DNA from: Pseudopedobacter sp.
GTDB taxonomy: Bacteria > Bacteroidota > Bacteroidia > Sphingobacteriales > Sphingobacteriaceae
Reading direction: 5' to 3'
NCBI GenBank assembly: GCA_014378105.1
Contig: JACMOI010000021.1
Coordinates: 1-64,000, forward strand
Length of the DNA: 64,000 nucleotides
Notes under the pieces: model-generated
Told to the model about the DNA's origin: nothing
What the model saw: the letters and a program-made list of their open reading frames with translations, nothing else
Databases searched by the model: none
In this document: positions 1 through 64,000 of the stretch, in pieces
Layout of the letters: the number at the start of each line of letters is the position of its first letter
Position numbering within the stretch: the first letter of the stretch is position 1
Made by a program: the position numbers and the translations under genes

Positions 1-480
1 ATGTGTAATTTTCTGTACTTAGAAAAATAGTACTATCTAATTTTATTTTTCCAAACTCAGTGGAGCCAGTTGTTCCTGTTTTTTCAACATTGTGACATGA
101 TAACAGAATTATACAATAAAGGCTTAGGCAAAAGTATTTCACAAGGTTTAAAGATTAAATGAATCGATTATTGAAAATACTTAATGATCAGCAGTTTTAA
201 AAACAAAAAGCTTTTTTGTTCTGATTATTGATTATACGGTATTGAGAATATATCTCTAGATAGGAAAGATTATAAATAGTATATTTTAGAGAAAATTAGA
301 TTTTAGAAAAAGCTCTTTATTTGTTAATCTAATTTTGAGGGATAAAAGAAAAACTGAAAATTATTTATTCCTTAATAAGATAAAGATGGTTTAGTGTATA
401 AAAGAAAATACATTTAGGCATATCGAATAATTTTACAGTAATGGAAAATAGAATATTTTGTATCATTGCCAAGCTTAAAG
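1..480. other. Gene-poor left edge
   Basis: This stretch is very AT-rich and no open frame in it resembles a protein I know. The only structure I see is an AT-rich palindrome near 202-220 (AACAAAAAG followed by CTTTTTTGTT), which could be a weak terminator. Together with the broken genes just to the right it looks like a decayed intergenic region. Confidence 0.4.
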
Positions 481-627
481 TTAATACTCAGGCTGTCTTA
501 AAATCAACTCATGGCAAAAATCAATTTGCTCCTTTTTGACAAATTCAGCTACTTTTTGGATAAATTCAAAATTTTCATTTTCTAAAATTGTTTTAAGCAA
601 TTCTAGTTTTGTGGTGCGAATATCCAT
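481..627 (-). CDS. Small antitoxin-like protein, possibly truncated (48 aa)
   Basis: The frame encodes 48 residues beginning MDIRTTKLELLKTIL. It is a charged helical peptide of the kind found as the N-terminal part of small addiction-module proteins in Bacteroidota, which lie upstream of RelE/ParE toxins. Those relatives are usually about 70-80 residues and continue into a second, acidic helix that is missing here. No toxin gene follows downstream on the same strand; the region below 481 is gene-poor. I infer an orphan or remnant antitoxin. The family link rests on N-terminal resemblance only, so it may be an unrelated small protein. Confidence 0.4.
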   Translation of the reverse strand: MDIRTTKLELLKTILENENFEFIQKVAEFVKKEQIDFCHELILRQPEY

Positions 628-716
628 TATTTGAGTCCTTTAAATCAAATTAACAAAAAAATATAATTCAGTCTGATTTTTATTACTCGTTATATTAGTT
701 TGTAAGTGTTTTTTTT

Positions 717-926
717 GTGAGACGTTTGCCTCTTTGGAACCTCTTTGCAGTCCCACATCAAGGAAAAGACTTTGAACCACATCCCGATTTATTACATCTC
801 AAAAAATCAGATTGGAAAGAAATTACCGAAGAAGTTTTTAAAGATTTATTTAAACACTCAGCAGTGAAAAGAACGAAGTTTGAAGGATTGAAAAGGAATA
901 TTGGGTTTTTGATTACTCATTCTTAA
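717..926 (+). pseudogene. queG: 3' remnant of queG (epoxyqueuosine reductase)
   Basis: The 69-residue frame reads like the last 65-70 residues of tRNA epoxyqueuosine reductase: [16 protein letters not shown], then [10 protein letters not shown] and [18 protein letters not shown]. In intact QueG this tail follows the motif DVCPWN, whose cysteine binds a 4Fe-4S cluster. Here DVC can be read just upstream in another frame (GACGTTTGC) and the frame shifts before LWN, so the cluster motif is broken. The cobalamin-binding region and most of the iron-sulfur domain are absent, and nothing upstream codes for them. It converges with the hlyD-like gene, overlapping its 3' end by 14 bases. I read it as debris from a rearrangement, with the functional queG presumably elsewhere. 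Confidence 0.75.
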
Positions 927-2205
927 ACATCGTATAAACGCTATTAAAAAGTTTGGTTAATAAACTTCTTTTTTGAGTGATGATCTCAGCATCTGCTAAT
1001 AAACCATTTTTCAAATTTAAATTTTTATGATAAGATGTTTTACCACTATCCAAGAATGTTACTCTGGCAATGTAGATAGAATCATTAATGGTCTGATTAG
1101 ATAAATAACTAATCTTCCCTTTCAACACGCCGTACTCCTGATAAGGAAAAGCACTTAAACGAATGATCACATTTTGTCCTTCTTTTACTTTTCCCAAAGC
1201 ATATTGACCGATCCGCATTTCTCCCTCAAAAGTCCCTGCATTTTTAGTTTTGATATAGAATAGCGGCTTATTGACTTCCACAAAATCCCCCTGCCTGATA
1301 AAACGGTTAAAAACAACTTTACCGCTTGACTTTGCCTCCAAAATATGTTCATGTCTCCAATTATCCAGTTCACTTTTAAATTGGTTCACCTTAGCTAAAA
1401 AGTTTTCCTTCTGTATCTTAACCTGGTTGTCCAAATCCTTTAACTCTGCCTGTTTAGCATTTTGTGACATATTATTCTGTAAATAGGAGGACGCCACATT
1501 TTCTAAAGGGATTTTTTTATTGATAAAACTACTTTCCGCTTTCTTAAATTCTGAAATAGAAATCACCTTACCATCAAGGAGTTTTTTATTGGCGTCAAAA
1601 TCCCTTTTGGCAATAGCCAAGTCTTGCTCATATATCCTTTGTTGATTTGATAGTCTGGTCCGCTGTAATTTCAAATCACTGATTTCCTCCTGAATAGAAA
1701 TCTTCTTTTGTTCATAAAAACCATTGGACAGAAAGGACTTAAACTCATTTAAAGATTGCGAAAAGGTTAAATAGGAAGATTGCAGTTCTCCTAAATGCTC
1801 TGGGTTAATTAAATAAACGTGATTAATGCGATCTAACTCATTAGAGACGACCAATTGCTGCAAATGAGAAATAGCTAAACTCATGTCCAGTACCTGCTTT
1901 GGGTGGGCATTACTTTCAATATAACCCAAAATTGCTCCGCTATCTACTAAAGTGTTTTCCTTGACAAATAAAGCAGTTAATTTCCCGGAGCTATGCGGAA
2001 TAATTTCTTCAGGCTGATTGGTACTTTCTATCCTTAATTTACCATTGATCTTATCCGGCATTCTGATGAATGCAGCACAAATGACAATTCCAATTAGCAC
2101 CCCGAAAAACACAGTTAAACCCCATCTCAATATCCAAGGTGGCGTATCGGTGATAATTTCTTCTACTTCTTCGCTGTGGATTGGATGTTCTTCTATATGT
2201 GGCAT
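913..2205 (-). CDS. HlyD-family membrane fusion protein of the peptide exporter
   Basis: This is the periplasmic adaptor subunit expected to join the C39 ABC exporter to an outer-membrane channel. A short cytoplasmic N-terminus is followed by one membrane segment (about residues 24-47), a first half lipoyl-like strand set (about 68-98, with [18 protein letters not shown]), a long coiled-coil region (about 150-310), the second half lipoyl motif ([19 protein letters not shown]) and a beta-barrel C-terminal part. At 430 residues it matches adaptors of bacteriocin exporters such as the LcnD/HlyD type. It lies 87 bases downstream of the ABC transporter on the same strand and ends the cluster. No TolC-like gene is present nearby, so an outer-membrane channel encoded elsewhere is inferred. 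Confidence 0.9.
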
Positions 2206-2272
2206 TTCCTATTATTTTTTAACTTTTAAATCCATCGCCTTAAAACCATTTTCGATAGCTAGATAGGAACGA

Positions 2273-2297
2273 ATAACTAACTAAGCAACTAACTAAA
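2273..2297. repeat. Short TAAC/CTAA simple-sequence tract
   Basis: The sequence AACTAACTAAGCAACTAACTAAAC overlaps the stop codon of the C39 transporter gene. It is the same tetranucleotide as the long CTAA microsatellite at 33074-33153 and the TTAG-rich tract near 30970-31010, all at 3' ends of genes. Confidence 0.5.
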
Positions 2298-4467
2298 CTC
2301 CCAACTCCAGCTGATTCTTGACCAGGTCATAATATTTTCCTTTCTTGGCGGTCAACGCCTCATGTGTGCCAAACTCTGCTATTTCGACTTCATGCAAAAC
2401 CACAATCTGATCAGCGTGGCGTACAGTACTTAACCGATGCGCCACTACTACTGTTTTACCTTTGGTAAAGGCATTCATATTCTCTACAATCTGACTTTCA
2501 TTATTGGCATCCAAGGCATTGGTCGCTTCATCAAAAAATAAATAGGTGGGGTTTTTATAAATAGCCCTAGCTATCAATAAGCGTTGCTTTTGACCCTGAC
2601 TGATGCCATTACCCTCTGCTCCTATTTTAGTTTGTAAACCCAAAGGCAAGGCTTGTATAAAGTCTTGAATATTGGCCATTTTAACCGCTTCATTTAACCT
2701 GATTGGGTCGGGATAATCATCGCCAACAGCAATATTATTGGCAATGGTATCAGAAAAAATAAAACCGTCCTGCATCACCACCCCACATTGCATACGCCAA
2801 AATTTAGGGCGGATGTTTTTCAAATCATTACTACCAATTTTGATGTCTCCTTTTTCAGGTTCATAAAAGCCAAGCAGTAATTTCAGTAAAGTGGTTTTTC
2901 CACTGCCACTCATCCCTACAATTGCGGTGGTTTTCCCTTCAGGGAATTGGAGGTTGATACTTTTTAAAACAGGTTCATTTCCTGCGCCTGGATATTTAAA
3001 GCTTAAATTTTGGATATAAATGCTCCTATCTTCTGGTAATTCTTGAGCAAATATTTTATCTTTTGGCTCTTCATCCTCCAAATCATGGATTTCATTCAAC
3101 CGGTCCATACTAATTCGAGCATCCTGATATGATTGAATAAAACCCAATAGCTGCTCTACCGGACTACTCAATTGCCCGATGATATATTGAATGGCGATCA
3201 TAGCCCCTAAAGTCAATTGCCCATTGATGACTGCTTGCGCTACCAAGAATATGATGATAAAGTTTTTCCCTTCATTGATGAAGGTTGCTCCTGCTTGTTG
3301 TGTTTGTCCTAATGCCAAGCTTTTTATACTGTATTTAAACAATTTGGCTTGTATACGCTCCCAGTTCCAGCGCTTTTGTTGCTCACTGCCACTTAGCTTA
3401 ATTTCCTGCATGCCATTCACCAATTGTATGACTTCACTTTGGTTCTGTGAAGCTATGGCGAAACGTTTATAATCCAATTGCTTCCTTCGATTCAAAAAGG
3501 CGATCACCCATAAACCATAGAGCACACTCGCCACCACAAAAACAATAAAGATATTGAGATTATAAAATGCAAGAATAAAGGAGAACATCACTAAATTGAA
3601 CATAGAGAAAACAATCTGCAGAGATTGCCCCGTTAAAAAGCTCTCTATCCTTTTCTGGTCGCTCATCCGCTGCATGATATCCCCGGTCATTTTGGTATCA
3701 AAATAGCTGATGGGCAAACGCATGAGTTTGATCAAAAAATCAGATAATACAGAGATGTTTAAGCGGGTGCTGATGTGCAGCAATATCCAGGAACGAATAA
3801 AATCCACACTCATCCGTGATATCAACAATACAAACTGTGCAATCAGGATGATATAGATGAAGCTTAGATCATTAGTACTGATCCCCACATCCACGATGGC
3901 TTGGGTCAAAAAAGGAAGGATCAACTGCAACAAACTCCCGATAGCAAAACCAAAGGCCAACTGAACCAATAGTTTTTTATGTCTATATAAGTAGCTATAG
4001 AATTCTGCAAATCCTTTGCGCTGTTCGGTATCTCCTTCTTCTTTGTAAAACTCGGTAGTGGGCTCTAGCAATAAAGCAATTCCATAACTGGAACCGTTGT
4101 TTTTATAGCTATACCAGGATTCTATAAACTCCTTTTCAGAGTAAATCATCAAACCTTTAGCGGGATCTGCAATGCTATATTTATTCCTTTTAATTTTATA
4201 CAGTACCACAAAATGGTTTTGTCCCCAATGTAGGATGACTGGTAAAACGGCTTCCTTAAGTTGGTTCAAATTTATCTTTACCCCTGTTGACCTAAAGCCA
4301 ATCTGTTCTGCCGCTTCTGCAATGCCCAATAAAGAAACCCCTTCTTTGGAAAAGCCAGATAAACTTCTTAGCCTTTGCAAACTGAAGCTACGCACATAGT
4401 GTTTAGCCACCATTTGAAGGCAGGTTGGACCACAGTCCATTTGGTTTTTCTGACGGTAGAATTTCAC
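2293..4467 (-). CDS. Peptidase C39-containing ABC exporter (double-glycine leader processing)
   Basis: This protein should cut the leader of GG-type precursor peptides and export the core across the inner membrane. The N-terminal C39 cysteine peptidase has its full catalytic set: Q6, C12 in QMDCGPTC, H85 in NHFVVLY and D101 in ADP. A six-helix transmembrane domain spans about 160-450. The nucleotide-binding domain has Walker A GMSGSGKTT at 518-526, a signature ISQGQ at 622-626 (Ile and Gln in place of LSGGQ), Walker B ending in D646-E647 and switch histidine H677. The length of 724 residues is typical. The start is GTG, in a GTGA overlap with the upstream tlpA-like gene, so the two are probably translationally coupled. 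The two GG-leader peptides upstream are its likely substrates. Confidence 0.95.
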   Translation of the reverse strand: MKFYRQKNQMDCGPTCLQMVAKHYVRSFSLQRLRSLSGFSKEGVSLLGIAEAAEQIGFRSTGVKINLNQLKEAVLPVILHWGQNHFVVLYKIKRNKYSIADPAKGLMIYSEKEFIESWYSYKNNGSSYGIALLLEPTTEFYKEEGDTEQRKGFAEFYSYLYRHKKLLVQLAFGFAIGSLLQLILPFLTQAIVDVGISTNDLSFIYIILIAQFVLLISRMSVDFIRSWILLHISTRLNISVLSDFLIKLMRLPISYFDTKMTGDIMQRMSDQKRIESFLTGQSLQIVFSMFNLVMFSFILAFYNLNIFIVFVVASVLYGLWVIAFLNRRKQLDYKRFAIASQNQSEVIQLVNGMQEIKLSGSEQQKRWNWERIQAKLFKYSIKSLALGQTQQAGATFINEGKNFIIIFLVAQAVINGQLTLGAMIAIQYIIGQLSSPVEQLLGFIQSYQDARISMDRLNEIHDLEDEEPKDKIFAQELPEDRSIYIQNLSFKYPGAGNEPVLKSINLQFPEGKTTAIVGMSGSGKTTLLKLLLGFYEPEKGDIKIGSNDLKNIRPKFWRMQCGVVMQDGFIFSDTIANNIAVGDDYPDPIRLNEAVKMANIQDFIQALPLGLQTKIGAEGNGISQGQKQRLLIARAIYKNPTYLFFDEATNALDANNESQIVENMNAFTKGKTVVVAHRLSTVRHADQIVVLHEVEIAEFGTHEALTAKKGKYYDLVKNQLELGV

Positions 4468-4949
4468 TTTATTAATTTCTCAATCTCTCTTTTCAATGAA
4501 TCAAGATTGTTTTCAGTATAACCTTCGGCTTTAAAAACGACTTTTCCATCCTTGTTAAACAATATATTAGTTGGGTACAAAGTGATTTCCAAGCTTTTAC
4601 TAAGTTCTTCATTAGGTAATACTTGAGTGAAAAGAAAGGGGAATTTTTTAATAAAATAGTTGATTTGTTCTTTAGAATTGTCTTTTGAGATAGCAATAAA
4701 CATTATTCTGTCTTTGTAGGACAAAGCTATTTTATTCAATTCAGGGATTTCTTTCATACATGGGTAACAGCCTATGAACCAAAAGTTAAGCAGTACGATT
4801 TTTTCCTCTAAATTAGCTCGTGATAATGTATCATTTTTTGTAGTTATAAGTTTATAGCTATGCAAATTTTGTGCACTTAGTTCCATTGAAGACATTAAGC
4901 AACCTATGTACACAATAATTAATATTAGGGCCTTATTCAAATTTACCAT
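4464..4949 (-). CDS. TlpA-like periplasmic thioredoxin, redox protein of the peptide cluster
   Basis: A 161-residue secreted thioredoxin-fold protein of the TlpA/ResA type. An N-terminal hydrophobic signal (about residues 5-26, ending near SAQ) is followed by a short pre-domain and the thioredoxin core with active site C61-Y-P-C64 in FWFIGCYPCMKE and the cis-proline loop in LYPTNIL. Proteins of this type reduce or exchange disulfides in the periplasm. Its start overlaps the end of the lipoprotein gene by 17 bases and its end overlaps the exporter gene by four bases, so it is firmly inside this operon. Because the candidate exported peptides carry six cysteines each, a role in their folding or in resolving wrong disulfides is a reasonable inference. 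Confidence 0.88.
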   Translation of the reverse strand: MVNLNKALILIIVYIGCLMSSMELSAQNLHSYKLITTKNDTLSRANLEEKIVLLNFWFIGCYPCMKEIPELNKIALSYKDRIMFIAISKDNSKEQINYFIKKFPFLFTQVLPNEELSKSLEITLYPTNILFNKDGKVVFKAEGYTENNLDSLKREIEKLIK

Positions 4950-5919
4950 ACCTTATAAATTGATTATTACCAACAAATACCGCAATGATTCTTCTAATCT
5001 CTAAATTTATATCAACATGATTACCTAAATCAAAATGGCTTTTATTAAAACTATAGTGTGTTTCTAATAAATCGGGAATTAAGTTATTTACTTCTTTATT
5101 TTTTTTCGAGTAGTATTTCAAATCCAAATAAATCGAATCTTTTTTTATGGACTCTGAAAAAATAAAATCAACAGAATAATCTGTTTTTTTGTTGACCAAT
5201 TTTTTTGTATTGTTGTAAAACTTTATAAAAAGTTGGTTTCTTTCTTTCTGTTTATTCTTTACTCTTTGATTATTTTTTTCGACATATTTACAAAATGAAT
5301 TATTAATAATTCGTTTAAAATATAGACGCTGGTCTTTCGTAAATTTTTTGTTAACAAATTTTATGTTATTTACTGAAAATGATATAGAGTTATCTCCATT
5401 CATGTTATCCTGATTCATGTTTTGTGGTTTTAGCCAAAACCTCCAAGGGGTAATATTACTAGCTAAATTAGTATTGAAATATCCGTTAAATCCTTTTCGT
5501 AATTCAATTTTATGGTTATAAAACGAGTCGATTATTGAGATACTACCTGATGTAACGCCAAATACTACGTATTTTTTTTGATTAAAAATATCTAAATATA
5601 AAGGTCTTGCTTCCGCGGTGTAATTAAAATATTTTTTATTTTTTATAGTAGTAGGGGTTAACTGAAATAACAATTTAACATTCAAAAAATCGCTGCTATT
5701 TGTCAGTGTATCTAATATAAATGTTTGGTTTAAATCTGATATAGAATCTATACCATTTAATATCCAATTATTATGGGTGACAAAGAAATCTTCGTTTCTT
5801 TTTAAAGTTTCATTATAATTAATTTCACTTATTTTAAGTGACTTATATTCAACTAATTTATTTGTTTTACAACTAACTAATAAAAGGTAAAAACAAATTA
5901 TAATAGAAATAATTTTCAT
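4933..5919 (-). CDS. Unknown lipoprotein of the peptide cluster (328 aa)
   Basis: I do not recognise this protein. It has a lipoprotein signal with lipobox LLVSC at residues 13-17 and then about 310 residues rich in Asn, Lys, Phe and Tyr, with many predicted beta strands and no motif I can name. It lies 50 bases downstream of the first GG-leader peptide and overlaps the tlpA-like gene, so it is transcribed with them. Its position between precursor and maturation genes suggests a role in immunity, in handling the exported peptide in the periplasm, or in anchoring it to the outer membrane. Immunity proteins are often lipoproteins, but nothing in the sequence proves this. Confidence 0.75.
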   Translation of the reverse strand: MKIISIIICFYLLLVSCKTNKLVEYKSLKISEINYNETLKRNEDFFVTHNNWILNGIDSISDLNQTFILDTLTNSSDFLNVKLLFQLTPTTIKNKKYFNYTAEARPLYLDIFNQKKYVVFGVTSGSISIIDSFYNHKIELRKGFNGYFNTNLASNITPWRFWLKPQNMNQDNMNGDNSISFSVNNIKFVNKKFTKDQRLYFKRIINNSFCKYVEKNNQRVKNKQKERNQLFIKFYNNTKKLVNKKTDYSVDFIFSESIKKDSIYLDLKYYSKKNKEVNNLIPDLLETHYSFNKSHFDLGNHVDINLEIRRIIAVFVGNNQFIRYGKFE

Positions 5920-5969
5920 ATTGTAGTATTTAAATTAGGGAGGTATAAACCTCCCTAAAATTCATTAAT

Positions 5970-6146
5970 TTATGAACAGCCACCACATTTGGTACCATAT
6001 AGATCTGAACACTCGATTGCACAGCTAGTTGTGGTACCTGAGCAAGGGTACTGTTCACCGTTATTACTACAAGTATGTTCTGCTGGCACATACCCGCCCA
6101 CAACCATTTTCATTTCATTCTTACTTAATTTTACAAAATTTTCCAT
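5970..6146 (-). CDS. Double-glycine-leader precursor of a six-cysteine peptide (copy 1, 58 aa)
   Basis: The frame encodes a leader MENFVKLSKNEMKMVVGG, a Bacteroidota GG-type leader like those in natural product precursor family TIGR04149. A 40-residue core begins YVPAEHTC. Cleavage after G17-G18 would release a core with cysteines at residues 26, 35, 42, 46, 54 and 57, enough for three disulfides, and a Gly-rich end CGGCS. It lies in the same operon as a C39 exporter, thioredoxins and a lipoprotein. The leader differs from that of the second precursor at only two positions, whereas the cores differ almost completely. The 109-bp conserved element sits 23 bases upstream. A bacteriocin or a signalling peptide is inferred. 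Confidence 0.85.
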   Translation of the reverse strand: MENFVKLSKNEMKMVVGGYVPAEHTCSNNGEQYPCSGTTTSCAIECSDLYGTKCGGCS

Positions 6147-6169
6147 TTTATTAATTTTACATTTGTTTT

Positions 6170-6278
6170 TAATAAAGTCCTAAGTTCTCAAAAGCATCAG
6201 GACTTGTTAATTATTTTGCTACCGAGAGGTTGGTAAAACCAAGGTTGGGTCGCTCCTAGAGTGGCCTTTCCTTATTTA
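6170..6278 (-). promoter_or_regulatory. Conserved 109-bp leader element, copy 1
   Basis: This block lies immediately upstream of the first precursor gene and recurs at 7715-7823 with only two adjacent differences (TC versus CT at 6250-6251). It contains two hairpins: AAGTCCT/AGGACTT (6175-6181 with 6199-6205) and TTGGT-AAA-ACCAA (6230-6242). Such conservation outside coding sequence, in the 5' region of two genes whose cores have diverged, points to a shared promoter or structured 5' leader RNA. A family match was not identified. Confidence 0.65.
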
Positions 6279-6339
6279 TTTAAATACTAGAAGACTGTAT
6301 GTTTTTTGTTTCATATCTAAATGATTATCTCAATAAATT

Positions 6340-7476
6340 TCATAATGCTGTTTTTAAATAAGTATTAATTTCAGACGGCAATAGATTAATCGCAACAACT
6401 TTTCCATTTTTATCTACCAATATATTACTAGGGAATGCTTTAATCGATAATTTAGCACTTTGCAGTCCTCCTTCATCAATATATTGTGGCCATTGTAAGT
6501 TATGGGCCTTTATTGTATTTAACCAGTTGTTCTTGTTTTTTTGATAATCAGTAGATATCCCAATTATTTCAAAGCCCTTTAAATGAAATTGGGTGTAGAT
6601 CAGATTCATTTCTGCAAATTGGGCAATACATGGACCGCAGTTGCTATACCAAAAATCAAGTAAAGTATATTTATTTGCCCTATAATCTATAGAATCAATT
6701 TTATTATTATTTATCCCTACAATCGGAAACTTATGTATTGCTTTACTTAAGGCATACAAATTGGAATTTTTCAGGTATTGCTGTAGAAATTTACCCGAAT
6801 AACTATTTTTTAATGAATCTGATAATTTAGAATTTATATTATCGAAAATTTTATAATATCCAAATGGGGTTAGATTGATGAACCTCCAAAAAGAATAATA
6901 GGAATTAGGATGTTCTGAAACAAAACTCAACAATGTACTATCACTTTCTAAATAACTTTTTTTAAGCCTTAAATCAAGTGTCCTCTGAATATTAGGAGGA
7001 ATTTGCTTATTGTAAGCTAGTATTAAACTATCCCAATCATTATCGAGCTCTTTTCTTTTATAATTTACATTAGAGAATGCATTGATATATGGAGGATAAT
7101 CCAGCTTCATTATTGGGTTATTTAAACTGACTTCAAGTTTATTTGACTTCAAGTTTAAAATCATGATTTGCTTCCCTTTATCTAGTACAAATAAATCAGA
7201 AATAAATGATCTATTATTTATAGAAATTTGATAAGCTACTGGATTTTGAAGTTCCCCTTTTAAGTTGAATTTACCATCTACTATATTAGCCTCTAAATGT
7301 CTCAAATGAGTTGGATAAAAAGAAGAGTCAGCAACTAATTCAAAAATAACTTTTCCAGAATCAACAGAAACTAAACCTTCAAGGCTAAAGTTATTTTTGT
7401 TTTTCTGTGCAAAGCAGTTTAAGCTAAATAGTGAAAAGAACAATAAAAATCTAATATTTTTATTTAAAAAAATCAT
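6340..7476 (-). CDS. DUF4369/TlpA-like thioredoxin-domain protein
   Basis: A 378-residue exported protein with a signal peptide ending near CFAQ (residue 24), an N-terminal beta-rich DUF4369-like region (about 28-130), a helical linker (about 140-250) and a C-terminal AhpC/TSA-type thioredoxin domain (about 255-378). The redox motif is N-C-G-P-C in FWYSNCGPCIAQF and the cis-proline loop reads AFPSNIL. This is the usual architecture of Bacteroidota periplasmic TlpA-like disulfide reductases. It lies between the two GG-leader precursor genes, 49 bases after the second, and is presumably co-transcribed. A role in rearranging disulfides of the six-cysteine peptides is inferred from context, since the family alone does not specify a substrate. 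Confidence 0.88.
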   Translation of the reverse strand: MIFLNKNIRFLLFFSLFSLNCFAQKNKNNFSLEGLVSVDSGKVIFELVADSSFYPTHLRHLEANIVDGKFNLKGELQNPVAYQISINNRSFISDLFVLDKGKQIMILNLKSNKLEVSLNNPIMKLDYPPYINAFSNVNYKRKELDNDWDSLILAYNKQIPPNIQRTLDLRLKKSYLESDSTLLSFVSEHPNSYYSFWRFINLTPFGYYKIFDNINSKLSDSLKNSYSGKFLQQYLKNSNLYALSKAIHKFPIVGINNNKIDSIDYRANKYTLLDFWYSNCGPCIAQFAEMNLIYTQFHLKGFEIIGISTDYQKNKNNWLNTIKAHNLQWPQYIDEGGLQSAKLSIKAFPSNILVDKNGKVVAINLLPSEINTYLKTAL

Positions 7477-7525
7477 TTAATTTATTTTTAAAGGCTGAAG
7501 ATAAACTCCAGCCTAAATTGATTTA

Positions 7526-7690
7526 TTAGTTTCTTGATTTACATAAGCCATTGTCACACCAATCTCTACTATCTTTACAAGGACAATCTATATTACATTT
7601 ATTTACGCATTCGCCAATTATAACTAATTCATCAACCCCTCCTACAACCATTTTCATTTCACTCTTACTTAATTTTACTAAATTTTCCAT
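7526..7690 (-). CDS. Double-glycine-leader precursor of a six-cysteine peptide (copy 2, 54 aa)
   Basis: The leader MENLVKLSKSEMKMVVGG is identical to that of the other precursor at 16 of 18 positions. The 36-residue core begins VDELVIIGEC and has cysteines at 28, 32, 36, 38, 45 and 50, again six but in a different spacing (C-x3-C-x3-C-x-C-x6-C-x4-C). The core is charged, with several Asp and Lys residues. The second copy of the 109-bp element lies 24 bases upstream. Shared leaders with unrelated cores are the usual sign that one exporter handles several products. No LanB, LanM or radical SAM gene is present in the cluster, so disulfides are the most likely modification. Confidence 0.85.
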   Translation of the reverse strand: MENLVKLSKSEMKMVVGGVDELVIIGECVNKCNIDCPCKDSRDWCDNGLCKSRN

Positions 7691-7714
7691 TGTATTATTT
7701 TTAAATTTGTTTTT

Positions 7715-7823
7715 TAATAAAGTCCTAAGTTCTCAAAAGCATCAGGACTTGTTAATTATTTTGCTACCGAGAGGTTGGTAAAACCAAGGTTGGGCTGCTC
7801 CTAGAGTGGCCTTTCCTTATTTA
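7715..7823 (-). promoter_or_regulatory. Conserved 109-bp leader element, copy 2
   Basis: This is the second copy of the block described at 6170-6278, at the same distance from its precursor gene and differing by two bases. The stretch CTTCTAG further upstream is also shared, though the spacing there differs (7831-7840 here, 6286-6294 there). It separates the precursor genes from the VKOR-like gene, which supports a separate transcription start or a processing site for the peptide genes. Confidence 0.65.
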
Positions 7824-7929
7824 AATAATGAGCTAGAAGACGTTTGATTTAAGGTTCAACATTTGGGTTAATTAACATTTTATAAAAGCTCTCACTACTT
7901 TAAACTTTCTACTTTAAACTTTTTAATTA

Positions 7930-9516
7930 TCACTCCAAATTCATCAATACATATTTCAAATCTTTTAATTGATATTGTTTCGGCAATTGATAACCATTAA
8001 TATAAAAGGTTGGAGTTCCCTTGATTTCATTCAATTTACACCAATTTACCTGTTCCAATAATTCCAGTTTATCTTCCTCTTTAACATTAATAGGATATTT
8101 TTCCTTCCAACTATCCAATTTTTGATAATCTTGACTATACCAATTTTTTAGTGCTTTTTCTACAAGATGAATGTCCGTTTGCTGTATGGCTAGTAAATGT
8201 TTGAAAAAATGTTGTTGCTTATCATTTTCATCCATTCGAAAGGTATATACAATGTTGAGTTTAAAGTCCATTCCCTTAGTGATCCATTCTTCCAAAAACT
8301 GGTGGGCTTTGGCACATGGATTACAAAAGGGATTAGATATCATGGTAATGGCTAAGAGAGAGTCAGGATTTCCTAATACAATTGTTGTTTTAGGTAAGGC
8401 ACCTACATATTGGTTCTGGCTGTATAACTGATTTTTAAAGACCTCCACATTAAACTTGAACTTATTGAGCTCACTTTGCAGAGGCACTAGTTTTTGAGCA
8501 TTTTTAAAAAGATCTTTGCTACTCAGCCAAACAACCGAGGGAAATAAAAACACTATAAGTAATAATGGTATTTGATAAAAGTTAAAAACACTGAATAATG
8601 CAGGATATTTATAAAGAGTAAAAAAACTAAACAAGGCCTGCAACCAAAATAAACCTTGGATCATTAAGCATAACCTGCACCAAGTTCTAGCAATTTTCCA
8701 TTGATAATAAACAGACCAGAAGGTAAAAGGCAATGCAAGCACATTTAAAGTGAGGATAGCAACAGCCGCAGTTGAATCATGGCTTAAAAACAAAATCAGT
8801 AAGGAACCTGAAAAGTAGAGAAAGCCTAAATCTGAAAGGCTAAACCACGAAGTGAGATGAGCAGCTTGACTGCTTAAAATATGGTTACAATTGTGCTTAG
8901 ACTCTGAACCACAAAGTTGCTGAATGAAGCTGTTGCTGCGACCCAAACTTTGTATCAACAACATAACACTTATGGATAAGCCAGCTACTAAACAAATAAA
9001 TTGTCCTGTAAATAGGATTGGGCTGAATAGGGTTATAGTAAGGCTTTTAAAAAATAAAATACCGATCAGAGCAATACTGAATAAAGGCACTAGATAAGGA
9101 ATCAGCACTTTATAATTCAACTTTTGCTTGAGTTCCTGTTTTTGTACTTCACTTACCAACACCACCCCTGTCCATATCTTTTCAAAATCAGCAAAAGATA
9201 TTTGTCTTTTTTTTCCTTCCAGTTCATAAAAAATCTTATCAGCTTTTACCTCAGTGATAAGTACGTATTCTCCTCCTTTTGTATTCAAATGAGCCATACA
9301 GGGAAGATTCACTTCATGCAATTGGTCACTTTGTATCTTTACAGCAAAATTTTTGATACCTGCCTCATTCTCCAGCACCTCACTAATGCTTAATAGGCTT
9401 GGATAATAAGGATGTTGAAGCAGCTTTTCTTGCAATTGCGTTACAGCGTCAAAACCAAAATAATTGGAAAAATTAATAGTAGTAGCCGTAATAGGATCTA
9501 GTTTAGTATTGGTCAT
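7930..9516 (-). CDS. C39-like/VKOR/DsbA fusion: disulfide-forming membrane protein of the peptide cluster
   Basis: This 528-residue protein should introduce disulfides into exported peptides and pass the electrons to quinone. The first 125 residues resemble a peptidase C39 fold but have no QxDCGPxC motif; C73 is the only cysteine there, so the domain is probably a catalytically dead peptide-binding module. A vitamin K epoxide reductase-like membrane domain (about 135-335) has the loop pair C202 and C210 and the quinone-side motif C280-R-L-C283. A C-terminal DsbA-like thioredoxin domain carries N-P-F-C398-N-P-C401 and cis-proline P502 in GTPTFYING. It is the first gene of the cluster. VKOR/thioredoxin fusions are established disulfide-forming enzymes; the link to the two six-cysteine peptides is inferred from neighbourhood. 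Confidence 0.92.
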   Translation of the reverse strand: MTNTKLDPITATTINFSNYFGFDAVTQLQEKLLQHPYYPSLLSISEVLENEAGIKNFAVKIQSDQLHEVNLPCMAHLNTKGGEYVLITEVKADKIFYELEGKKRQISFADFEKIWTGVVLVSEVQKQELKQKLNYKVLIPYLVPLFSIALIGILFFKSLTITLFSPILFTGQFICLVAGLSISVMLLIQSLGRSNSFIQQLCGSESKHNCNHILSSQAAHLTSWFSLSDLGFLYFSGSLLILFLSHDSTAAVAILTLNVLALPFTFWSVYYQWKIARTWCRLCLMIQGLFWLQALFSFFTLYKYPALFSVFNFYQIPLLLIVFLFPSVVWLSSKDLFKNAQKLVPLQSELNKFKFNVEVFKNQLYSQNQYVGALPKTTIVLGNPDSLLAITMISNPFCNPCAKAHQFLEEWITKGMDFKLNIVYTFRMDENDKQQHFFKHLLAIQQTDIHLVEKALKNWYSQDYQKLDSWKEKYPINVKEEDKLELLEQVNWCKLNEIKGTPTFYINGYQLPKQYQLKDLKYVLMNLE

Positions 9517-10095
9517 AAAATGGTAGTATTAGGTAAATACTTGAATTGTAAATTAGTAAAAGCGGTTTTATTAAACTAATAATTTAAAAAAAATTAAAAA
9601 AGATACTCTTAAATTAATAATTTATCATATAAAAATACTGAGATGACTATGCTTAATTCATTATTTCAATTTTTAAATCAATATTCCAAGTTATTTTTTG
9701 AAGACAAGTCCAGTATGATTAAAAAAATATCATCTGTAGCGCCGTCCATAATTAGGAAGATAAATCATCACCTTTTGAGAAATACCTTTTGCTTTTAAAC
9801 CTTAAATTCATTAAATTTATTCCCGAATATCATCTTATTCTACCTCTCCCTATTTGCCTTTCCTCATTTAAACCAAAGTTCTCAATACGAAAGATAAAGC
9901 TAAGATCAACGTAAGATAAACGTAGGATAAAGCTTCCCTAGGTATAGGATGGTGTTAGGATAAGTATAGTAACGCACTTAAATTTTCGCTTCAAGATTAT
10001 TTTTAAAAAGCCTGTTAGATTCATACCAAATAATCTTCTATACTTAATTTTTAATCCTAATGCTAAATCTGCATTTTTGCCAAAACAAATTCTCA
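9517..10095. other. Intergenic region with degenerate GATAAA repeats
   Basis: The only clear structure is at about 9890-9970, where units of the form AAGATAAAGC, AAGATCAACG, AAGATAAACG and AGGATAAAGC follow one another, giving a degenerate tandem array with a period of 10-12 bases. It lies between the peptide cluster and the first MFS gene. I see no RNA gene here and no convincing promoter. Confidence 0.45.
9643..9798 (+). CDS. Possible small protein of unknown function (51 aa)
   Basis: A short frame begins MTMLNSLFQFLNQYSKLFF and ends RNTFCF. I recognise no family. It lies alone in a 580-base gap between divergent genes, has no visible promoter of the TAnnTTTG type, and could be chance. It lacks a GG leader, so it is not a third precursor of the peptide cluster. 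Confidence 0.15.
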   Translation: MTMLNSLFQFLNQYSKLFFEDKSSMIKKISSVAPSIIRKINHHLLRNTFCF

Positions 10096-11328
10096 ATGGC
10101 AAAAAACGGCAAAGCAGCCTTAGGCTTTATCTTTATCACTTTACTAATTGACGTCACTGGATTAGGAATTATCATTCCAGTTTTACCTACTTTAATTGCC
10201 GAATTAATTCATGGAAATTTAAGTCAGGCGGCAAGTTATGGCGGTTGGTTAACTTTTGCTTATGCCATTATGCAATTTGTATTTGCTCCCATTCTAGGAA
10301 ACCTGAGTGATAGATATGGCCGTCGACCAGTTTTGTTGTTTTCCCTATTCGGATTTGGAATCGATTATCTTTTCTTGGCCTTCGCCCCTACCATTTGGTG
10401 GCTATTTGTCGGAAGAATTATTGCAGGTGTTACCGGAGCAAGTTTCACTACGGCTTCTGCTTACATTGCAGATATCAGCACACCTGAGAAAAGAGCGCAA
10501 AATTTCGGTTTGATAGGTGCTGCTTTCGGGTTAGGTTTTATTTTAGGTCCTGTCATAGGTGGTTTACTCGGTCAATTTGGTTCTAGAATCCCATTTTTTG
10601 CCGCTGCAGGATTAAGTTTGCTGAATACTTTATACGGTTTCTTTGTATTGCCAGAGTCGTTACCCGTCGAAAAAAGAAGACCTTTCGAGCTGAAAAGAGC
10701 TAATCCTTTAGGTTCCTTAATGCAATTGAAAAAGTATCCCGCCGTCAGCGGTTTAATCATTACTTTAATTTTGATGTATACTGCTAACAACGGGTTGCAA
10801 AGTACTTGGGCTTATTATGGCATGGAAAAATTTAGCTGGGATGAAAAATGGGTGGGCTATTCTTTAGGCTTTATAGGCTTAATGATTGGTTTGGTGCAAG
10901 TAGTGATTATTCGTTGGGCCATCCCGAAATTTGGGCAAGAGAAAAGTTTATATATCGGTTTGCTTTTTTATAGCCTTGGATTATTCCTTTTTGCTTTTGC
11001 ACCCAATGGCTTATTGATGTTCATCTTCATTGTACCTTACTCTTTGGGCGGAATTGCAGGTCCGGCTTTACAAAGCATCATCAGTGGCTTTGCCCCATCT
11101 AACGAACAAGGAGAGTTACAAGGTGCATTAACCAGCTTAATGAGTGCGACTACTATTTTTGCTCCTCCATTAATGACCACACTTTTCGCTTATTTTACCG
11201 CTAAAAATGCCCCAATCATATTTCCCGGAGCACCTTTCTTATTGAGTTCTATTTTAGTTTTGTTAAGTGTTTATTTGGCACACCGAAGTTTAAATGCGTA
11301 TGCTATTAAGAATAAGGCAAACCAATAA
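10096..11328 (+). CDS. TCR/Tet-family MFS drug exporter
   Basis: A 12-helix major facilitator of the tetracycline-resistance-like (TetA-type, DHA1) group. The N-terminal signature is clear: [21 protein letters not shown] in helix 1, the loop 2-3 motif [17 protein letters not shown], and the motif C stretch [16 protein letters not shown]-like in helix 5. Such proteins exchange protons for hydrophobic drugs. I place the start at [10 protein letters not shown] rather than at an in-frame ATG 12 codons earlier, because the extra residues are unlike the family. The next MFS gene begins 26 bases downstream, so they are likely co-transcribed. The substrate cannot be told from sequence. Confidence 0.9.
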
Positions 11329-11354
11329 GTCCAACAATTGTAATATCAACATCA

Positions 11355-12644
11355 ATGGCTGTTCAAAAAGGTTTCTCTTCTGTTTTTAGATCATTAAAAT
11401 ATAGGAATTTTAAACTTTTCTTCGCGGGTCAATCCATTTCCTTAATCGGGACTTGGATGCAGCGAATGGCCGTAAGTTGGTTGGTTTATGATGTGACCCA
11501 CTCTGCTATTTTATTAGGCTTGGTCATGTTTGCTGGGCAGTTCCCTTCCCTTCTCCTTGGCCCCTACGGAGGAATTATTTCTGATAGATACAGTAGATAT
11601 AAAATCCTATTATTTACACAAGTCGCTTCTTTAGTTCAGGCTGGGGCATTAACCATCATGATTCTTGGTGGATATTACAGCACCCTTGGCGTGATTTTAT
11701 TAAGTGCCTTATTGGGCGTAATCAATGCTTTTGACATTCCATCTCGGCAATCATTAATGATTGAACTGATAGAAGATAAGGAAAACCTACCCAATGCCAT
11801 TGCCCTCAATTCGAGCATGGTGAATTTAGCAAGATTGATAGGGCCAACAGTTGCCGGACTCTTAATTGCATGGGTGGGAGAAGGCATGTGTTTTTTAATC
11901 AATACCCTCACCTTTATTCCTGTACTCAGTTCATTGTTATTGATGAAGATTAAACCTAAAACAAGCTTTAAAAGAGATCATAATGTTTGGGAGAGTTTAA
12001 AACAAGGATACCAATACCTGCAAACAAAACCTGATATCAGGTTGATGATTATCTTAATGGCTTGTATCAGCTTTTCGGTGATGCCTTTTCTAACCTTGCT
12101 TCCAATTTTTGCTAAAGATATATTTCATGGTGACGCCAAAACGTTGAGCTGGCTAGAAGCCGCTACTGGCTTGGGCGCATTAGGTGGTGCAATCTATTTG
12201 GCAGGAGCTCAAAAAATTAAAAACCTTTCAAAACTGGTCATCGTTTCCATTTTTATTTTCTCAGGAACGTTGGCTTTATTTTCCTATTCACCTTGGTTGT
12301 GGATGTCTATTCTATTCTTAGCAATATCTGGAATTGGACAAATGATCCAAATTTCGGGCTCCAATAGTTATATCCAAACACATGTAGATGACCAAATGAG
12401 AGGAAGGGTCATCAGCTTTTATGCAATGGCTTTTCAAGGGATGATGCCAATTGGAAGTTTTGTTGCTGGATTTTCTGCCACCCATATTGGTGCACCATTG
12501 ACCCTTTTTATCATGAGTTTACTTGGATTAATAACTGCTGTCATTTTTTATTTTCTCCTTAAAAAAGTTAGAATGAGGATTGTAACCAGAGATCGATTAG
12601 AGATAAGGGAAACACCAGGATTTAATTTTGATGCTAAGCTGTAA
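11355..12644 (+). CDS. MFS transporter of the EntS-like (MFS_3) family
   Basis: A 429-residue major facilitator. The N-terminus RSLKYRNFKLFFAGQSISLIGTWMQRMAVSWLVYDVT is the hallmark of the EntS/MFS_3 group, proton-driven exporters of siderophores, macrolides and other compounds. The motif A loop is GGIISDRYSRYKILL, and a second conserved stretch reads AFDIPSRQSLMIEL. It follows another MFS gene of a different subfamily closely, and the GtrA gene starts 20 bases after it. No siderophore biosynthesis gene is near, so the natural substrate is open. Confidence 0.9.
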   Translation: MAVQKGFSSVFRSLKYRNFKLFFAGQSISLIGTWMQRMAVSWLVYDVTHSAILLGLVMFAGQFPSLLLGPYGGIISDRYSRYKILLFTQVASLVQAGALTIMILGGYYSTLGVILLSALLGVINAFDIPSRQSLMIELIEDKENLPNAIALNSSMVNLARLIGPTVAGLLIAWVGEGMCFLINTLTFIPVLSSLLLMKIKPKTSFKRDHNVWESLKQGYQYLQTKPDIRLMIILMACISFSVMPFLTLLPIFAKDIFHGDAKTLSWLEAATGLGALGGAIYLAGAQKIKNLSKLVIVSIFIFSGTLALFSYSPWLWMSILFLAISGIGQMIQISGSNSYIQTHVDDQMRGRVISFYAMAFQGMMPIGSFVAGFSATHIGAPLTLFIMSLLGLITAVIFYFLLKKVRMRIVTRDRLEIRETPGFNFDAKL

Positions 12645-12658
12645 ACCTTATATATTTG
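12627..12658 (+). promoter_or_regulatory. Bacteroidota-type promoter for the GtrA-like gene
   Basis: TTTG (12627-12630) is followed after 20 bases by TATATTTG (12651-12658), matching the -33 TTTG and -7 TAnnTTTG consensus of Bacteroidota. The box ends only six bases before the chosen ATG, predicting a very short 5' leader. It lies over the end of the upstream MFS gene. Confidence 0.55.
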
Positions 12659-12664
12659 AGGCAC

Positions 12665-13177
12665 ATGTTTAGAAGCCTACACCAAAAAATCCGAACTTTT
12701 ATCCTCAGCTTGATTGATGTCTTCTATCCCATCTTTAAGAAGTGGATGCCTTTGCAAACTTACAGGTATGCAGCTTGTGGTGGCGGAACCACTTTCCTCA
12801 ATATTCTCATTTACTTTATCAGCTATAATTTTGTTTTAAAAAAAGAGATTGTTCATTTTTCTTTTATTGCCATTAGCCCGCATATTGCAGCTTTTATCAT
12901 TGCTTTTTTCTTGACGTTCCCGATAGGTTATTATCTCAATACTTTTGTGGTTTTTCAAGGATCCTATCTTAAAAAAAGGATTCAACTCTTCCGATACTTT
13001 TTAGTGGTTTGTATCAACATTTTATTGAATTACCTGTTTATTAAGATTTTTGTAGAGAAATTTGGTTGGTATCCTACGCCATCCGCAATGGCAACCAACG
13101 CAATTTTGATCGTCTTTAGCTATTTTTCCCAGAGGAATTTCTCCTTCAGAAAAGAAAAAATCAGCTTTAATAAATAA
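12665..13177 (+). CDS. GtrA-family membrane protein
   Basis: A 170-residue protein with four hydrophobic segments and the GtrA-like pattern: FxRYxxxGGxxT near the first helix (here YRYAACGGGTTFLNILIYF) and a C-terminal helix ending in a basic tail with NFSFRKEK. GtrA-like proteins take part in moving polyprenyl-linked sugars across the membrane or in related cell-surface polysaccharide work. A TTG codon three codons upstream would also be in frame, but it forms part of the likely -7 element, so the ATG is preferred. The last 11 bases overlap the end of the convergent T9SS gene. Confidence 0.85.
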   Translation: MFRSLHQKIRTFILSLIDVFYPIFKKWMPLQTYRYAACGGGTTFLNILIYFISYNFVLKKEIVHFSFIAISPHIAAFIIAFFLTFPIGYYLNTFVVFQGSYLKKRIQLFRYFLVVCINILLNYLFIKIFVEKFGWYPTPSAMATNAILIVFSYFSQRNFSFRKEKISFNK

Positions 13178-14648
13178 TCAGTACACTGCCACGGTAAAGC
13201 GGGCGAATGGGTGAATGGGTATCAATGATATAATAATACATGCCTTGAGGTAAATTATTGTTCTTCAATTTTCCATCCCAAGCTTTAGGATATCCTTTAG
13301 CAGCATATACTTTCTGACCGTTTCTGTTAAAAATGGTAATATCAACATCGCTATTCCCTAACAAACCTTGAATTTGCCAAAGATCATTCACACCATCCCC
13401 GTTAGGGCTAAAAGTATCAGGTATTTTAATATCTTGATCAACATGAACGGTAACTTCGGCCATTGCCTCGCAACCGCTATTTAGATCTGTAACTGTTAGC
13501 GTATAAATAGTAGTTTCGGTGGGTTTTACGATGGGTTGTAAAACATGAGGGTCACTTAAATAGGTTGCAGGTGACCATTCATAAACTAAATTTGGGGGAG
13601 CTGTAGCTAATATTTTTGTAGCGGAATTTTCTAACACATAAACATCCTTACCAGCATCAATCACCAAGCTGGGAACAACTTTAACTTCTATTACATTTGA
13701 ATAAACCCTGCAGCTGCTATTTGCTATATTTTCCTCTTCGGCAGCTGCCATTCTATAAGAATATCCTTTCTTGTCTGCATTGGTGATCAATGCTTGATAA
13801 GTGCTCGAGGAACTATTTGGGATATTCACCCAATCATTTCCGTCATGCTTATCCTCCTGCCAAAGAAAAGCTGGTTTCAAATAACCACTAGAGACATCTG
13901 CTTTAAAAGTATAAGCTTGAGTAGCACCCTCGCAAAGGGTAAGGCTACTGCTAATAGTCGAATTCTCATTGGCTAAAATAGTTGGCCCACAGGGCCTAAA
14001 AGTAATATCGTCTAAGGCTAAATCATTTCCACATCCTCCTCCTAAAGTATTATTAATTAACTTCAAAACTACTTTTGATACGTTTGGGGGACTTTTAAAA
14101 AAGAAACCATACTTTTTCCACTCCGGTGTATTGGTTTCATAAATTAACCCTGTATTTGAAGATCCGATAACCTGTCCATTCTCGGTTTCTACAACAAAAG
14201 TAATATCTGGATAAGATACTGTAGAATTCCCGCTACATGGCGATGATGCTTTCCTTACATTCATGATATAAGAAGATAGTTCATAAGTGGTGTTGGGACA
14301 CAAATTATTTACTGAAAAAGTATAAAAAATATCGGGCGTATTTTTAGCATTCACTAGCATCATATAGCCATTGGTATCTCCGGGCGTATGATCTTCGTTT
14401 ACGGTATGCCAGCTTCCACCAAAGCAGTTACTTGTTTTATTAACAATTACGTAATTACCATCATTTGGACAGTCGCTGCCGCTATAATTTAAACCCGTAT
14501 TGTCTGCAGTTAAAGAAGGACCTACACCAGTTCCAGTTCCGAAACTTTGGGTAACTGTTGGATCTCCCAAACTTCCGATACAAATTTGAGCTTGTGTTTG
14601 AAAGCCTAATAAACCGAACAAGAAAACAAAAATTAAAAGATATTTCAT
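13167..14648 (-). CDS. T9SS type B (gliding motility-associated CTD) surface protein
   Basis: A 493-residue secreted protein. The signal peptide (about residues 1-20, ending TQAQ) is followed by a jelly-roll-like region with paired cysteines (about 30-220), two Ig/PKD-like beta domains and the type B sorting domain at the C-terminus, with its typical start IPDTFSPNGDGVNDLW, then VDITIFNRNGQKVY and WDGKLKNNNLPQGMYYY. That domain directs export through the type IX system to the cell surface or medium. Its start overlaps the DUF3820 gene by four bases (ATGA), suggesting co-transcription with phzF and DUF3820 although no functional link is evident. The substrate of the N-terminal region is unknown. 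Confidence 0.92.
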   Translation of the reverse strand: MKYLLIFVFLFGLLGFQTQAQICIGSLGDPTVTQSFGTGTGVGPSLTADNTGLNYSGSDCPNDGNYVIVNKTSNCFGGSWHTVNEDHTPGDTNGYMMLVNAKNTPDIFYTFSVNNLCPNTTYELSSYIMNVRKASSPCSGNSTVSYPDITFVVETENGQVIGSSNTGLIYETNTPEWKKYGFFFKSPPNVSKVVLKLINNTLGGGCGNDLALDDITFRPCGPTILANENSTISSSLTLCEGATQAYTFKADVSSGYLKPAFLWQEDKHDGNDWVNIPNSSSSTYQALITNADKKGYSYRMAAAEEENIANSSCRVYSNVIEVKVVPSLVIDAGKDVYVLENSATKILATAPPNLVYEWSPATYLSDPHVLQPIVKPTETTIYTLTVTDLNSGCEAMAEVTVHVDQDIKIPDTFSPNGDGVNDLWQIQGLLGNSDVDITIFNRNGQKVYAAKGYPKAWDGKLKNNNLPQGMYYYIIDTHSPIRPLYRGSVLIIY

Positions 14649-14857
14649 CTTCTTTTTAAAGGTGATAACAAACTTTCCAATCCATTTAACTTAATTTCAT
14701 AAATAGTCGCCAGCTGCTGCCCCAATCTTCCGGGTGGCCATCCTTTATTGGCAAACCACTCTAAATAAGAAACTGGCAAATCACATAATAAGCGATCTTT
14801 ATATTTACCAAAAGGCATCCTTTTTTGAACGAGTTCTAACAGAATTTGACTATCCAT
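14645..14857 (-). CDS. DUF3820 family protein (70 aa)
   Basis: A short protein with the DUF3820 core MPFGKYKDRLLCDLPVSYLEWF. The family is small, widespread in proteobacteria and Bacteroidota, and its function is not settled. The gene overlaps the phzF-like gene by one base upstream and the T9SS gene by four bases downstream, so it is the middle gene of a tight three-gene set. Confidence 0.85.
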   Translation of the reverse strand: MDSQILLELVQKRMPFGKYKDRLLCDLPVSYLEWFANKGWPPGRLGQQLATIYEIKLNGLESLLSPLKRR

Positions 14858-15648
14858 TAAAAGTAAATCTCTCCTTTTAAATAAACTACGGCTGTTCCAC
14901 TAATTTTAACTCTGTCGCCAGCATCTTCTACCTTTAAAATCCCTAAACGCTCTGATAGCTGCTGAGCGGATAATACTTTTTTACCCAAAACCTTAGCCCA
15001 ATAAGGTGTTAAAGTGGTGTGCGCTGATCCCGTTACAGGATCTTCATCCACCCCAGATTGTGGAGCAAAAAACCGGGAAACAAAATCAACACTATTCCCC
15101 TTAGCAGTGACAATAATCCCACGGCAATCTATGGCTTTAATGAGGTCAAAATTTGGTTTTATATCGATGACATCTTGTTCTGTATCAAATATCATCATGT
15201 AATCAGTCTTTCCTTTATAAATATGCATGGGTTCAATATCAAAACAAGAAAGTAATTCTTCGCTCTTTTCCATCTCTGTAAGATGATCGGCTGGAAAATT
15301 TAATGTCAATAACCCCTCATTATTTTTTGATACGCTTAATGTTCCACTCCGCTCAGAGAAAAAAGTAATCTCCTGCTCAACTGCTAAACCATATTGAAAA
15401 AGTACATGAGCCGAAGCTAGCGTGGCATGCCCACATAAGTCAACCTCTACCGTTGGCGTAAACCATCTGATATGATACTGATTTGATTCTTTTACCAAAA
15501 AAGCGGTTTCCGAAAGGTTATTCTCGGCAGCGATATTTTGCATGATTACACTTGGCAACCAGTTATTTAAAATACAAATGGCAGCAGGATTTCCACCGAA
15601 AACGTGATCTGTAAAAGCATCTACCTGATAGATAATTAAAGTATTCAT
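14857..15648 (-). CDS. PhzF-family isomerase/epimerase
   Basis: A 263-residue PhzF-like protein made of two diaminopimelate epimerase-like halves. The N-terminal half has YQVDAFTDHVFGGNPAAICIL and the conserved glutamate motif NNLSETAFLVK. A second motif is WFTPTVEVDLCGHATLA. The C-terminal half has QSGVDEDPVTGSAHTTL. PhzF proteins isomerise trans-2,3-dihydro-3-hydroxyanthranilate, but in bacteria without phenazine genes their substrate is unknown; none of the phenazine genes are present here. The start is set at MNTLIIYQVD, because 20 upstream in-frame residues do not fit the family. Confidence 0.9.
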   Translation of the reverse strand: MNTLIIYQVDAFTDHVFGGNPAAICILNNWLPSVIMQNIAAENNLSETAFLVKESNQYHIRWFTPTVEVDLCGHATLASAHVLFQYGLAVEQEITFFSERSGTLSVSKNNEGLLTLNFPADHLTEMEKSEELLSCFDIEPMHIYKGKTDYMMIFDTEQDVIDIKPNFDLIKAIDCRGIIVTAKGNSVDFVSRFFAPQSGVDEDPVTGSAHTTLTPYWAKVLGKKVLSAQQLSERLGILKVEDAGDRVKISGTAVVYLKGEIYF

Positions 15649-15779
15649 AGCAATTAAATAAAATTCAAGATATAAAGAATATACTGCTTTCTCTATTCTA
15701 TTAACCATCCTTTTGTTAAACTAATGATCCTATGGAGATTATTTTGAATGCCTTTTAACGATATGGCTGTTAAAATTTG

Positions 15780-15804
15780 TTAATTAATGAGTGATATTAA
15801 TTAA
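15780..15804. promoter_or_regulatory. Palindrome between phzF and bamD
   Basis: TTAATTAAT (15780-15788) and ATTAATTAA (15796-15804) form a perfect nine-base inverted repeat with a seven-base spacer. It sits between divergent genes, 36 bases upstream of the bamD -33 element. This is consistent with an operator, but so AT-rich a palindrome could arise by chance. Confidence 0.35.
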
Positions 15805-15840
15805 TTAACATAAATTCGCTATTGTGATATTTATTTAAAA

Positions 15841-15871
15841 TTGACTTGTATTATTTATTAATCTATCTTTG
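15841..15871 (+). promoter_or_regulatory. Promoter of the bamD-rpoZ-coaBC-recN block
   Basis: TTG (15841-15843) is followed after 20 bases by TATCTTTG (15864-15871), a good match to the Bacteroidota -33/-7 consensus. The box ends four bases before the preferred bamD ATG, so transcripts may be leaderless or nearly so. Confidence 0.6.
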
Positions 15872-15875
15872 CAGA

Positions 15876-16739
15876 ATGTTTAAAAACAAGAGCTTAGCAA
15901 TTCTGAGCTTTATTCTATTGATTACCATTGTTTTTACTGGTTGTAAAAGCAAATTCGAGAAGTTACGATTGAGTACTGATGTGACGAAAAAATATCAGGC
16001 CGCCATTAAGCTTTACAATAATAAAGACTACTCTAAAGCCTTAATTTTATTTGATGATTTAGCGCAACGCTATAGAGGAAGATCAGAGGCAGAAGATTTA
16101 AGTTACTATCATGCTTACACCAATTATAAATTAAAAGATTATTTAACTGCCAGATATTTATTTAAGAGTTTTGCGGACACTTATCCAAGCAGTGCAAAAG
16201 CAGAAGAATGTAGATTTTTAGCCTCTTATTGCTTTTATTTAGATTCCCCTATTTTCTCTTTAGATCAGGGAAATACCTATCAAGCAATTGAATCTTTACA
16301 GTTGTTTATTAACTTGTATCCAAATAGCGAAAGAATTACCGAGGCAAGTAAGTTGATTCAAGACCTAAGAGATAAATTAGAACATAAATCTTACGCTAAC
16401 GCAAAACTATTTTTAGACATTGGAGATTATCAGGCCGCAGTAATTGCATTCAGAAATTCTGAAAAAGATTTTCCTGACACTAAATATGCAGAAGAAATGG
16501 GATTTCTAGCCATCAAGTCACAATATCTGTATGCTAAAAACAGTTTAGAAATTAAGCAAGAAGACCGTTACAATGAAGCCATTCAAGAATACGAAAGGTT
16601 TGTAGAAAAATACCCAAAAAGTCAATATATTGATGAAGCAGAAAAAATCAAACAAGATGCTTTAAGTGGGATTGAAGAAACAAATAAAATACTAGCACAA
16701 TATTCAGGTATTAAAACCGAGAAAAAAGATGAACAATAA
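15876..16739 (+). CDS. bamD: BamD, outer-membrane protein assembly lipoprotein
   Basis: A 287-residue lipoprotein (lipobox FTGC, about 20 residues from the chosen start) built of tetratricopeptide-like helices, with repeats such as YNNKDYSKALILFDDLAQRYRGRSEAEDL and YNEAIQEYERFVEKYPKSQYIDEA. BamD holds the BAM complex together and helps insert beta-barrel proteins into the outer membrane. An earlier in-frame ATG exists, but it would put ten odd residues ahead of the signal peptide and lies upstream of the -7 box, so the later start is used. The end overlaps rpoZ by 11 bases, an arrangement typical of Bacteroidota. Confidence 0.92.
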   Translation: MFKNKSLAILSFILLITIVFTGCKSKFEKLRLSTDVTKKYQAAIKLYNNKDYSKALILFDDLAQRYRGRSEAEDLSYYHAYTNYKLKDYLTARYLFKSFADTYPSSAKAEECRFLASYCFYLDSPIFSLDQGNTYQAIESLQLFINLYPNSERITEASKLIQDLRDKLEHKSYANAKLFLDIGDYQAAVIAFRNSEKDFPDTKYAEEMGFLAIKSQYLYAKNSLEIKQEDRYNEAIQEYERFVEKYPKSQYIDEAEKIKQDALSGIEETNKILAQYSGIKTEKKDEQ

Positions 16740-17067
16740 TAACAATATTGCAAAACCTACTGTAGCTAACACCACAGTAACCAGAGATTTAAGACAGTTT
16801 GACATTGAAACTCAGAATGTTTACGAGTCTTTAGTAGTCATTAGCAAAAGAGCTAACCAAATTGCTGCTAATATGAAAGAAGAATTACACAGCAAATTAG
16901 CAGAGTTTGCAAGTTCTAATGACAATCTAGAAGAAATTTTTGAAAACAGAGAGCAAATCGAAATCTCTAAATATTACGAAAGAATGCCAAAGGCTTCTTT
17001 AATTGCTATTGACGAATTTATCCATGGTAAAGTTTACCATAGAAATCCGGCTAAAGAACAAAAATAA
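16729..17067 (+). CDS. rpoZ: RNA polymerase omega subunit
   Basis: A 112-residue omega/Rpb6-like protein with the conserved stretch NVYESLVVISKRANQIAANMKEEL, which corresponds to the omega helix that wraps the C-terminal tail of RpoC. Bacteroidota omega proteins are divergent and are often named only as putative, but the gene order bamD-rpoZ-coaBC is well conserved. The N-terminal Asn run (NNNNN) is an unstructured extension. It is co-transcribed with bamD. Confidence 0.85.
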   Translation: MNNNNNIAKPTVANTTVTRDLRQFDIETQNVYESLVVISKRANQIAANMKEELHSKLAEFASSNDNLEEIFENREQIEISKYYERMPKASLIAIDEFIHGKVYHRNPAKEQK

Positions 17068-17085
17068 TTTGTTCTATATTTGAGC

Positions 17086-18291
17086 ATGAGTGTTATGCTT
17101 AAAGATAAAAATATCCTTTTAGGCGTTTGCGGCAGTATAGCGAGCTATAAATCAGCAGAGTTGATCAGGCTTTTAGTGAAAGCTGGCGCAAACGTAAAAG
17201 TGGTCATGACAAAAGACGCTACGTCATTTATTACCCCACTTACACTCGCCACCTTATCCAAGAATCCAGTACTAACAGATTATTATAAAGCCGAAACTGG
17301 TGAGTGGAATAATCATGTAGAATTAGGCTTATGGGCCGATTTAATGATTGTTGCTCCTGCAACGGCAAATACCCTGGCTAAATTTGCGCATGGCTTATGT
17401 GACAACCTATTATCCGCTACTTATTTATCGGCAAAATGTGTGGTTTACCTTGCTCCTGCAATGGATTTAGACATGTGGAAACATGAAGCTACTCAACAAA
17501 ATATTTCTAAATTAATAGGTTTTGGAAATCAAATCATCAAACCCCGACACGGTGAATTAGCTAGTGGTTTAGTGGGTGAAGGACGATTAGCCGAGCCTCA
17601 AGAAATTGTAGATCATCTAAATGATGATCTTAAAAAAAAACTTCCATTAAAAAATAAAAAAGCCTTAGTTACCGCAGGTCCAACTCATGAAGCAATAGAT
17701 CCCGTAAGGTTCATTGGCAACCATTCATCTGGAAAGATGGGTTTTGCTATTGCAGATGAATTGGCAAGTTTAGGTGCTGATGTTACTTTAATTAGCGGAC
17801 CAACAACATTAGCAACCAATAAAAAAAGTATTAAAAGAATAAATATTACTTCTGCAGCCGAAATGTTAGACGCCTGTTTAGCTTCCTTTAATGATGCTGA
17901 TATTTGCATCATGAGTGCAGCTATTGCTGATTATACTCCGATTGAAGTTGCTACGCAAAAAATCAAGAAAAACACAGATGAATTTAGCCTAGCACTTAGG
18001 AAGACTCAAGATGTACTTTTTCAACTCGGTCAACAAAAGAAATCAAATCAAATATTGGTTGGTTTTGCACTAGAGACTAATAACGAAGAAGAATTTGCGA
18101 AACAAAAGCTTCAGAAAAAGAATTTAGATTTTATTGTGTTAAATTCGATGAATGATGAAGGTGCAGGTTTTAAAACCAACACCAACAAAATCAGTATTAT
18201 TGATAAAAGTTTGGTGAAAACCACGTTTGATTTAAAATCTAAAACAGAAGTAGCCAAAGATATCTGCGCTAAAATTATATCCATTTTATGA
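17086..18291 (+). CDS. coaBC: Phosphopantothenoylcysteine decarboxylase/synthetase (CoaBC)
   Basis: A bifunctional enzyme of coenzyme A synthesis. The N-terminal flavoprotein half (CoaC, about residues 1-185) has GVCGSIASYKSAELIRLL, the histidine-bearing WNNHVELG, and APAMDLDMW. The C-terminal half (CoaB) has VTAGPTHEAIDPVRFIGNHSSGKMG, the CTP-binding ligase signature. CoaB joins cysteine to 4'-phosphopantothenate and CoaC decarboxylates the product. A TTG codon two codons earlier is in frame but belongs to TATATTTG (17075-17082), likely a -7 box, so ATG at 17086 (or the next one three codons on) is preferred. The stop overlaps the next start as ATGA. Confidence 0.95.
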   Translation: MSVMLKDKNILLGVCGSIASYKSAELIRLLVKAGANVKVVMTKDATSFITPLTLATLSKNPVLTDYYKAETGEWNNHVELGLWADLMIVAPATANTLAKFAHGLCDNLLSATYLSAKCVVYLAPAMDLDMWKHEATQQNISKLIGFGNQIIKPRHGELASGLVGEGRLAEPQEIVDHLNDDLKKKLPLKNKKALVTAGPTHEAIDPVRFIGNHSSGKMGFAIADELASLGADVTLISGPTTLATNKKSIKRINITSAAEMLDACLASFNDADICIMSAAIADYTPIEVATQKIKKNTDEFSLALRKTQDVLFQLGQQKKSNQILVGFALETNNEEEFAKQKLQKKNLDFIVLNSMNDEGAGFKTNTNKISIIDKSLVKTTFDLKSKTEVAKDICAKIISIL

Positions 18292-19184
18292 AAAAACTCT
18301 TGTTGATCCTATTTCTTTTAGCTGCTTTTCGTGGATTTGGGCAAGATTTAAATGCAAGAGTTCAAATCTTATCTCCTCAAATCCAAAACACCAATAAGCG
18401 TCCTTTAGAAGTATTACAAACTGCAATATCCAATTTTCTCAATAATAAAAAGTGGAGCGATGCTGCGTTTCAAGCTCAGGAAAGAATTGACTGTACTTTT
18501 GTAATTACCTTGAAAGAATGGGATGGTTCCAGTAATTTTAAAGGTGAGGCTCAGATTATCAGCACCAGACCCATCTATGGAACAACCTACAATAGTCCTA
18601 TCTTAAGCATTAATGATAAAAACTTTGATTTTAACTATACAGAGGGGGAACCTTTAGATTTTTCAGATCAAAATTTTACCTCAAACATTAGTTCTTTATT
18701 AGCTTTTTATGCTTACGTAATTATAGGAATGGATGCAGACACCTTTGCCAGTCAGGGCGGCACACCCTATTTTACCAAAGCCCAAACTGTTCTTAATAAT
18801 GCTCAAAATGCTCCTTACATTGGATGGAAAGCCTTTGAAGGATTAAAAAACAGGTATTGGTTGATCGAAAATTTGAATAATAAAAGCTTTGCTCCTTTAA
18901 GACAGCTGCTTTATACCTATCATCGTCAAGGTTTGGATATGATGAGTGATGATCCAAAAAAAGGAAAGAAAAATATTGCAGGTGCTTTACCTGCATTACA
19001 AGAGTTAGATAAACAGAAACAGGGATCAATGCTCAATCAGGTTTTCTTTTCTGCAAAAGCAGATGAAATCGTAGATATATTTAGTAAATCAGACCCTCTT
19101 GAGCGAACTAAAATATTTAATGTGATGGTGGATGTAGATCCGGCCAACACGACTAAATATGAAGAATTAAAATCAGGAAAATAA
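18288..19184 (+). CDS. DUF4835 family secreted protein
   Basis: A 298-residue exported protein with a signal peptide ending near GFGQ and the DUF4835 pattern: LNARVQILSPQIQNTNK near the start, YAYVIIGMDADTFASQGG in the middle, and RQLLYTYHRQGLDMM. The family is restricted to Bacteroidota and almost always lies between coaBC and recN; its function is not known. It overlaps coaBC by four bases and ends six bases before recN. Confidence 0.9.
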   Translation: MKKLLLILFLLAAFRGFGQDLNARVQILSPQIQNTNKRPLEVLQTAISNFLNNKKWSDAAFQAQERIDCTFVITLKEWDGSSNFKGEAQIISTRPIYGTTYNSPILSINDKNFDFNYTEGEPLDFSDQNFTSNISSLLAFYAYVIIGMDADTFASQGGTPYFTKAQTVLNNAQNAPYIGWKAFEGLKNRYWLIENLNNKSFAPLRQLLYTYHRQGLDMMSDDPKKGKKNIAGALPALQELDKQKQGSMLNQVFFSAKADEIVDIFSKSDPLERTKIFNVMVDVDPANTTKYEELKSGK

Positions 19185-19190
19185 TATTGT

Positions 19191-20852
19191 ATGCTGAGCC
19201 GATTGGTGATTAAAAACTATGCTTTAATTGATAACCTAGACATCAGTTTTGATCGAGATTTAAATGTGATTACTGGTGAAACTGGTGCAGGTAAATCTAT
19301 TGTATTAGGTGCTTTAAGTTTGATACTTGGTCAAAGAGCGGATGGAAAGTATTTTTTTAATCAGCAAAAGAAATGTATCGTCGAAGGTTTTTTTAAAATC
19401 AAATCTTATCAAATAAAGAGCTTTTTTGAGGAGTTTGATTTAGATTATGAGGATGAAACCGTATTAAGACGTGAAATTGCCTTAGATGGTAAGTCACGAG
19501 CGTTTATCAACGATACGCCGGTAACCCTGCAAATTCTTAAAGCTCTGGGACAGCAATTAATAGATGTCCACTCGCAACATGCTACTTTAGAAATCAACAA
19601 TTCTGATTTTCAATTATTGGTAGTAGATCTTATGGCGCAACATGATGAGCTTTTACAAGAATATAAATCAGGTTATCAACATCTTAAAAAAAATCAACGT
19701 AAGCTCAAGCAATTAAAAGAAGAAAGCGAAAAGGCTAAAGCCGATCAAGATTATTTTCAGTTTTTATTTGACGAGTTAGAAGGCGCTAATGTACAGTCTG
19801 AAGAGCAAGAAGAATTAGAAAACGAATTGAATAGCTTAACTCATGCCGAAGAAATCAAAAAGAATTTACAATCTGCTACCTTCTTAATTAGCAACAATGA
19901 AAATGCTGCTTATGTACAAATAAAAGAAGCGCTCAGTCAGATCCAAAGTTTAGAAAAATTTCAACCTGCTATCGAAGAATTTGCGACGAGATTAAAAAGT
20001 GCTTTGATAGAAATAAAAGATGTTTCTGATGAATTAGAGACCTTAGAACAAAATACTTCCTTCAATGAATTAAGAGCTAATGAAATCAATGACCGACTAA
20101 GCTTATTATATGGCTTACAGAAAAAGCATCGCTTAAATAATAATCTTGAATTGATAGCTTTTCAAAACGAGTTGAGCGACAAGCTCCATCAGATTCTTTT
20201 TACAGATGAGGACATCATCAGGCTTGAAAATGAAATTGAACTTTTGAGTAAATCGCTTAAAAAGAAAGCACTCATCATCAGCAAGAATAGAAAAGAGATC
20301 ATTCCATCTATAGAAGAATATATCCTAAAAGTATTGGATCAGGTGGGAATGAATAATGCCCAATTAAAAATTGAGCAAAAAGTGTTGGAGGACGAAAAAT
20401 TAGATCAAAATGGTATTGATCAAATCCGTTTCCTCTTTAATGCCAATAAAGGACATCAATTAAGCGAGTTGAATAAGGTAGCATCCGGAGGTGAGCTTTC
20501 TCGATTGATGTTAACTATCAAGTCTTTAATCGCTAAGAGAACTGCATTACCCACCATCATTTTTGATGAAATTGACACGGGTGTTTCGGGTGAAGTGGCT
20601 AACCGTGTAGGAAATATAATGCAAGAACTGGCGAAAGACATGCAGGTCATTACCATCACACATCTTCCGCAAATGGCTAGTAAAGGCAAAGCCCATTATT
20701 TTGTATATAAATTAGTGAAAGATGATTTTACCTACACACAAATTAAAAAGTTGAATACCGAAGAACGCGTGGTTGAAATCGCTAAGATGCTGAGCGGAGA
20801 AAATCCTAAAGCATCAGCATTGCAAAATGCAAAAGAACTTTTGCAAGATTAG
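19191..20852 (+). CDS. recN: DNA repair protein RecN
   Basis: An SMC-like ATPase (553 residues) acting early in double-strand-break repair. The head domain is split: Walker A GETGAGKS at residues 29-36, then a long coiled coil (about 150-370, rich in Glu, Lys and Gln), then the signature ASGGELSRLML and Walker B TIIFDEIDTGVSG, followed by the H-loop ITHLPQMA. It closes the conserved block that begins with bamD. Confidence 0.95.
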   Translation: MLSRLVIKNYALIDNLDISFDRDLNVITGETGAGKSIVLGALSLILGQRADGKYFFNQQKKCIVEGFFKIKSYQIKSFFEEFDLDYEDETVLRREIALDGKSRAFINDTPVTLQILKALGQQLIDVHSQHATLEINNSDFQLLVVDLMAQHDELLQEYKSGYQHLKKNQRKLKQLKEESEKAKADQDYFQFLFDELEGANVQSEEQEELENELNSLTHAEEIKKNLQSATFLISNNENAAYVQIKEALSQIQSLEKFQPAIEEFATRLKSALIEIKDVSDELETLEQNTSFNELRANEINDRLSLLYGLQKKHRLNNNLELIAFQNELSDKLHQILFTDEDIIRLENEIELLSKSLKKKALIISKNRKEIIPSIEEYILKVLDQVGMNNAQLKIEQKVLEDEKLDQNGIDQIRFLFNANKGHQLSELNKVASGGELSRLMLTIKSLIAKRTALPTIIFDEIDTGVSGEVANRVGNIMQELAKDMQVITITHLPQMASKGKAHYFVYKLVKDDFTYTQIKKLNTEERVVEIAKMLSGENPKASALQNAKELLQD

Positions 20853-20872
20853 ATCATGAATCGATATATTTG
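20840..20872 (+). promoter_or_regulatory. Promoter of the YafQ-type toxin-antitoxin pair
   Basis: TTTTG ending at 20843 is followed after 21 bases by TATATTTG (20865-20872), 15 bases before the antitoxin ATG. The -33 part lies inside the end of recN. The match to the Bacteroidota consensus is close. Confidence 0.55.
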
Positions 20873-20887
20873 TAAAAAGAGAAAACA

Positions 20888-21088
20888 ATGACAACGCTAA
20901 CCATACAAATACCTGATGCTGAAACAGAATTGGTGAAGAAAGTTTTGGAAAAGTTTAATGTTAAGATTGTTTCAACAGATCAAAAGACACCTAATAAATT
21001 GACAGTAAAGACAATTGAAGATGCTAAAAACGGAATTGGAATAGATGAACCTATTAAAAATATCCGTTCGTTTCTAACTTCATTATAA
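20888..21088 (+). CDS. Probable antitoxin partner of the YafQ-type toxin (66 aa)
   Basis: A short protein beginning MTTLTIQIPDAETELVKKVLEKFNV, a beta strand plus helix that could form a dimeric DNA-binding N-terminus, followed by a charged, probably flexible tail that would wrap the toxin. I cannot assign it to a named antitoxin family. The call rests on its position: its stop codon shares one base with the toxin start, so the two are translated together, with the antitoxin first as usual for YafQ and RelE modules. A good promoter precedes it, probably subject to autoregulation. Confidence 0.7.
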   Translation: MTTLTIQIPDAETELVKKVLEKFNVKIVSTDQKTPNKLTVKTIEDAKNGIGIDEPIKNIRSFLTSL

Positions 21089-21369
21089 TGTTCACTTTAA
21101 TCCCAACACATCAATTCAAAAAAGATGTTAAAAAGATAATCAAACGCTCTTCAAAAAATATAGACTTAATAACTGACTTTCTTGAAAAACTAGAAATTGA
21201 TGGTGTTAATGCTATAGATAAAAAATACATTCCTCACAAGTTAAGTGGTATTTATAAAGACAATTGGGAGGCACATATTAAGCCCGATTTATTAATTATT
21301 TGGTTTGAAATTAGGAGTGATAAAGAAATTGTACTCGTTAGAATAGGTAGTCATTCTGATTTATTTTAA
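21088..21369 (+). CDS. YafQ-family mRNA interferase toxin
   Basis: A 93-residue RelE/ParE-superfamily toxin. The pattern is that of YafQ: an N-terminal strand and helix (THQFKKDVKKIIKRS), the middle HKLSGIYKDNWEAHIKPDLLIIW, and the end LVRIGSHSDLF, whose histidine matches the catalytic histidine near the C-terminus of YafQ. YafQ cleaves mRNA on the ribosome. The size is normal and the frame looks intact. The genes lie between recN and fabI, both housekeeping, which fits a mobile module that dropped into a neutral spot. Confidence 0.88.
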   Translation: MFTLIPTHQFKKDVKKIIKRSSKNIDLITDFLEKLEIDGVNAIDKKYIPHKLSGIYKDNWEAHIKPDLLIIWFEIRSDKEIVLVRIGSHSDLF

Positions 21370-21485
21370 TTTTAAACCAAATCATCTTTCATTAAAATCT
21401 AAAATTTTATAACCTTTACAATTATTAAATTGTTCTCGCGAATTAAATTGATCAAAGAAAACGCTTACCATAAAACTAAAAAATA

Positions 21486-22307
21486 ATGGCATACAACTTA
21501 CTAAAAGGAAAAAGAGGGATCATTACTGGTGCCTTAGACCAAAATTCTATCGCTTGGAAAGTGGCTGAAAAAGCACATGAAGAAGGTGCAACTTTTGTAT
21601 TGACCAACGCCCCTATCGCGATGCGAATGGGAGAGATAAATAATTTAGCAGAGAAGACAGGATCTCAAATTATTCCTGCTGATGCCACCAATGTAGAAGA
21701 CTTGACTAATTTATTCACTCAGGCTCAAGAAATTCTGGGTGGTAAAATAGATTTCGTTCTTCACTCTATTGGCATGAGTGTAAACATCAGAAAGAAAATT
21801 CCTTATACCGAATCTAATTATGATTACTTCATGAAAGGAATTGATGTTTCTGCGATGTCTTTACACAAAATGTTAGCTGTAGCTAAAAAAATGGATGCCA
21901 TTAACGAAGGTGGCAGTGTAGTTGCGCTAACTTACATGGCTGCACAACGTACTTATCCTTTCTATACGGATATGGCCGATATCAAAGCGATGTTAGAGTC
22001 TATTGCTCGAAGCTTTGGTTACCATTATGGGGTAGATAAAAAAGTACGTATCAATACGGTTTCGCAGTCTCCTACCCGTACAACGGCAGGTTCTGGAATT
22101 AAAGGTTTTGACAATTTCTTTGATTATGCAGATAAGATTGCCCCATTAGGCAACGCTGACGCAGCATCTTGTGCTGATTATTGTATCACTTTATTTTCTG
22201 ATTTAACCCGTATGGTCACCATGCAGAATTTATTCCATGATGGAGGATATTCTTCAACTGGTGTAAGCATGGATGTGATGGATCAGATTGGTGGTGGAGA
22301 AGTATAA
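21486..22307 (+). CDS. fabI: Enoyl-[acyl-carrier-protein] reductase FabI
   Basis: An SDR-type NADH-dependent enzyme of fatty acid elongation (273 residues). FabI markers are the cofactor loop ITGALDQNSIAWKVA, the HSIGMSV stretch and the tyrosine-x6-lysine motif in YTDMADIKAML. The substrate-facing loop TYMAAQRTYPFYTDM fits FabI. The C-terminal part ends in LFHDGGYSSTGVSM. A strong terminator follows. Confidence 0.9.
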   Translation: MAYNLLKGKRGIITGALDQNSIAWKVAEKAHEEGATFVLTNAPIAMRMGEINNLAEKTGSQIIPADATNVEDLTNLFTQAQEILGGKIDFVLHSIGMSVNIRKKIPYTESNYDYFMKGIDVSAMSLHKMLAVAKKMDAINEGGSVVALTYMAAQRTYPFYTDMADIKAMLESIARSFGYHYGVDKKVRINTVSQSPTRTTAGSGIKGFDNFFDYADKIAPLGNADAASCADYCITLFSDLTRMVTMQNLFHDGGYSSTGVSMDVMDQIGGGEV

Positions 22308-22332
22308 TTAACTAACAACAAATATAATATTT

Positions 22333-22365
22333 AAAACCTGATGAGATTTTCATCAGGTTTTTTTA
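22333..22365 (+). terminator. Intrinsic terminator after fabI
   Basis: AAACCTGATGA pairs with TCATCAGGTTT around a GATTT loop and is followed by seven T residues. It is placed right after fabI. Confidence 0.9.
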
Positions 22366-22398
22366 TTTGATATCAAACTAAAAAATTAGTTAATTGCA

Positions 22399-23622
22399 TT
22401 GATGAAAAAATTACTGCTTATTTTTTTTCTTATCGGTATTAGCCGACAAGTATATGCGCAACAAGTTCAATACTTAAGCGGAACGATAAAAGATAATAAA
22501 GGAAATGTATTACCAGGAGCTGGAATTTACATTAGTGGTTATAAAATTGCCACAGTAAGTAACAATGAGGGTAATTATCGTTTACCCCTGCCCTCAGGGA
22601 ATTATGATGTTTTGGTGCAGATGATTGGATTTCTTCCACAAAATCAAAACATAACCATCATAGATCAGGCTATTAAATTAGATATTATTTTAAAAGAGAG
22701 TATAATTTCATTGAATGAAGTAGTTGTTAAACCCGATCCAAACAGGGAGTATTATGTTAATTTTTTCAAAACCAATTTCATTGGGATTACACCAAATGCC
22801 CAACAATGCAAGCTACTTAATCCTTCTGTTTTGAATATAAATTATGATGAAGAGACAGGTATTCTTTTTATTAATTGCACAGATTTTCTGATCATTGAAA
22901 ATAAGGCACTAGGATATAAAATTAAGTACTTAATCAACAATTTTCAATATAACTACAAAACTAAAATAGTTTATTTCGAAGGCTTTCCTGTTTATGAAGA
23001 TTTGGAAGGTAATCGTACAAGAAAAAAAAAGTGGTCTAAAGCTCGTTTAATAGCCTACAATGGTTCTAGTCAGCACTTTTTTAAATCACTATATGACGAG
23101 ACTTCTGAACAAGAGGGATTTAAGATATTTAAAATCCATGAAGAAGTGAATGTGAATCGCCCCGATGAAGAGTTAATTCGACAAAAAATTAAACAATTTG
23201 TCATCTCTAAATCTTCAGCCAGCACTGTAAATAGTGATTCTTTAACCTATTGGATTGGTAAAAAGAATTTACCGAAAACCATCTCTTATTTAGATAAAAA
23301 ACCTGTGCTAACTGATACGCTAGTTCACCATAAAAGCAATTATATTAAATATATAGATTATACAGACATACTCTATATCATCTACACTAAAGAAAAAGAA
23401 GGTTTAGCTTATCAGAATAGCTTCCAAACAAAATCTATAAATACTGCAGATGACTCATCCAATCAATCCTCTATGGTTTATTTATTAATAAGACCTATCT
23501 ACTTTTATGCATTAGGAAACATATACAATCCCAAATCAATACTTTTTGAAGGTTACTGGGCTTGGGAAAAAATTGCAGATAGCGTTCCTATGGATTATAA
23601 GCCAGTAATTAATGCTAATTAA
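22399..23622 (+). CDS. Carboxypeptidase-regulatory-like domain protein, exported
   Basis: A 407-residue secreted protein with signal peptide (ending near VYAQ), a carboxypeptidase D regulatory-like beta sandwich (about residues 27-112: LSGTIKDNKGNVLPGAGIYISGYKIATVSN with GNYRLPLPSGNYDVLVQMIGF), and a long C-terminal region with no motif I know. Such domains are common at the N-terminus of TonB-dependent receptors, but there is no plug or barrel here. It is flanked by terminators and does not appear to be part of an operon. Confidence 0.8.
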   Translation: MMKKLLLIFFLIGISRQVYAQQVQYLSGTIKDNKGNVLPGAGIYISGYKIATVSNNEGNYRLPLPSGNYDVLVQMIGFLPQNQNITIIDQAIKLDIILKESIISLNEVVVKPDPNREYYVNFFKTNFIGITPNAQQCKLLNPSVLNINYDEETGILFINCTDFLIIENKALGYKIKYLINNFQYNYKTKIVYFEGFPVYEDLEGNRTRKKKWSKARLIAYNGSSQHFFKSLYDETSEQEGFKIFKIHEEVNVNRPDEELIRQKIKQFVISKSSASTVNSDSLTYWIGKKNLPKTISYLDKKPVLTDTLVHHKSNYIKYIDYTDILYIIYTKEKEGLAYQNSFQTKSINTADDSSNQSSMVYLLIRPIYFYALGNIYNPKSILFEGYWAWEKIADSVPMDYKPVINAN

Positions 23623-23675
23623 GAAAGCCTTTGATTAACGATTAACCAAAAGCTTTACTATAATTTATTAAAAAT

Positions 23676-24080
23676 TTATTCCTTTGATGGAATCAATACC
23701 AATTTTACAGATAGAACTCCTGGATTGCTAATTTTACTATTGAAATCAGAACTTTGAACTTCTATAATCACTTTTTGATTGGTTGCTGAAAAACTGTAAG
23801 TTAAACCATTGTAGGTTTGAGGTACCGCAATATAAGTAGTTCCATTATCATAAGAAACATACACCAAAACGCCATCATATTTATTCTTATAAGTATCTCC
23901 TTGTAAAAAACTCAAGGAAGCAGCATAAGTATATCCGCCATCTGCAGTTGTCCAACTGCTGTTAGAGACAGAATAGTAAACGGTTTGATTCGGGGTGGTG
24001 TAATATTGTTCGGTAACTTTTCTGCAGGCAGATACTCCAAGTATCGAAAGACCTAAAAATAAAAATAGTAGCTTTTTCAT
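23676..24080 (-). CDS. Unknown small lipoprotein (134 aa)
   Basis: The signal MKKLLFLFLGLSILGVSAC has a lipobox ending at cysteine 19. The rest is a short beta-rich domain with many Ser, Thr and Tyr residues. I recognise no family. It converges with the carboxypeptidase-regulatory protein gene and is downstream of clpC, separated by the clpC terminator. Confidence 0.7.
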   Translation of the reverse strand: MKKLLFLFLGLSILGVSACRKVTEQYYTTPNQTVYYSVSNSSWTTADGGYTYAASLSFLQGDTYKNKYDGVLVYVSYDNGTTYIAVPQTYNGLTYSFSATNQKVIIEVQSSDFNSKISNPGVLSVKLVLIPSKE

Positions 24081-24185
24081 AATGATTTGTTTTTAGTGAT
24101 AGACTGTTGCAACATCAAATAGATTAATTGCGATTAACATATAAACAAAAGACGAGCCATTTCGAATATTGGTTGCATGCTAAAT

Positions 24186-24218
24186 AAAAAAAGCATCCCG
24201 ATTAATCTAGATGCTTTT
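24186..24218 (-). terminator. Intrinsic terminator of clpC
   Basis: Read on the minus strand, AAAAGCATC pairs with GATGCTTTT across a 12-base loop and a T run follows. It lies 21 bases beyond the clpC stop codon. Confidence 0.8.
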
Positions 24219-24238
24219 AAAAATTTCAAAAATAGGTT

Positions 24239-26779
24239 TTACTCCCCTTCTTTCTCTTCCTCTTTCTTCTTTTTCTTCTTCGCGGTTTTACCTACTATTT
24301 TAATCTCTTCTTTTTCTTTATCAAAACCCACTTCCATGGTATCACCATCAGTCAATTCGCCTTTTAAAATTTCCTCAGCAATTGGATCTTCTAAATATTT
24401 TTGAATAGCTCTTTTCAATGGTCTAGCACCAAAATTAGGATCAAAACCTTTCTCGGCAATGTATTCTTTGGCTTCTTCTGTCAATTTAATATCATAACCT
24501 AAGGCATGAACTCTACCAAATAATGCTTTCAACTCAATGTCGATAATTCTAAAGATTTCTGCTTTTTCTAGAGAGTTAAAGACAACGACATCATCAACTC
24601 TGTTTAAAAACTCTGGAGCAAAAGCTCTTTTTAAAGCACTTTCAATAACCGCTTTACTATGTGAGTCAGCTTGTGACGCTTTCGCAGAAGTAGAGAAACC
24701 AACGCCTTGACCAAAATCTTTTAATTGACGGGCGCCAATATTAGATGTCATGATCACAATCGTGTTCCTAAAATCTACTTTTCTACCTAATGAATCTGTC
24801 AACTGCCCTTCATCTAACACTTGTAATAAGATGTTAAATACATCAGGATGTGCTTTTTCAATCTCGTCTAATAAGATAACTGCGTAAGGCTTTCTACGAA
24901 CTTTCTCCGTTAGCTGACCACCTTCTTCGTAACCTACATAGCCCGGAGGCGCTCCTACTAAACGTGAAACCGCAAATTTCTCCATGTATTCACTCATGTC
25001 AATCTGAATCAATGCATCATCAGAATCAAACATGAAACGAGCTAATTCTTTTGCTAATTCAGTTTTACCAACTCCCGTTGGTCCTAAAAATATAAATGAA
25101 CCAATGGGTTTTTTAGGATCTTTCAATCCAGCTCTAGTTCTTTGAATGGCTTTTGTTAATTTCTTAATCGCATCATCCTGACCAATGATTTTCTCATTAA
25201 TCTTTTCGAACATGTTCAATAACTTCATGCTATCAGCTTGTCCCACACGTTGAACAGGAATACCCGTCATCATGGAAACTACCTCAGCCACATTATCATC
25301 AGTAACCGTGTACCTCTTGGTCTTAGTTTCGGCTTCCCATTCGATTTTAGCCTTATCTAATTCCTCTAATAGATTTTTCTCCGTATCTCTTAGTTTGGCG
25401 GCCTCTTCATATTTCTGACTCTTTACTACCCTATTCTTCTCTACTTTAATCAATTCAATCTTTTGCTCAATATCAATGATGTTTTGAGGAACATGAATAT
25501 TGGTGAGGTGAACACGAGAACCAGCCTCGTCCAAAGCATCAATCGCTTTATCGGGTAAGAAACGATCCGTAATATATCTCGTAGTTAAACTTACACAAGC
25601 ATTTATGGCCTCATCCGTATAAGTCACTCCATGGTGATCTTCGTATTTATCTTTAATTCTATTCAGAATTTCAATGGTTTCGATTGGCGTTGCGGGTTCT
25701 ATCATCACCTTTTGGAAACGACGATCTAAGGCACCATCCTTTTCAATATATTGACGATATTCGTCTAAAGTAGTTGCTCCAATACATTGAATTTCTCCTC
25801 TTGCTAAAGCTGGTTTAAACATATTAGATGCGTCTAAAGAGCCTGAAGCTCCACCAGCACCTACAATAGTATGAATTTCATCGATAAACAAAATTACATC
25901 TGGAGATTTCTCCAATTCGTTCATCACCGCTTTCATACGCTCTTCAAACTGACCACGGTATTTTGTACCCGCAACCAAGGAAGCTAAATCAAGTGTAACG
26001 ACTCTTTTATTGAATAATACCCTGGAAACTTTGCGCTGTACGATTCTTAAAGCTAAACCTTCGGCAATGGCTGATTTACCCACACCTGGCTCACCAATTA
26101 AAATTGGATTGTTCTTCTTTCTACGAGATAAGATTTGAGAAACACGTTCAATCTCTTTCTCACGACCAACAATAGGATCTAATTTACCATCCTCTGCCAT
26201 GCGTGTTAAATCTCTTCCGAAATTATCTAAAACCGGAGTCTTGGATTTAATGTCTGAAACTTTTTTAGGTGCTGTAAATGCATCATCGTCTCTAAATTCT
26301 TCATCTCCTCCTGTTGCAGCATTGGTTGGATCATCTCGTAATCCGTCTTTATTACTTTCAACTTCAGCTTTAAATAGCTCATAATTCAAATTGAATTGTG
26401 CTAATATTTGTGAAGCGATGTTATCCTCTTCTCTTAAAATTGATAATAATAAATGCTCTGTCCCTATCACGTCACTTTTAAAAATTTTAGCTTCCAAATA
26501 AGTGATTTTTAATACTTTCTCTGCCTGCTTGGTTAATGGGATATTTCCCAAATTAACGGTTGTCCCAGCATTTCCTCTTACGGCATCCTCAATTGCCCTA
26601 CGCAATTTCGCAGTATCAATACCCAAAGATTTTAAAATCTTTATCGCCATACCGTCTCCTTCCCTTATTAAGCCTAATAACAAGTGTTCTGTACCGATAT
26701 AATCGTGACCTAGTCTTAACGCCTCTTCTCGACTATAAGAAATCACATCTTTTACTCTCGGTGAAAATTTAGCTTCCAT
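24239..26779 (-). CDS. clpC: ATP-dependent Clp protease ATP-binding subunit ClpC
   Basis: An 846-residue AAA+ unfoldase. It has two Clp N-terminal repeats (about 1-150), a first AAA+ domain with Walker A GEPGVGKS at 229-236, a UVR-like stretch in the middle region (KYEEAAKLRDTEKNLLEEL), which marks ClpC rather than ClpA or ClpB, and a second AAA+ domain with GPTGVGKTE near residue 570, followed by the C-terminal D2-small domain. It feeds substrates to ClpP. The C-terminus is unusual: it ends in a run of lysine and glutamate (KKKKKKEEEKEGE). No CIRCE or CtsR site was seen upstream. Confidence 0.95.
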   Translation of the reverse strand: MEAKFSPRVKDVISYSREEALRLGHDYIGTEHLLLGLIREGDGMAIKILKSLGIDTAKLRRAIEDAVRGNAGTTVNLGNIPLTKQAEKVLKITYLEAKIFKSDVIGTEHLLLSILREEDNIASQILAQFNLNYELFKAEVESNKDGLRDDPTNAATGGDEEFRDDDAFTAPKKVSDIKSKTPVLDNFGRDLTRMAEDGKLDPIVGREKEIERVSQILSRRKKNNPILIGEPGVGKSAIAEGLALRIVQRKVSRVLFNKRVVTLDLASLVAGTKYRGQFEERMKAVMNELEKSPDVILFIDEIHTIVGAGGASGSLDASNMFKPALARGEIQCIGATTLDEYRQYIEKDGALDRRFQKVMIEPATPIETIEILNRIKDKYEDHHGVTYTDEAINACVSLTTRYITDRFLPDKAIDALDEAGSRVHLTNIHVPQNIIDIEQKIELIKVEKNRVVKSQKYEEAAKLRDTEKNLLEELDKAKIEWEAETKTKRYTVTDDNVAEVVSMMTGIPVQRVGQADSMKLLNMFEKINEKIIGQDDAIKKLTKAIQRTRAGLKDPKKPIGSFIFLGPTGVGKTELAKELARFMFDSDDALIQIDMSEYMEKFAVSRLVGAPPGYVGYEEGGQLTEKVRRKPYAVILLDEIEKAHPDVFNILLQVLDEGQLTDSLGRKVDFRNTIVIMTSNIGARQLKDFGQGVGFSTSAKASQADSHSKAVIESALKRAFAPEFLNRVDDVVVFNSLEKAEIFRIIDIELKALFGRVHALGYDIKLTEEAKEYIAEKGFDPNFGARPLKRAIQKYLEDPIAEEILKGELTDGDTMEVGFDKEKEEIKIVGKTAKKKKKKEEEKEGE

Positions 26780-26973
26780 ATATAAAACCTTTCTCTGTAA
26801 GTGATGAACGTCCCAATGTATTAAATAGTTTTCTAAAATGATCAGGAACTTTTAATGGTATTTATCAACAATACGACCAAATCAGTGGAAAACGCTACTT
26901 ATACCGTTATCTTCAGAATATTTACCAATTTCTGACCAAAAAGGCGATATTTGCACCTCAAATAAAGGAAAAA

Positions 26974-28653
26974 ATGGCAGACGAAAAAATTATCTTTTCA
27001 ATGGCTGGCGTAAATAAAGTTTACCCACCACAGAAACAGGTTCTAAAAAATATTTACCTCTCTTTTTTTTATGGAGCAAAAATAGGAGTCATCGGTTTAA
27101 ATGGCTCAGGAAAATCATCAGTTTTAAAAATCATTGCTGGCTTAGATAAAGCCTATCAAGGCGAGGTGGTTTTTGCACCCGGTTATACCGTTGGCTACTT
27201 AGCACAAGAGCCCGAGTTAGACTCCTCCAAAACTGTTAAAGAGATTGTTGAAGAGGGTGCCAAGGCAGTTACCGACATTTTGAAAGAGTACGAAGAAATC
27301 AATGAGAAATTTGGTTTACCCGAGGTGTACGAAGATGCTGATGCGATGGAGAAACTAATGAATCGCCAAGGTGAATTACAAGATAAAATTGATGCTGTAG
27401 ATGGTTGGGCATTGGATGCTAAACTAGAAAGAGCTATGGATGCTTTGCGTTGTCCAGACCCTGATACTTCTATTGCCACTTTGTCAGGAGGGGAAAGAAG
27501 ACGTGTGGCTTTATGCCGATTATTGATTCAAGAACCTGATGTTTTATTACTGGATGAGCCTACCAACCACTTAGATGCAGAATCTATCGATTGGTTAGAG
27601 CAACATTTACAACAATATGCTGGAACGGTCATAGCCGTAACTCACGATAGGTATTTCTTAGATAACGTAGCGGGTTGGATTTTGGAATTAGACCGTGGTG
27701 AAGGTTTGCCATGGAAAGGCAATTATTCATCCTGGCTTGACCAAAAAGCAAAACGCTTAGCTCAGGAAGAAAAAACGGAAAGTAAACGTCAAAAATCTTT
27801 AGAACGTGAACTGGAATGGAGCAAAATGGCGCCCAAAGCTCGCCATGCAAAATCAAAGGCTCGTTTATCTAATTATGAAAAATTAGCTTCAGAAGAAACC
27901 AAAGAAAGAGAAGAAAGATTAGAACTTTTCATCCCACCTGGACCAAGATTAGGAAATATAGTGATTGAAGCGACCAATGTGACCAAAGCATTTGGGGACA
28001 AAGTATTGTTTGATAACTTAAACTTCTCTCTCCCTCCTGCTGGTATTGTAGGTATCATCGGACCGAATGGTGCTGGTAAAACGACTTTATTTCGTTTAAT
28101 TACTGGGCAAGACCAACCCGATAATGGAACTTTTAAAGTTGGAGAAACTGTGAAGTTGGGTTATGTTGACCAAAGTCATGATGATTTAGACCCTAATAAA
28201 TCCGTTTGGGAAAACGTAACGGGTGGTTTAGAAAACATTCCGTTAGGAAACAGAGTCATCAATTCCAGAGCTTACGTCTCTAGATTTAATTTTAACGGTG
28301 CCGATCAACAAAAGAAAGTGGGTGTTTTATCTGGTGGAGAAAGAAACCGAGTGCATTTGGCGATTACCTTAAAAGAAGGTAGCAATGTTTTGTTACTGGA
28401 TGAACCTACCAACGATATCGATGTAAATACTTTAAGAGCTTTGGAAGAAGCCTTAGATGATTTCGGCGGTTGTGCAGTAGTCATCTCACACGATAGATGG
28501 TTCTTAGACCGTATTTGCACTCATATCTTAGCATTCGAAGGCGATTCTCAAGTGTATTTCTTCGAAGGGAACTATAGCGATTACGAAGAAAATCGTAAGA
28601 AGCGCTTGGGTGATGTTGCACCTAAGCGAATTAAATATAGGAAGTTGGTGTAG
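26974..28653 (+). CDS. ettA: Energy-dependent translational throttle protein EttA
   Basis: A 559-residue ABC-F protein with two nucleotide-binding domains and no membrane part. It has Walker A sequences GLNGSGKSS and GPNGAGKTT and signatures LSGGERRRVALCRLL and LSGGERNRVHLAI. The linker carries KMAPKARHAKSKARLSNYE, typical of EttA. The C-terminal PKRIKYRKL tail also fits EttA. The protein binds the ribosomal E site and gates entry into elongation depending on ATP level. Confidence 0.95.
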   Translation: MADEKIIFSMAGVNKVYPPQKQVLKNIYLSFFYGAKIGVIGLNGSGKSSVLKIIAGLDKAYQGEVVFAPGYTVGYLAQEPELDSSKTVKEIVEEGAKAVTDILKEYEEINEKFGLPEVYEDADAMEKLMNRQGELQDKIDAVDGWALDAKLERAMDALRCPDPDTSIATLSGGERRRVALCRLLIQEPDVLLLDEPTNHLDAESIDWLEQHLQQYAGTVIAVTHDRYFLDNVAGWILELDRGEGLPWKGNYSSWLDQKAKRLAQEEKTESKRQKSLERELEWSKMAPKARHAKSKARLSNYEKLASEETKEREERLELFIPPGPRLGNIVIEATNVTKAFGDKVLFDNLNFSLPPAGIVGIIGPNGAGKTTLFRLITGQDQPDNGTFKVGETVKLGYVDQSHDDLDPNKSVWENVTGGLENIPLGNRVINSRAYVSRFNFNGADQQKKVGVLSGGERNRVHLAITLKEGSNVLLLDEPTNDIDVNTLRALEEALDDFGGCAVVISHDRWFLDRICTHILAFEGDSQVYFFEGNYSDYEENRKKRLGDVAPKRIKYRKLV

Positions 28654-29148
28654 TTAAATAAGTTTGAACAGTCATTGAGCGTAATAGCAGGAAAATCTAA
28701 GTATTATTGTAAAGCTATTTCAGGTTAAGACAGTAAAGGACAGACTAAAATCGCTTCGAGACTGGTTATGGTCTGCTTCGGGTTTCCTTCGGCTATCCTT
28801 CGTTTTGGAACGAAGGATGGTCGAACCAGGTAAGAAAGAAGGCCCTAACCAAGGTTTTTTTCATATATTCTACGATAAGGGCATGGCATAAACTACCTTT
28901 AATTACTGTTAAACGGCGATTAGCTTGTTATTTATCATGTGGATGATTCAACACGCCTTTGGCATAAGCTATAGATTCGCCTTAAAACCTAAATTTAAAG
29001 CAACAAGGAAAACTGTACAATTAAAGTTATAGCTTCTTGCGCACAAACTTGAAAAGAAGCGCATTTGCATTATAAAAAACATAAATAAATGCGGTAATTT
29101 AGGAGGAAATAACACTTACAATTTAAACATCAATATAAATATTAATAA
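28654..29148. other. Intergenic region between ettA and an orphan gene
   Basis: Apart from the REP-like hairpin (28741-28830) I see no coding or RNA gene in this stretch. An AGGAGG lies near 29101-29106 but no start codon follows at a usual distance; the next ATG is about 43 bases away. Confidence 0.5.
28741..28830. repeat. REP-like hairpin element
   Basis: Two stems stand next to each other. The first is CAGAC (28741-28745) with GTCTG (28771-28775). The second is a 17-bp stem (28788-28804 with 28809-28825) closed by a TTGG loop with only two G-T pairs. Elements with this CCTTCG...CGAAGG character recur as intergenic palindromes in Pedobacter-like genomes and resemble REP sequences spread by RAYT transposases; a RAYT remnant is present at 38576. 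Confidence 0.6.
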
Positions 29149-29430
29149 ATGTTATCTGAATATAATATACAAAAAGCTGGTACGATAGATCAAATTGTAT
29201 TTGACTATTTCAAGCTTCATCCTAAAGTAAAAGAGATACAAGCGAAAGATTTAATGGAAGATTTTATTAAAGGCGGCGTCTTTAGTAAAGACTACAAAGA
29301 TGGGTTACCCCTTAGGGACTTTTTAAAAAAATTAGAAGACAATGATGGCCTCGACCTTTTTAAACAAACAAAATTGATTAGAAAAGTGGAAAATAAGTAC
29401 TGGTTTTTTGTGAAAAAAACCAAGAAATAA
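29149..29430 (+). CDS. Orphan protein of unknown function (93 aa)
   Basis: I do not recognise this family. The protein is basic, has no signal or membrane segment, and reads as a mixed helical domain with the aromatic C-terminal stretch NKYWFFVKKTKK. It stands alone between ettA and a convergent small gene. The reading frame is not overlapped by any better candidate and the amino acid composition looks like that of a real protein. Confidence 0.6.
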   Translation: MLSEYNIQKAGTIDQIVFDYFKLHPKVKEIQAKDLMEDFIKGGVFSKDYKDGLPLRDFLKKLEDNDGLDLFKQTKLIRKVENKYWFFVKKTKK

Positions 29431-29526
29431 AATTTAAAGACAATATCTAATCATCTGTGTAAAAACAAATTTAGCACCGGCGCAGGATTTCTTTTCAAGA
29501 GACCCTGCGAAGACTAAATTTAAAAT

Positions 29527-29760
29527 CTATTTTCTTGAATTCTTTATCAATCGACTTACTCTACAGTCTAAAAGCATCAACATTCTTCCTCTATTCTTTA
29601 CTAATCTCGAAATCGTTTTACTCATTTTATTCATGGGTTTGAATAAAGAATGATTGATTTGTTGTGGGATTTCTTGGAATTCTTCCATCCAAGCGCTGTA
29701 TTTTTGTGGTAAACTACTTTGCTGGCTTAACAAAAGTTCATTATTCAATTCCTGACTCAT
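29527..29760 (-). CDS. Possible small basic protein of unknown function (77 aa)
   Basis: The frame encodes a soluble, largely helical protein with a Gln-rich start and a basic C-terminus (SRLIKNSRK). I know no family for it. It runs convergent to the 93-residue orphan and is not overlapped by another gene. The chance of it being spurious is moderate. Confidence 0.4.
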   Translation of the reverse strand: MSQELNNELLLSQQSSLPQKYSAWMEEFQEIPQQINHSLFKPMNKMSKTISRLVKNRGRMLMLLDCRVSRLIKNSRK

Positions 29761-29934
29761 ATCATTAAATTTTAATTGGTTTTGTAGGGTTATAAAAATA
29801 GATACGCAAGTGATGTTCGAAACGTTTCAATTAAATGTACAATTTTTTTTGAATTTGTTAATAATTTATGAGATGTTAACAATTAAATAATGAATTTTTC
29901 ATAAAAGTATGACTTACAATCACTTAATTTTATA

Positions 29935-29953
29935 GACCTATAAAATATAGGTC
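29935..29953. promoter_or_regulatory. Inverted repeat upstream of the YkuK-like gene
   Basis: GACCTATA and TATAGGTC form a perfect eight-base inverted repeat around AAA, ending 17 bases before the ATG. It could be an operator or a hairpin in the 5' leader. Confidence 0.45.
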
Positions 29954-29970
29954 ATTTAAAAAGTAAAGAT

Positions 29971-30444
29971 ATGACCTGGAAAAAATTTAGCGGCGAAAAT
30001 CTTAATTCGTCTATCCTTGAAGAAGTAGAGCAAACCATTGAAAGAGAGTACAATTTAGGTAACAAATTAAAAGTTTGTATTGGTACTGATTCTCAGGTAA
30101 AAGGTGCTGTAACGGATTTTGCAACTGTAATTGTTTTTTTACGAGAAAAGAAAGGTGGTTTTATGTTCATCCATCAGGAACGTACTTCACAGAAAATGAG
30201 TATCAAAGAAAGAATGCTTTCAGAAGTTCAAAAATCAATTGAATGCGCCTATTCTTTATGTGACCTATTGGATTTATACGAAGTAGATTTAGAAGTCCAT
30301 GCAGACATTAATACCAATCCAAACTTTAAATCTAACGCTGCATTACACGAAGCCATGGGCTATATTTTAAGTATGGGCTTTGTTTTTAAAGCTAAGCCAG
30401 AGGCATTTGCGAGTAGTTATTGCGCCAATAAGATGGTACAATAA
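29971..30444 (+). CDS. YkuK-family (RNase H-like fold) protein
   Basis: A 157-residue protein of the YkuK/DUF458 family: KVCIGTDSQVKGAVTDFATVIVFL at the start of the fold, YEVDLEVHADINTNPNFKSN in the middle, and ALHEAMGYILSMGFVFKAKPEAFASSYCANK at the end. Asp residues in GTDSQ and HADIN lie where RNase H-like enzymes hold metal ions. The biochemical function of the family is not established. Confidence 0.85.
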   Translation: MTWKKFSGENLNSSILEEVEQTIEREYNLGNKLKVCIGTDSQVKGAVTDFATVIVFLREKKGGFMFIHQERTSQKMSIKERMLSEVQKSIECAYSLCDLLDLYEVDLEVHADINTNPNFKSNAALHEAMGYILSMGFVFKAKPEAFASSYCANKMVQ

Positions 30445-30501
30445 AAAAGCTTTATTTATGAGATTTGAAACTTTTATCTCATCTATTGGTTTCGATGATG
30501 T

Positions 30502-30972
30502 ATGAAAACCTACACTTTAAATTTTAGTCAGAAAATGCCCATAAGTTTAGAGAAGGCATGGGACTTTTTTTCTTCTCCGCTTAACCTTTCGAAGATTACC
30601 CCAAAAAGCATGAGTTTCGTCATCACTTCGGATTATGATCTAAACACTAAAATGTACGAGGGGATGTTAATTTCTTATAAAGTATCTCCGCTATTAGGTA
30701 TTAAAATGGATTGGATGACAGAAATTACCCATGTAAAAGCTGGCGATTATTTTATCGATGAGCAACGTTTTGGACCTTTTGCACTATGGCATCACGAGCA
30801 TCATTTTAAAGCAATTGAAGGCGGTGTTGTAATGACGGATAAATTGACTTATGGTGTTCCGTTTGGATTTTTAGGTAGAATCGCCAACAGCATCATGGTG
30901 GCCAAGCAAACGCAAGAAATATTTGATTACCGAGTAAAAGCGGTAGATGATTTGTTTGGAAAATATATTTAG
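30502..30972 (+). CDS. SRPBCC (START-like) family protein
   Basis: A 156-residue protein of the polyketide cyclase/START-like type, beginning with ISLEKAWDFFSSPLNLSKITP, the characteristic first helix, and including FIDEQRFGPFALWHHEHHF. Members bind hydrophobic ligands in a helix-grip fold. No ligand or partner can be inferred from its neighbours. Confidence 0.82.
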   Translation: MKTYTLNFSQKMPISLEKAWDFFSSPLNLSKITPKSMSFVITSDYDLNTKMYEGMLISYKVSPLLGIKMDWMTEITHVKAGDYFIDEQRFGPFALWHHEHHFKAIEGGVVMTDKLTYGVPFGFLGRIANSIMVAKQTQEIFDYRVKAVDDLFGKYI

Positions 30973-31013
30973 TTGGTTAGTTTTTGGATGGTTAGTTTGT
31001 TAGGACGAACAAA

Positions 31014-31961
31014 CTATAAACCAACAAACTGACTGCCCTGCACCACGCCTTTTCTTTCTATTTCATTATCGATAAAAGTTTGTATCTCTGATTTTCTTAA
31101 ACCCCATTTAGGTGCAATCAACATCTCTAAATCGGAGATACCAAACAAGCGTTGAATAATCACATCAGGACGAACCAAAGGCAACAACTCGCAAAGAAAA
31201 TCAGCATATTCTTGTAGAGAAAATAATTTAAAAGGTTCCTTTTTATATTTTGCACCCATTATGGATCCTTCTACAATATGCAGATGATGAAATTTCACAA
31301 AGTTGATTTTTTTGAAACGATTGATTTCATCGGCGTAAGCCAACATCATCTCTTTAGTTTCACCAGGCAAACCAAAAATGGTATGTACACAAACATCCAA
31401 TTTAGCGTTCTCCAACAAACTCATGGCATGGATAAACTCATCATGAGAGCAACCTCGATTAATTTGAGCCAAAGTACTGTTATAAATAGACTCCATTCCC
31501 ATTTCTAAATCCACATCTACCCTATCGGTATAACTTTCTAGCAAAGCAATTTTCTCGGCATCAATACAATCAGGTCTTGTGCCTACAGAAAGTCCAACTA
31601 CGTTAGTCATATCTACACTTAAAGCCTCATCGTACATCAATTTTAGATAATGCGCTGGCGCATAGGTATTGGTATTAGGCTGAAAATAAATGATAAACTT
31701 TTCTGCTTTATAATGCTTCCATGCCCGCTCCATGCCAAACTCAATCTGCTCTTTCATGGATGACATTGTACGGCTTGTGGGCGTAAAAGAATCTACGTTA
31801 CAATAGGTACAACCGCCATAACCTTTAGAGCCATCCCGATTAGGGCAGGTAAAACCTCCATCCACAATCACTTTGTACACTCGCTTCACCTTATATTTAT
31901 TTTTTAGGTGTGCGCTGTAGTAGTTATAATTCTTTTCCCCGAAGGCTAATCCTTTTTCCAA
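31014..31961 (-). CDS. TIGR01212-family radical SAM protein (YhcC-like)
   Basis: The radical SAM cluster cysteines are in GFTCPNRDGSKGYGGCTYC, where the three cysteines are spaced as in YhcC-type proteins. A TIM-barrel-like remainder follows with GLSVGTRPDCID, FGLPGETKEMML and HHLHIVEGSIMG. The reaction is unknown. The long reading frame would start at an ATG close to the divergent corA gene, but a -7-like TATCTTTG (31981-31988, minus strand) lies inside that extra region, so a TTG codon giving MEKGLAFGEKNY is the more likely start; the family N-terminus also begins near there. Confidence 0.88.
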   Translation of the reverse strand: MEKGLAFGEKNYNYYSAHLKNKYKVKRVYKVIVDGGFTCPNRDGSKGYGGCTYCNVDSFTPTSRTMSSMKEQIEFGMERAWKHYKAEKFIIYFQPNTNTYAPAHYLKLMYDEALSVDMTNVVGLSVGTRPDCIDAEKIALLESYTDRVDVDLEMGMESIYNSTLAQINRGCSHDEFIHAMSLLENAKLDVCVHTIFGLPGETKEMMLAYADEINRFKKINFVKFHHLHIVEGSIMGAKYKKEPFKLFSLQEYADFLCELLPLVRPDVIIQRLFGISDLEMLIAPKWGLRKSEIQTFIDNEIERKGVVQGSQFVGL

Positions 31962-32019
31962 TGTTAAAATGATATTTTTGCAAAGATACGAATTGAAAAT
32001 CAATAGAAATTGATTCATT

Positions 32020-32973
32020 ATGCTGAGAATTTATTACAAGAAAAATACCCGTTTAGCCAAAGAATCTGATTTGGAGCTATTGAGAGAAATCCCAATGGAA
32101 AGCATGGTTTGGGTAGATTTGCAAAATCCAACGACGGAGGAAAAAGTAACTATCGAGACCTATTTCGATATCAAATATTCTTCAGAAGAAGAGTCTCAGG
32201 AAATTGAAAGCTCATCCCGATTTAGCGAAATGGATAACGAAATCATCATCAATTCAAACTTTTTATCCGTCAGACAGAATAGCTTTGAGTACAATCCAGT
32301 ATCTATTATTTTAGAGAAAGGAATACTATTTACCTATCGGGATGATGATATCCGGACGTTTAGCGAGTCGGTAAAGAAAATTAAGGCCAACCCTACACTT
32401 TATATCAATGGCTATCAGGTTTTATCAACCATTATGGAGACTTGTATAGATCAAGATGCGGATTTGATCGAAAATATAGCCAAAGAAATCGCAGAGCTAA
32501 ATAAAAGCTTAAAGGCAACCAATGAAAGAGTAGATGAGGATGATTTATTGAAAATATCGTCTCTCCAAAATGACAATATGCTATTACGTGAAAACATCAT
32601 TGATAAGCAAAGATTACTCTCGTCTCTAATTAAATCATCTACTTTTCCTCAGGAATTTATGGGTGTTTTAAGAATCATGATCAAAGATATCAGCTCACTT
32701 TTAGAACACAACAAATTTGCTTTTGAGCGATTAGAATATCTTCAGAATACTTTTATGGGCTTGATCAATATCGAACAAAATAGAATCATCAAAATATTTA
32801 CGGTTGCTACCGTTGCTTTTATGCCGCCTACTTTAATTGCCAGTATTTACGGGATGAATTTTAGAAGCATGCCTGAATTGGATTGGGAATTAGGTTATGG
32901 TGCGGCTGTACTGTTGATGGTTTTATCCTCTTTTGGAACCCTTATTTATTTTAAGAAGAAACGTTGGCTGTAA
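32020..32973 (+). CDS. corA: CorA-family magnesium/divalent cation transporter
   Basis: A 317-residue protein with a long soluble N-terminal alpha/beta and helical funnel (about 1-250) and two C-terminal membrane helices. The signature YGMNF sits at the end of the first of these helices. The C-terminus is basic (KKKRWL). It moves Mg2+ across the inner membrane. The gene is divergent from the radical SAM gene. Confidence 0.93.
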   Translation: MLRIYYKKNTRLAKESDLELLREIPMESMVWVDLQNPTTEEKVTIETYFDIKYSSEEESQEIESSSRFSEMDNEIIINSNFLSVRQNSFEYNPVSIILEKGILFTYRDDDIRTFSESVKKIKANPTLYINGYQVLSTIMETCIDQDADLIENIAKEIAELNKSLKATNERVDEDDLLKISSLQNDNMLLRENIIDKQRLLSSLIKSSTFPQEFMGVLRIMIKDISSLLEHNKFAFERLEYLQNTFMGLINIEQNRIIKIFTVATVAFMPPTLIASIYGMNFRSMPELDWELGYGAAVLLMVLSSFGTLIYFKKKRWL

Positions 32974-33073
32974 GTAGGTGATAGTGATTTGGTGCTTAGA
33001 AATTAGATGGTTAGTAACTAGATGGTTAGGTTGTTAGGATTTAGTTGGTTAGAACATAATAAAGTAGTAATTC

Positions 33074-33153
<80 letters not shown>

Positions 33154-33156
33154 AAA

Positions 33157-33975
33157 CTAATTCCTATCCAGCACACGTCTAACCAAACCCATAAACCAAG
33201 CATCTGGTAGTATCCTTTTTAAAAACAAAATAAATGGCGCTCCACTTCCTACGGCATAACGTAATTTAAAATTCTTACTATTTGCCGCTTTCCAAATAGT
33301 TTTAGCAACTATAATCGGACCGGGGGCAGATGCAGCAGCTTTTAGATAATTTGCAGCTGTTTTATCCACATAAGTATCGTAAGCTTTCAGTTTTTCCTTC
33401 TTTAAAATATCAGGTGAACGGTCATAAAAATCGGTTTTAATAGCTCCTGGCTCAATAATTTTCACTTTGATATTGAAAGGTTTCAGCTCGAAACTCAACG
33501 ATTCTGAGAAACCCTCTACCGCCCATTTTGTTCCGTGATACAAACTATAAAGCGGAAAAGTAATCCTTCCGCCAACGGAAGCTACATTGATGATGGTTCC
33601 TAATTTCCTTTTCCTAAAATAAGGAATAAAAGCATGGCAAACACTCATCAAACCAATCACGTTGGTATCAAACTGTTTTTCAATCTGTGATTTGTCGGCT
33701 GCCTCAAAAGGACCTAAAGCAGCATACCCTGCATTATTTAACAAAACGTCGATTTGTCCAAAATCTCTAATAGCAGCATCAAATGCCGTTTCAATAGTTT
33801 TATCTTCTAAAACATCTAACGTATAACATTTAATGGTTTTATATTTAATGAGTTCCTTTTCGTTTTTAGGATGACGCATGGTGGCAGCGACATTCCATCC
33901 CCTTTCAGCAAAATAAATTGCGGTGGTTTTTCCAATTCCAGAAGATGCTCCTGTAATGAAGATGGTTTTTGACAC
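33157..33975 (-). CDS. SDR-family NAD(P)-dependent oxidoreductase
   Basis: A short-chain dehydrogenase of about 272 residues. The cofactor loop is TGASSGIGKTTA near the N-terminus, NNAGY follows, the catalytic serine region is INVASVGGRI, and the active site Y-H-G-T-K is in LYHGTKWAVEGFS. The substrate is not known. I place the start at GTG (VSKTIFITGASSG) because nine further upstream residues do not fit and would overlap a palindrome. Confidence 0.88.
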   Translation of the reverse strand: MSKTIFITGASSGIGKTTAIYFAERGWNVAATMRHPKNEKELIKYKTIKCYTLDVLEDKTIETAFDAAIRDFGQIDVLLNNAGYAALGPFEAADKSQIEKQFDTNVIGLMSVCHAFIPYFRKRKLGTIINVASVGGRITFPLYSLYHGTKWAVEGFSESLSFELKPFNIKVKIIEPGAIKTDFYDRSPDILKKEKLKAYDTYVDKTAANYLKAAASAPGPIIVAKTIWKAANSKNFKLRYAVGSGAPFILFLKRILPDAWFMGLVRRVLDRN

Positions 33976-33991
33976 GATTAATAATTTTACA

Positions 33992-34012
33992 GGACTAAAC
34001 AAATATTAGTCC
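33992..34012. promoter_or_regulatory. Palindrome between SDR and icmF genes
   Basis: GGACTAA and TTAGTCC form a perfect seven-base inverted repeat with a seven-base spacer, 16 bases upstream of the SDR start. It has the size and symmetry of a dimeric repressor operator. Confidence 0.45.
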
Positions 34013-34132
34013 ACAACTATAAATCTAAGCTTTTATACCCAATCTAATTTTAGTCTTGTAAAATTGCCTATACATCGCTCTTAATTTTATGGCAATTTGG
34101 GTACAAAAACGTAAATTTGAAGGTCATTTCAA

Positions 34133-37100
34133 ATGATTTCAATTGTAACCATGCAAGATACCACCGTATATAAACCAAAAAATAAAATCAGATTTGTAAC
34201 TGCCGCTTCTCTTTTCGACGGTCACGATGCCACCATCAACATCATGAGGAGGATCTTACAGTCCTCTGGAGCTGAAGTGATTCATTTGGGACATAACCGT
34301 TCCGTGGATGAGGTGGTAAACTGCGCTATACAGGAAGATGTACAAGGTATCGCCATGACTTCTTATCAGGGCGGGCATACCGAGTATTTCAAATACATGT
34401 ATGATTTATTACAGGAGAAAGGTGCCGGACATATCAAAATATTTGCCGGAGGTGGGGGCGTAATTCAGCCGGATGAAATTAAAGAATTGGAGGCTTATGG
34501 CATCAATAAAATCTATTCTCCTGATGATGGCCGTAGCATGGGTTTACAAGGAATGATCAACGATATGTTGCAAAAAACAGATTACCCAACTATTCAAAAA
34601 TTAAATGGAGAAATCAAGACATTACCTAATAGAAATGTAAAATCCATAGCCTCTGCGATTTCAGTAGCAGAGAATTTTCCGGCAGAAGCAGTTGACTTTT
34701 TAAAAGAAGTACAAAAGCTCATCGGCAATAAAACCATTCCTGTTTTGGGCATCACCGGAACAGGAGGTGCAGGAAAATCTTCTTTGGTGGATGAATTGGT
34801 GCGTCGTTTTTTAGTGGAGACCGACAAAACCATGGCCATCATATCTGTCGATCCTTCTAAAAGAAAAACAGGTGGCGCTTTATTGGGTGACCGCATCCGC
34901 ATGAATGCAATTAACAATTCCCGTATTTATATGCGCTCTCTGGCAACGCGTCAGGCGAATTTAGCTTTATCCAAATATGTGCAGGAATCCATCAACATTT
35001 GTAAAGCCGCAGGTTTTGATTTGGTGATTGTGGAGACTTCTGGAATTGGTCAGTCTGATACAGAAATTACCGAACATTGCGACGTTTCTTTATATGTGAT
35101 GACGCCTGAATTTGGTGCCGCAACGCAGTTGGAGAAAATTGACATGTTGGACTTTGCGGATATGGTGGCTATCAATAAATTTGATAAACGTGGTGCTCAG
35201 GATGCTTTACGCGATGTGAAGAAACAATATAAGCGTAACCACCTAATATTTGATGCCAAAGACGAGGATTTACCTGTTTATGGCACCATGGCTTCTCAGT
35301 TTAACGACCCAGGGACCAATAATCTCTTCTCCGCTTTGATGAAGAAAATCACTGAAAAAACTGGGATAGACTTTAAAGCCAAAATGGCTTTCACCAAAGA
35401 GGAATCAGAGAAAGTTTATATCATTCCACCAGATAGAACCCGTTATTTAGCAGAGATTGCAGAAGCCAATCAGGCTTATGGCGAATGGGTTAACACACAA
35501 TCCAAACTCGCTCAGCAATTATTTCAATTACATGGCACCATTGAATTGTTAGAAAAGCATCAAGCGAAGGCCGAAGAAATTGAATCTTTGAAAAAGCTGT
35601 ATAGTGATATTGAAGAGCAATTAGATGGCGAATGCAGAAGATTATTGAGACAATGGCCAGATACATTAAAACAATACAAATCAGATTATTTTATCTATAA
35701 AGTGCGTGATAAGGAAATTAAGCAGTCTTTATTTACCGAGTCTTTATCTAAACTTAAAATTCCAAAGATTTCTTTACCTAGATATGAAGCTTGGGGAGAT
35801 ATTTTAAGATGGTTACTCACCGAAAACTTACCGGGAGAATTCCCTTATGCAGCTGGAGTTTTTCCTTTAAAACGTGAAGGCGAAGACCCAACACGTATGT
35901 TTGCCGGTGAAGGCGGACCAGAAAGGACCAATAAACGTTTCCATTATGTAAGTTTAGGTCAGCCAGCGAAACGGTTATCTACTGCTTTTGATTCGGTGAC
36001 CTTATATGGAGAAGATCCACATGTTCGTCCAGATATTTATGGTAAAATTGGTAATTCTGGAGTGAGCATTGCTACTTTGGATGATGCGAAAAAACTCTAT
36101 TCTGGTTTCGATTTATGCGCTCCAGCAACTTCGGTTTCTATGACTATCAATGGGCCTGCTCCAATGCTTTTAGGCTTCTTCATGAATGCTGCCATTGATC
36201 AACAATGCGAGCAATACATCAAAGAAAATAGTTTAGAAAAAGAAGTAGGGGATAAAATTGAGAAAATTTATAAGGCCAAAGGAACTAAAAGACCACATTA
36301 CGAAGGCAAACTGCCTAACGGAAATGATGGTTTAGGTTTAATGCTTTTAGGCGTTACCGGCGACCAGGTTTTACCTGCTGATGTGTACGCAACAATCAAA
36401 GCGAAAGCCATTGCTACGGTTCGTGGTACGGTGCAGGCAGATATTTTAAAAGAAGATCAGGCACAAAATACCTGTATCTTCTCTACCGAGTTCGCTTTGC
36501 GAATGATGGGAGATATCCAACAATATTTCATCAATGAAAAAGTAAGAAACTTTTATTCTGTTTCTATTTCTGGTTATCACATTGCTGAGGCAGGTGCAAA
36601 TCCAATTTCTCAATTAGCTTTCACGCTTTCTAATGGTTTCACTTTCGTGGAGTATTATTTGAGCAGAGGAATGAACATTGATGACTTCGCTCCTAACCTT
36701 TCCTTCTTCTTCTCTAACGGTATTGATCCGGAATATGCGGTGATCGGTAGAGTGGCTAGAAGAATATGGGCTAAAGCCATCAAACAGAAATACAAAGGAA
36801 ACGACCGCTCGCAGAAACTGAAATACCATATTCAAACTTCAGGAAGATCATTACATGCTCAGGAGATTGATTTCAATGATATCCGTACTACGCTTCAAGC
36901 TTTGTACGCTATTTACGATAACTGCAATTCCTTACATACCAATGCTTATGATGAGGCAATTACTACTCCTACCGAGGCATCTGTTCGTCGAGCCATGGCG
37001 ATACAACTTATCATTAACAGAGAATTAGGTCTGGCTAAAAATGAAAATCCTTTACAAGGTGCTTTCATTATTGAAGAACTCACTGATTTAGTAGAAGAAG

Positions 37101-37522
37101 CGGTATTGACCGAATTCAAACGTATCAACGACCGGGGCGGTGTTTTAGGCGCTATGGAAACCATGTATCAACGCGGTAAAATACAGGAGGAATCGCTTTA
37201 TTACGAAACCTTGAAGCATACTGGTGAATATCCAATTATTGGGGTGAATACTTTCCTGAATAAGGAAGGTTCTCCAACAGTAAGTCCAGGAGAAATTATT
37301 AGAGCAACCGAAGAAGAAAAGCAATTACAAATTGGAAATTTAAAAGCTTTTCAAGATAGAAACAGCGATTTAACTGAAGATTTATTGAAAGATTTACAGC
37401 TCAAAGCGATACATGGAGAAAATATTTTTGAAGGATTAATGGAAGCGACCAAGGTTTGTTCTTTGGGGCAAATCTCAAATGCGCTTTATGAGGTTGGGGG
37501 ACAGTACAGGAGGAATATGTAG
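34133..37522 (+). CDS. icmF: Fused isobutyryl-CoA mutase (IcmF) / methylmalonyl-CoA mutase family
   Basis: A 1129-residue cobalamin enzyme in one chain. An N-terminal B12-binding domain has the histidine motif D-G-H31-D that ligates cobalt. A MeaB-like G-protein chaperone domain follows with P-loop TGTGGAGKS (about 208-216). The large mutase domain (about 560 on) includes [45 protein letters not shown] and [14 protein letters not shown]. This fits IcmF, which interconverts isobutyryl-CoA and n-butyryl-CoA, better than the two-subunit methylmalonyl-CoA mutase. A TAAATTTG box lies at 34112-34119; the second ATG six codons in is an alternative start. The gene stands alone. Confidence 0.92.
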
Positions 37523-37570
37523 GCTGTGGATTTAGTTCTTATTAGTTTTAATTAATAATATATTTAATTT

Positions 37571-38392
37571 ATGAAATTTATTTTCTATGTTCTTTTTTTT
37601 CAGACATTAATCCAGTTTTCTTACGGACAAAACTCGGTGAATTCTCAAAATAAGGAAGTAGTAATGGGTCTGGAAAAACAATTTTTCTCTGGAACTAAAC
37701 TGGATAAGGATTTTAAATTTAATTTTCCGGGAGATTTCGAAGAACTTAATATCAAAACAGAAGATGGTTTTCATTTAAATGGAATACTATTCAAAGCAAA
37801 AGAGGTCTCTAAAGGAGTGATATTCTATTTACATGGTACTAATAATTCCCTAAATATTTGGGGGAAAATTGCACCAATTTACACTAATTTGAATTACGAT
37901 ATTTTAATACTTGACTATCGCGGTTATGGAAAAAGTGGAAGTGAAGTTAATAGTGAAAATCAATTAAATTCTGATTTACAAAAAGTTTACAATCAATTAA
38001 AACTGTTATATAAGGAGTCTAATATTATTATCATAGGTCAGTCTATTGGAACTGGTCCAGCAGCAAAACTGGCATCAATAAACAACCCAAAAGAGCTTAT
38101 TTTACAGGCACCATATTATAGCTTATCTGACTGGATATTTAACCTCGCTCCTGAGGTAGACACCAAAGAAATGAAATTTCAATATAAGACCTATGAATTA
38201 TTCCATCGTATAAAAGCTCCTGTTATAATATTTCATGGAGATGCTGATGAAGGTATTTATACCGGTTCTTCTCAAAAACTTAATGCCCTTTTTAAAAAAG
38301 GTGACAGATTATTCATTTTACATGGCGAAGGTCATAATGACTTCACTCATAATGATGAATATTTGAAAGAACTGCGGACTCTTCTAAAATAG
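37571..38392 (+). CDS. Secreted alpha/beta hydrolase
   Basis: A 273-residue alpha/beta-hydrolase with a signal peptide ending near YGQ. The oxyanion stretch is YLHGTNNSL, the nucleophile elbow is GQSIGTG, the acid is in FHGDADEGI and the histidine in HGEGHNDF. It resembles BEM46/YfhR-type serine hydrolases of unknown substrate. It follows icmF by 48 bases on the same strand. Confidence 0.85.
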   Translation: MKFIFYVLFFQTLIQFSYGQNSVNSQNKEVVMGLEKQFFSGTKLDKDFKFNFPGDFEELNIKTEDGFHLNGILFKAKEVSKGVIFYLHGTNNSLNIWGKIAPIYTNLNYDILILDYRGYGKSGSEVNSENQLNSDLQKVYNQLKLLYKESNIIIIGQSIGTGPAAKLASINNPKELILQAPYYSLSDWIFNLAPEVDTKEMKFQYKTYELFHRIKAPVIIFHGDADEGIYTGSSQKLNALFKKGDRLFILHGEGHNDFTHNDEYLKELRTLLK

Positions 38393-38454
38393 TCTAGAGA
38401 AAATTAAATCTCACTGATAACCTGTCCTTAGTATTAAAGGCTACGCTAGATATT

Positions 38455-38541
38455 GTCGGTCATCAATACTAATTTTTAATACCGACTTCTCGGTCTACAC
38501 ACCCCCTCGTTTAAGTGTTCCGATAGGATCACTTAAATGCT
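38455..38541. repeat. Cluster of hairpins near the RAYT remnant
   Basis: GTCGGT (38455-38460) pairs with ACCGAC (38481-38486), and ACCGA may also pair with TCGGT immediately after it. Next, TTTAAGTG with an inner TCC pairs with GGA and CACTTAAA across a GATA loop (38510-38537). The grouping next to transposase debris fits REP-type palindromes. Confidence 0.5.
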
Positions 38542-38575
38542 GTTGAGAAACTGAGGACTGTATCTGAAAATTATA

Positions 38576-38704
38576 TTACCACATTCTTTCCATTGGCAGT
38601 AAACCTTCTTTATCTTCAAAATAAATCGAAGTACTACTGTATTTATAATCTTGTGGTTCATATACAATTCTAGCTCTTAACGGGTTTTTACAAATATAAT
38701 CCAT
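38576..38704 (-). pseudogene. C-terminal remnant of a REP-associated tyrosine transposase (RAYT)
   Basis: The 42-residue frame begins MDYICKNPLRARIVYEPQDY and continues YSSTSIYF. It matches the end of IS200-like/RAYT transposases, where YIHxNPVxAGLVxxPEDYxYSS is conserved. The catalytic HUH motif and tyrosine lie upstream in intact proteins and are absent here. It is therefore not functional. Confidence 0.7.
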
Positions 38705-38728
38705 CTTTTGTTGTATAATTTATGCTAT

Positions 38729-38757
38729 TAGACATGTTAGCGCAGCGCATGTCGAAC
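38729..38757. repeat. REP-like palindrome, copy 1
   Basis: GACATG and CATGTC flank TTAGCGCAGCG. A related sequence occurs at 39517-39543, with ATGTTAGC and GAATGTCGAACT shared. Confidence 0.5.
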
Positions 38758-38836
38758 TTAAAAATAATTTGGATTTGTAATCCATCTGTTAAAATTTTCA
38801 ATTCAATCTATGTTTATTCCAAAAAAACAATTATAA

Positions 38837-38856
38837 TTGTATCCAAGTAGATACAA
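38837..38856. promoter_or_regulatory. Operator-like palindrome before the HigBA-type pair
   Basis: TTGTATC and GATACAA form a perfect seven-base inverted repeat with a six-base spacer, ending five bases before the toxin ATG. Autoregulation by the helix-turn-helix antitoxin at this site is expected for such modules. Confidence 0.6.
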
Positions 38857-38861
38857 AAATT

Positions 38862-39137
38862 ATGTACTTTATTGAGAAAACTACCGAATTTGATAAATGG
38901 ATAAGAAAGCTTAATGATTTAAAAGCCAAATCAAAAATCCTTTTTAGAATTCAGAAGATTGAAAACGATGGCCATTTTGGAGATTTCAGTATTGTAGGTG
39001 ATGGTATTAAGGAATTAAGAATACACTTTGCAAAAGGGTATAGAGTTTATTTTAAAGAAGTAGATGGTAAAATCATTATTCTACTCATTGTTGGAGATAA
39101 ATTCACTCAGCAAGATGACATAGATAAAGCAAAATAA
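38862..39137 (+). CDS. Addiction-module killer protein (RelE/ParE superfamily, HigB-like toxin)
   Basis: A 91-residue toxin. The pattern FIEKTTEFDKWIRKLNDLKAKSKILFRIQKI, then LRIHFAKGYRVYFKE and ILLIVGDKFTQQDDIDKA is that of the addiction-module killer family TIGR02683. The toxin comes first, followed 28 bases later by its antitoxin, the order seen in HigBA-type pairs. Confidence 0.88.
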   Translation: MYFIEKTTEFDKWIRKLNDLKAKSKILFRIQKIENDGHFGDFSIVGDGIKELRIHFAKGYRVYFKEVDGKIIILLIVGDKFTQQDDIDKAK

Positions 39138-39165
39138 ATCTGGAAAAAATTGAAGCAATAAAAAA

Positions 39166-39450
39166 ATGGAAACTTCAAAATTTGACATCGCCGATTATTT
39201 GGATAGTAAAGAAATGATTGCAGAATACCTTAACACTGTTTTAGAAGATGGAGATAATAATGATGTGATTAATGCGATTGGCCATATTGCTAAAGCAATT
39301 GGGATGACAAAAATAGCGGAAGAAACAGGCTTAAGCAGACCCAGTCTATACAAAGCGTTATCAGAAGGAGCCAAGCCTCAATTTGCTACAATAATGAAAG
39401 TTTTAAAAGCGATTGGAGGTCAAATTCAGGTAAATCCTGTTTCTGTTTAA
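39166..39450 (+). CDS. Addiction-module antidote protein (HTH, HigA-like)
   Basis: A 94-residue antitoxin with an N-terminal tail (ETSKFDIADYLDSKEMIAEYL) and a C-terminal helix-turn-helix: IAKAIGMTKIAEETGLSRPSLYKALS. The pattern matches the TIGR02684 antidote family. It likely binds the toxin and represses the operon at the palindrome upstream of the toxin gene. Confidence 0.88.
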   Translation: METSKFDIADYLDSKEMIAEYLNTVLEDGDNNDVINAIGHIAKAIGMTKIAEETGLSRPSLYKALSEGAKPQFATIMKVLKAIGGQIQVNPVSV

Positions 39451-39516
39451 AGGATGTTGCTTTAAACCTTTTTTAAGGCTTATAGGGTTGAAATTTTAAA
39501 TTATATCGCAGTTTCT

Positions 39517-39543
39517 AAATGTTAGCAAAGCGAATGTCGAACT
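39517..39543. repeat. REP-like repeat, copy 2
   Basis: ATGTTAGC, AAAGC and GAATGTCGAACT echo copy 1 near 38732-38757, with a few base changes that weaken the palindrome. The two copies flank the HigBA-type pair. Confidence 0.45.
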
Positions 39544-39626
39544 CTCAAATAATTGTATTTCTAATCTACAATTAAACAGCTAGGAATATTTAAAGAAATT
39601 TGAAACATCTACTAAGCGATAAAAAC

Positions 39627-40004
39627 TTATCTCAATCCCTTCATCTCCTGTTTCCGCATAGGCATTTGATCAATCAGTCCATATAATTTGTTGGAACTTA
39701 TAATGGTGTTTGAACTAAATTTCTGTCCTCCATCTTTGCCAACTAGCACTAGCGTAAATAAATTAGGATTGATCTTTAAGAAACTATATTTTTCAAAATC
39801 TTTGGTGTTGGTTACTACACATGTTATTTTAATTTGTCGTTCTGATAAACCCACCAAATCTTTAGAGAGAATTTTGACTTGTTTGGATACGGTATCTATT
39901 TTGTTTTTTGGATAAAATAAGATCACCTTTCTATAAACATTAGATTGACTGTAGCTTGAAAGATTTATTGAAAAATAGATGACGAGCATGGAAAATAATT
40001 TCAT
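39627..40004 (-). CDS. DUF4174 domain protein, exported
   Basis: A 125-residue protein with a signal peptide (MKLFSMLVIYFSINLSSYSQ). The C-terminal half has the DUF4174 hallmark FTLVLVGKDGGQKFSS...LIDQMPMRKQEM. The family has a thioredoxin-like fold without a CxxC motif and its function is unknown. It lies alone. Confidence 0.85.
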   Translation of the reverse strand: MKLFSMLVIYFSINLSSYSQSNVYRKVILFYPKNKIDTVSKQVKILSKDLVGLSERQIKITCVVTNTKDFEKYSFLKINPNLFTLVLVGKDGGQKFSSNTIISSNKLYGLIDQMPMRKQEMKGLR

Positions 40005-40237
40005 GACAGCTAGATTTGATTAACAAAAATTTTTAATTTTATAACATTGTTTAAAAAGATTGGTTTTGCTAACCGATTCGCATCGTTTAATAAAGTGTTT
40101 GAGCAGTTTAATCAAGACATTAGTCTCTTCAAAAACTCATTGATGATTATCTTTTCCGATATTCCTCCTCTAACTCAAATTTAATTAAGAATTGAAAGCA
40201 TAACACAAGAATATAAATCCTATTAAAACAAATAAAA

Positions 40238-40882
40238 ATGAAAGATTTTGGTAGAAAGCATGCCGTTCAAATACTTGCCCTTATTTCTTTAGGATTTATC
40301 ATACTCACCATCCTTATTATAGTTTTCCCAAACTCGTGGCTAGATTCTGAATTCTCAGAAGAGGTTCAGGAACACCACAATTCGGCCATAGATTTTTTAA
40401 TGGAAGGCATCAGTTGGTTTGGTCATTTTTGGATTTCCACTAGTATGGTTTTAGCAAGTGCCACACTTCTATTTATCTTTAAAAAGAAACGCGAAGCCAT
40501 TTATTGTGCAGCTACCCTATTAATAGGTTTAATTACTTATTTAATAAAGAACCTGATTAATCGACCAAGACCTAACAGTGATTTGGTAAGAGTTATTGTG
40601 GATACACAACATCAGAGCTTCCCGAGTGGTCATGTGTCGTTTTATATCGTATTTTTTGGTTTTATCGCATTCATTTTTCATCATCGGAAATGGCTTTCTA
40701 AATTACCGAGGCGTGTGATTATATTTTTCTGCCTTTTCCTTATTTTAACCGTTCCAATTTCCAGGATTTACTTAGGTGCGCATTGGTTTACCGATGTTTT
40801 AGGTGGATTTTTGCTGGGCAGTATTTTTTTGGGATTTCTTCTCTTTTTATATTTGAAAAAAGAGCATCATCAAACTTCATAA
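40238..40882 (+). CDS. PAP2-family membrane phosphatase
   Basis: A 214-residue integral membrane phosphatase with the three catalytic motifs: KNLINRPRP, SFPSGHVSFY and SRIYLGAHWFTDVLGG. Proteins of this type hydrolyse lipid phosphates such as undecaprenyl pyrophosphate or phosphatidate. It has five or six membrane segments, with a first hydrophobic helix at about residues 9-30. A second PAP2 protein of a different subgroup is encoded at 46577-47194. Confidence 0.92.
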   Translation: MKDFGRKHAVQILALISLGFIILTILIIVFPNSWLDSEFSEEVQEHHNSAIDFLMEGISWFGHFWISTSMVLASATLLFIFKKKREAIYCAATLLIGLITYLIKNLINRPRPNSDLVRVIVDTQHQSFPSGHVSFYIVFFGFIAFIFHHRKWLSKLPRRVIIFFCLFLILTVPISRIYLGAHWFTDVLGGFLLGSIFLGFLLFLYLKKEHHQTS

Positions 40883-41018
40883 TTTCCTTTAAATAGGATT
40901 TTATACTTCCCAATTTTTATACGCCTCATTTTTTTGCTGTTTTGTAACAAATAGATAACTAAACTGAATTCCCTCAGAATTGATGTTTAGCTATGCGAAA
41001 TAATTTCCATCGCATTCT

Positions 41019-43457
41019 ATGAAATACATTTTACTACTATCCGCTTTATTATTTAGCCTTTCCTTAAAAGCTCAAAAATCAGGACAATTGACCGGACTTG
41101 TTGTTGACTCTGTTACTCATCAACCTATAGACTATGCCTCCATTGGACTTTATAAAAGTGGCACTGAAAAACCAATTGATGGTGTGGTTACCGCTGTGGA
41201 TGGTAAATTTAGCTTAGATAATCTAAAAGACGGTGAATATAAAATTACCATAGATTTTATTGGATACAAACGTAAAACGATTGATCATCTCCAAATTAAT
41301 GAAAACAATAAATTGATTGATTTGGGAAGTATCAACCTATTTTCTAGTAGTAAATTACTTAAGGGGGTAACTGTAACAGCAAATGCACCCATCATTCAAA
41401 ACAAGATTGATAAAATAGTTTATAATGCCGAGAATGACCTGACCTCGCAAAGTGGAGTGGCTACGGATGTATTAAAGAAAATTCCACAGGTAACCGTTGA
41501 TATTGACGGAAATGTTCAACTTTTAGGGAGTTCTGGTGTTCGATTTTTAATTAACGGAAAGCCATCTACCATTTTTGGAAGTAGCGTGGCAGATGCTTTA
41601 CAATCCATCCCGGCTAATCAAATTAAAAGTATAGAAGTGATCAGCAGTCCAGGTACGAAATATGATGCTGCCGGAACTGCGGGTATCATCAATATCATCT
41701 TAAAAAAGAATAATATCTATGGGTTAAACGGTAGTGTAAACCTATCAGGAGGTACCCGAAGAAATAATGGTTCTATAAACTTGAGTGCCAAAAAAGGTAA
41801 TTTTGGCATCAGTACTTTTTTTAATGGAAACACTCAACTGAATACAAAAAGTTTAAACGGCAGCAATCGAGCTTCTTTTTTTGGAGATACGACGAATAAT
41901 TTGATTCAAAATGGATATAACCAAATCAAAAGAAATGGAATTCGGACAGGATTAAGTATAGATTGGGATATCAATAAAAAAAATAATGTGAGTACTTCTG
42001 CAGGGTATGATGCTTTTAATAACAACAATGGGAATTCTACCAATCAGCAAATTGAAACTTATAAAGCTGCTAACCAACTCAATAACCAATCCTCTTTGCT
42101 TAGTGGCAATAACTATTTCAATGAACATTCGGTTGATTTAACTTTCGCTTATAAAAAGACTTTTGAGAAACAAGATGAGGAATTGAATATTGAGGCAAAT
42201 GCTGGTTTAGGAAGAAGTAATACGTCTTTCAATCAGCAAGAGTCCATTTCAAATTTCAGCAATCCTTTTTCTGGTTTGAAGAGCAATAACCATGGTGTAG
42301 ATAATGAATTAGAGGTCAAGATAGATTATACTTATCCCGTAAACGATAATTTTATTATTGAAACAGGTGCAAAGACCATTTTTAACAAAATAACAGGAAG
42401 CTCTTTGGTAAATACGCTGAATAGCCGTAATCAGGAGTTTATACCCAATCCATCACAATCCAATAGCTTAGACTATAATAGAAATATTTTCGCAGCTTAC
42501 TTTTCTGGCACTTACAAACTTTTTGATTATTTAGATGTAAAATCAGGTTTACGATATGAAAGGACTATTTCTGATGCCAAATACTCGCAGGTTGGCAATA
42601 TTACGATTGATCCTTACAATACATTTGCACCTTCTGTGGTGATTGCTCATAATTTCAAGAATAAAAATAGCTTAAAGCTGAGTTACAGTTATCGGATAGA
42701 AAGACCAGATTATGAAGATCTAAATCCATTTCTTGACCTTTCGGATCCTAGAAACGCAAGTACTGGAAATCCAAATCTAAAGCCTGAGATTGGTAATAAC
42801 TTTGAATTCGGATTCAACAAAAATTATACAAAAGGTGGTAATTTAAATTTGGCGATATTTTATCGACATAATGGGCAGGATATCAAATCCTTTGCTACTT
42901 TTTACCCAAGTTATGTTGTTGGAGATTCGACTTATAAAAACCTCACCTTGAATACCCGTTTAAATATTGGGGAAGAAATACGTGAAGGAATCAGTATCTC
43001 TGGTTCTATTCCTTTTGGCAGTAAGTTAACTTTTCGTCCAAATATGTTCATCGCTTACCAAACCATCGTGAATAAATATACTGGTGGACCAAATGTAAAT
43101 GGCTTAAGAGCTCGGATAAATTTAAATGCGAGCTACGAGTTTAATTCAGACTTTAGTGCCGAATTGTTTGGCAACTATAACTCACTAGAAAATAATGTAC
43201 AAGGAAAACGTCCAGCCTTTTTCTTCTACAATCTTGCTCTAAGAAAAAATCTGTTCAATAAAAAGGGAAGTATCGGTTTTACGGCAACCAACCCTTTTAG
43301 TAAATATGTAAAACAAGAAAGCACTACTTATGCTGTAAATTCAACTGGGACGTCTTATAGACAGATTCCATTCCGCTCTTTTGGACTGACATTTGCGTAC
43401 CGATTTGGTAAGTTAGATTTTAAGAAGGATGAAGGAAACGATTTGCCAACATTATAG
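41019..43457 (+). CDS. Outer-membrane beta-barrel receptor with CarboxypepD_reg-like domain
   Basis: An 812-residue protein with signal peptide (ending LKAQ), an N-terminal carboxypeptidase-regulatory-like domain (about 22-100: LTGLVVDSVTHQPIDYASIGLY), a plug-like region (about 115-235, with GVATDVLKKIPQVTVDIDGNVQLLGSSGV and NQIKSIEVISSPGTKYDAAGTAGIINI) and a large barrel ending in a Phe-rich C-terminus. It is of the OMP_b-brl type seen in Bacteroidota. The substrate is unknown. No SusD partner is present, so it is not a classical Sus pair. Confidence 0.88.
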   Translation: MKYILLLSALLFSLSLKAQKSGQLTGLVVDSVTHQPIDYASIGLYKSGTEKPIDGVVTAVDGKFSLDNLKDGEYKITIDFIGYKRKTIDHLQINENNKLIDLGSINLFSSSKLLKGVTVTANAPIIQNKIDKIVYNAENDLTSQSGVATDVLKKIPQVTVDIDGNVQLLGSSGVRFLINGKPSTIFGSSVADALQSIPANQIKSIEVISSPGTKYDAAGTAGIINIILKKNNIYGLNGSVNLSGGTRRNNGSINLSAKKGNFGISTFFNGNTQLNTKSLNGSNRASFFGDTTNNLIQNGYNQIKRNGIRTGLSIDWDINKKNNVSTSAGYDAFNNNNGNSTNQQIETYKAANQLNNQSSLLSGNNYFNEHSVDLTFAYKKTFEKQDEELNIEANAGLGRSNTSFNQQESISNFSNPFSGLKSNNHGVDNELEVKIDYTYPVNDNFIIETGAKTIFNKITGSSLVNTLNSRNQEFIPNPSQSNSLDYNRNIFAAYFSGTYKLFDYLDVKSGLRYERTISDAKYSQVGNITIDPYNTFAPSVVIAHNFKNKNSLKLSYSYRIERPDYEDLNPFLDLSDPRNASTGNPNLKPEIGNNFEFGFNKNYTKGGNLNLAIFYRHNGQDIKSFATFYPSYVVGDSTYKNLTLNTRLNIGEEIREGISISGSIPFGSKLTFRPNMFIAYQTIVNKYTGGPNVNGLRARINLNASYEFNSDFSAELFGNYNSLENNVQGKRPAFFFYNLALRKNLFNKKGSIGFTATNPFSKYVKQESTTYAVNSTGTSYRQIPFRSFGLTFAYRFGKLDFKKDEGNDLPTL

Positions 43458-43519
43458 TTGATTGATGGATAAATAGTTGACTAAATAAACTTGTTAATAT
43501 TGTATTAATCAAGAACAAT

Positions 43520-43942
43520 TTGATGATGAATAAGAGCGAGATAAAACCATCCTTTATAAAAAGAATGAAGGATAAAGTGAAGCAAATGAAGCAAGATACA
43601 CTTGCACTTTATTATGCTTATCAGCATCCCGACACTCCTTTTACCGCAAAATTACTTATTGGCATTACTATAGGATATTTGCTAAGCCCAATTGATCTTA
43701 TCCCTGATTTTATTCCGGTTTTGGGCCTCCTGGATGATCTGCTGATTGTACCTTTTTTAATTGTATTATCCATTAGGTTGATTCCAGCTATAGTTTGGAA
43801 GGCTAGTCTAGAAAGAGCGATAGCAGAACCTCTTATACTAAAAAAAGCAAAATGGTTTGTAGTGATTGTTATATTAATTTGGCTATTAATTATTGCTGGT
43901 TTATTTTTCTACCTGAAAAATAAACCAGCTAAAAATGTTTAA
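43520..43942 (+). CDS. DUF1232 (YkvA-like) membrane protein
   Basis: A 140-residue protein with the DUF1232 hallmark GYLLSPIDLIPDFIPVLGLLDDLLIVPFLI, two or three membrane segments and basic termini. Function is unknown. The small exported protein gene starts 11 bases after it and may share its transcript. Confidence 0.85.
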   Translation: MMMNKSEIKPSFIKRMKDKVKQMKQDTLALYYAYQHPDTPFTAKLLIGITIGYLLSPIDLIPDFIPVLGLLDDLLIVPFLIVLSIRLIPAIVWKASLERAIAEPLILKKAKWFVVIVILIWLLIIAGLFFYLKNKPAKNV

Positions 43943-43953
43943 ATTTATCCAGT

Positions 43954-44355
43954 ATGTTTATTAGAAAAGTTGGATATATCTTTATAACTGTTTACTTTCT
44001 TTGTGGTCAGCTGATTTTTCCCTTGGGCGATTTTTCTTTGATGCGAGATTTAAGTAGCATGTATCAAAAATATCAACTGGTAGAAAATACAAAAGAGGCA
44101 AGTCCCTCGGATTTTGTGTTTGATTATCTCCTTCATGGTGAAACCCTATTTGGACATAATTTGAATGAAGCTGCTCCAAAAGATTATGGCTCAGTACAAT
44201 TTATCCATCATCCAAGTCCTAATAATTATATCCTCATTTCTTTTACTATTCCTCCATTTCAACATTTAGCTGATTTCGGATCCTATCATTTACCTGATGA
44301 GCAACAATATACTAAAGTATACACCCATTCATTGTTCAGGCCCCCTCATGTTTAG
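43954..44355 (+). CDS. Unknown exported protein upstream of a TonB-dependent receptor (133 aa)
   Basis: The N-terminus (IRKVGYIFITVYFLCGQL) looks like a signal anchor or signal peptide. The rest has many histidines and ends FRPPHV. Proteins of similar size and C-terminal ending commonly lie ahead of TonB-dependent receptors or metal efflux genes in Bacteroidota, and the receptor gene begins 45 bases downstream. I cannot name a family. A metal-linked role is only a guess from context and the histidine content. Confidence 0.65.
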   Translation: MFIRKVGYIFITVYFLCGQLIFPLGDFSLMRDLSSMYQKYQLVENTKEASPSDFVFDYLLHGETLFGHNLNEAAPKDYGSVQFIHHPSPNNYILISFTIPPFQHLADFGSYHLPDEQQYTKVYTHSLFRPPHV

Positions 44356-44400
44356 CTTTTTCGGCTAGTTTTTAAAAACATTCATTATCAATTTATTAAC

Positions 44401-46551
44401 ATGAGAAAATTCTTATGGCTTTTGCTGTTGGTATCCCCAGTGGCAATGGCTCAAAATCAGCTACATGCACTTGTAAAAGATGCAAAAACACATGACCCAT
44501 TAGCTGGAGTTTCGGTTTTCATCAAAGATTCCCAGAAAAAGGGCACTACAGATGAGAATGGAGCTGTTACGCTGTCAAATATACTTTTAAAGAAGTTCAA
44601 GATTACTTTTACCGACCTCAATTTCATTGCACAAACCATCGATTTTGACTCCAGTCAGTTTCCAGAAAAGGATACTTTAAAGGTCTTTTTAATTCCTAAA
44701 GACAATGAGATGCAAGAGGTGATTGTAACCTCTACCCGTACCAATTCTAGAATTGAAGATAATCCAATTAGGGTAGAGGTAATTGGGCAGGAAGAGGTTT
44801 CAGAAGAAGGGTCTATTAAACCAATGGGCATTGCCAAACTTTTGACAGAATCAGGAAGTGTACTTCCGCAACAAACTTCCTCTATCAGCGGAAATGTGAG
44901 TATTCGACTCCAAGGTTTAGATGGTAAATATACGCAAGTATTAAAAGACGGTTTTCCCTTGTATAGCGGCTTTTCGCAAGGATTAAGTATTGTCCAAATT
45001 CCTCCTTTGGATTTAAAACAGATAGAACTGATCAAAGGCTCCTCCTCTTCCCTTTATGGAGGTGATGCCATTGCTGGAATTATTAATTTAATTAGTAAGC
45101 AGCCACAACCACAACATGAGCTTACATTTTTATTAAATGGCACCTCTTTAGGTGGTCACGATGCTAATTTGTATTATTCTAAAAGATGGAAGAAATTAGG
45201 GTTCAGTTTTTTAACAGCCAATAGTTGGCAAAAACCAAAAGACATTAATCAAGATGGTTTTACTGAATTGCCAAAAACCCAAACATTTAATGTTTCGCCT
45301 ACCCTTTATTTTTATCCAAACTCCAATACTTCTATTCGCCTTGGCTTGAACGGAACATTTGACAAGAGAATTGGTGGGGATATCTTGGCACTGAATCGTC
45401 AGTCTAATAACCAGCATTCCTACTTCGAGCAGAATATCACCCATCGATTATCCTCACAATTAATGGTTAATCATCATTTCAACACAAACACACAATTAAC
45501 CCTGAAAAATAGTGAAAGCTATTTTAAAAGATCTATTCATCAAGCTACCACTGCCTTTGCCGGTGATCAATGGAATAGCTACAGTGAGATCAGTTTATTT
45601 CATAAAACTCGTCAACATACTTTAGTTGCAGGAATAAATTTAAATACCGAGAATTTTAAGGAAGACACCAGTTTAAGTCATTTAAGCCGAAATCTTCGAT
45701 ATGTTACTTTAGGTGTCTTTTTACAGGATGATTGGAAATTGACTAAAAATTTGATTGCAGAAATTGGTTTAAGAAACGATTTCCAAAATCAGTTTGGGCT
45801 ATTTTTCCTGCCTCGTTTATCTTTACGTTACCAGGTTGATACAGATTTTTATATCCGAGCTGGAAGTGGTCTAGGTTATAAACTGCCTACTATTTTTTCA
45901 ACTTCGGCCGAAGAGCTGGGCATCAATTTAGTCCAGCCACTTCCCCAAAATATCAAAGCCGAACAATCCATTAGTGCCAATATCGATTTTAACTATAAAG
46001 TTGATTTGGATGATGAAGCTAGTCTAACTTTTAATCAGTCTTTATTCACCACCAAAATTCACCAACCGTTGGTTTTGCAACAAGACACCTATTTAAACGA
46101 ATCGTTGCCAATTATTACTTCGGGTTTTGAAAGCGATATTAAATTCAGGGAAGATGAATTTCAAATTATTGCGGCTTATACTTTCATCAATGCAAAAAGA
46201 ACCTATGATCATAGTCAGGCATTTATCCCACTTACGCCAAAACACAAAGCCAATTTGGACGTAATTTATGAAATCGAAGGAAAATATTCGTTTACGGCAG
46301 AAGGATTTTATTTGTCTTCCATGTATCGGGATCAGGATGTTAAAACACCCTCTTTTTTCACTTTAGGTTTAAGCTTGCAAAAGTATTTCAAGCATTTTAG
46401 TCTGATTGGTAATTTAGAGAATGTATTGGATGTAAGACAAAGTAGGCAGGAAACTTTAGTGATCCCTCCTTTCAATGATCCTTATTTTCGTCAGATTTAT
46501 GCGCCACTAGAAGGAAGGATATTTAATTTGGCAGTAAAAGTGAATTTGTAA
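44401..46551 (+). CDS. TonB-dependent outer-membrane receptor
   Basis: A 716-residue receptor with signal peptide (ending AMAQ), a CarboxypepD_reg-like domain (about 20-100), a plug domain (about 112-230) with EVIVTSTRTNSRIEDNPIRVEVIGQEEV and SIRLQGLDGKYTQVLKDGFPL, and a barrel ending in an aromatic-rich C-terminus. The plug resembles receptors for siderophores, vitamin B12 or metals (BtuB/FhuA group) rather than SusC. The small exported protein upstream is probably in the same operon. Confidence 0.9.
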   Translation: MRKFLWLLLLVSPVAMAQNQLHALVKDAKTHDPLAGVSVFIKDSQKKGTTDENGAVTLSNILLKKFKITFTDLNFIAQTIDFDSSQFPEKDTLKVFLIPKDNEMQEVIVTSTRTNSRIEDNPIRVEVIGQEEVSEEGSIKPMGIAKLLTESGSVLPQQTSSISGNVSIRLQGLDGKYTQVLKDGFPLYSGFSQGLSIVQIPPLDLKQIELIKGSSSSLYGGDAIAGIINLISKQPQPQHELTFLLNGTSLGGHDANLYYSKRWKKLGFSFLTANSWQKPKDINQDGFTELPKTQTFNVSPTLYFYPNSNTSIRLGLNGTFDKRIGGDILALNRQSNNQHSYFEQNITHRLSSQLMVNHHFNTNTQLTLKNSESYFKRSIHQATTAFAGDQWNSYSEISLFHKTRQHTLVAGINLNTENFKEDTSLSHLSRNLRYVTLGVFLQDDWKLTKNLIAEIGLRNDFQNQFGLFFLPRLSLRYQVDTDFYIRAGSGLGYKLPTIFSTSAEELGINLVQPLPQNIKAEQSISANIDFNYKVDLDDEASLTFNQSLFTTKIHQPLVLQQDTYLNESLPIITSGFESDIKFREDEFQIIAAYTFINAKRTYDHSQAFIPLTPKHKANLDVIYEIEGKYSFTAEGFYLSSMYRDQDVKTPSFFTLGLSLQKYFKHFSLIGNLENVLDVRQSRQETLVIPPFNDPYFRQIYAPLEGRIFNLAVKVNL

Positions 46552-46576
46552 CTTGAATCAAAACAGGAGAAGTAAT

Positions 46577-47194
46577 CTACTCATTAAGGTATTCTCGATG
46601 CTGCTTTCTTGCAAAAAGTAACCTTTGAGCTTGAAATGTGATATATGAAGACGCTATTCCTATGACGGCTCCCCCAATGACGTCACTTGGGTAATGAACG
46701 CCTAAATATAACCTAGAATAGGCAACAGTGCCGGCATATACAAATGAGGGAACGATGACGTACCATTTAGGGAAAGCAAGACTTAAAGAGGTAGCAGTTG
46801 CAAAAGAAAAAGAAGCATGACCAGAAGGAAAGGAGTAATCAGTCTCGACAACCTTTGGGATAATTATTCCTGGATAAGTGGTAGCAGGTCTATCTCGTTG
46901 AACTATTTTTTTTAGAATGAATGCAGCTCCTCCAGCTCCAATTAGAGCAACACCTGTATCGAAAGCTTTTACTTTTAAGGATTGATCATGTTTAATAAGC
47001 CCAACCGTAAATAAACTCAAAGGAACCGCTACATCTATTTTGTAGGATTGATCAGAAACGGAGTTCCAAAATCGGTCTGGACCGGGATTAACAGAACCAT
47101 TAATATGCTCCAAAATCTTTAAATCAAGACTTTGGGCATTAAGCTGATGAAAGCTGAAGATAATAAAGATTAGGGTAAAGAGCTTATTTTTCAT
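46577..47194 (-). CDS. Exported PAP2-family phosphatase
   Basis: A 205-residue PAP2 phosphatase with a signal peptide (MKNKLFTLIFIIFSFHQLNAQ) and the motifs KKIVQRDRPAT, SFPSGHASFSFA and SRLYLGVHYPSDVIGG. The start is set at the second ATG, because the first seven residues (MLSINSS) sit ahead of a normal signal peptide. It is shorter than and distinct from the PAP2 protein at 40238 and may process lipid A or other periplasmic lipid phosphates. Confidence 0.88.
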   Translation of the reverse strand: MKNKLFTLIFIIFSFHQLNAQSLDLKILEHINGSVNPGPDRFWNSVSDQSYKIDVAVPLSLFTVGLIKHDQSLKVKAFDTGVALIGAGGAAFILKKIVQRDRPATTYPGIIIPKVVETDYSFPSGHASFSFATATSLSLAFPKWYVIVPSFVYAGTVAYSRLYLGVHYPSDVIGGAVIGIASSYITFQAQRLLFARKQHREYLNE

Positions 47195-47288
47195 ACTACT
47201 ATTTATTGATAGCATTTAATTGAACAATTATAAATTAAAAAACATGAAAGCAGCACATTTATGCTTCTTCTTCGGAGATTTTTGAACT

Positions 47289-47470
47289 TTATTTAATAGA
47301 AAGATAAACCACCAGTTTCACAATAACAATTAAAAAGATAGTATTAATTATTTCTGATGATATTCCCAGTCCGCCATCTTTTGGATCTTATGTAAATAGA
47401 TCGATCACCAATGGAGATACCTAATTAAAGCGTGAGTATATGAGCCATCCAAAAAGCAATCACCTCATTT
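47289..47470 (-). pseudogene. Decayed C-terminal part of a COG4705-like membrane protein
   Basis: Read on the minus strand, VIAFWMAHILT aligns with LAFWIAFIVTR of the intact protein encoded at 50311-51069. LGISIGD follows a stop codon and corresponds to IGASLGD. After a further frame change PKDGGLGISSEIINTIFLIVIVKLVVYLSIK aligns with the end of the intact protein. One stop and one frameshift make it non-functional, and nothing resembling the first two thirds remains. Confidence 0.8.
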
Positions 47471-47589
47471 AAATTTAAAACTTATAAGTAAAAATTTGAG
47501 AGCAAGACACTTGCAAATAATAAGGTCGAAAGTGGTTATTCAAATCCAAAATATTCACCTTTACTTTCTAAACAAGGTTAGACAAATTT

Positions 47590-48252
47590 TTAAGGTTTAC
47601 TTTTTAGTTTCAAATCAGCAATTAATTTTCTTACTTCAATTAGAAAGTGTGTTCCTGGATCTTCTTTGTGAATAAAATATTTAGAATTAGTTTCTTTCCA
47701 TAAGGGCGTGTATCTAAAGTTTACATACTCTGAATGACCTATTAAATATTCTATTCTATATTTTGAGCATAATTTTCTAACAAGTTTAGCATTAGATTGA
47801 ATCTGTTGATTTGTTAAGGGTTCTTTATTGCTTCCTATGTTTTCAATACCTATTGCGCAATAATTTAATCCTATAGTGTGTCTTGCAAATACAGTATCAG
47901 GAACTAAATGGTAAATTTTACCATCTCTATCAATTAAATAGTGTGCTGAAACATTCAACTTACTTTGATTTTTACCTATTTTTCTTTCATTTTCTATTTT
48001 TACATGATTGAAATAATTAAAATTGCTTAAAATGTTACCCCCTTCAGTATAATGCAAAACAATTATTTTAGGATTTATTGTTGGTTTGTCTTGAATAATT
48101 CCATACCTAATTTTTAAATATTCGATGCTTAGTTTTGCTCGTTCTTCGTTGTAAAAAATTGGTTTTTCAATTATTTTTAATTCATTTTTATTTTGTCCAA
48201 TAGCGTTTAAACAAAAAAAGCTAATAATTAAATTCGTGAAAAAAATTTTCAT
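47590..48252 (-). CDS. N-acetylmuramoyl-L-alanine amidase (amidase_2 type)
   Basis: A 220-residue exported amidase with a signal peptide (ending NAIGQ). Zinc ligands are consistent with IIVLHYTEGG (H67) and LIGHSEYV, and the Glu in IGIENIG fits the second half of the site. VSAHYLIDRDGKIYHLV is the conserved substrate-binding stretch. It cuts peptidoglycan stem peptides. The surrounding region is rich in small and decaying genes. Confidence 0.88.
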   Translation of the reverse strand: MKIFFTNLIISFFCLNAIGQNKNELKIIEKPIFYNEERAKLSIEYLKIRYGIIQDKPTINPKIIVLHYTEGGNILSNFNYFNHVKIENERKIGKNQSKLNVSAHYLIDRDGKIYHLVPDTVFARHTIGLNYCAIGIENIGSNKEPLTNQQIQSNAKLVRKLCSKYRIEYLIGHSEYVNFRYTPLWKETNSKYFIHKEDPGTHFLIEVRKLIADLKLKSKP

Positions 48253-48531
48253 TCGTATCTTTTTATAGATCTAAATTTCGTTTATCGATTTTAGATAATA
48301 ATTTATTAAATCTTCAAATCCTTGATTGTACAATGTTTGTTCAAACGGATTATTTATCATAACCCTCATTTTGAAAATTCAAAAAGTATTTTTACGAAAG
48401 TTTAATTCTGTATTATTTTTTAGCTTCTACTTTAATTCATTTGATATAAAATACGAAATAATCGAGTTTAACTTTCAGTATAAAATCCTCGAACAAGTTC
48501 TTTAGCAACCTTATTAATTTATCTGTCATTT

Positions 48532-49077
48532 TCACTCCTTACTCTGACAAACAATAGTTCCATCTTCTTTAAAAATCACTTCCTTTGTTGCAGTACCTTT
48601 AGAAATGTCTAAAAGATATTGTATTGTTTTATCTGCTAATGTCAGTCGTTCAATTTGATTGGCTGGCTTATAATTTGCAAATTTTTCTGATACAGTTTTT
48701 AATACATTTGCTGGCGCTTTATCCAGATTTACATCTTCTTCTTGTTGTATGAAAGTTCCGTCTGGTAGGAATATTAATGAATAATTCGGCATTCCTTTTT
48801 TGTTTATTGTAACATCTATTGCATCCCCTCCACCGCATAATGGGTCATATACCGAACCTGAGATGGTGAAGCCACTATAATTTTGGGAAATGTAGCCCTT
48901 TGCTTTAGCAGAGAGATTCTCCAGAGGGACTTTACCGCTTAATGGCTTCTTTATTTGCATCGTATCGGTTGGCACAATAGCATTTGCTAAAGTATCTGTT
49001 TTACTTTGTTTACTGTTGTTATTGCAGGCTATCATACCCATAACAATTACCATAATTAAACTTTTTAAATTTTTCAT
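48532..49077 (-). CDS. Unknown lipoprotein, possibly PepSY-like (181 aa)
   Basis: A lipoprotein signal ends at IAC (cysteine 18). The mature part has a PepSY-like feel, with repeated short units such as NYSGFTISGSVYDPLCGGGDAIDVTINKKG and KFANYKPANQIERL and a repeat of the form GTFIQQEEDV...GTIVCQSKE. I cannot fix a family. It lies among other small exported proteins. The 5' end has a damaged duplicate just upstream. Confidence 0.65.
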   Translation of the reverse strand: MKNLKSLIMVIVMGMIACNNNSKQSKTDTLANAIVPTDTMQIKKPLSGKVPLENLSAKAKGYISQNYSGFTISGSVYDPLCGGGDAIDVTINKKGMPNYSLIFLPDGTFIQQEEDVNLDKAPANVLKTVSEKFANYKPANQIERLTLADKTIQYLLDISKGTATKEVIFKEDGTIVCQSKE

Positions 49078-49096
49078 TTTATTTTATTTTTAGTTT

Positions 49097-49146
49097 GTTT
49101 ACTGTTGTTATTGCAGGCTACCCATACCCGTAACAATTACCATAAT
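49097..49146. repeat. Duplicate of the lipoprotein gene's signal region
   Basis: This 50-base stretch repeats 49008-49056 (5' end of the neighbouring lipoprotein gene), with TGTTTACTGTTGTTATTGC identical. It also shares the sequence encoding the lipobox region, but one insertion and several changes break the frame. Confidence 0.75.
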
Positions 49147-49180
49147 AATGAAAAAAAACATTACTGAAAATATTTTTTTT

Positions 49181-49987
49181 CTAATGTGATTTGGTTAAAA
49201 GTCGTTTGCATAAAAGCAACATGTCAATTTGTTTTTCTTTGTGTCCTATTTGAGCTTCTACATTAATATACAGTACTTTATGAGTCTGGCAATAAATTGA
49301 TAGGGAACCATCATCTTCTGCGGATTTACTTTGTAAAACTACATTTTGCTTTTGTGCTTTAAAAAAAGTGAAGTCTGATTCTTTAGTAACTAGGAAAAAG
49401 TCGTCAGGGTCTTGTGACTTATTCATATAAATCATTGATGCGTTTGAAGTGTTTTCATAAGAATTTACGGAAAAGTGGCCGTCTGTATTATTGTGTATAG
49501 CTATAATATATTTAGAGGAACTTTTAATCGCTACAATTTTTAGAACCGCGTCCGCAAAAGATTTTATTTTCGTTATAAGTTTTGAAGGGTATGATTTATT
49601 ATATTTTTTTAATGTTTTGATTATCCCTTTTTTGGAGAAAATCCTGTTCGGATCAAAATAATAGTTTTTGTTATTGTAAATATATTTTAAAAGTCTGTTG
49701 CCATTTTGCATGAGTTCATATAATGCAAAAGATGATGATGAATGAGGCAGTGCTAAAGATGCTGCAATACAAGTATTTTCATTGCCATGTAAAGCTATTA
49801 ATTTTGCAATCGCATATTTATTTTGATAAATCCGGAATGAGCACTTTGCACTTCCTAATTGCAAAATTCTATTCTCTTTTGGTGGATTGGCAGTGAGTAT
49901 AAACTCAAAGAATGGAAAACAACATAGTAATGTAAGACTAGTTATTAGAAGACCGATTATTTCAATTTTACCAGTTTGTAATTTCAT
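49181..49987 (-). CDS. Exported protein with an M14-like metal-binding pattern
   Basis: No annotated family comes to mind, but the order of conserved-looking polar residues fits an M14-type zinc peptidase or deacylase: H67-x-x-E70 in ALHGNENT, D112-P-N-R115 in FDPNRIF, H165 in AIHNNTDGHFSV, and E244 in YINVEAQIG, which would be the general base. A hydrophobic signal anchor lies at about residues 9-33. In M14 enzymes, HxxE and a distant histidine bind zinc, an Asn-Arg pair holds the substrate carboxylate and a late glutamate is catalytic. This is pattern reading only, and the fold needs to be checked. It may act on cell-wall peptides. Confidence 0.6.
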   Translation of the reverse strand: MKLQTGKIEIIGLLITSLTLLCCFPFFEFILTANPPKENRILQLGSAKCSFRIYQNKYAIAKLIALHGNENTCIAASLALPHSSSSFALYELMQNGNRLLKYIYNNKNYYFDPNRIFSKKGIIKTLKKYNKSYPSKLITKIKSFADAVLKIVAIKSSSKYIIAIHNNTDGHFSVNSYENTSNASMIYMNKSQDPDDFFLVTKESDFTFFKAQKQNVVLQSKSAEDDGSLSIYCQTHKVLYINVEAQIGHKEKQIDMLLLCKRLLTKSH

Positions 49988-50310
49988 CGTTGAATCATCT
50001 TTTAGGATTGCAAATAAAATATTTTTAGCTTATTATCTGGCGTCATTAACAGTACTTTCCGCTTACAAAAAAATAGGAACTATAGCCCATGTAACTTAGA
50101 GGCGAATCCAGATAGCAAAAACACGCAATGAGTTTCCATTTTGTTTTCTAAAAAAACAATGGATTTTCAATTCATCGCATTCCTTTTAATAATTAGGAAA
50201 ATTCAAAAATCCCGAATCTACTATTTCAGAATTTCCATTTCTCAAATGTTGTTTATTGATTATAAATTAAAATGTAGGATGGATAAATATTAAGCTTTAA
50301 CTGATTTTTA
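49988..50310. other. Intergenic region without recognisable features
   Basis: I see no gene, strong hairpin or promoter in this AT-rich stretch between two leftward genes. Confidence 0.5.
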
Positions 50311-51069
50311 TTAAACTTCAATTGATTTTGAGCTATCGTTTTTGTTAGCTAAATACCCTACGGAAGCTATTATCACAATAAAAAATAAAATATTTACAAT
50401 AGTAATAGAAACGCCCATTCCTCCATCTTTTGGTTCTTGTATCAATAAATCACCTAAAGAAGCTCCAATTGGTCTGGTAACAATAAACGCTATCCAAAAG
50501 GCCAAAACTCCATTTATTATTTTAAAATAGTTTAAAGCACCAGCTAAAATAAAAATTGAACCAAAAAGAATTAAGGAATTTAAATAACCAAAATTAAGGT
50601 ATTCTGATACTGTGTCTCCAACTCCAGTACCTAGAGCAAATGTTGTCAAAACAATTACCCAGTAAAAAATTTCTCTGCTATCATTATTTATGGAGTGAAT
50701 GGATAGGGAATGTTCTTTTTTATACCAAAAATAGAATACTAGCCCCATTGCTATTGCGAAAATAACATCTAAAATAAGGAGAGACACATTTAATTGCTCA
50801 ACTAAAAAATCCGTGATTAGTGTCCCTTCAATGCTCATCATTACAATTAATAGCCAATAGGAAGGAGGAAAATATTTCTTTTGATTAAAATTCCAAAAAA
50901 AGACTCCTATGGTGATCACGCCCATTAAAATGGTAGTAAATACTAAGCCTAAGTTTAAATTTACCGAAACATAATCAGCTGCTGTTTCGCCAACCGTTGT
51001 AGAAAATATTTTTATCATCCAAAATAATAAACCTAAGCTTGCAACTCTATTGATGAATTCTTTTTTCAT
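50311..51069 (-). CDS. COG4705-like integral membrane protein
   Basis: A 252-residue protein with seven or eight membrane helices and two internal halves that share a pattern: WMIKIFSTTVGETAADYVSVNLNLG in the first and LTTFALGTGVGDTVSEYLNFGYLNS in the second, plus RPIGASLGDLL near the end. This is the pattern of the uncharacterised COG4705 family. Function is not known. A decayed paralogue lies at 47289-47470. Confidence 0.82.
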   Translation of the reverse strand: MKKEFINRVASLGLLFWMIKIFSTTVGETAADYVSVNLNLGLVFTTILMGVITIGVFFWNFNQKKYFPPSYWLLIVMMSIEGTLITDFLVEQLNVSLLILDVIFAIAMGLVFYFWYKKEHSLSIHSINNDSREIFYWVIVLTTFALGTGVGDTVSEYLNFGYLNSLILFGSIFILAGALNYFKIINGVLAFWIAFIVTRPIGASLGDLLIQEPKDGGMGVSITIVNILFFIVIIASVGYLANKNDSSKSIEV

Positions 51070-51274
51070 GATGGTATAGCTTTAGTTTTTTATGTTATTA
51101 ATTAAATTCAAAATAATGATCAATTCTGTATTAATTTTGAGTTTTAAATGATTTTATAATTTATAACTTGATACTTTATCAAGATCATCGGAAAAAATTT
51201 GCATCATCCGTTTTTCATTTCTCATTTGTTTTAATGATCATAAAATCTAATACTATAGACCTAATAATCAAGCC

Positions 51275-51309
51275 AAAAAAAAGGATTCCGAGACGGAATC
51301 CTTTTTTTT
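51275..51309 (-). terminator. Intrinsic terminator after the PepSY-like gene
   Basis: AAAAAAAAGGATTCC pairs with GGAATCCTTTTTTTT around a five-base loop. It is a perfect 15-bp hairpin, strong in either direction. Confidence 0.92.
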
Positions 51310-51327
51310 ACTAAAATCTAAAAAGGA

Positions 51328-51756
51328 CTAATCCTTTTCTTCTTCTTTAGCAGCCTTCACTAATTTACCATCGGAAGTAAACATTACATCTTTACCATTT
51401 ACTACAGCTTCGTATTGCAATTCACCATTAGATTTTGTGATTTTTGCTGCTCCTTTGATTTTTGCACCTTTCATGTGTTGTGAAACATAATCACTAATAC
51501 TCTTCGGTAATTCACTTACCGCCATTTCCATCTCTTTCTCGGTAGCAACACCAGTTGGCGTGTAAATCACACTCATTTCATGGCCTTTTTGTTCAAAGCC
51601 TGCTTCATAATTTCCACCTTCTTTTTCCCATTTCACTTTTGTTCCTGGATATTCTTTCTGAAAAGCATTCTTTACTGCAACAGGAATTTTCACTTGTGCA
51701 CATGCGCTAACAGTCATTCCTAATGAAACTGCAGCAATCATCATTAAATTTTTCAT
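51328..51756 (-). CDS. PepSY-like domain protein, exported
   Basis: A 142-residue protein with a signal peptide (ending SACAQ) and a PepSY-like (DUF2874) repeat: VKNAFQKEYPGTKVKWEKEGGNYEAGFEQKGHEMSVIYTPTG and SISDYVSQHMKGAKIKGAAKITKSNGELQYEA. The C-terminus is acidic and charged. The start is set at MKNLMMIAAV, which gives a normal signal peptide; eight residues upstream do not. Such proteins often act as periplasmic inhibitors or chaperones. Confidence 0.85.
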   Translation of the reverse strand: MKNLMMIAAVSLGMTVSACAQVKIPVAVKNAFQKEYPGTKVKWEKEGGNYEAGFEQKGHEMSVIYTPTGVATEKEMEMAVSELPKSISDYVSQHMKGAKIKGAAKITKSNGELQYEAVVNGKDVMFTSDGKLVKAAKEEEKD

Positions 51757-52033
51757 AATTATTTTTTTGTTTAGTAACAATTTAGTACCTCAATCTGAGT
51801 ATATGTTGAAGAGTAATATTTGAATGCCGTTTTAAATTTATGACCGTATTAGGCTTGGCTCAATTTATTCAGTAAAATAAACCAGTAAAGCATTTCAAAA
51901 ATCAAGTAAAAGTTCAAAGTAAAAATTAAATTTCAGTGGAAATAATTCAGATTGACTTTAACAAGTAAAGCAAAAATTCAAACAAATAATTGCAAATAGT
52001 GTTCAAACATTATTCTTAAATAAAATATTAAAC

Positions 52034-52816
52034 ATGAAATTTCTTTCCTATTCCCCTTTTTTATTGATAATCCTTTTGCTTGGCAGCAACAGTCAAAAAA
52101 GTTTTGCAGCTACAAAAGTTAATGCCATTGATAGCGCTAAAAAATCAAATGATTTTAAATTAAAACCTATCGAACATGCAACCGCATCATTTTCATGGGC
52201 TGGCACTCAGTTTTATATTGATCCAGTTGGTGGCGAAGCAAAATTCGCTGGTGAGGCAAAACCAGATATTATTTTAGTGACTGATATTCATGGAGATCAT
52301 ATGGATGCTGCTACACTTTCTAAAGTGATGGTGAAAGGAACGAAAATAATTGTTCCACAGGCAGTTGCAGATCAATTACCTGCTGATTTAAAATCTAGAT
52401 TAACCATTTTAGCTAATGACCAGACTATTGTAGTCGATGGTTTTAAAATTACTGGTGTTCCCATGTATAATTTAAGAGAAGAAGCTAAAAATTTTCATAC
52501 CAAAGGTAGAGGGAATGGTTATGTGATTGAAAAGAAAGGAATGAGGGTTTACTTTTCTGGAGATACTGAAGATATTCCTGAAATGCGTCAGCTGAAAAAC
52601 ATTGACAAAGCTTTCGTTTGTATGAATCTACCCTATACCATGACGGTAGAAAGTGCTGCCGCTGGAGTTCTAGCTTTTAAGCCAAAGCAAGTTTACCCAT
52701 ACCATTACCGTGGTGGAGATGGCTTGAGCGACGTTGCTAAATTTAAAGCATTGGTAAACAAAGGTAACTCGGCTATTGAAGTTGTTCAGTTGAACTGGTA
52801 TCCAACTATGAAGTAA
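52034..52816 (+). CDS. Exported metallo-beta-lactamase-fold hydrolase
   Basis: A 260-residue MBL-fold protein with a signal peptide (ending SFA). The zinc-site region is LVTDIHGDHMD, followed by VYFSGDTED and a terminal His in YPYHYRGGDG. The HxHxDH motif is reduced here to DIHGDHMD, which is typical of UlaG/YcbX-like MBL hydrolases of unknown substrate. A strong terminator follows. Confidence 0.88.
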   Translation: MKFLSYSPFLLIILLLGSNSQKSFAATKVNAIDSAKKSNDFKLKPIEHATASFSWAGTQFYIDPVGGEAKFAGEAKPDIILVTDIHGDHMDAATLSKVMVKGTKIIVPQAVADQLPADLKSRLTILANDQTIVVDGFKITGVPMYNLREEAKNFHTKGRGNGYVIEKKGMRVYFSGDTEDIPEMRQLKNIDKAFVCMNLPYTMTVESAAAGVLAFKPKQVYPYHYRGGDGLSDVAKFKALVNKGNSAIEVVQLNWYPTMK

Positions 52817-52832
52817 TAGTAAGTAATTATTA

Positions 52833-52866
52833 ACAAAAATGGCACTGAAAACAGCGCCATTTTTGT
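52833..52866. terminator. Intrinsic terminator after the MBL-fold gene
   Basis: ACAAAAATGGC and GCCATTTTTGT pair across CTG/CAG with a short A loop. The 14-bp stem with T run serves the rightward MBL gene and can also serve the leftward gene. Confidence 0.85.
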
Positions 52867-52940
52867 TTCATAGGTAACTAAGAAGTTTTTATTCTTTTCA
52901 AACCAATAAGGTTTAGCTATTTTAATTGTTTTCTTAAAGA

Positions 52941-53468
52941 TTATTCCGAAGCAGCTTCTGCATTCACAAATGATTCTGCAAGTTTTGTTAAGGCCACATC
53001 TGTTGCTTTTTCGTTTTCCAACGTTTTACTCAATAAATCATAAATTTCTGTATGACCCATTTGTTGAGCGAAAATTCTTAATGTGCCATAAGTTGCAATT
53101 TCATAATGCTCTACTTTTTGAGCAGCCAAAATTAGGGCTGCATCACGCGTCATGGAATCTCTCTCCGTATCTTCTAAAATGCTATCGCCTTCTTTAAGAA
53201 TCCCAGCCATCGCTTCGCATTTCTTAGCTGTTGCTTTTTCCTCAAGCATATCGAAAACCTGCTCTAATGTTTTTACATGAGTCTTGGTTTCTTCCAAATG
53301 CTTTTCAAAAGCTTTAGTTAATTCTGAACTGGTAGCCGCTTTGGCCATCTTTGGTAACGACTTTATCAAATGGTTTTCTGCCCAGTAAATATCTTGTAAT
53401 TCTTCGATGAAAAATTTGTGAAAGTCAGAATCTTTCATCTCTTGTGATAAATTGCTTTTAGTCTTCAT
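52941..53468 (-). CDS. Ferritin-like YciE/YciF-family protein (DUF892)
   Basis: A 175-residue helical protein of the YciF/DUF892 type: KFFIEELQDIYWAENHLIKSLPKMAKAA, HLEETKTHVKTLEQVF and AAQKVEHYEIATYGTLRIFA. The Glu and His residues in ExxH and HxxE pairs would bind a di-iron site. Such proteins are induced under stress in enterobacteria. It lies alone with a long upstream gap. Confidence 0.88.
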   Translation of the reverse strand: MKTKSNLSQEMKDSDFHKFFIEELQDIYWAENHLIKSLPKMAKAATSSELTKAFEKHLEETKTHVKTLEQVFDMLEEKATAKKCEAMAGILKEGDSILEDTERDSMTRDAALILAAQKVEHYEIATYGTLRIFAQQMGHTEIYDLLSKTLENEKATDVALTKLAESFVNAEAASE

Positions 53469-53838
53469 AATGTATTTTAGTTTGATAATTAAACAATAAG
53501 TTTCTCATTGGTACATGTAACAGATTTACAAGCTGCATGCCAATAATTTATAGTTATCAAAACCCTTATTAATTTACCATATTTGATAATTTTTAAATTT
53601 ATGAAACTAAAAATTTAACTTTCTAGGTGTAAATATTCCTCTCAATTAATTTTCTGAGCATACAAATTGGTAATAAAGTCTAAAAAAAATAGTCAGTTCG
53701 ATATTTTAAGCTATGGTTATAGTAAAATAAAACCTAGTGAAACAAAGGTCTAGACTTAGTAATTTGTAGCGAATGTGTCCCTTCATTTAGAAACGAGGCT
53801 ATTGGAAGTTTAATGTACTTCAATGATTTTTATAAATA
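53469..53838. other. Intergenic region between ferritin-like gene and gdhA terminator
   Basis: No gene or RNA structure is evident. The region is AT-rich and includes the upstream region of the leftward ferritin-like gene, in which I found no clear TAnnTTTG box. Confidence 0.5.
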
Positions 53839-53866
53839 AAAAAGGAGTCCATTGCTGAACTCCTTT
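53839..53866 (-). terminator. Intrinsic terminator of gdhA
   Basis: On the minus strand AAAGGAGT pairs with ACTCCTTT around a 10-base loop, followed by T residues. It lies just after the gdhA stop. Confidence 0.85.
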
Positions 53867-53889
53867 AGAAATATTAGCTTCTGAAGAAT

Positions 53890-55326
53890 TTATGGCCAAA
53901 TACCCATATTCATATAAGAAATTGCGATTTTATCTACTGCCCCTACAAAAGCTGCAGTTCTTAGGCTATCGATTCCTTTAGTCATTTTGATTTCTCTAAT
54001 CTCGTGATAAGAACGTATCATCGTATCCTCTAAACCAGAATTTACCAACTCTAATTCAGTAGCTCCTTTTGCAACTAATAACCTTTGTTCTGGAGATAAG
54101 GTTGTTCCTGTTGTACTTTCGATTAAATTCATGATGTTGATATTTGAATTTTCATCATAACGACGACCCATTCTACCAAATGCAACGTGGGAAAGATTTT
54201 TCAACCACTCAAAATAAGATACTGTTACACCACCAGCATTGGCATACATATCAGGAATAATAATTCCACCCTGCTTAATAAATTCTGCTGCTGCTGCTGG
54301 GGTTGTTGGACCATTTGCACCTTCGGCAATTATTTTAGCTTTAATATTTGCAATATTAGCTTCTGTAATTTGGTTTTCTAAGGCCGCTGGAACCAAAACA
54401 TCACAATGTTGCTCAAGCCCTTCAGAAGAATTTTTAAATTCTTTCTTAGCTTTTGCAAAGCCCAAAATTGAACCCGTTGATTTACGATGATTAAATACTT
54501 CATCTAAATCTAAACCATCAGGATTATAAATTGCACCTTCATACTCGCAGAAACCTACAATGATAGCACCAAACTCAATTAAGAATTTTGCGGTGTGGTA
54601 ACCTACATTACCTAAACCTTGAACAATTACTTTTTTGCCGGCTAATCCGGGTGTTAAACCCAATGCTTTCATATCTTCAGCAACAGAAACACATTCTCTT
54701 ACCGCATAAGCTACTCCACGTCCTGTTGCTTCTCTTCTACCTGCAATTCCATGTAATGCAATAGGTTTTCCTGTTACACAACCTAGCGCATCTAATTGAC
54801 CAGGATTCATCGTTAAATAAGTATCGGCAATCCAAGACATTTCACGTTCACCTGATCCATAATCAGGGGCAGGAACATCAATTCCGGGGCCGATAAAATT
54901 TTTTTTGATGAGTTCTACAGTATAACGACGAGTAATATTCTCTAACTCGGCAACTGTATAATCTTTTGGATTAATTTTGATACCCCCTTTTGCTCCCCCA
55001 AAAGGTACGTTCACAATCGCACACTTGTAAGTCATCAGCGCTGCTAATGCCATTACTTCATCTTCATTTACCATTTCGCTGTAGCGGATACCTCCTTTTG
55101 TTGGCGACATGTGATGTGAGTGTTCTACTCTCCAAGCATGAATAATTTCGAAACTGTTTCCTCTGCGAATAGGGAATTGAAAACGATAAACACTATTACA
55201 TGCTTTAATTTGATTTAATAAACCTTTATCATGGTTAGTGTATTGTGCTGCTTGATCTACAAAAGAACATACATCATCGTAAAAATGTGGTTCTTGTGTT
55301 AATAAAATATCATTTGCATGAGCCAT
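53890..55326 (-). CDS. gdhA: Glutamate dehydrogenase
   Basis: A 478-residue Glu/Leu/Phe/Val dehydrogenase. Substrate-binding and catalytic lysines are in [12 protein letters not shown] and [13 protein letters not shown], the catalytic Asp is in [14 protein letters not shown], and the NAD(P) Rossmann motif is [13 protein letters not shown]. The enzyme links 2-oxoglutarate and glutamate. Length is typical of the eukaryote-like group. A good terminator and a candidate promoter flank the gene, so it is monocistronic. Confidence 0.95.
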
Positions 55327-55368
55327 ATAAATATGATTTTAAATTATAATTGGTATTGAATTTTGGTG

Positions 55369-55401
55369 CAAAGTTGACATAAAAAAAATCAATTTTGCAA
55401 A
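55369..55401 (-). promoter_or_regulatory. Candidate gdhA promoter
   Basis: On the minus strand TTTG (55398-55401) is followed after 21 bases by CAACTTTG (55369-55376), one base off the TAnnTTTG consensus. A leader of roughly 35-40 bases results. Confidence 0.5.
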
Positions 55402-55451
55402 CAAAAAAAGTTAGTGTTTTAACTACACCTGCTTTTTTTGGTTTGAAATCA

Positions 55452-55472
55452 AGGTTTAAATAATTTAAACCT
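55452..55472. promoter_or_regulatory. Perfect 21-base palindrome between gdhA and ccmD
   Basis: AGGTTTAAAT and ATTTAAACCT flank a single A. It lies just past the ccmD stop codon and about 50 bases upstream of the gdhA promoter. There is no T run after it, so an operator for gdhA or a weak terminator for ccmD are both possible. Confidence 0.45.
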
Positions 55473-55482
55473 ATTATTTGAA

Positions 55483-55686
55483 CTATTTTCCTTTTTCGAA
55501 TTTTTTTAATCTTTTATCTATAGTAAAAAGATAAACGATAAATGCAAAGAAAAGAACCAGCATAACTGCTACAACGACGTAAATTTTACCAGAGTTTCTT
55601 AACTCGTCAGCCATTTCAACATTGCCTTGCGCAAACACTGAAATGGATAAAATCAAAAGGCTAAATAATGAAACTACTTTCTTCAT
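55483..55686 (-). CDS. ccmD: CcmD-like protein
   Basis: A 67-residue membrane protein with a signal or first helix (MKKVVSLFSLLILSISVFAQ), one membrane segment (YVVVAVMLVLFFAFIVYLF) and a basic C-terminus. It follows ccmC, and small single-helix proteins of this kind are annotated as CcmD family in Bacteroidota. CcmD helps release the haem-carrying chaperone CcmE from the CcmABC complex. The start is placed at MKKVV, giving a normal signal; seven residues ahead of it are unlikely. Confidence 0.75.
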   Translation of the reverse strand: MKKVVSLFSLLILSISVFAQGNVEMADELRNSGKIYVVVAVMLVLFFAFIVYLFTIDKRLKKFEKGK

Positions 55687-55760
55687 TTTAAGATTATTTG
55701 TTTGCAATAATACCAGTAAACCGAATATGATAGAATACTATCTAAACGTTAAAAATATTA

Positions 55761-56429
55761 TTAAATAATTTGATTTTGTTTGTTTTCTATTAATCTAATT
55801 CGGTATCTAATGGTCATGATCCAAACAGAAATCAATATCCATCCGATTACAGCTGGGTAAAATACCAGCCTCATATTACTATCTAAGTCATACGATCCAA
55901 AACCTGGGTTTCCTCCGTTACCTGGATGCAACGAATCCGTCAGTCGTGGTAAAACAAAAATTAAAACTACCATTACTGGATAAGCAAAAATGTTATATAT
56001 CGCAGAAATTTTAGCTCTTTTTTGTTCTTCATCAATTGATCCACGCAGAACGATATAAGCTAAATACATTAATGTTGCGATAGCTGCGCTGTTTAGTTTC
56101 GGATCATTAGGCCAAAAATCTCCCCAAGTAAAATTAGCCCAAATCATTCCGGTTGCTAGTCCAACAAATGAGCATACAATTCCTGTATTTACGCATTCTA
56201 CAGCTATTAAATCGTGATTTTCATTATTTGAGTTAAGGTATTTAATACTGTAAATAACTGAAACAGTATAAATAACAATCATAGAGAACCACATAGGTAC
56301 ATGAAAGTATAAATTTCTAATACTCTCATGTAAAATAGGAAGCTTAGGGACTGGTATCAGCAAGCCGCCAATTACAGTATACAAAATCAATATGCTTCCT
56401 AAAATTTTCCACCAATTTTTATGCATCAT
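55761..56429 (-). CDS. ccmC: Haem exporter/cytochrome c biogenesis protein CcmC
   Basis: A protein of about 222 residues with six membrane helices. The haem-handling tryptophan-rich (WWD-like) region is GMIWANFTWGDFWPNDPKLN; conserved histidines lie in YFHVPMW and in SLHPGN. The start may be either of two adjacent ATGs; I give the upstream one. The gene begins 11 bases after the ccmB stop codon. Confidence 0.9.
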   Translation of the reverse strand: MMHKNWWKILGSILILYTVIGGLLIPVPKLPILHESIRNLYFHVPMWFSMIVIYTVSVIYSIKYLNSNNENHDLIAVECVNTGIVCSFVGLATGMIWANFTWGDFWPNDPKLNSAAIATLMYLAYIVLRGSIDEEQKRAKISAIYNIFAYPVMVVLIFVLPRLTDSLHPGNGGNPGFGSYDLDSNMRLVFYPAVIGWILISVWIMTIRYRIRLIENKQNQII

Positions 56430-56440
56430 TTTTGATCTTT

Positions 56441-57100
56441 TTAATCTCGCCAAAGGTAAGGAAATAGTAATAAAGATGTGGCTACAACAATTAAATTTAT
56501 AGCTCCTAATACCCCAATTTCATTCCATGAAACCGACCTATCTAAGCCGTCCATGGCATTTTTAGAAAGTTTGATCAGGAGCATTAATAATGGGATAATC
56601 ACAGGGAAACTTAAAATAGCCATTAAGGTGCCATTGTTACCAGCTTTCGATGCAATGGCAGAGATCATGGTGAAGACAGTGGAAAAGCTAATTGCACCAA
56701 TAATTATGGACAGAAAATAAAGTCCCTCATCACCAACTTCATTTTTAAAGACAATGCTATAAAAAACAAGCGCAATAACTGCCATCAAAATCATTAATAA
56801 AATATTATAGATAATTTTAGCTAGAATAATGGCTTGCGGACTTGCTATTTGATAATAATAAAGTAACCTTCCCCTACTCTCTTGCATAAAACTTTTTGCT
56901 ATCGCATTGATTGCTGCAAAAAGCATAATGATCCAAAATAAAGCATTCCAAACTAAAGGTGGGGTGGTTCTAAAAGATAAGTAACAAACAAAAACGGTTG
57001 AAATAACATAAAGAAGAATCCCATTTAAAGCATATTTTGAACGCCATTCTAATAGAATTTCCTTTTTTAATAAGTATTTAACTTGTGAAGCCAGATTCAT
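56441..57100 (-). CDS. ccmB: Haem exporter subunit CcmB
   Basis: A 219-residue integral membrane protein with six hydrophobic helices, starting with KYLLKKEILLEWRSKYALNG, typical of CcmB, and containing SFMQESRGRLLYYYQIASPQAIILAKIIYN. CcmB is the permease of the CcmAB ABC complex that drives haem transfer to CcmE. No ccmA gene is adjacent in the window, nor ccmE and ccmF, which must lie elsewhere. Confidence 0.88.
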   Translation of the reverse strand: MNLASQVKYLLKKEILLEWRSKYALNGILLYVISTVFVCYLSFRTTPPLVWNALFWIIMLFAAINAIAKSFMQESRGRLLYYYQIASPQAIILAKIIYNILLMILMAVIALVFYSIVFKNEVGDEGLYFLSIIIGAISFSTVFTMISAIASKAGNNGTLMAILSFPVIIPLLMLLIKLSKNAMDGLDRSVSWNEIGVLGAINLIVVATSLLLFPYLWRD

Positions 57101-57159
57101 TCAGGACAAAATTAACAAACCATTAGAAATACACTATAAAACTTATCAGAAATTCAAAA

Positions 57160-59079
57160 TTAGACGGCTAATACTTTGCTAATAATCCTATGCAAATCAT
57201 CAGGAATAAAAGGTTTGGTTAACACATCGTCCATTCCAGCATCAATGGCCTCTTTTTTATCTTCCTCCAATACTGCAGCAGATAAGGAGATGATTTTCAC
57301 CTCTTTTTTCTTGCCTTTAAATTCGGTTCTGATTTTCATTGTCGTTTCAAAACCTCCCATATCCGGCATGTGCGTATCCATCAATATCACGTCAAAGTCT
57401 CTTTGGTTTAACCTTTCCAATACTTTTAACCCTGTATCTACCGTTTCGGTATCAATTTCCCAGCTTTTTAAAATTTTATTTAGCATAAACTGACTCACCA
57501 AATTGTCTTCAGCTACTAATACACTAATTCCTTTTAAAGAAGATAGTTTGGTATTGAAATTAATAACCAAGTTTGATAAAGAATCTTCTATTTTAAATTT
57601 ATTGGTAAAAGTAAATGTGCTGCCTTTGCCTAAATCACTTGTTACTTTTATGTTTCCTCCTTTTAGTTCGGCTAATTTTTTAACAATCGTTAAACCAAGA
57701 CCAGTTCCTCCATATTTACTAGTGGTATCATCCTCAGCTTGTTCGTAGGATTCGAAAATACGCTCCATTCCTTTTGCTGAGATTCCAATACCAGTATCTA
57801 TAACAGAAAAACTAATATCAACAGCGTCTGATTGCTGATTTTTAGCAATGACCTTTAAAGTAACCTGACCTTTTTCGGTGAACTTAATGGCATTCCCTAA
57901 GAGATTCATCAAAATTTGATTTAACCTTAATCCATCTGCTTCTATATAATTTGGAACATTATTATCGATGTCTAAAACTAGTTTTATTAGCTTTTCATCC
58001 GCTTTGAAGCGTAAAATATCGGTAACTGATTTTAATAACTCTTTAATATTGATTTCTTTTCGAACAATTGAAAATTTCCCTGATTCTATTTTGGATATAT
58101 CTAGAATATCATTAACAACACCTAATAAAGATTGAGACGAGGTTTCTAATAACCTGATCATCTCTTTTTGTTGTGGCTCTAAAGGCGTACTACCCAGTAA
58201 ATTTGAAATACCAATAATTCCATTAATTGGGGTTCTTAACTCGTGACTCATATTTGCTAAAAAGACTTCTTTTACTTTTTTAGCATTGATGGCTTCGTTT
58301 TTTGCTTTGATTAATTCAGACTCGTATTCTTTTTGTTTACTGATGTTGCTAATATTAAAAAAATAAGTTCCTGCTTTAGATGCAACACGACATTTTACCC
58401 AAACATCTTCATTGTGGAAGTCTTTGATTCTGGCTTCTAAAGTTCCAGATGCTTGATCATTTTTAAAAATTAATATCAAGTCAGAAAGAAATTGAGCTCT
58501 ATCTTCCTTAATCACAAAATCACTGATTTTTTTCTCTAAAAACTCAGAGGGCTTGTATCCCAAAATATCTTCAACAGAGGGACTCACCATTAAAACTCGG
58601 TAAGATTTTGAATCTACAGAACAAATAATATCGGCTGAATTGTTTACTACTACAGCAAAATTCGCTAATTCTTCATTCTTTTGTTTGACTTCTGCTTGTG
58701 CTTTTGCCAATTGTACAAAAGCATCTACCTTTGCCGCGGTGACATAAGGATCTAAAGGTTTATAGAGGTAATCAACAGCTCCAGAAGTTAAACCTTTAAC
58801 TGCATACTTAGTTTCTTTAGAGATTGCAGTAACAAAAATTACCAATATATCCTTAGTTCTTGGATTTAATTTTAACATCTCTACCAATTCAAAACCATCA
58901 ATTTCGGGCATTTGAACATCAATTAAGGCAATTGATATATTATTTTCCCACGCTAATTTTAAAGCATCATTTGGTGATGTGGTGGAGAGGATATTTACAT
59001 CATTTCTTTGAATAAGTGCTTGAAGAGCGATGATATTTTCTTCCCGATCATCAACTATTAGTATGTTTATTTTTTGCAT
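57160..59079 (-). CDS. Hybrid sensor kinase with two receiver domains
   Basis: A 639-residue protein with receiver (D54) at the N-terminus, PAS domain (about 140-255), HisKA (H279 in NMSHELRTPINGI), HATPase (TGLGLTIVKKLAELKGG) and a second receiver (D568 in DVILMDTHMPDMGG) at the C-terminus. The first receiver may regulate the kinase and the last pass on the phosphate. The gene begins directly after the cheB-like stop, with no gap, and ends the signalling operon. Confidence 0.92.
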   Translation of the reverse strand: MQKINILIVDDREENIIALQALIQRNDVNILSTTSPNDALKLAWENNISIALIDVQMPEIDGFELVEMLKLNPRTKDILVIFVTAISKETKYAVKGLTSGAVDYLYKPLDPYVTAAKVDAFVQLAKAQAEVKQKNEELANFAVVVNNSADIICSVDSKSYRVLMVSPSVEDILGYKPSEFLEKKISDFVIKEDRAQFLSDLILIFKNDQASGTLEARIKDFHNEDVWVKCRVASKAGTYFFNISNISKQKEYESELIKAKNEAINAKKVKEVFLANMSHELRTPINGIIGISNLLGSTPLEPQQKEMIRLLETSSQSLLGVVNDILDISKIESGKFSIVRKEINIKELLKSVTDILRFKADEKLIKLVLDIDNNVPNYIEADGLRLNQILMNLLGNAIKFTEKGQVTLKVIAKNQQSDAVDISFSVIDTGIGISAKGMERIFESYEQAEDDTTSKYGGTGLGLTIVKKLAELKGGNIKVTSDLGKGSTFTFTNKFKIEDSLSNLVINFNTKLSSLKGISVLVAEDNLVSQFMLNKILKSWEIDTETVDTGLKVLERLNQRDFDVILMDTHMPDMGGFETTMKIRTEFKGKKKEVKIISLSAAVLEEDKKEAIDAGMDDVLTKPFIPDDLHRIISKVLAV

Positions 59080-59649
59080 TTACTTTATGGAAATATTAAT
59101 CAACAGAGATTCAATCTCTTTATTGTGCATTTTTTTTATTCCAGCATTTTTTTGCAACGCTGCTAGTGGCATTGTATCAACTTCCGCATCCTTAGGATCT
59201 TGAACGAAAATTTGACCTCCTCGGTTCTTTATTACTTCCATTCCTGCGGCTCCATCGCTATTAGCTCCAGAGAACAATACAGCCAATAATTTGCTTCCAT
59301 ATACTTCAGCAGCACTTTGCATACTTACGTCTATTGATGGTCGGCTAAATAAAATAGGCTCAGAATTATCTAAAGAAAATATTTTTTCGGGCTCAATTAA
59401 AACATGATAATCAGCTGGAGCCAAGTAAACTATTCCATTAATGATATTCTCTTTGTCTTTTACTTCCTGAACTTTAACGCTGCTTTGGTGAGCTATTACT
59501 TCTTCAATATGCGTGTTTTTATCTTTCCCCCTGTGTATGACTACCAAAATAGGAATATTAAAATTAGCCGGTAATTTTTTTATGATCTCGAAAATCACTT
59601 GAAATGAACCAGCTGAGCCTCCTAAAATAATAAATTCTGACTTGTTCAT
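59080..59649 (-). CDS. cheB: CheB-type methylesterase without a receiver domain
   Basis: A 189-residue protein consisting of the CheB catalytic domain alone: the serine motif GGSAGSF near the N-terminus, VIHRGKDKN with the histidine and GANSDGAAGM with the aspartate. CheB removes methyl groups from chemoreceptors. Here there is no receiver domain and no chemoreceptor in the window. The start overlaps the cheR stop by four bases. Confidence 0.9.
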   Translation of the reverse strand: MNKSEFIILGGSAGSFQVIFEIIKKLPANFNIPILVVIHRGKDKNTHIEEVIAHQSSVKVQEVKDKENIINGIVYLAPADYHVLIEPEKIFSLDNSEPILFSRPSIDVSMQSAAEVYGSKLLAVLFSGANSDGAAGMEVIKNRGGQIFVQDPKDAEVDTMPLAALQKNAGIKKMHNKEIESLLINISIK

Positions 59650-60479
59650 TTAATGCGTTGATAAATATTTTGCCTTGAGTCTATTAATTTTAATCTGGTT
59701 AAGATTTTTTTTGATCTTATAACTTCTTTAGAGCCTAAACATAAAAAACCAAAAATACATAAACTATTGACTAATAACTCTATCACCTTTGTTTGCAATT
59801 CCTGATCGAAATAAATCAAAACATTTCTACAGCTCACCAACTGAAATTCATTGAAAACACCATCAGAAACGAGATTATGAACCGAAAAAAGACAATTTTT
59901 ACGCAATTCACTATTAATAATACCATTATTATAGTCTACCGCGAAATAATCTGAAAATGGTTTCACAAATCCTAATTGATTATAATTTTCTGTAAAAACT
60001 TTTAATTTCTTAATGCTATAAATTCCTTCTTTAGCCTCCTTTAGCACCTCTGAGTTGATATCGGTTCCATAAAAAAATGACTTATTATAAATTCCACTTT
60101 CTTTAAAGAGGATACTGAAAGAATACAACTCCTCACCTGTTGAAACTCCTGCATTCCAAATCTTAACTCTTTGATAAGAATCTAAGTATGGGATGATGTT
60201 TTTTTTGACACTTCTAAAAAATTCAGGATCACGAAACATCTCTGTCACGTTCACAGTGATTTCTTTAATTAAAAAGTCAAGAAGATTAGGTTCATTGGTT
60301 AGTTTGGTCTTAAAATCTATCAAGTCCCAATTGTGAGCTCCTAATAATCTCTCGAAACGTCTTTTTAAAGATGCTTTGCTGTATTGAGAAAAATCAAACT
60401 CATAAATTTTATATACAAATTGTATGATGGTTTCTAACTCTTCAAAACTTAAATCTTTGCTATTATCCCCAAGTCTCAT
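59646..60479 (-). CDS. cheR: CheR-type methyltransferase
   Basis: A 277-residue protein with an N-terminal helical CheR domain, then the SAM-binding fold: KIWNAGVSTGEELYSFSILFKE, FFYGTDINSEVLKEAKEGIYS and FQLVSCRNVLIYFDQELQ. These match the CheR core well. It is co-transcribed with cheB, which would act in the reverse direction. The target is unknown because no methyl-accepting protein lies nearby. Confidence 0.9.
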   Translation of the reverse strand: MRLGDNSKDLSFEELETIIQFVYKIYEFDFSQYSKASLKRRFERLLGAHNWDLIDFKTKLTNEPNLLDFLIKEITVNVTEMFRDPEFFRSVKKNIIPYLDSYQRVKIWNAGVSTGEELYSFSILFKESGIYNKSFFYGTDINSEVLKEAKEGIYSIKKLKVFTENYNQLGFVKPFSDYFAVDYNNGIINSELRKNCLFSVHNLVSDGVFNEFQLVSCRNVLIYFDQELQTKVIELLVNSLCIFGFLCLGSKEVIRSKKILTRLKLIDSRQNIYQRIK

Positions 60480-60485
60480 CTTATT

Positions 60486-63400
60486 TTATGTAATCCAAAT
60501 TTTCACTAATGCCAATAGCTTATCAACATCAACTGGTTTGGTGATATAATCATTTGCACCTGCAGCAATACAATGGTCTCTATCCTCTTTCATCGCTTTT
60601 GCTGTTAATGCAATGATGGGTAATTTTTGCCATTGTGGTTTTTTTCTAATCGCTTTCATCGCCTCATATCCATCCATTTTTGGCATCATAATATCCATTA
60701 AAACTAAATTAATGGCTTGATTGTCATTTAGCTTTTCTATAGCCTCTAACCCGTCATTTGCCATCTCGACACTAAATCCAAAATCGTCTAAAATTGCAGT
60801 TATAGCGAAGATATTTCGCATATCATCATCAACAACTAAGATAGTTTTGCCCTTCAACTGAGATTCATTTACATTCATCCCTTTTGGAGATTTAGCTAAA
60901 TCATCATTTTTAATTTTATACAGAAATAAATTCACTTCATCTATCAATCGATCACTAGATTTCTCAGATTTCATAATTGTTGCATTGGAGTATCTGAGTA
61001 ATTTATTTAACATTTCCTCATCCAGCTCCATTGCTGTATTAATGACTACGGGCAAATCTTTATACTTTTCATTTGATTTAATTTTCTCTAACAGGTCTAC
61101 TCCTGAAATATCGGGTAAATTAATATCCAAAATGATACAATCATATTCATTATCGGCTAAATAATTTAGGGTTTCTTCACCCGTAAAAGCTTGCTGAACT
61201 TTAATATTCTTGCTTCTAAATAATCCGGCTAAAGCATCACTCTGAATATGATGATCTTCTACCAATAAAATATTCTTATAATCTAAATTATTTGGTTCAA
61301 TAATAGACTTAAAAACATGATCTAACTGATCTTTGTCAATTGGCTTTTTAATAAATGATAAGGCGCCGGATTGCAAAGCTTTTTTCTCTCTCTGATCTCC
61401 AGCAGACATCATATGAACTGGAATAAATTTAGTGTTTTCTTCGGATTTTAATCGTTTTAAAACTTTCCAACCATCAATTCCTGGCAACATAATGTCTAAT
61501 AAAATGGCATTAGGTTGTTGGTTAATTGCCTCGTTTATTGCATTTTCTCCATCAAAAACTTGTATCACTTCAAAACCCTTATTGAGTCCATAATCTTTCA
61601 AAAAATCATTAAAAACTACGTCGTCTTCTACAACAAGTAATAAAGGTTTTTCTCGCTTCAAATCTGGCTTCATACTTTGTTGCATTTTAAGAGTGCGTAA
61701 TTGATTTTTTGACTCAATCAACATTCTGTCTACCAACTCCTCTGCGACTCCATTCTCTAATGATACTTTGCTTTGAATGGGTATTGTTAATGAAAAAATA
61801 CTTCCTTCTCCCGACACACTTTTTACTGTTATTTCTCCATCCATTCTATGGGCCAATTCTCTACAAATGGATAAGCCCAAACCTGTTCCTCCATATTCGC
61901 GGCTAGTAGATCCATCCGCTTGTTGAAAGGCTTCAAAAACAAGTGATTGCTTTTCCTCTGGTATGCCTATTCCTGTATCGATAACATCAATTTTTATTTG
62001 CTGATCGGCATTTAAATAATTAAAATCTACTGTTACTTTTCCATTTTTAGGTGTAAATTTAAATGCGTTTGAAAGTAGGTTTTTTAGAATTTGTTCTACT
62101 CTGATTTTATCTGTAATTATTTTTTTTGGTAATGTGTTTTCTACATTAATAGTGTATTCAATATCTTTATTTTTAGCAACTTCACTAAAAAGCTGATTCA
62201 AATCATCACTTATTTCGTCCACTTCTACTTCCTCAAAATTAAGCTCAACTTTGCCCGATTCGATCTTTGCTAAATCTAATATATCATTGATTAGATTCAG
62301 CAAATCATTACCTGCTTTAAAAATTACATTTGCATATTTGGCTTCTTCATCAGAAAGATGATTGTTTTTATTGTCCTTTAAGATTCTAGCTAAAATTAAA
62401 ATACTGTTTAATGGCGTTCTTAATTCGTGACTCATATTTGCCAGAAACTCTGATTTATATTTTCCACTTTGCTCCAGCAGCTGCATTTTCAGAACAATAG
62501 CCTCTCTTGCATCCTCAATTAATTGGTTCTTTTCTTCTAATAACCTGGCTTTTTCTTCCAATTCAAAATTAATTTCCCTCAATTCTTCTCGCTGAACTCT
62601 CAATTCTTCTTCAGACGATTGCAACATATGAGTTTTGTTCATAAGCTCATCATTTGTCACACGTAATTCTTCTTGTTGAACCTCTAATTCTTCGGACTGT
62701 AATTGCGTTTCCTCGAATAAAGATTGTAGTAATTCTCTTGACTGAGCGGTATTAATGGCAACACCAATAACTTCGGAAGCGATGCTGACAAAGTCTTTTT
62801 GCTTACCGCTGATGACTTCTTTAAACCCTAATTCTAAAAGACCTTTAATTTTATTATTGAAATAGAATGGTACAATCAGACTTTCTAAAGGTTGGGTGCT
62901 GATTAAGCCTGATGTGATATCTAAATTTTGAATCAACTCTCCTCTGATAATCACAGGTTTTTTACCTATCGCAACTTGACCCACCCAAGTTTCTGAGATG
63001 TTGAAAATCTTTTTGGTTGCTGAGGTAATGTTTAAAGCATAACCTGCCTTTAAAACAAATTTTTCTTCATTATCTTCTGCAAGATAAATAGCTGCAACTT
63101 GGGACTTTGCGTATTCGGCAACATTGCAGATGATATTTTTCGCCATATCATCTACAGAAAGTTCACCCTGTATTTTCTCTCTCAAATCACTTGTACCACT
63201 TAAAATCCAAGTTTTTTCTTCATTATTCTTAAATAATATTTCTAATTCAATATTGGTTGTATTCAGTTCCTCCTGAGACTTAATTTGCTTTGCAAAGGAG
63301 CTTCTGATAAATTTAAAAAGTATCAGAATAATGATAAATATTAAGGCCGTCCCTCCAAAAATGATCAGAATAGCTTTACGAATTGATTTTTCGGAAGAAT

Positions 63401-63920
63401 CTGTTCTTTTGATCAGCAAGATATCTTCAATATCAGTCATTTTTTTGACTTGATAACGGATTGCATCCATTTGCTTTTTACCCAAACTCAATTTTTTAAT
63501 TAACTCCGAATTGGATATATCTTTATCTTTCTTTGTTTCGATTATCTCAGCTATTAACTTTAGCCTATTTTGGATAAAAATTCTTAATTTATGTGAATTT
63601 TCTACTTGGACAGGATTATCAATAATCAATTGGTCTAAATCATTTAAATTTTGATCTACCTGATTGATAGCATTATCATACGGTTCTAAAAATTCCTCCT
63701 TTTTGGTTAATAAAAAGCCTCTTTGCCCAGTTTCAGCATCAATTACAATTTTGATGATATCATCAAATTTATTGATGACTTTTTCTGTATGATTTACCCA
63801 AACTTGATCCTCATTAACATTTTGCAAACTTTTATAAGAGCTGTAGCCAACTACAAAAACTAAGGTCAGCGAAACGCTGATACCCAATAAAATCCAGTTC
63901 TTAAAAGTTATTTTTTTCAT
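60486..63920 (-). CDS. Large hybrid sensor kinase: CHASE3-GAF-HK with three receivers
   Basis: A 1144-residue protein. Order: first membrane helix (about 9-27), CHASE3 periplasmic sensor (about 36-170, signature DAETGQRGFLLT), second helix (about 183-205), GAF domain (about 247-395), a long coiled coil rich in Glu and Gln (395-490), HisKA (H498 in NMSHELRTPLNS), HATPase with GTGLGLSICRELAHRMDG, and three receiver domains (about 775-890, 895-1010 and 1025-1144). The last ends in VLMDIMMPKMDGYEAM. It is the first gene of the operon with cheR, cheB and the second kinase. The stimulus is unknown. Confidence 0.92.
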   Translation of the reverse strand: MKKITFKNWILLGISVSLTLVFVVGYSSYKSLQNVNEDQVWVNHTEKVINKFDDIIKIVIDAETGQRGFLLTKKEEFLEPYDNAINQVDQNLNDLDQLIIDNPVQVENSHKLRIFIQNRLKLIAEIIETKKDKDISNSELIKKLSLGKKQMDAIRYQVKKMTDIEDILLIKRTDSSEKSIRKAILIIFGGTALIFIIILILFKFIRSSFAKQIKSQEELNTTNIELEILFKNNEEKTWILSGTSDLREKIQGELSVDDMAKNIICNVAEYAKSQVAAIYLAEDNEEKFVLKAGYALNITSATKKIFNISETWVGQVAIGKKPVIIRGELIQNLDITSGLISTQPLESLIVPFYFNNKIKGLLELGFKEVISGKQKDFVSIASEVIGVAINTAQSRELLQSLFEETQLQSEELEVQQEELRVTNDELMNKTHMLQSSEEELRVQREELREINFELEEKARLLEEKNQLIEDAREAIVLKMQLLEQSGKYKSEFLANMSHELRTPLNSILILARILKDNKNNHLSDEEAKYANVIFKAGNDLLNLINDILDLAKIESGKVELNFEEVEVDEISDDLNQLFSEVAKNKDIEYTINVENTLPKKIITDKIRVEQILKNLLSNAFKFTPKNGKVTVDFNYLNADQQIKIDVIDTGIGIPEEKQSLVFEAFQQADGSTSREYGGTGLGLSICRELAHRMDGEITVKSVSGEGSIFSLTIPIQSKVSLENGVAEELVDRMLIESKNQLRTLKMQQSMKPDLKREKPLLLVVEDDVVFNDFLKDYGLNKGFEVIQVFDGENAINEAINQQPNAILLDIMLPGIDGWKVLKRLKSEENTKFIPVHMMSAGDQREKKALQSGALSFIKKPIDKDQLDHVFKSIIEPNNLDYKNILLVEDHHIQSDALAGLFRSKNIKVQQAFTGEETLNYLADNEYDCIILDINLPDISGVDLLEKIKSNEKYKDLPVVINTAMELDEEMLNKLLRYSNATIMKSEKSSDRLIDEVNLFLYKIKNDDLAKSPKGMNVNESQLKGKTILVVDDDMRNIFAITAILDDFGFSVEMANDGLEAIEKLNDNQAINLVLMDIMMPKMDGYEAMKAIRKKPQWQKLPIIALTAKAMKEDRDHCIAAGANDYITKPVDVDKLLALVKIWIT

Positions 63921-64000
63921 TTAATTAAATAATTTACAGTCAAAAGGTATGAATATTTTCTACGCTTTTAATCTCAAAAAGATTTTAATAAATAATTAAT

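Follow-up and report, generated by a model that had tools for sequence, protein, structure and literature searches.

Bacteroidetocins, which are class IIf bacteriocins (Coyne et al. 2019, PMC6671954), are encoded by loci that combine a 5-TM protein, the peptide itself, a thiol oxidoreductase and a C39 ABC exporter, and that yield a peptide with killing activity, in E. coli as well (PMC6671954). Deletion of the gene for either the TM protein or the oxidoreductase lowers activity, there is no obvious immunity gene (PMC6671954), and the target of the peptides is BamA (PMC8546649). The leaders of substrates of PCATs (C39 peptidase-containing ABC exporters) follow the consensus L(-12)xxxE(-8)L(-7)xxxxGG (PMC6959990), and the barrel of one such exporter, PCAT1, can hold small folded cargo (PMC8277102).

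The DNA considered here (64,000 nucleotides from a Pseudopedobacter sp., referred to hereafter as the window) carries what is, in our judgment, quite probably a dedicated factory for exported disulfide-rich peptides. Its features are as follows.

913-2205, minus strand: HlyD-type membrane fusion protein.
2293-4467, minus strand: C39 peptidase-containing ABC exporter (PCAT type).
4464-4949, minus strand: TlpA/ResA-like thioredoxin (CYPC) with a signal sequence.
4933-5919, minus strand: predicted lipoprotein, family unknown, whose gene accompanies precursor 1; a candidate for an immunity or accessory role.
5970-6146, minus strand: ORF of precursor 1 (58 residues), an 18-residue GG leader and a 40-residue core with six Cys.
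6155-6283, minus strand: 5'UTR block preceding precursor 1, which shares 93% identity with the block of precursor 2 and contains an AAGTCCT...AGGACTT hairpin.
6340-7476, minus strand: DUF4369-like plus TlpA-like thioredoxin (CGPC) with a signal sequence, partner gene of precursor 2.
7526-7690, minus strand: ORF of precursor 2 (54 residues), an 18-residue GG leader and a 36-residue core with six Cys.
7700-7828, minus strand: 5'UTR block of precursor 2, from sequence comparison.
7930-9516, minus strand: fusion of a pseudo-C39 domain (residues 8-122), six predicted TM helices with a VKOR core, and a DsbA-like thioredoxin domain.

An earlier note had read this cluster as one that makes, oxidizes and exports disulfide peptides, a reading to which the conservation of the entire set, the even cysteine counts and the intact active sites now lend strong support. 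We observe its named components, including both precursor frames, the two TlpA-like thioredoxins and the VKOR/DsbA fusion (two loop cysteines, a CXXC and a thioredoxin CXXC), at the positions expected; the HlyD adaptor is likewise present in the cluster but lies just outside the interval (2293-9516) that had been assigned to it. The catalytic set of the exporter is complete, as had been claimed, with Cys12, His85 and Asp101 located in the expected motifs (QMDCGP, NHFVV and ADPAKG), and the protein, comprising a C39 domain with these residues, a TMD and an NBD, meets the PCAT definition. No lanthipeptide or radical-SAM enzyme occurs among the proteins of the cluster, again in agreement with the note, nor does a graspetide enzyme, and a lanthipeptide, graspetide or rSAM RiPP is rejected on these grounds. 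The note was silent on the lipoprotein, on the 129-nt near-identical block before both precursors and on the degenerate C39 domain of the VKOR protein. Two things change the picture that it gave: oxidation probably takes place in the cytosol ahead of export, and the peptides come as interchangeable cassettes that share a 5'UTR and leader.

The leaders of precursor 1 (MENFVKLSKNEMKMVVGG) and precursor 2 (MENLVKLSKSEMKMVVGG) are identical at 16 of 18 residues, and both match the PCAT consensus with the exception of M at -7. The cores are unrelated (46% nucleotide identity, no more than unrelated DNA would show), and both are acidic, with net charges of -3 and -2. Their calculated monoisotopic neutral masses after cleavage at GG are 4129.58 and 4049.76 Da with three disulfides, and 4135.63 and 4055.81 Da in the reduced form. 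Core 1 is homologous to the cores of one related locus (L081; 43% over 30 residues, with matching cysteine positions); for core 2, no match among the collected cores reaches E<0.01. Across the related loci the cores are extremely diverse, with several unrelated cores per locus, some of them (e.g. in L128) exhibiting knottin-like cysteine spacing. A PDB search with both cores gave nothing meaningful, no cut-off was reached when they were compared with family models, and an AlphaFold model of core 1 built with four sequences (beta-beta-alpha, pLDDT 70, pTM 0.39) was too weak to use. The YGNGVxC motif is absent from both window cores, and a class IIa bacteriocin is rejected for lack of YGNGV; anti-phage defence is rejected for lack of a PADLOC match.

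The window locus is a member of a large, little-described group of loci. Within its family, 55 of 201 genomes encode a relative of its VKOR protein, whereas the 17 other genomes of the genus encode none; the relatives that could be named come mainly from Pedobacter and Mucilaginibacter, with some from Chitinophagaceae, Runella and Bacteroidales. Searching 101 non-redundant VKOR neighbourhoods (loci) with a pattern of a GG leader and at least three core cysteines revealed 125 precursors, at least one of them in 79 loci and none by this pattern in the remaining 22; the same pattern returned 0 in 91 kb of control DNA and 1 in 558 kb of shuffled DNA. Precursors lie on the VKOR strand in 121 of 124 cases, and the neighbouring genes include a C39 ABC exporter (68 of the 101 loci; 55-69% identity in most related loci), HlyD (66) and TlpA (46). 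Conservation of precursor, VKOR and C39 had been suggested as a check, and this arrangement can be taken as more than chance because it recurs in most of the 101 related loci. The cores contain 4 (16 cores), 6 (83), 8 (23) or 10 (one) cysteines, an odd number being present in only two, such that 123 of 125 are even; were parity unbiased, the probability of finding no more than two odd counts in 125 would be ~2e-34 (overstated owing to paralogy). This parity is sequence evidence that the cysteines are paired. C39 loci without VKOR yielded only four detected precursors, with 0, 0, 6 and 8 cysteines, too small a number to link VKOR with Cys-rich cores.

Alignment of the window precursor pair demonstrates 93% nucleotide identity in the 5' block and 93% in the leader, as against the 46% of the core and 55% in the 3' flank. 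In six other loci (L044, L046, L055, L057, L079 and L081), the 150 nt situated 5' of paralogous precursors are 78-98% identical and the leaders usually 70-100% identical, the core and 3' flank usually falling to 42-56%, the level of unrelated DNA. Setting aside exporter, HlyD and VKOR genes, a gene that comes no more than 200 nt after a precursor and in the same orientation encodes a predicted signal peptide in 71 of 77 cases, compared with 506 of 1308 for genes generally in these loci (calls made by a crude hydropathy rule), and has a CxxC in 49 of 77. From this identity pattern and the predicted signal peptides of the following genes we therefore describe each cassette as a 5' half that stays constant, then a core that varies and a gene for a secreted protein, most often one with a thioredoxin fold. 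The partner of precursor 2 in the window is the DUF4369-like/TlpA protein (its DUF4369 match being under the family cut-off), and that of precursor 1 is an orphan lipoprotein that has no family match and no relatives encoded in any of the 101 related loci. A congener (G065) that is without VKOR and without a close exporter homologue has kept the 5'UTR block at 86% identity, beside a broken leader and a six-Cys core, as expected if precursor and machinery decay jointly.

Comparison of the intergenic DNA lying 5' of precursors (intergenic DNA only) gave 957 plus-strand matches between loci at E<=1e-5, and none on the minus strand. Type B, the largest group (33 sequences, Pedobacter), forms three hairpins, with a covariation of 0.492, compared with 0.203 after shuffling and no more than 0.153 after sliding, and with both-sided changes in 23 of 25 pairs; type A (mostly Mucilaginibacter) also has three hairpins, more weakly supported. 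This covarying three-hairpin 5'UTR RNA is absent from Rfam, which returned nothing for the window and four related loci. A covariance model of type B (R1) has 14 matches in 151 family genomes, eight of which are training loci; of the six independent matches, four precede GG-leader frames, one is in a VKOR locus where no precursor was detected, and another lies before a lipoprotein gene. At one locus (L186) the R1-linked precursor has no cysteines and is found with a C39 exporter and no VKOR, and the RNA therefore tracks the leader and exporter rather than disulfides in themselves. The window 5'UTR element is a separate, divergent type with three known copies, too few for covariation; R1 had no match in window positions 1-12000 up to E=10, and single-strand folding of the window 5'UTR was no better than shuffled.

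Profile matches and modelling identify an inactive C39 peptidase domain at the N-terminus of the VKOR protein. Residues 41-123 match Peptidase_C39, the family profile of this N-domain matches the PCAT1 C39 domain (E about 1e-7), and in an AlphaFold model of the fusion (mean pLDDT 77.7, pTM 0.45) the N-domain fold matches 7n87 (TM 0.69) and the leader complex 6mpz (TM 0.72), with the C-terminal end matching BdbD/ScsC; the catalytic Cys, His and Asp are all missing. The C39 fold binds GG leaders, and docking of the leader on the pseudo-C39 domain is inferred here without binding data. The redox cysteines of the fusion (202, 210, 280, 283, 398 and 401) are invariant in 101 of 101 proteins. With six predicted TM helices, the pseudo-C39 domain and all of these cysteines come to lie on one side of the membrane, and the K+R per loop is 3.6, 3.6, 2.0 and 4.1 on this catalytic side versus 0.15, 0.09 and 0.71 opposite. 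The TM3-4 loop exceeds the TM2-3 loop in K+R in 99 of 101 family VKORs, the reverse being observed in 9 of 11 canonical VKORs from the same phylum (p 9e-9). A canonical periplasmic VKOR should carry its positive charge on the side away from catalysis, which the window protein does not. Given this reversed loop charge and the positive-inside rule, the catalytic side is therefore read as cytosolic. Oxidation in the cytosol, before export, seems to us slightly better than an even prospect, the topology resting on hydropathy, one AlphaFold model and the positive-inside rule only.

Beyond the observed gene content, active-site residues, conservation, even cysteine counts, cassette structure and charge reversal, we propose a pathway in which precursors would be made behind the common 5'UTR and GG leader, the leader recruiting them to C39-type domains (the pseudo-C39 of the fusion and the active C39 of the exporter). 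The VKOR core and DsbA-like domain would install three disulfides, using quinone, and an oxidase facing the cytosol would do so ahead of export. The active C39 of the exporter would then cut after GG and push the small product out via the HlyD adaptor and presumably TolC, with the secreted TlpA-like partners probably proofreading or isomerizing disulfides in the periplasm; both the TlpA role and the use of TolC are inferred. The products would most likely be bacteriocins aimed at related Bacteroidota, and killing by the peptides we consider reasonably probable. The complete model, in which a cytosol-facing, peptide-dedicated VKOR-DsbA captures precursors by their leader on an inactive C39 and folds them pre-export, and constant-variable cassettes are governed by a new structured class of 5'UTR RNA, is offered tentatively, at rather less than even confidence.

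DsbA/VKOR systems normally face the periplasm. A conventional order, whereby the VKOR/DsbA enzyme oxidizes the peptide during or after export and the pseudo-C39 domain is itself periplasmic or tethers the enzyme to the exporter, accords with all well-studied bacterial VKOR/DsbA systems and with the secreted partners (the signal peptides of 71 of 77 post-precursor genes), and remains a live possibility, if one that we hold to fall short of an even chance. It would, however, have to accommodate loop charges reversed in 99 of 101 proteins, and an extra helix before the VKOR core that would oblige the 120-residue N-domain, which has no signal peptide, to cross the membrane. Secretion of the TlpA partners counts against our preferred reading of cytosolic, pre-export oxidation. 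The factory model as such has against it the 22 VKOR loci in which the pattern found no precursor, the lack of VKOR in the 17 other genomes of the genus, and the acidity of the window cores. A VKOR topology serving two compartments is reported for Aeropyrum pernix (Hibender 2017, cited in PMC12453122).

The near-identity of 5'UTR and leader could also reflect mere recent duplication with no regulatory role, and the window element itself, without an RNA-model match and folding no better than shuffled DNA, would permit this; we find the explanation doubtful, as six other loci likewise combine a constant 5' half (>=78% identity) with a core and 3' flank that are unrelated, and the 5'UTRs of relatives are kept across species with strong covariation. 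Toxins are similarly to be weighed against pheromone-like cell-cell signals, given that competence pheromones, too, use GG leaders and C39 exporters and that no clear immunity gene was found. Bacteroidetocins likewise have no immunity genes (PMC6671954), and the extreme core diversity, the several unrelated cores per locus and the lack of any conserved sensor or regulator seen alongside precursors make signalling improbable; a bacteriocin role is favoured by analogy with bacteroidetocins, function being inferred without experiment. That the cores are instead substrates of TIGR04149-type radical-SAM RiPP enzymes, not disulfide peptides, draws on a weak leader similarity (20.9 and 17.4 bits against a cut-off of 25) and is scarcely tenable in a locus with no radical-SAM gene, even cysteine parity and a conserved VKOR set.

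Our literature search found no description of the VKOR fusion, the cassettes or the RNA, subscription journals being largely uncovered, so this is weak evidence of novelty. The exporter shares with PCAT1, ComA and LahT the C39-TMD-NBD architecture and intact catalytic residues, and the window leader matches L-12/E-8; it differs in being a Gram-negative version with HlyD, beside a second, inactive C39 on an oxidase. The VKOR of Aeropyrum pernix is archaeal and serves general disulfide formation. It is alike in its predicted inverted orientation, whereas the window enzyme is, on our reading, peptide-dedicated and is fused to a leader-type domain. The canonical bacterial VKOR-thioredoxin fusion (PDB 4nv2) has the same loop Cys pair, CXXC and thioredoxin-fold CXXC, and lacks the pseudo-C39 domain, extra TM helix and reversed loop charge of the window protein. 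The Bacteroidota GG-leader peptides of TIGR04149 and NF047798 resemble the window peptides in their leaders, but the latter fall under both cut-offs and have no radical-SAM enzyme.

We regard the locus as opening a large, hypervariable pool of bacterial disulfide peptides with all their maturation genes attached, and as making testable the idea that peptide oxidation in a bacterium can take place before export, in the cytosol, on an enzyme guided by the leader. With bacteroidetocin loci, also from Bacteroidota, it shares a GG-leader Cys peptide beside a C39 ABC exporter, a thiol oxidoreductase and a multi-TM protein, and the criterion of at least two core cysteines is met by the six in each window core. 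The leader (15-16 residues there, 18 here) and mature peptide (42-53 residues there, 40 and 36 here) do not meet the corresponding criteria, and because these lengths are unmet we do not file the window peptides as bacteroidetocins; bacteroidetocins A and B, moreover, have four cysteines and are basic, whereas the window cores have six and are acidic, and the window adds HlyD and several precursors per locus. By analogy, the window peptides nevertheless likely work as bacteroidetocins do. The multi-TM protein of the window is the pseudo-C39-VKOR-DsbA fusion with six predicted TM helices, an obvious candidate counterpart of the bacteroidetocin 5-TM protein (orthology being inferred without those sequences), and suggests what that hitherto unexplained protein is likely to be.

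The window's own genome (G000) carries a third, orphan leader, MKTFVRLTKNEMKMVIGG, on the minus strand of contig C97 (G000:C97:6961-7092, which is 6961-7092 of locus L011). The tail behind it comprises 25 residues with two cysteines and no exporter adjoins it; leader and tail together look like a decayed precursor. Near each of this genome's leader-bearing loci lies a 493-residue secreted protein with a sorting-like C-terminal end (window 13167-14648; L011 8203-9684), the two copies being 75% identical.

Among the related loci, a second double-glycine leader family, MNLTKxQMRxxxGG, occurs on the opposite strand at L056 8116, L071 8016 and L076 10696, where the genes adjoin Pedobacter VKOR-fusion loci and encode cores with one cysteine each. 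At L186 (G145:C17, about 5100-12477), which has a C39 exporter and HlyD without VKOR, the type B RNA element (three hairpins) precedes a double-glycine leader gene whose core is acidic and cysteine-free. In 5'UTRs of type A, a mostly Mucilaginibacter group, at L044, L046, L055 and L091, a conserved AAAGT in hairpin 1 is able to pair with a conserved downstream ACTTT, and this alternative pairing could represent a switch between two structures.

Inhibitor-cystine-knot spacing (C..C..CC..C..C) is observed in cores of L128 (9690, 10049 and 10384; Mucilaginibacter pineti) and L161 (11672), which, judged by sequence alone, may be bacterial knottins.
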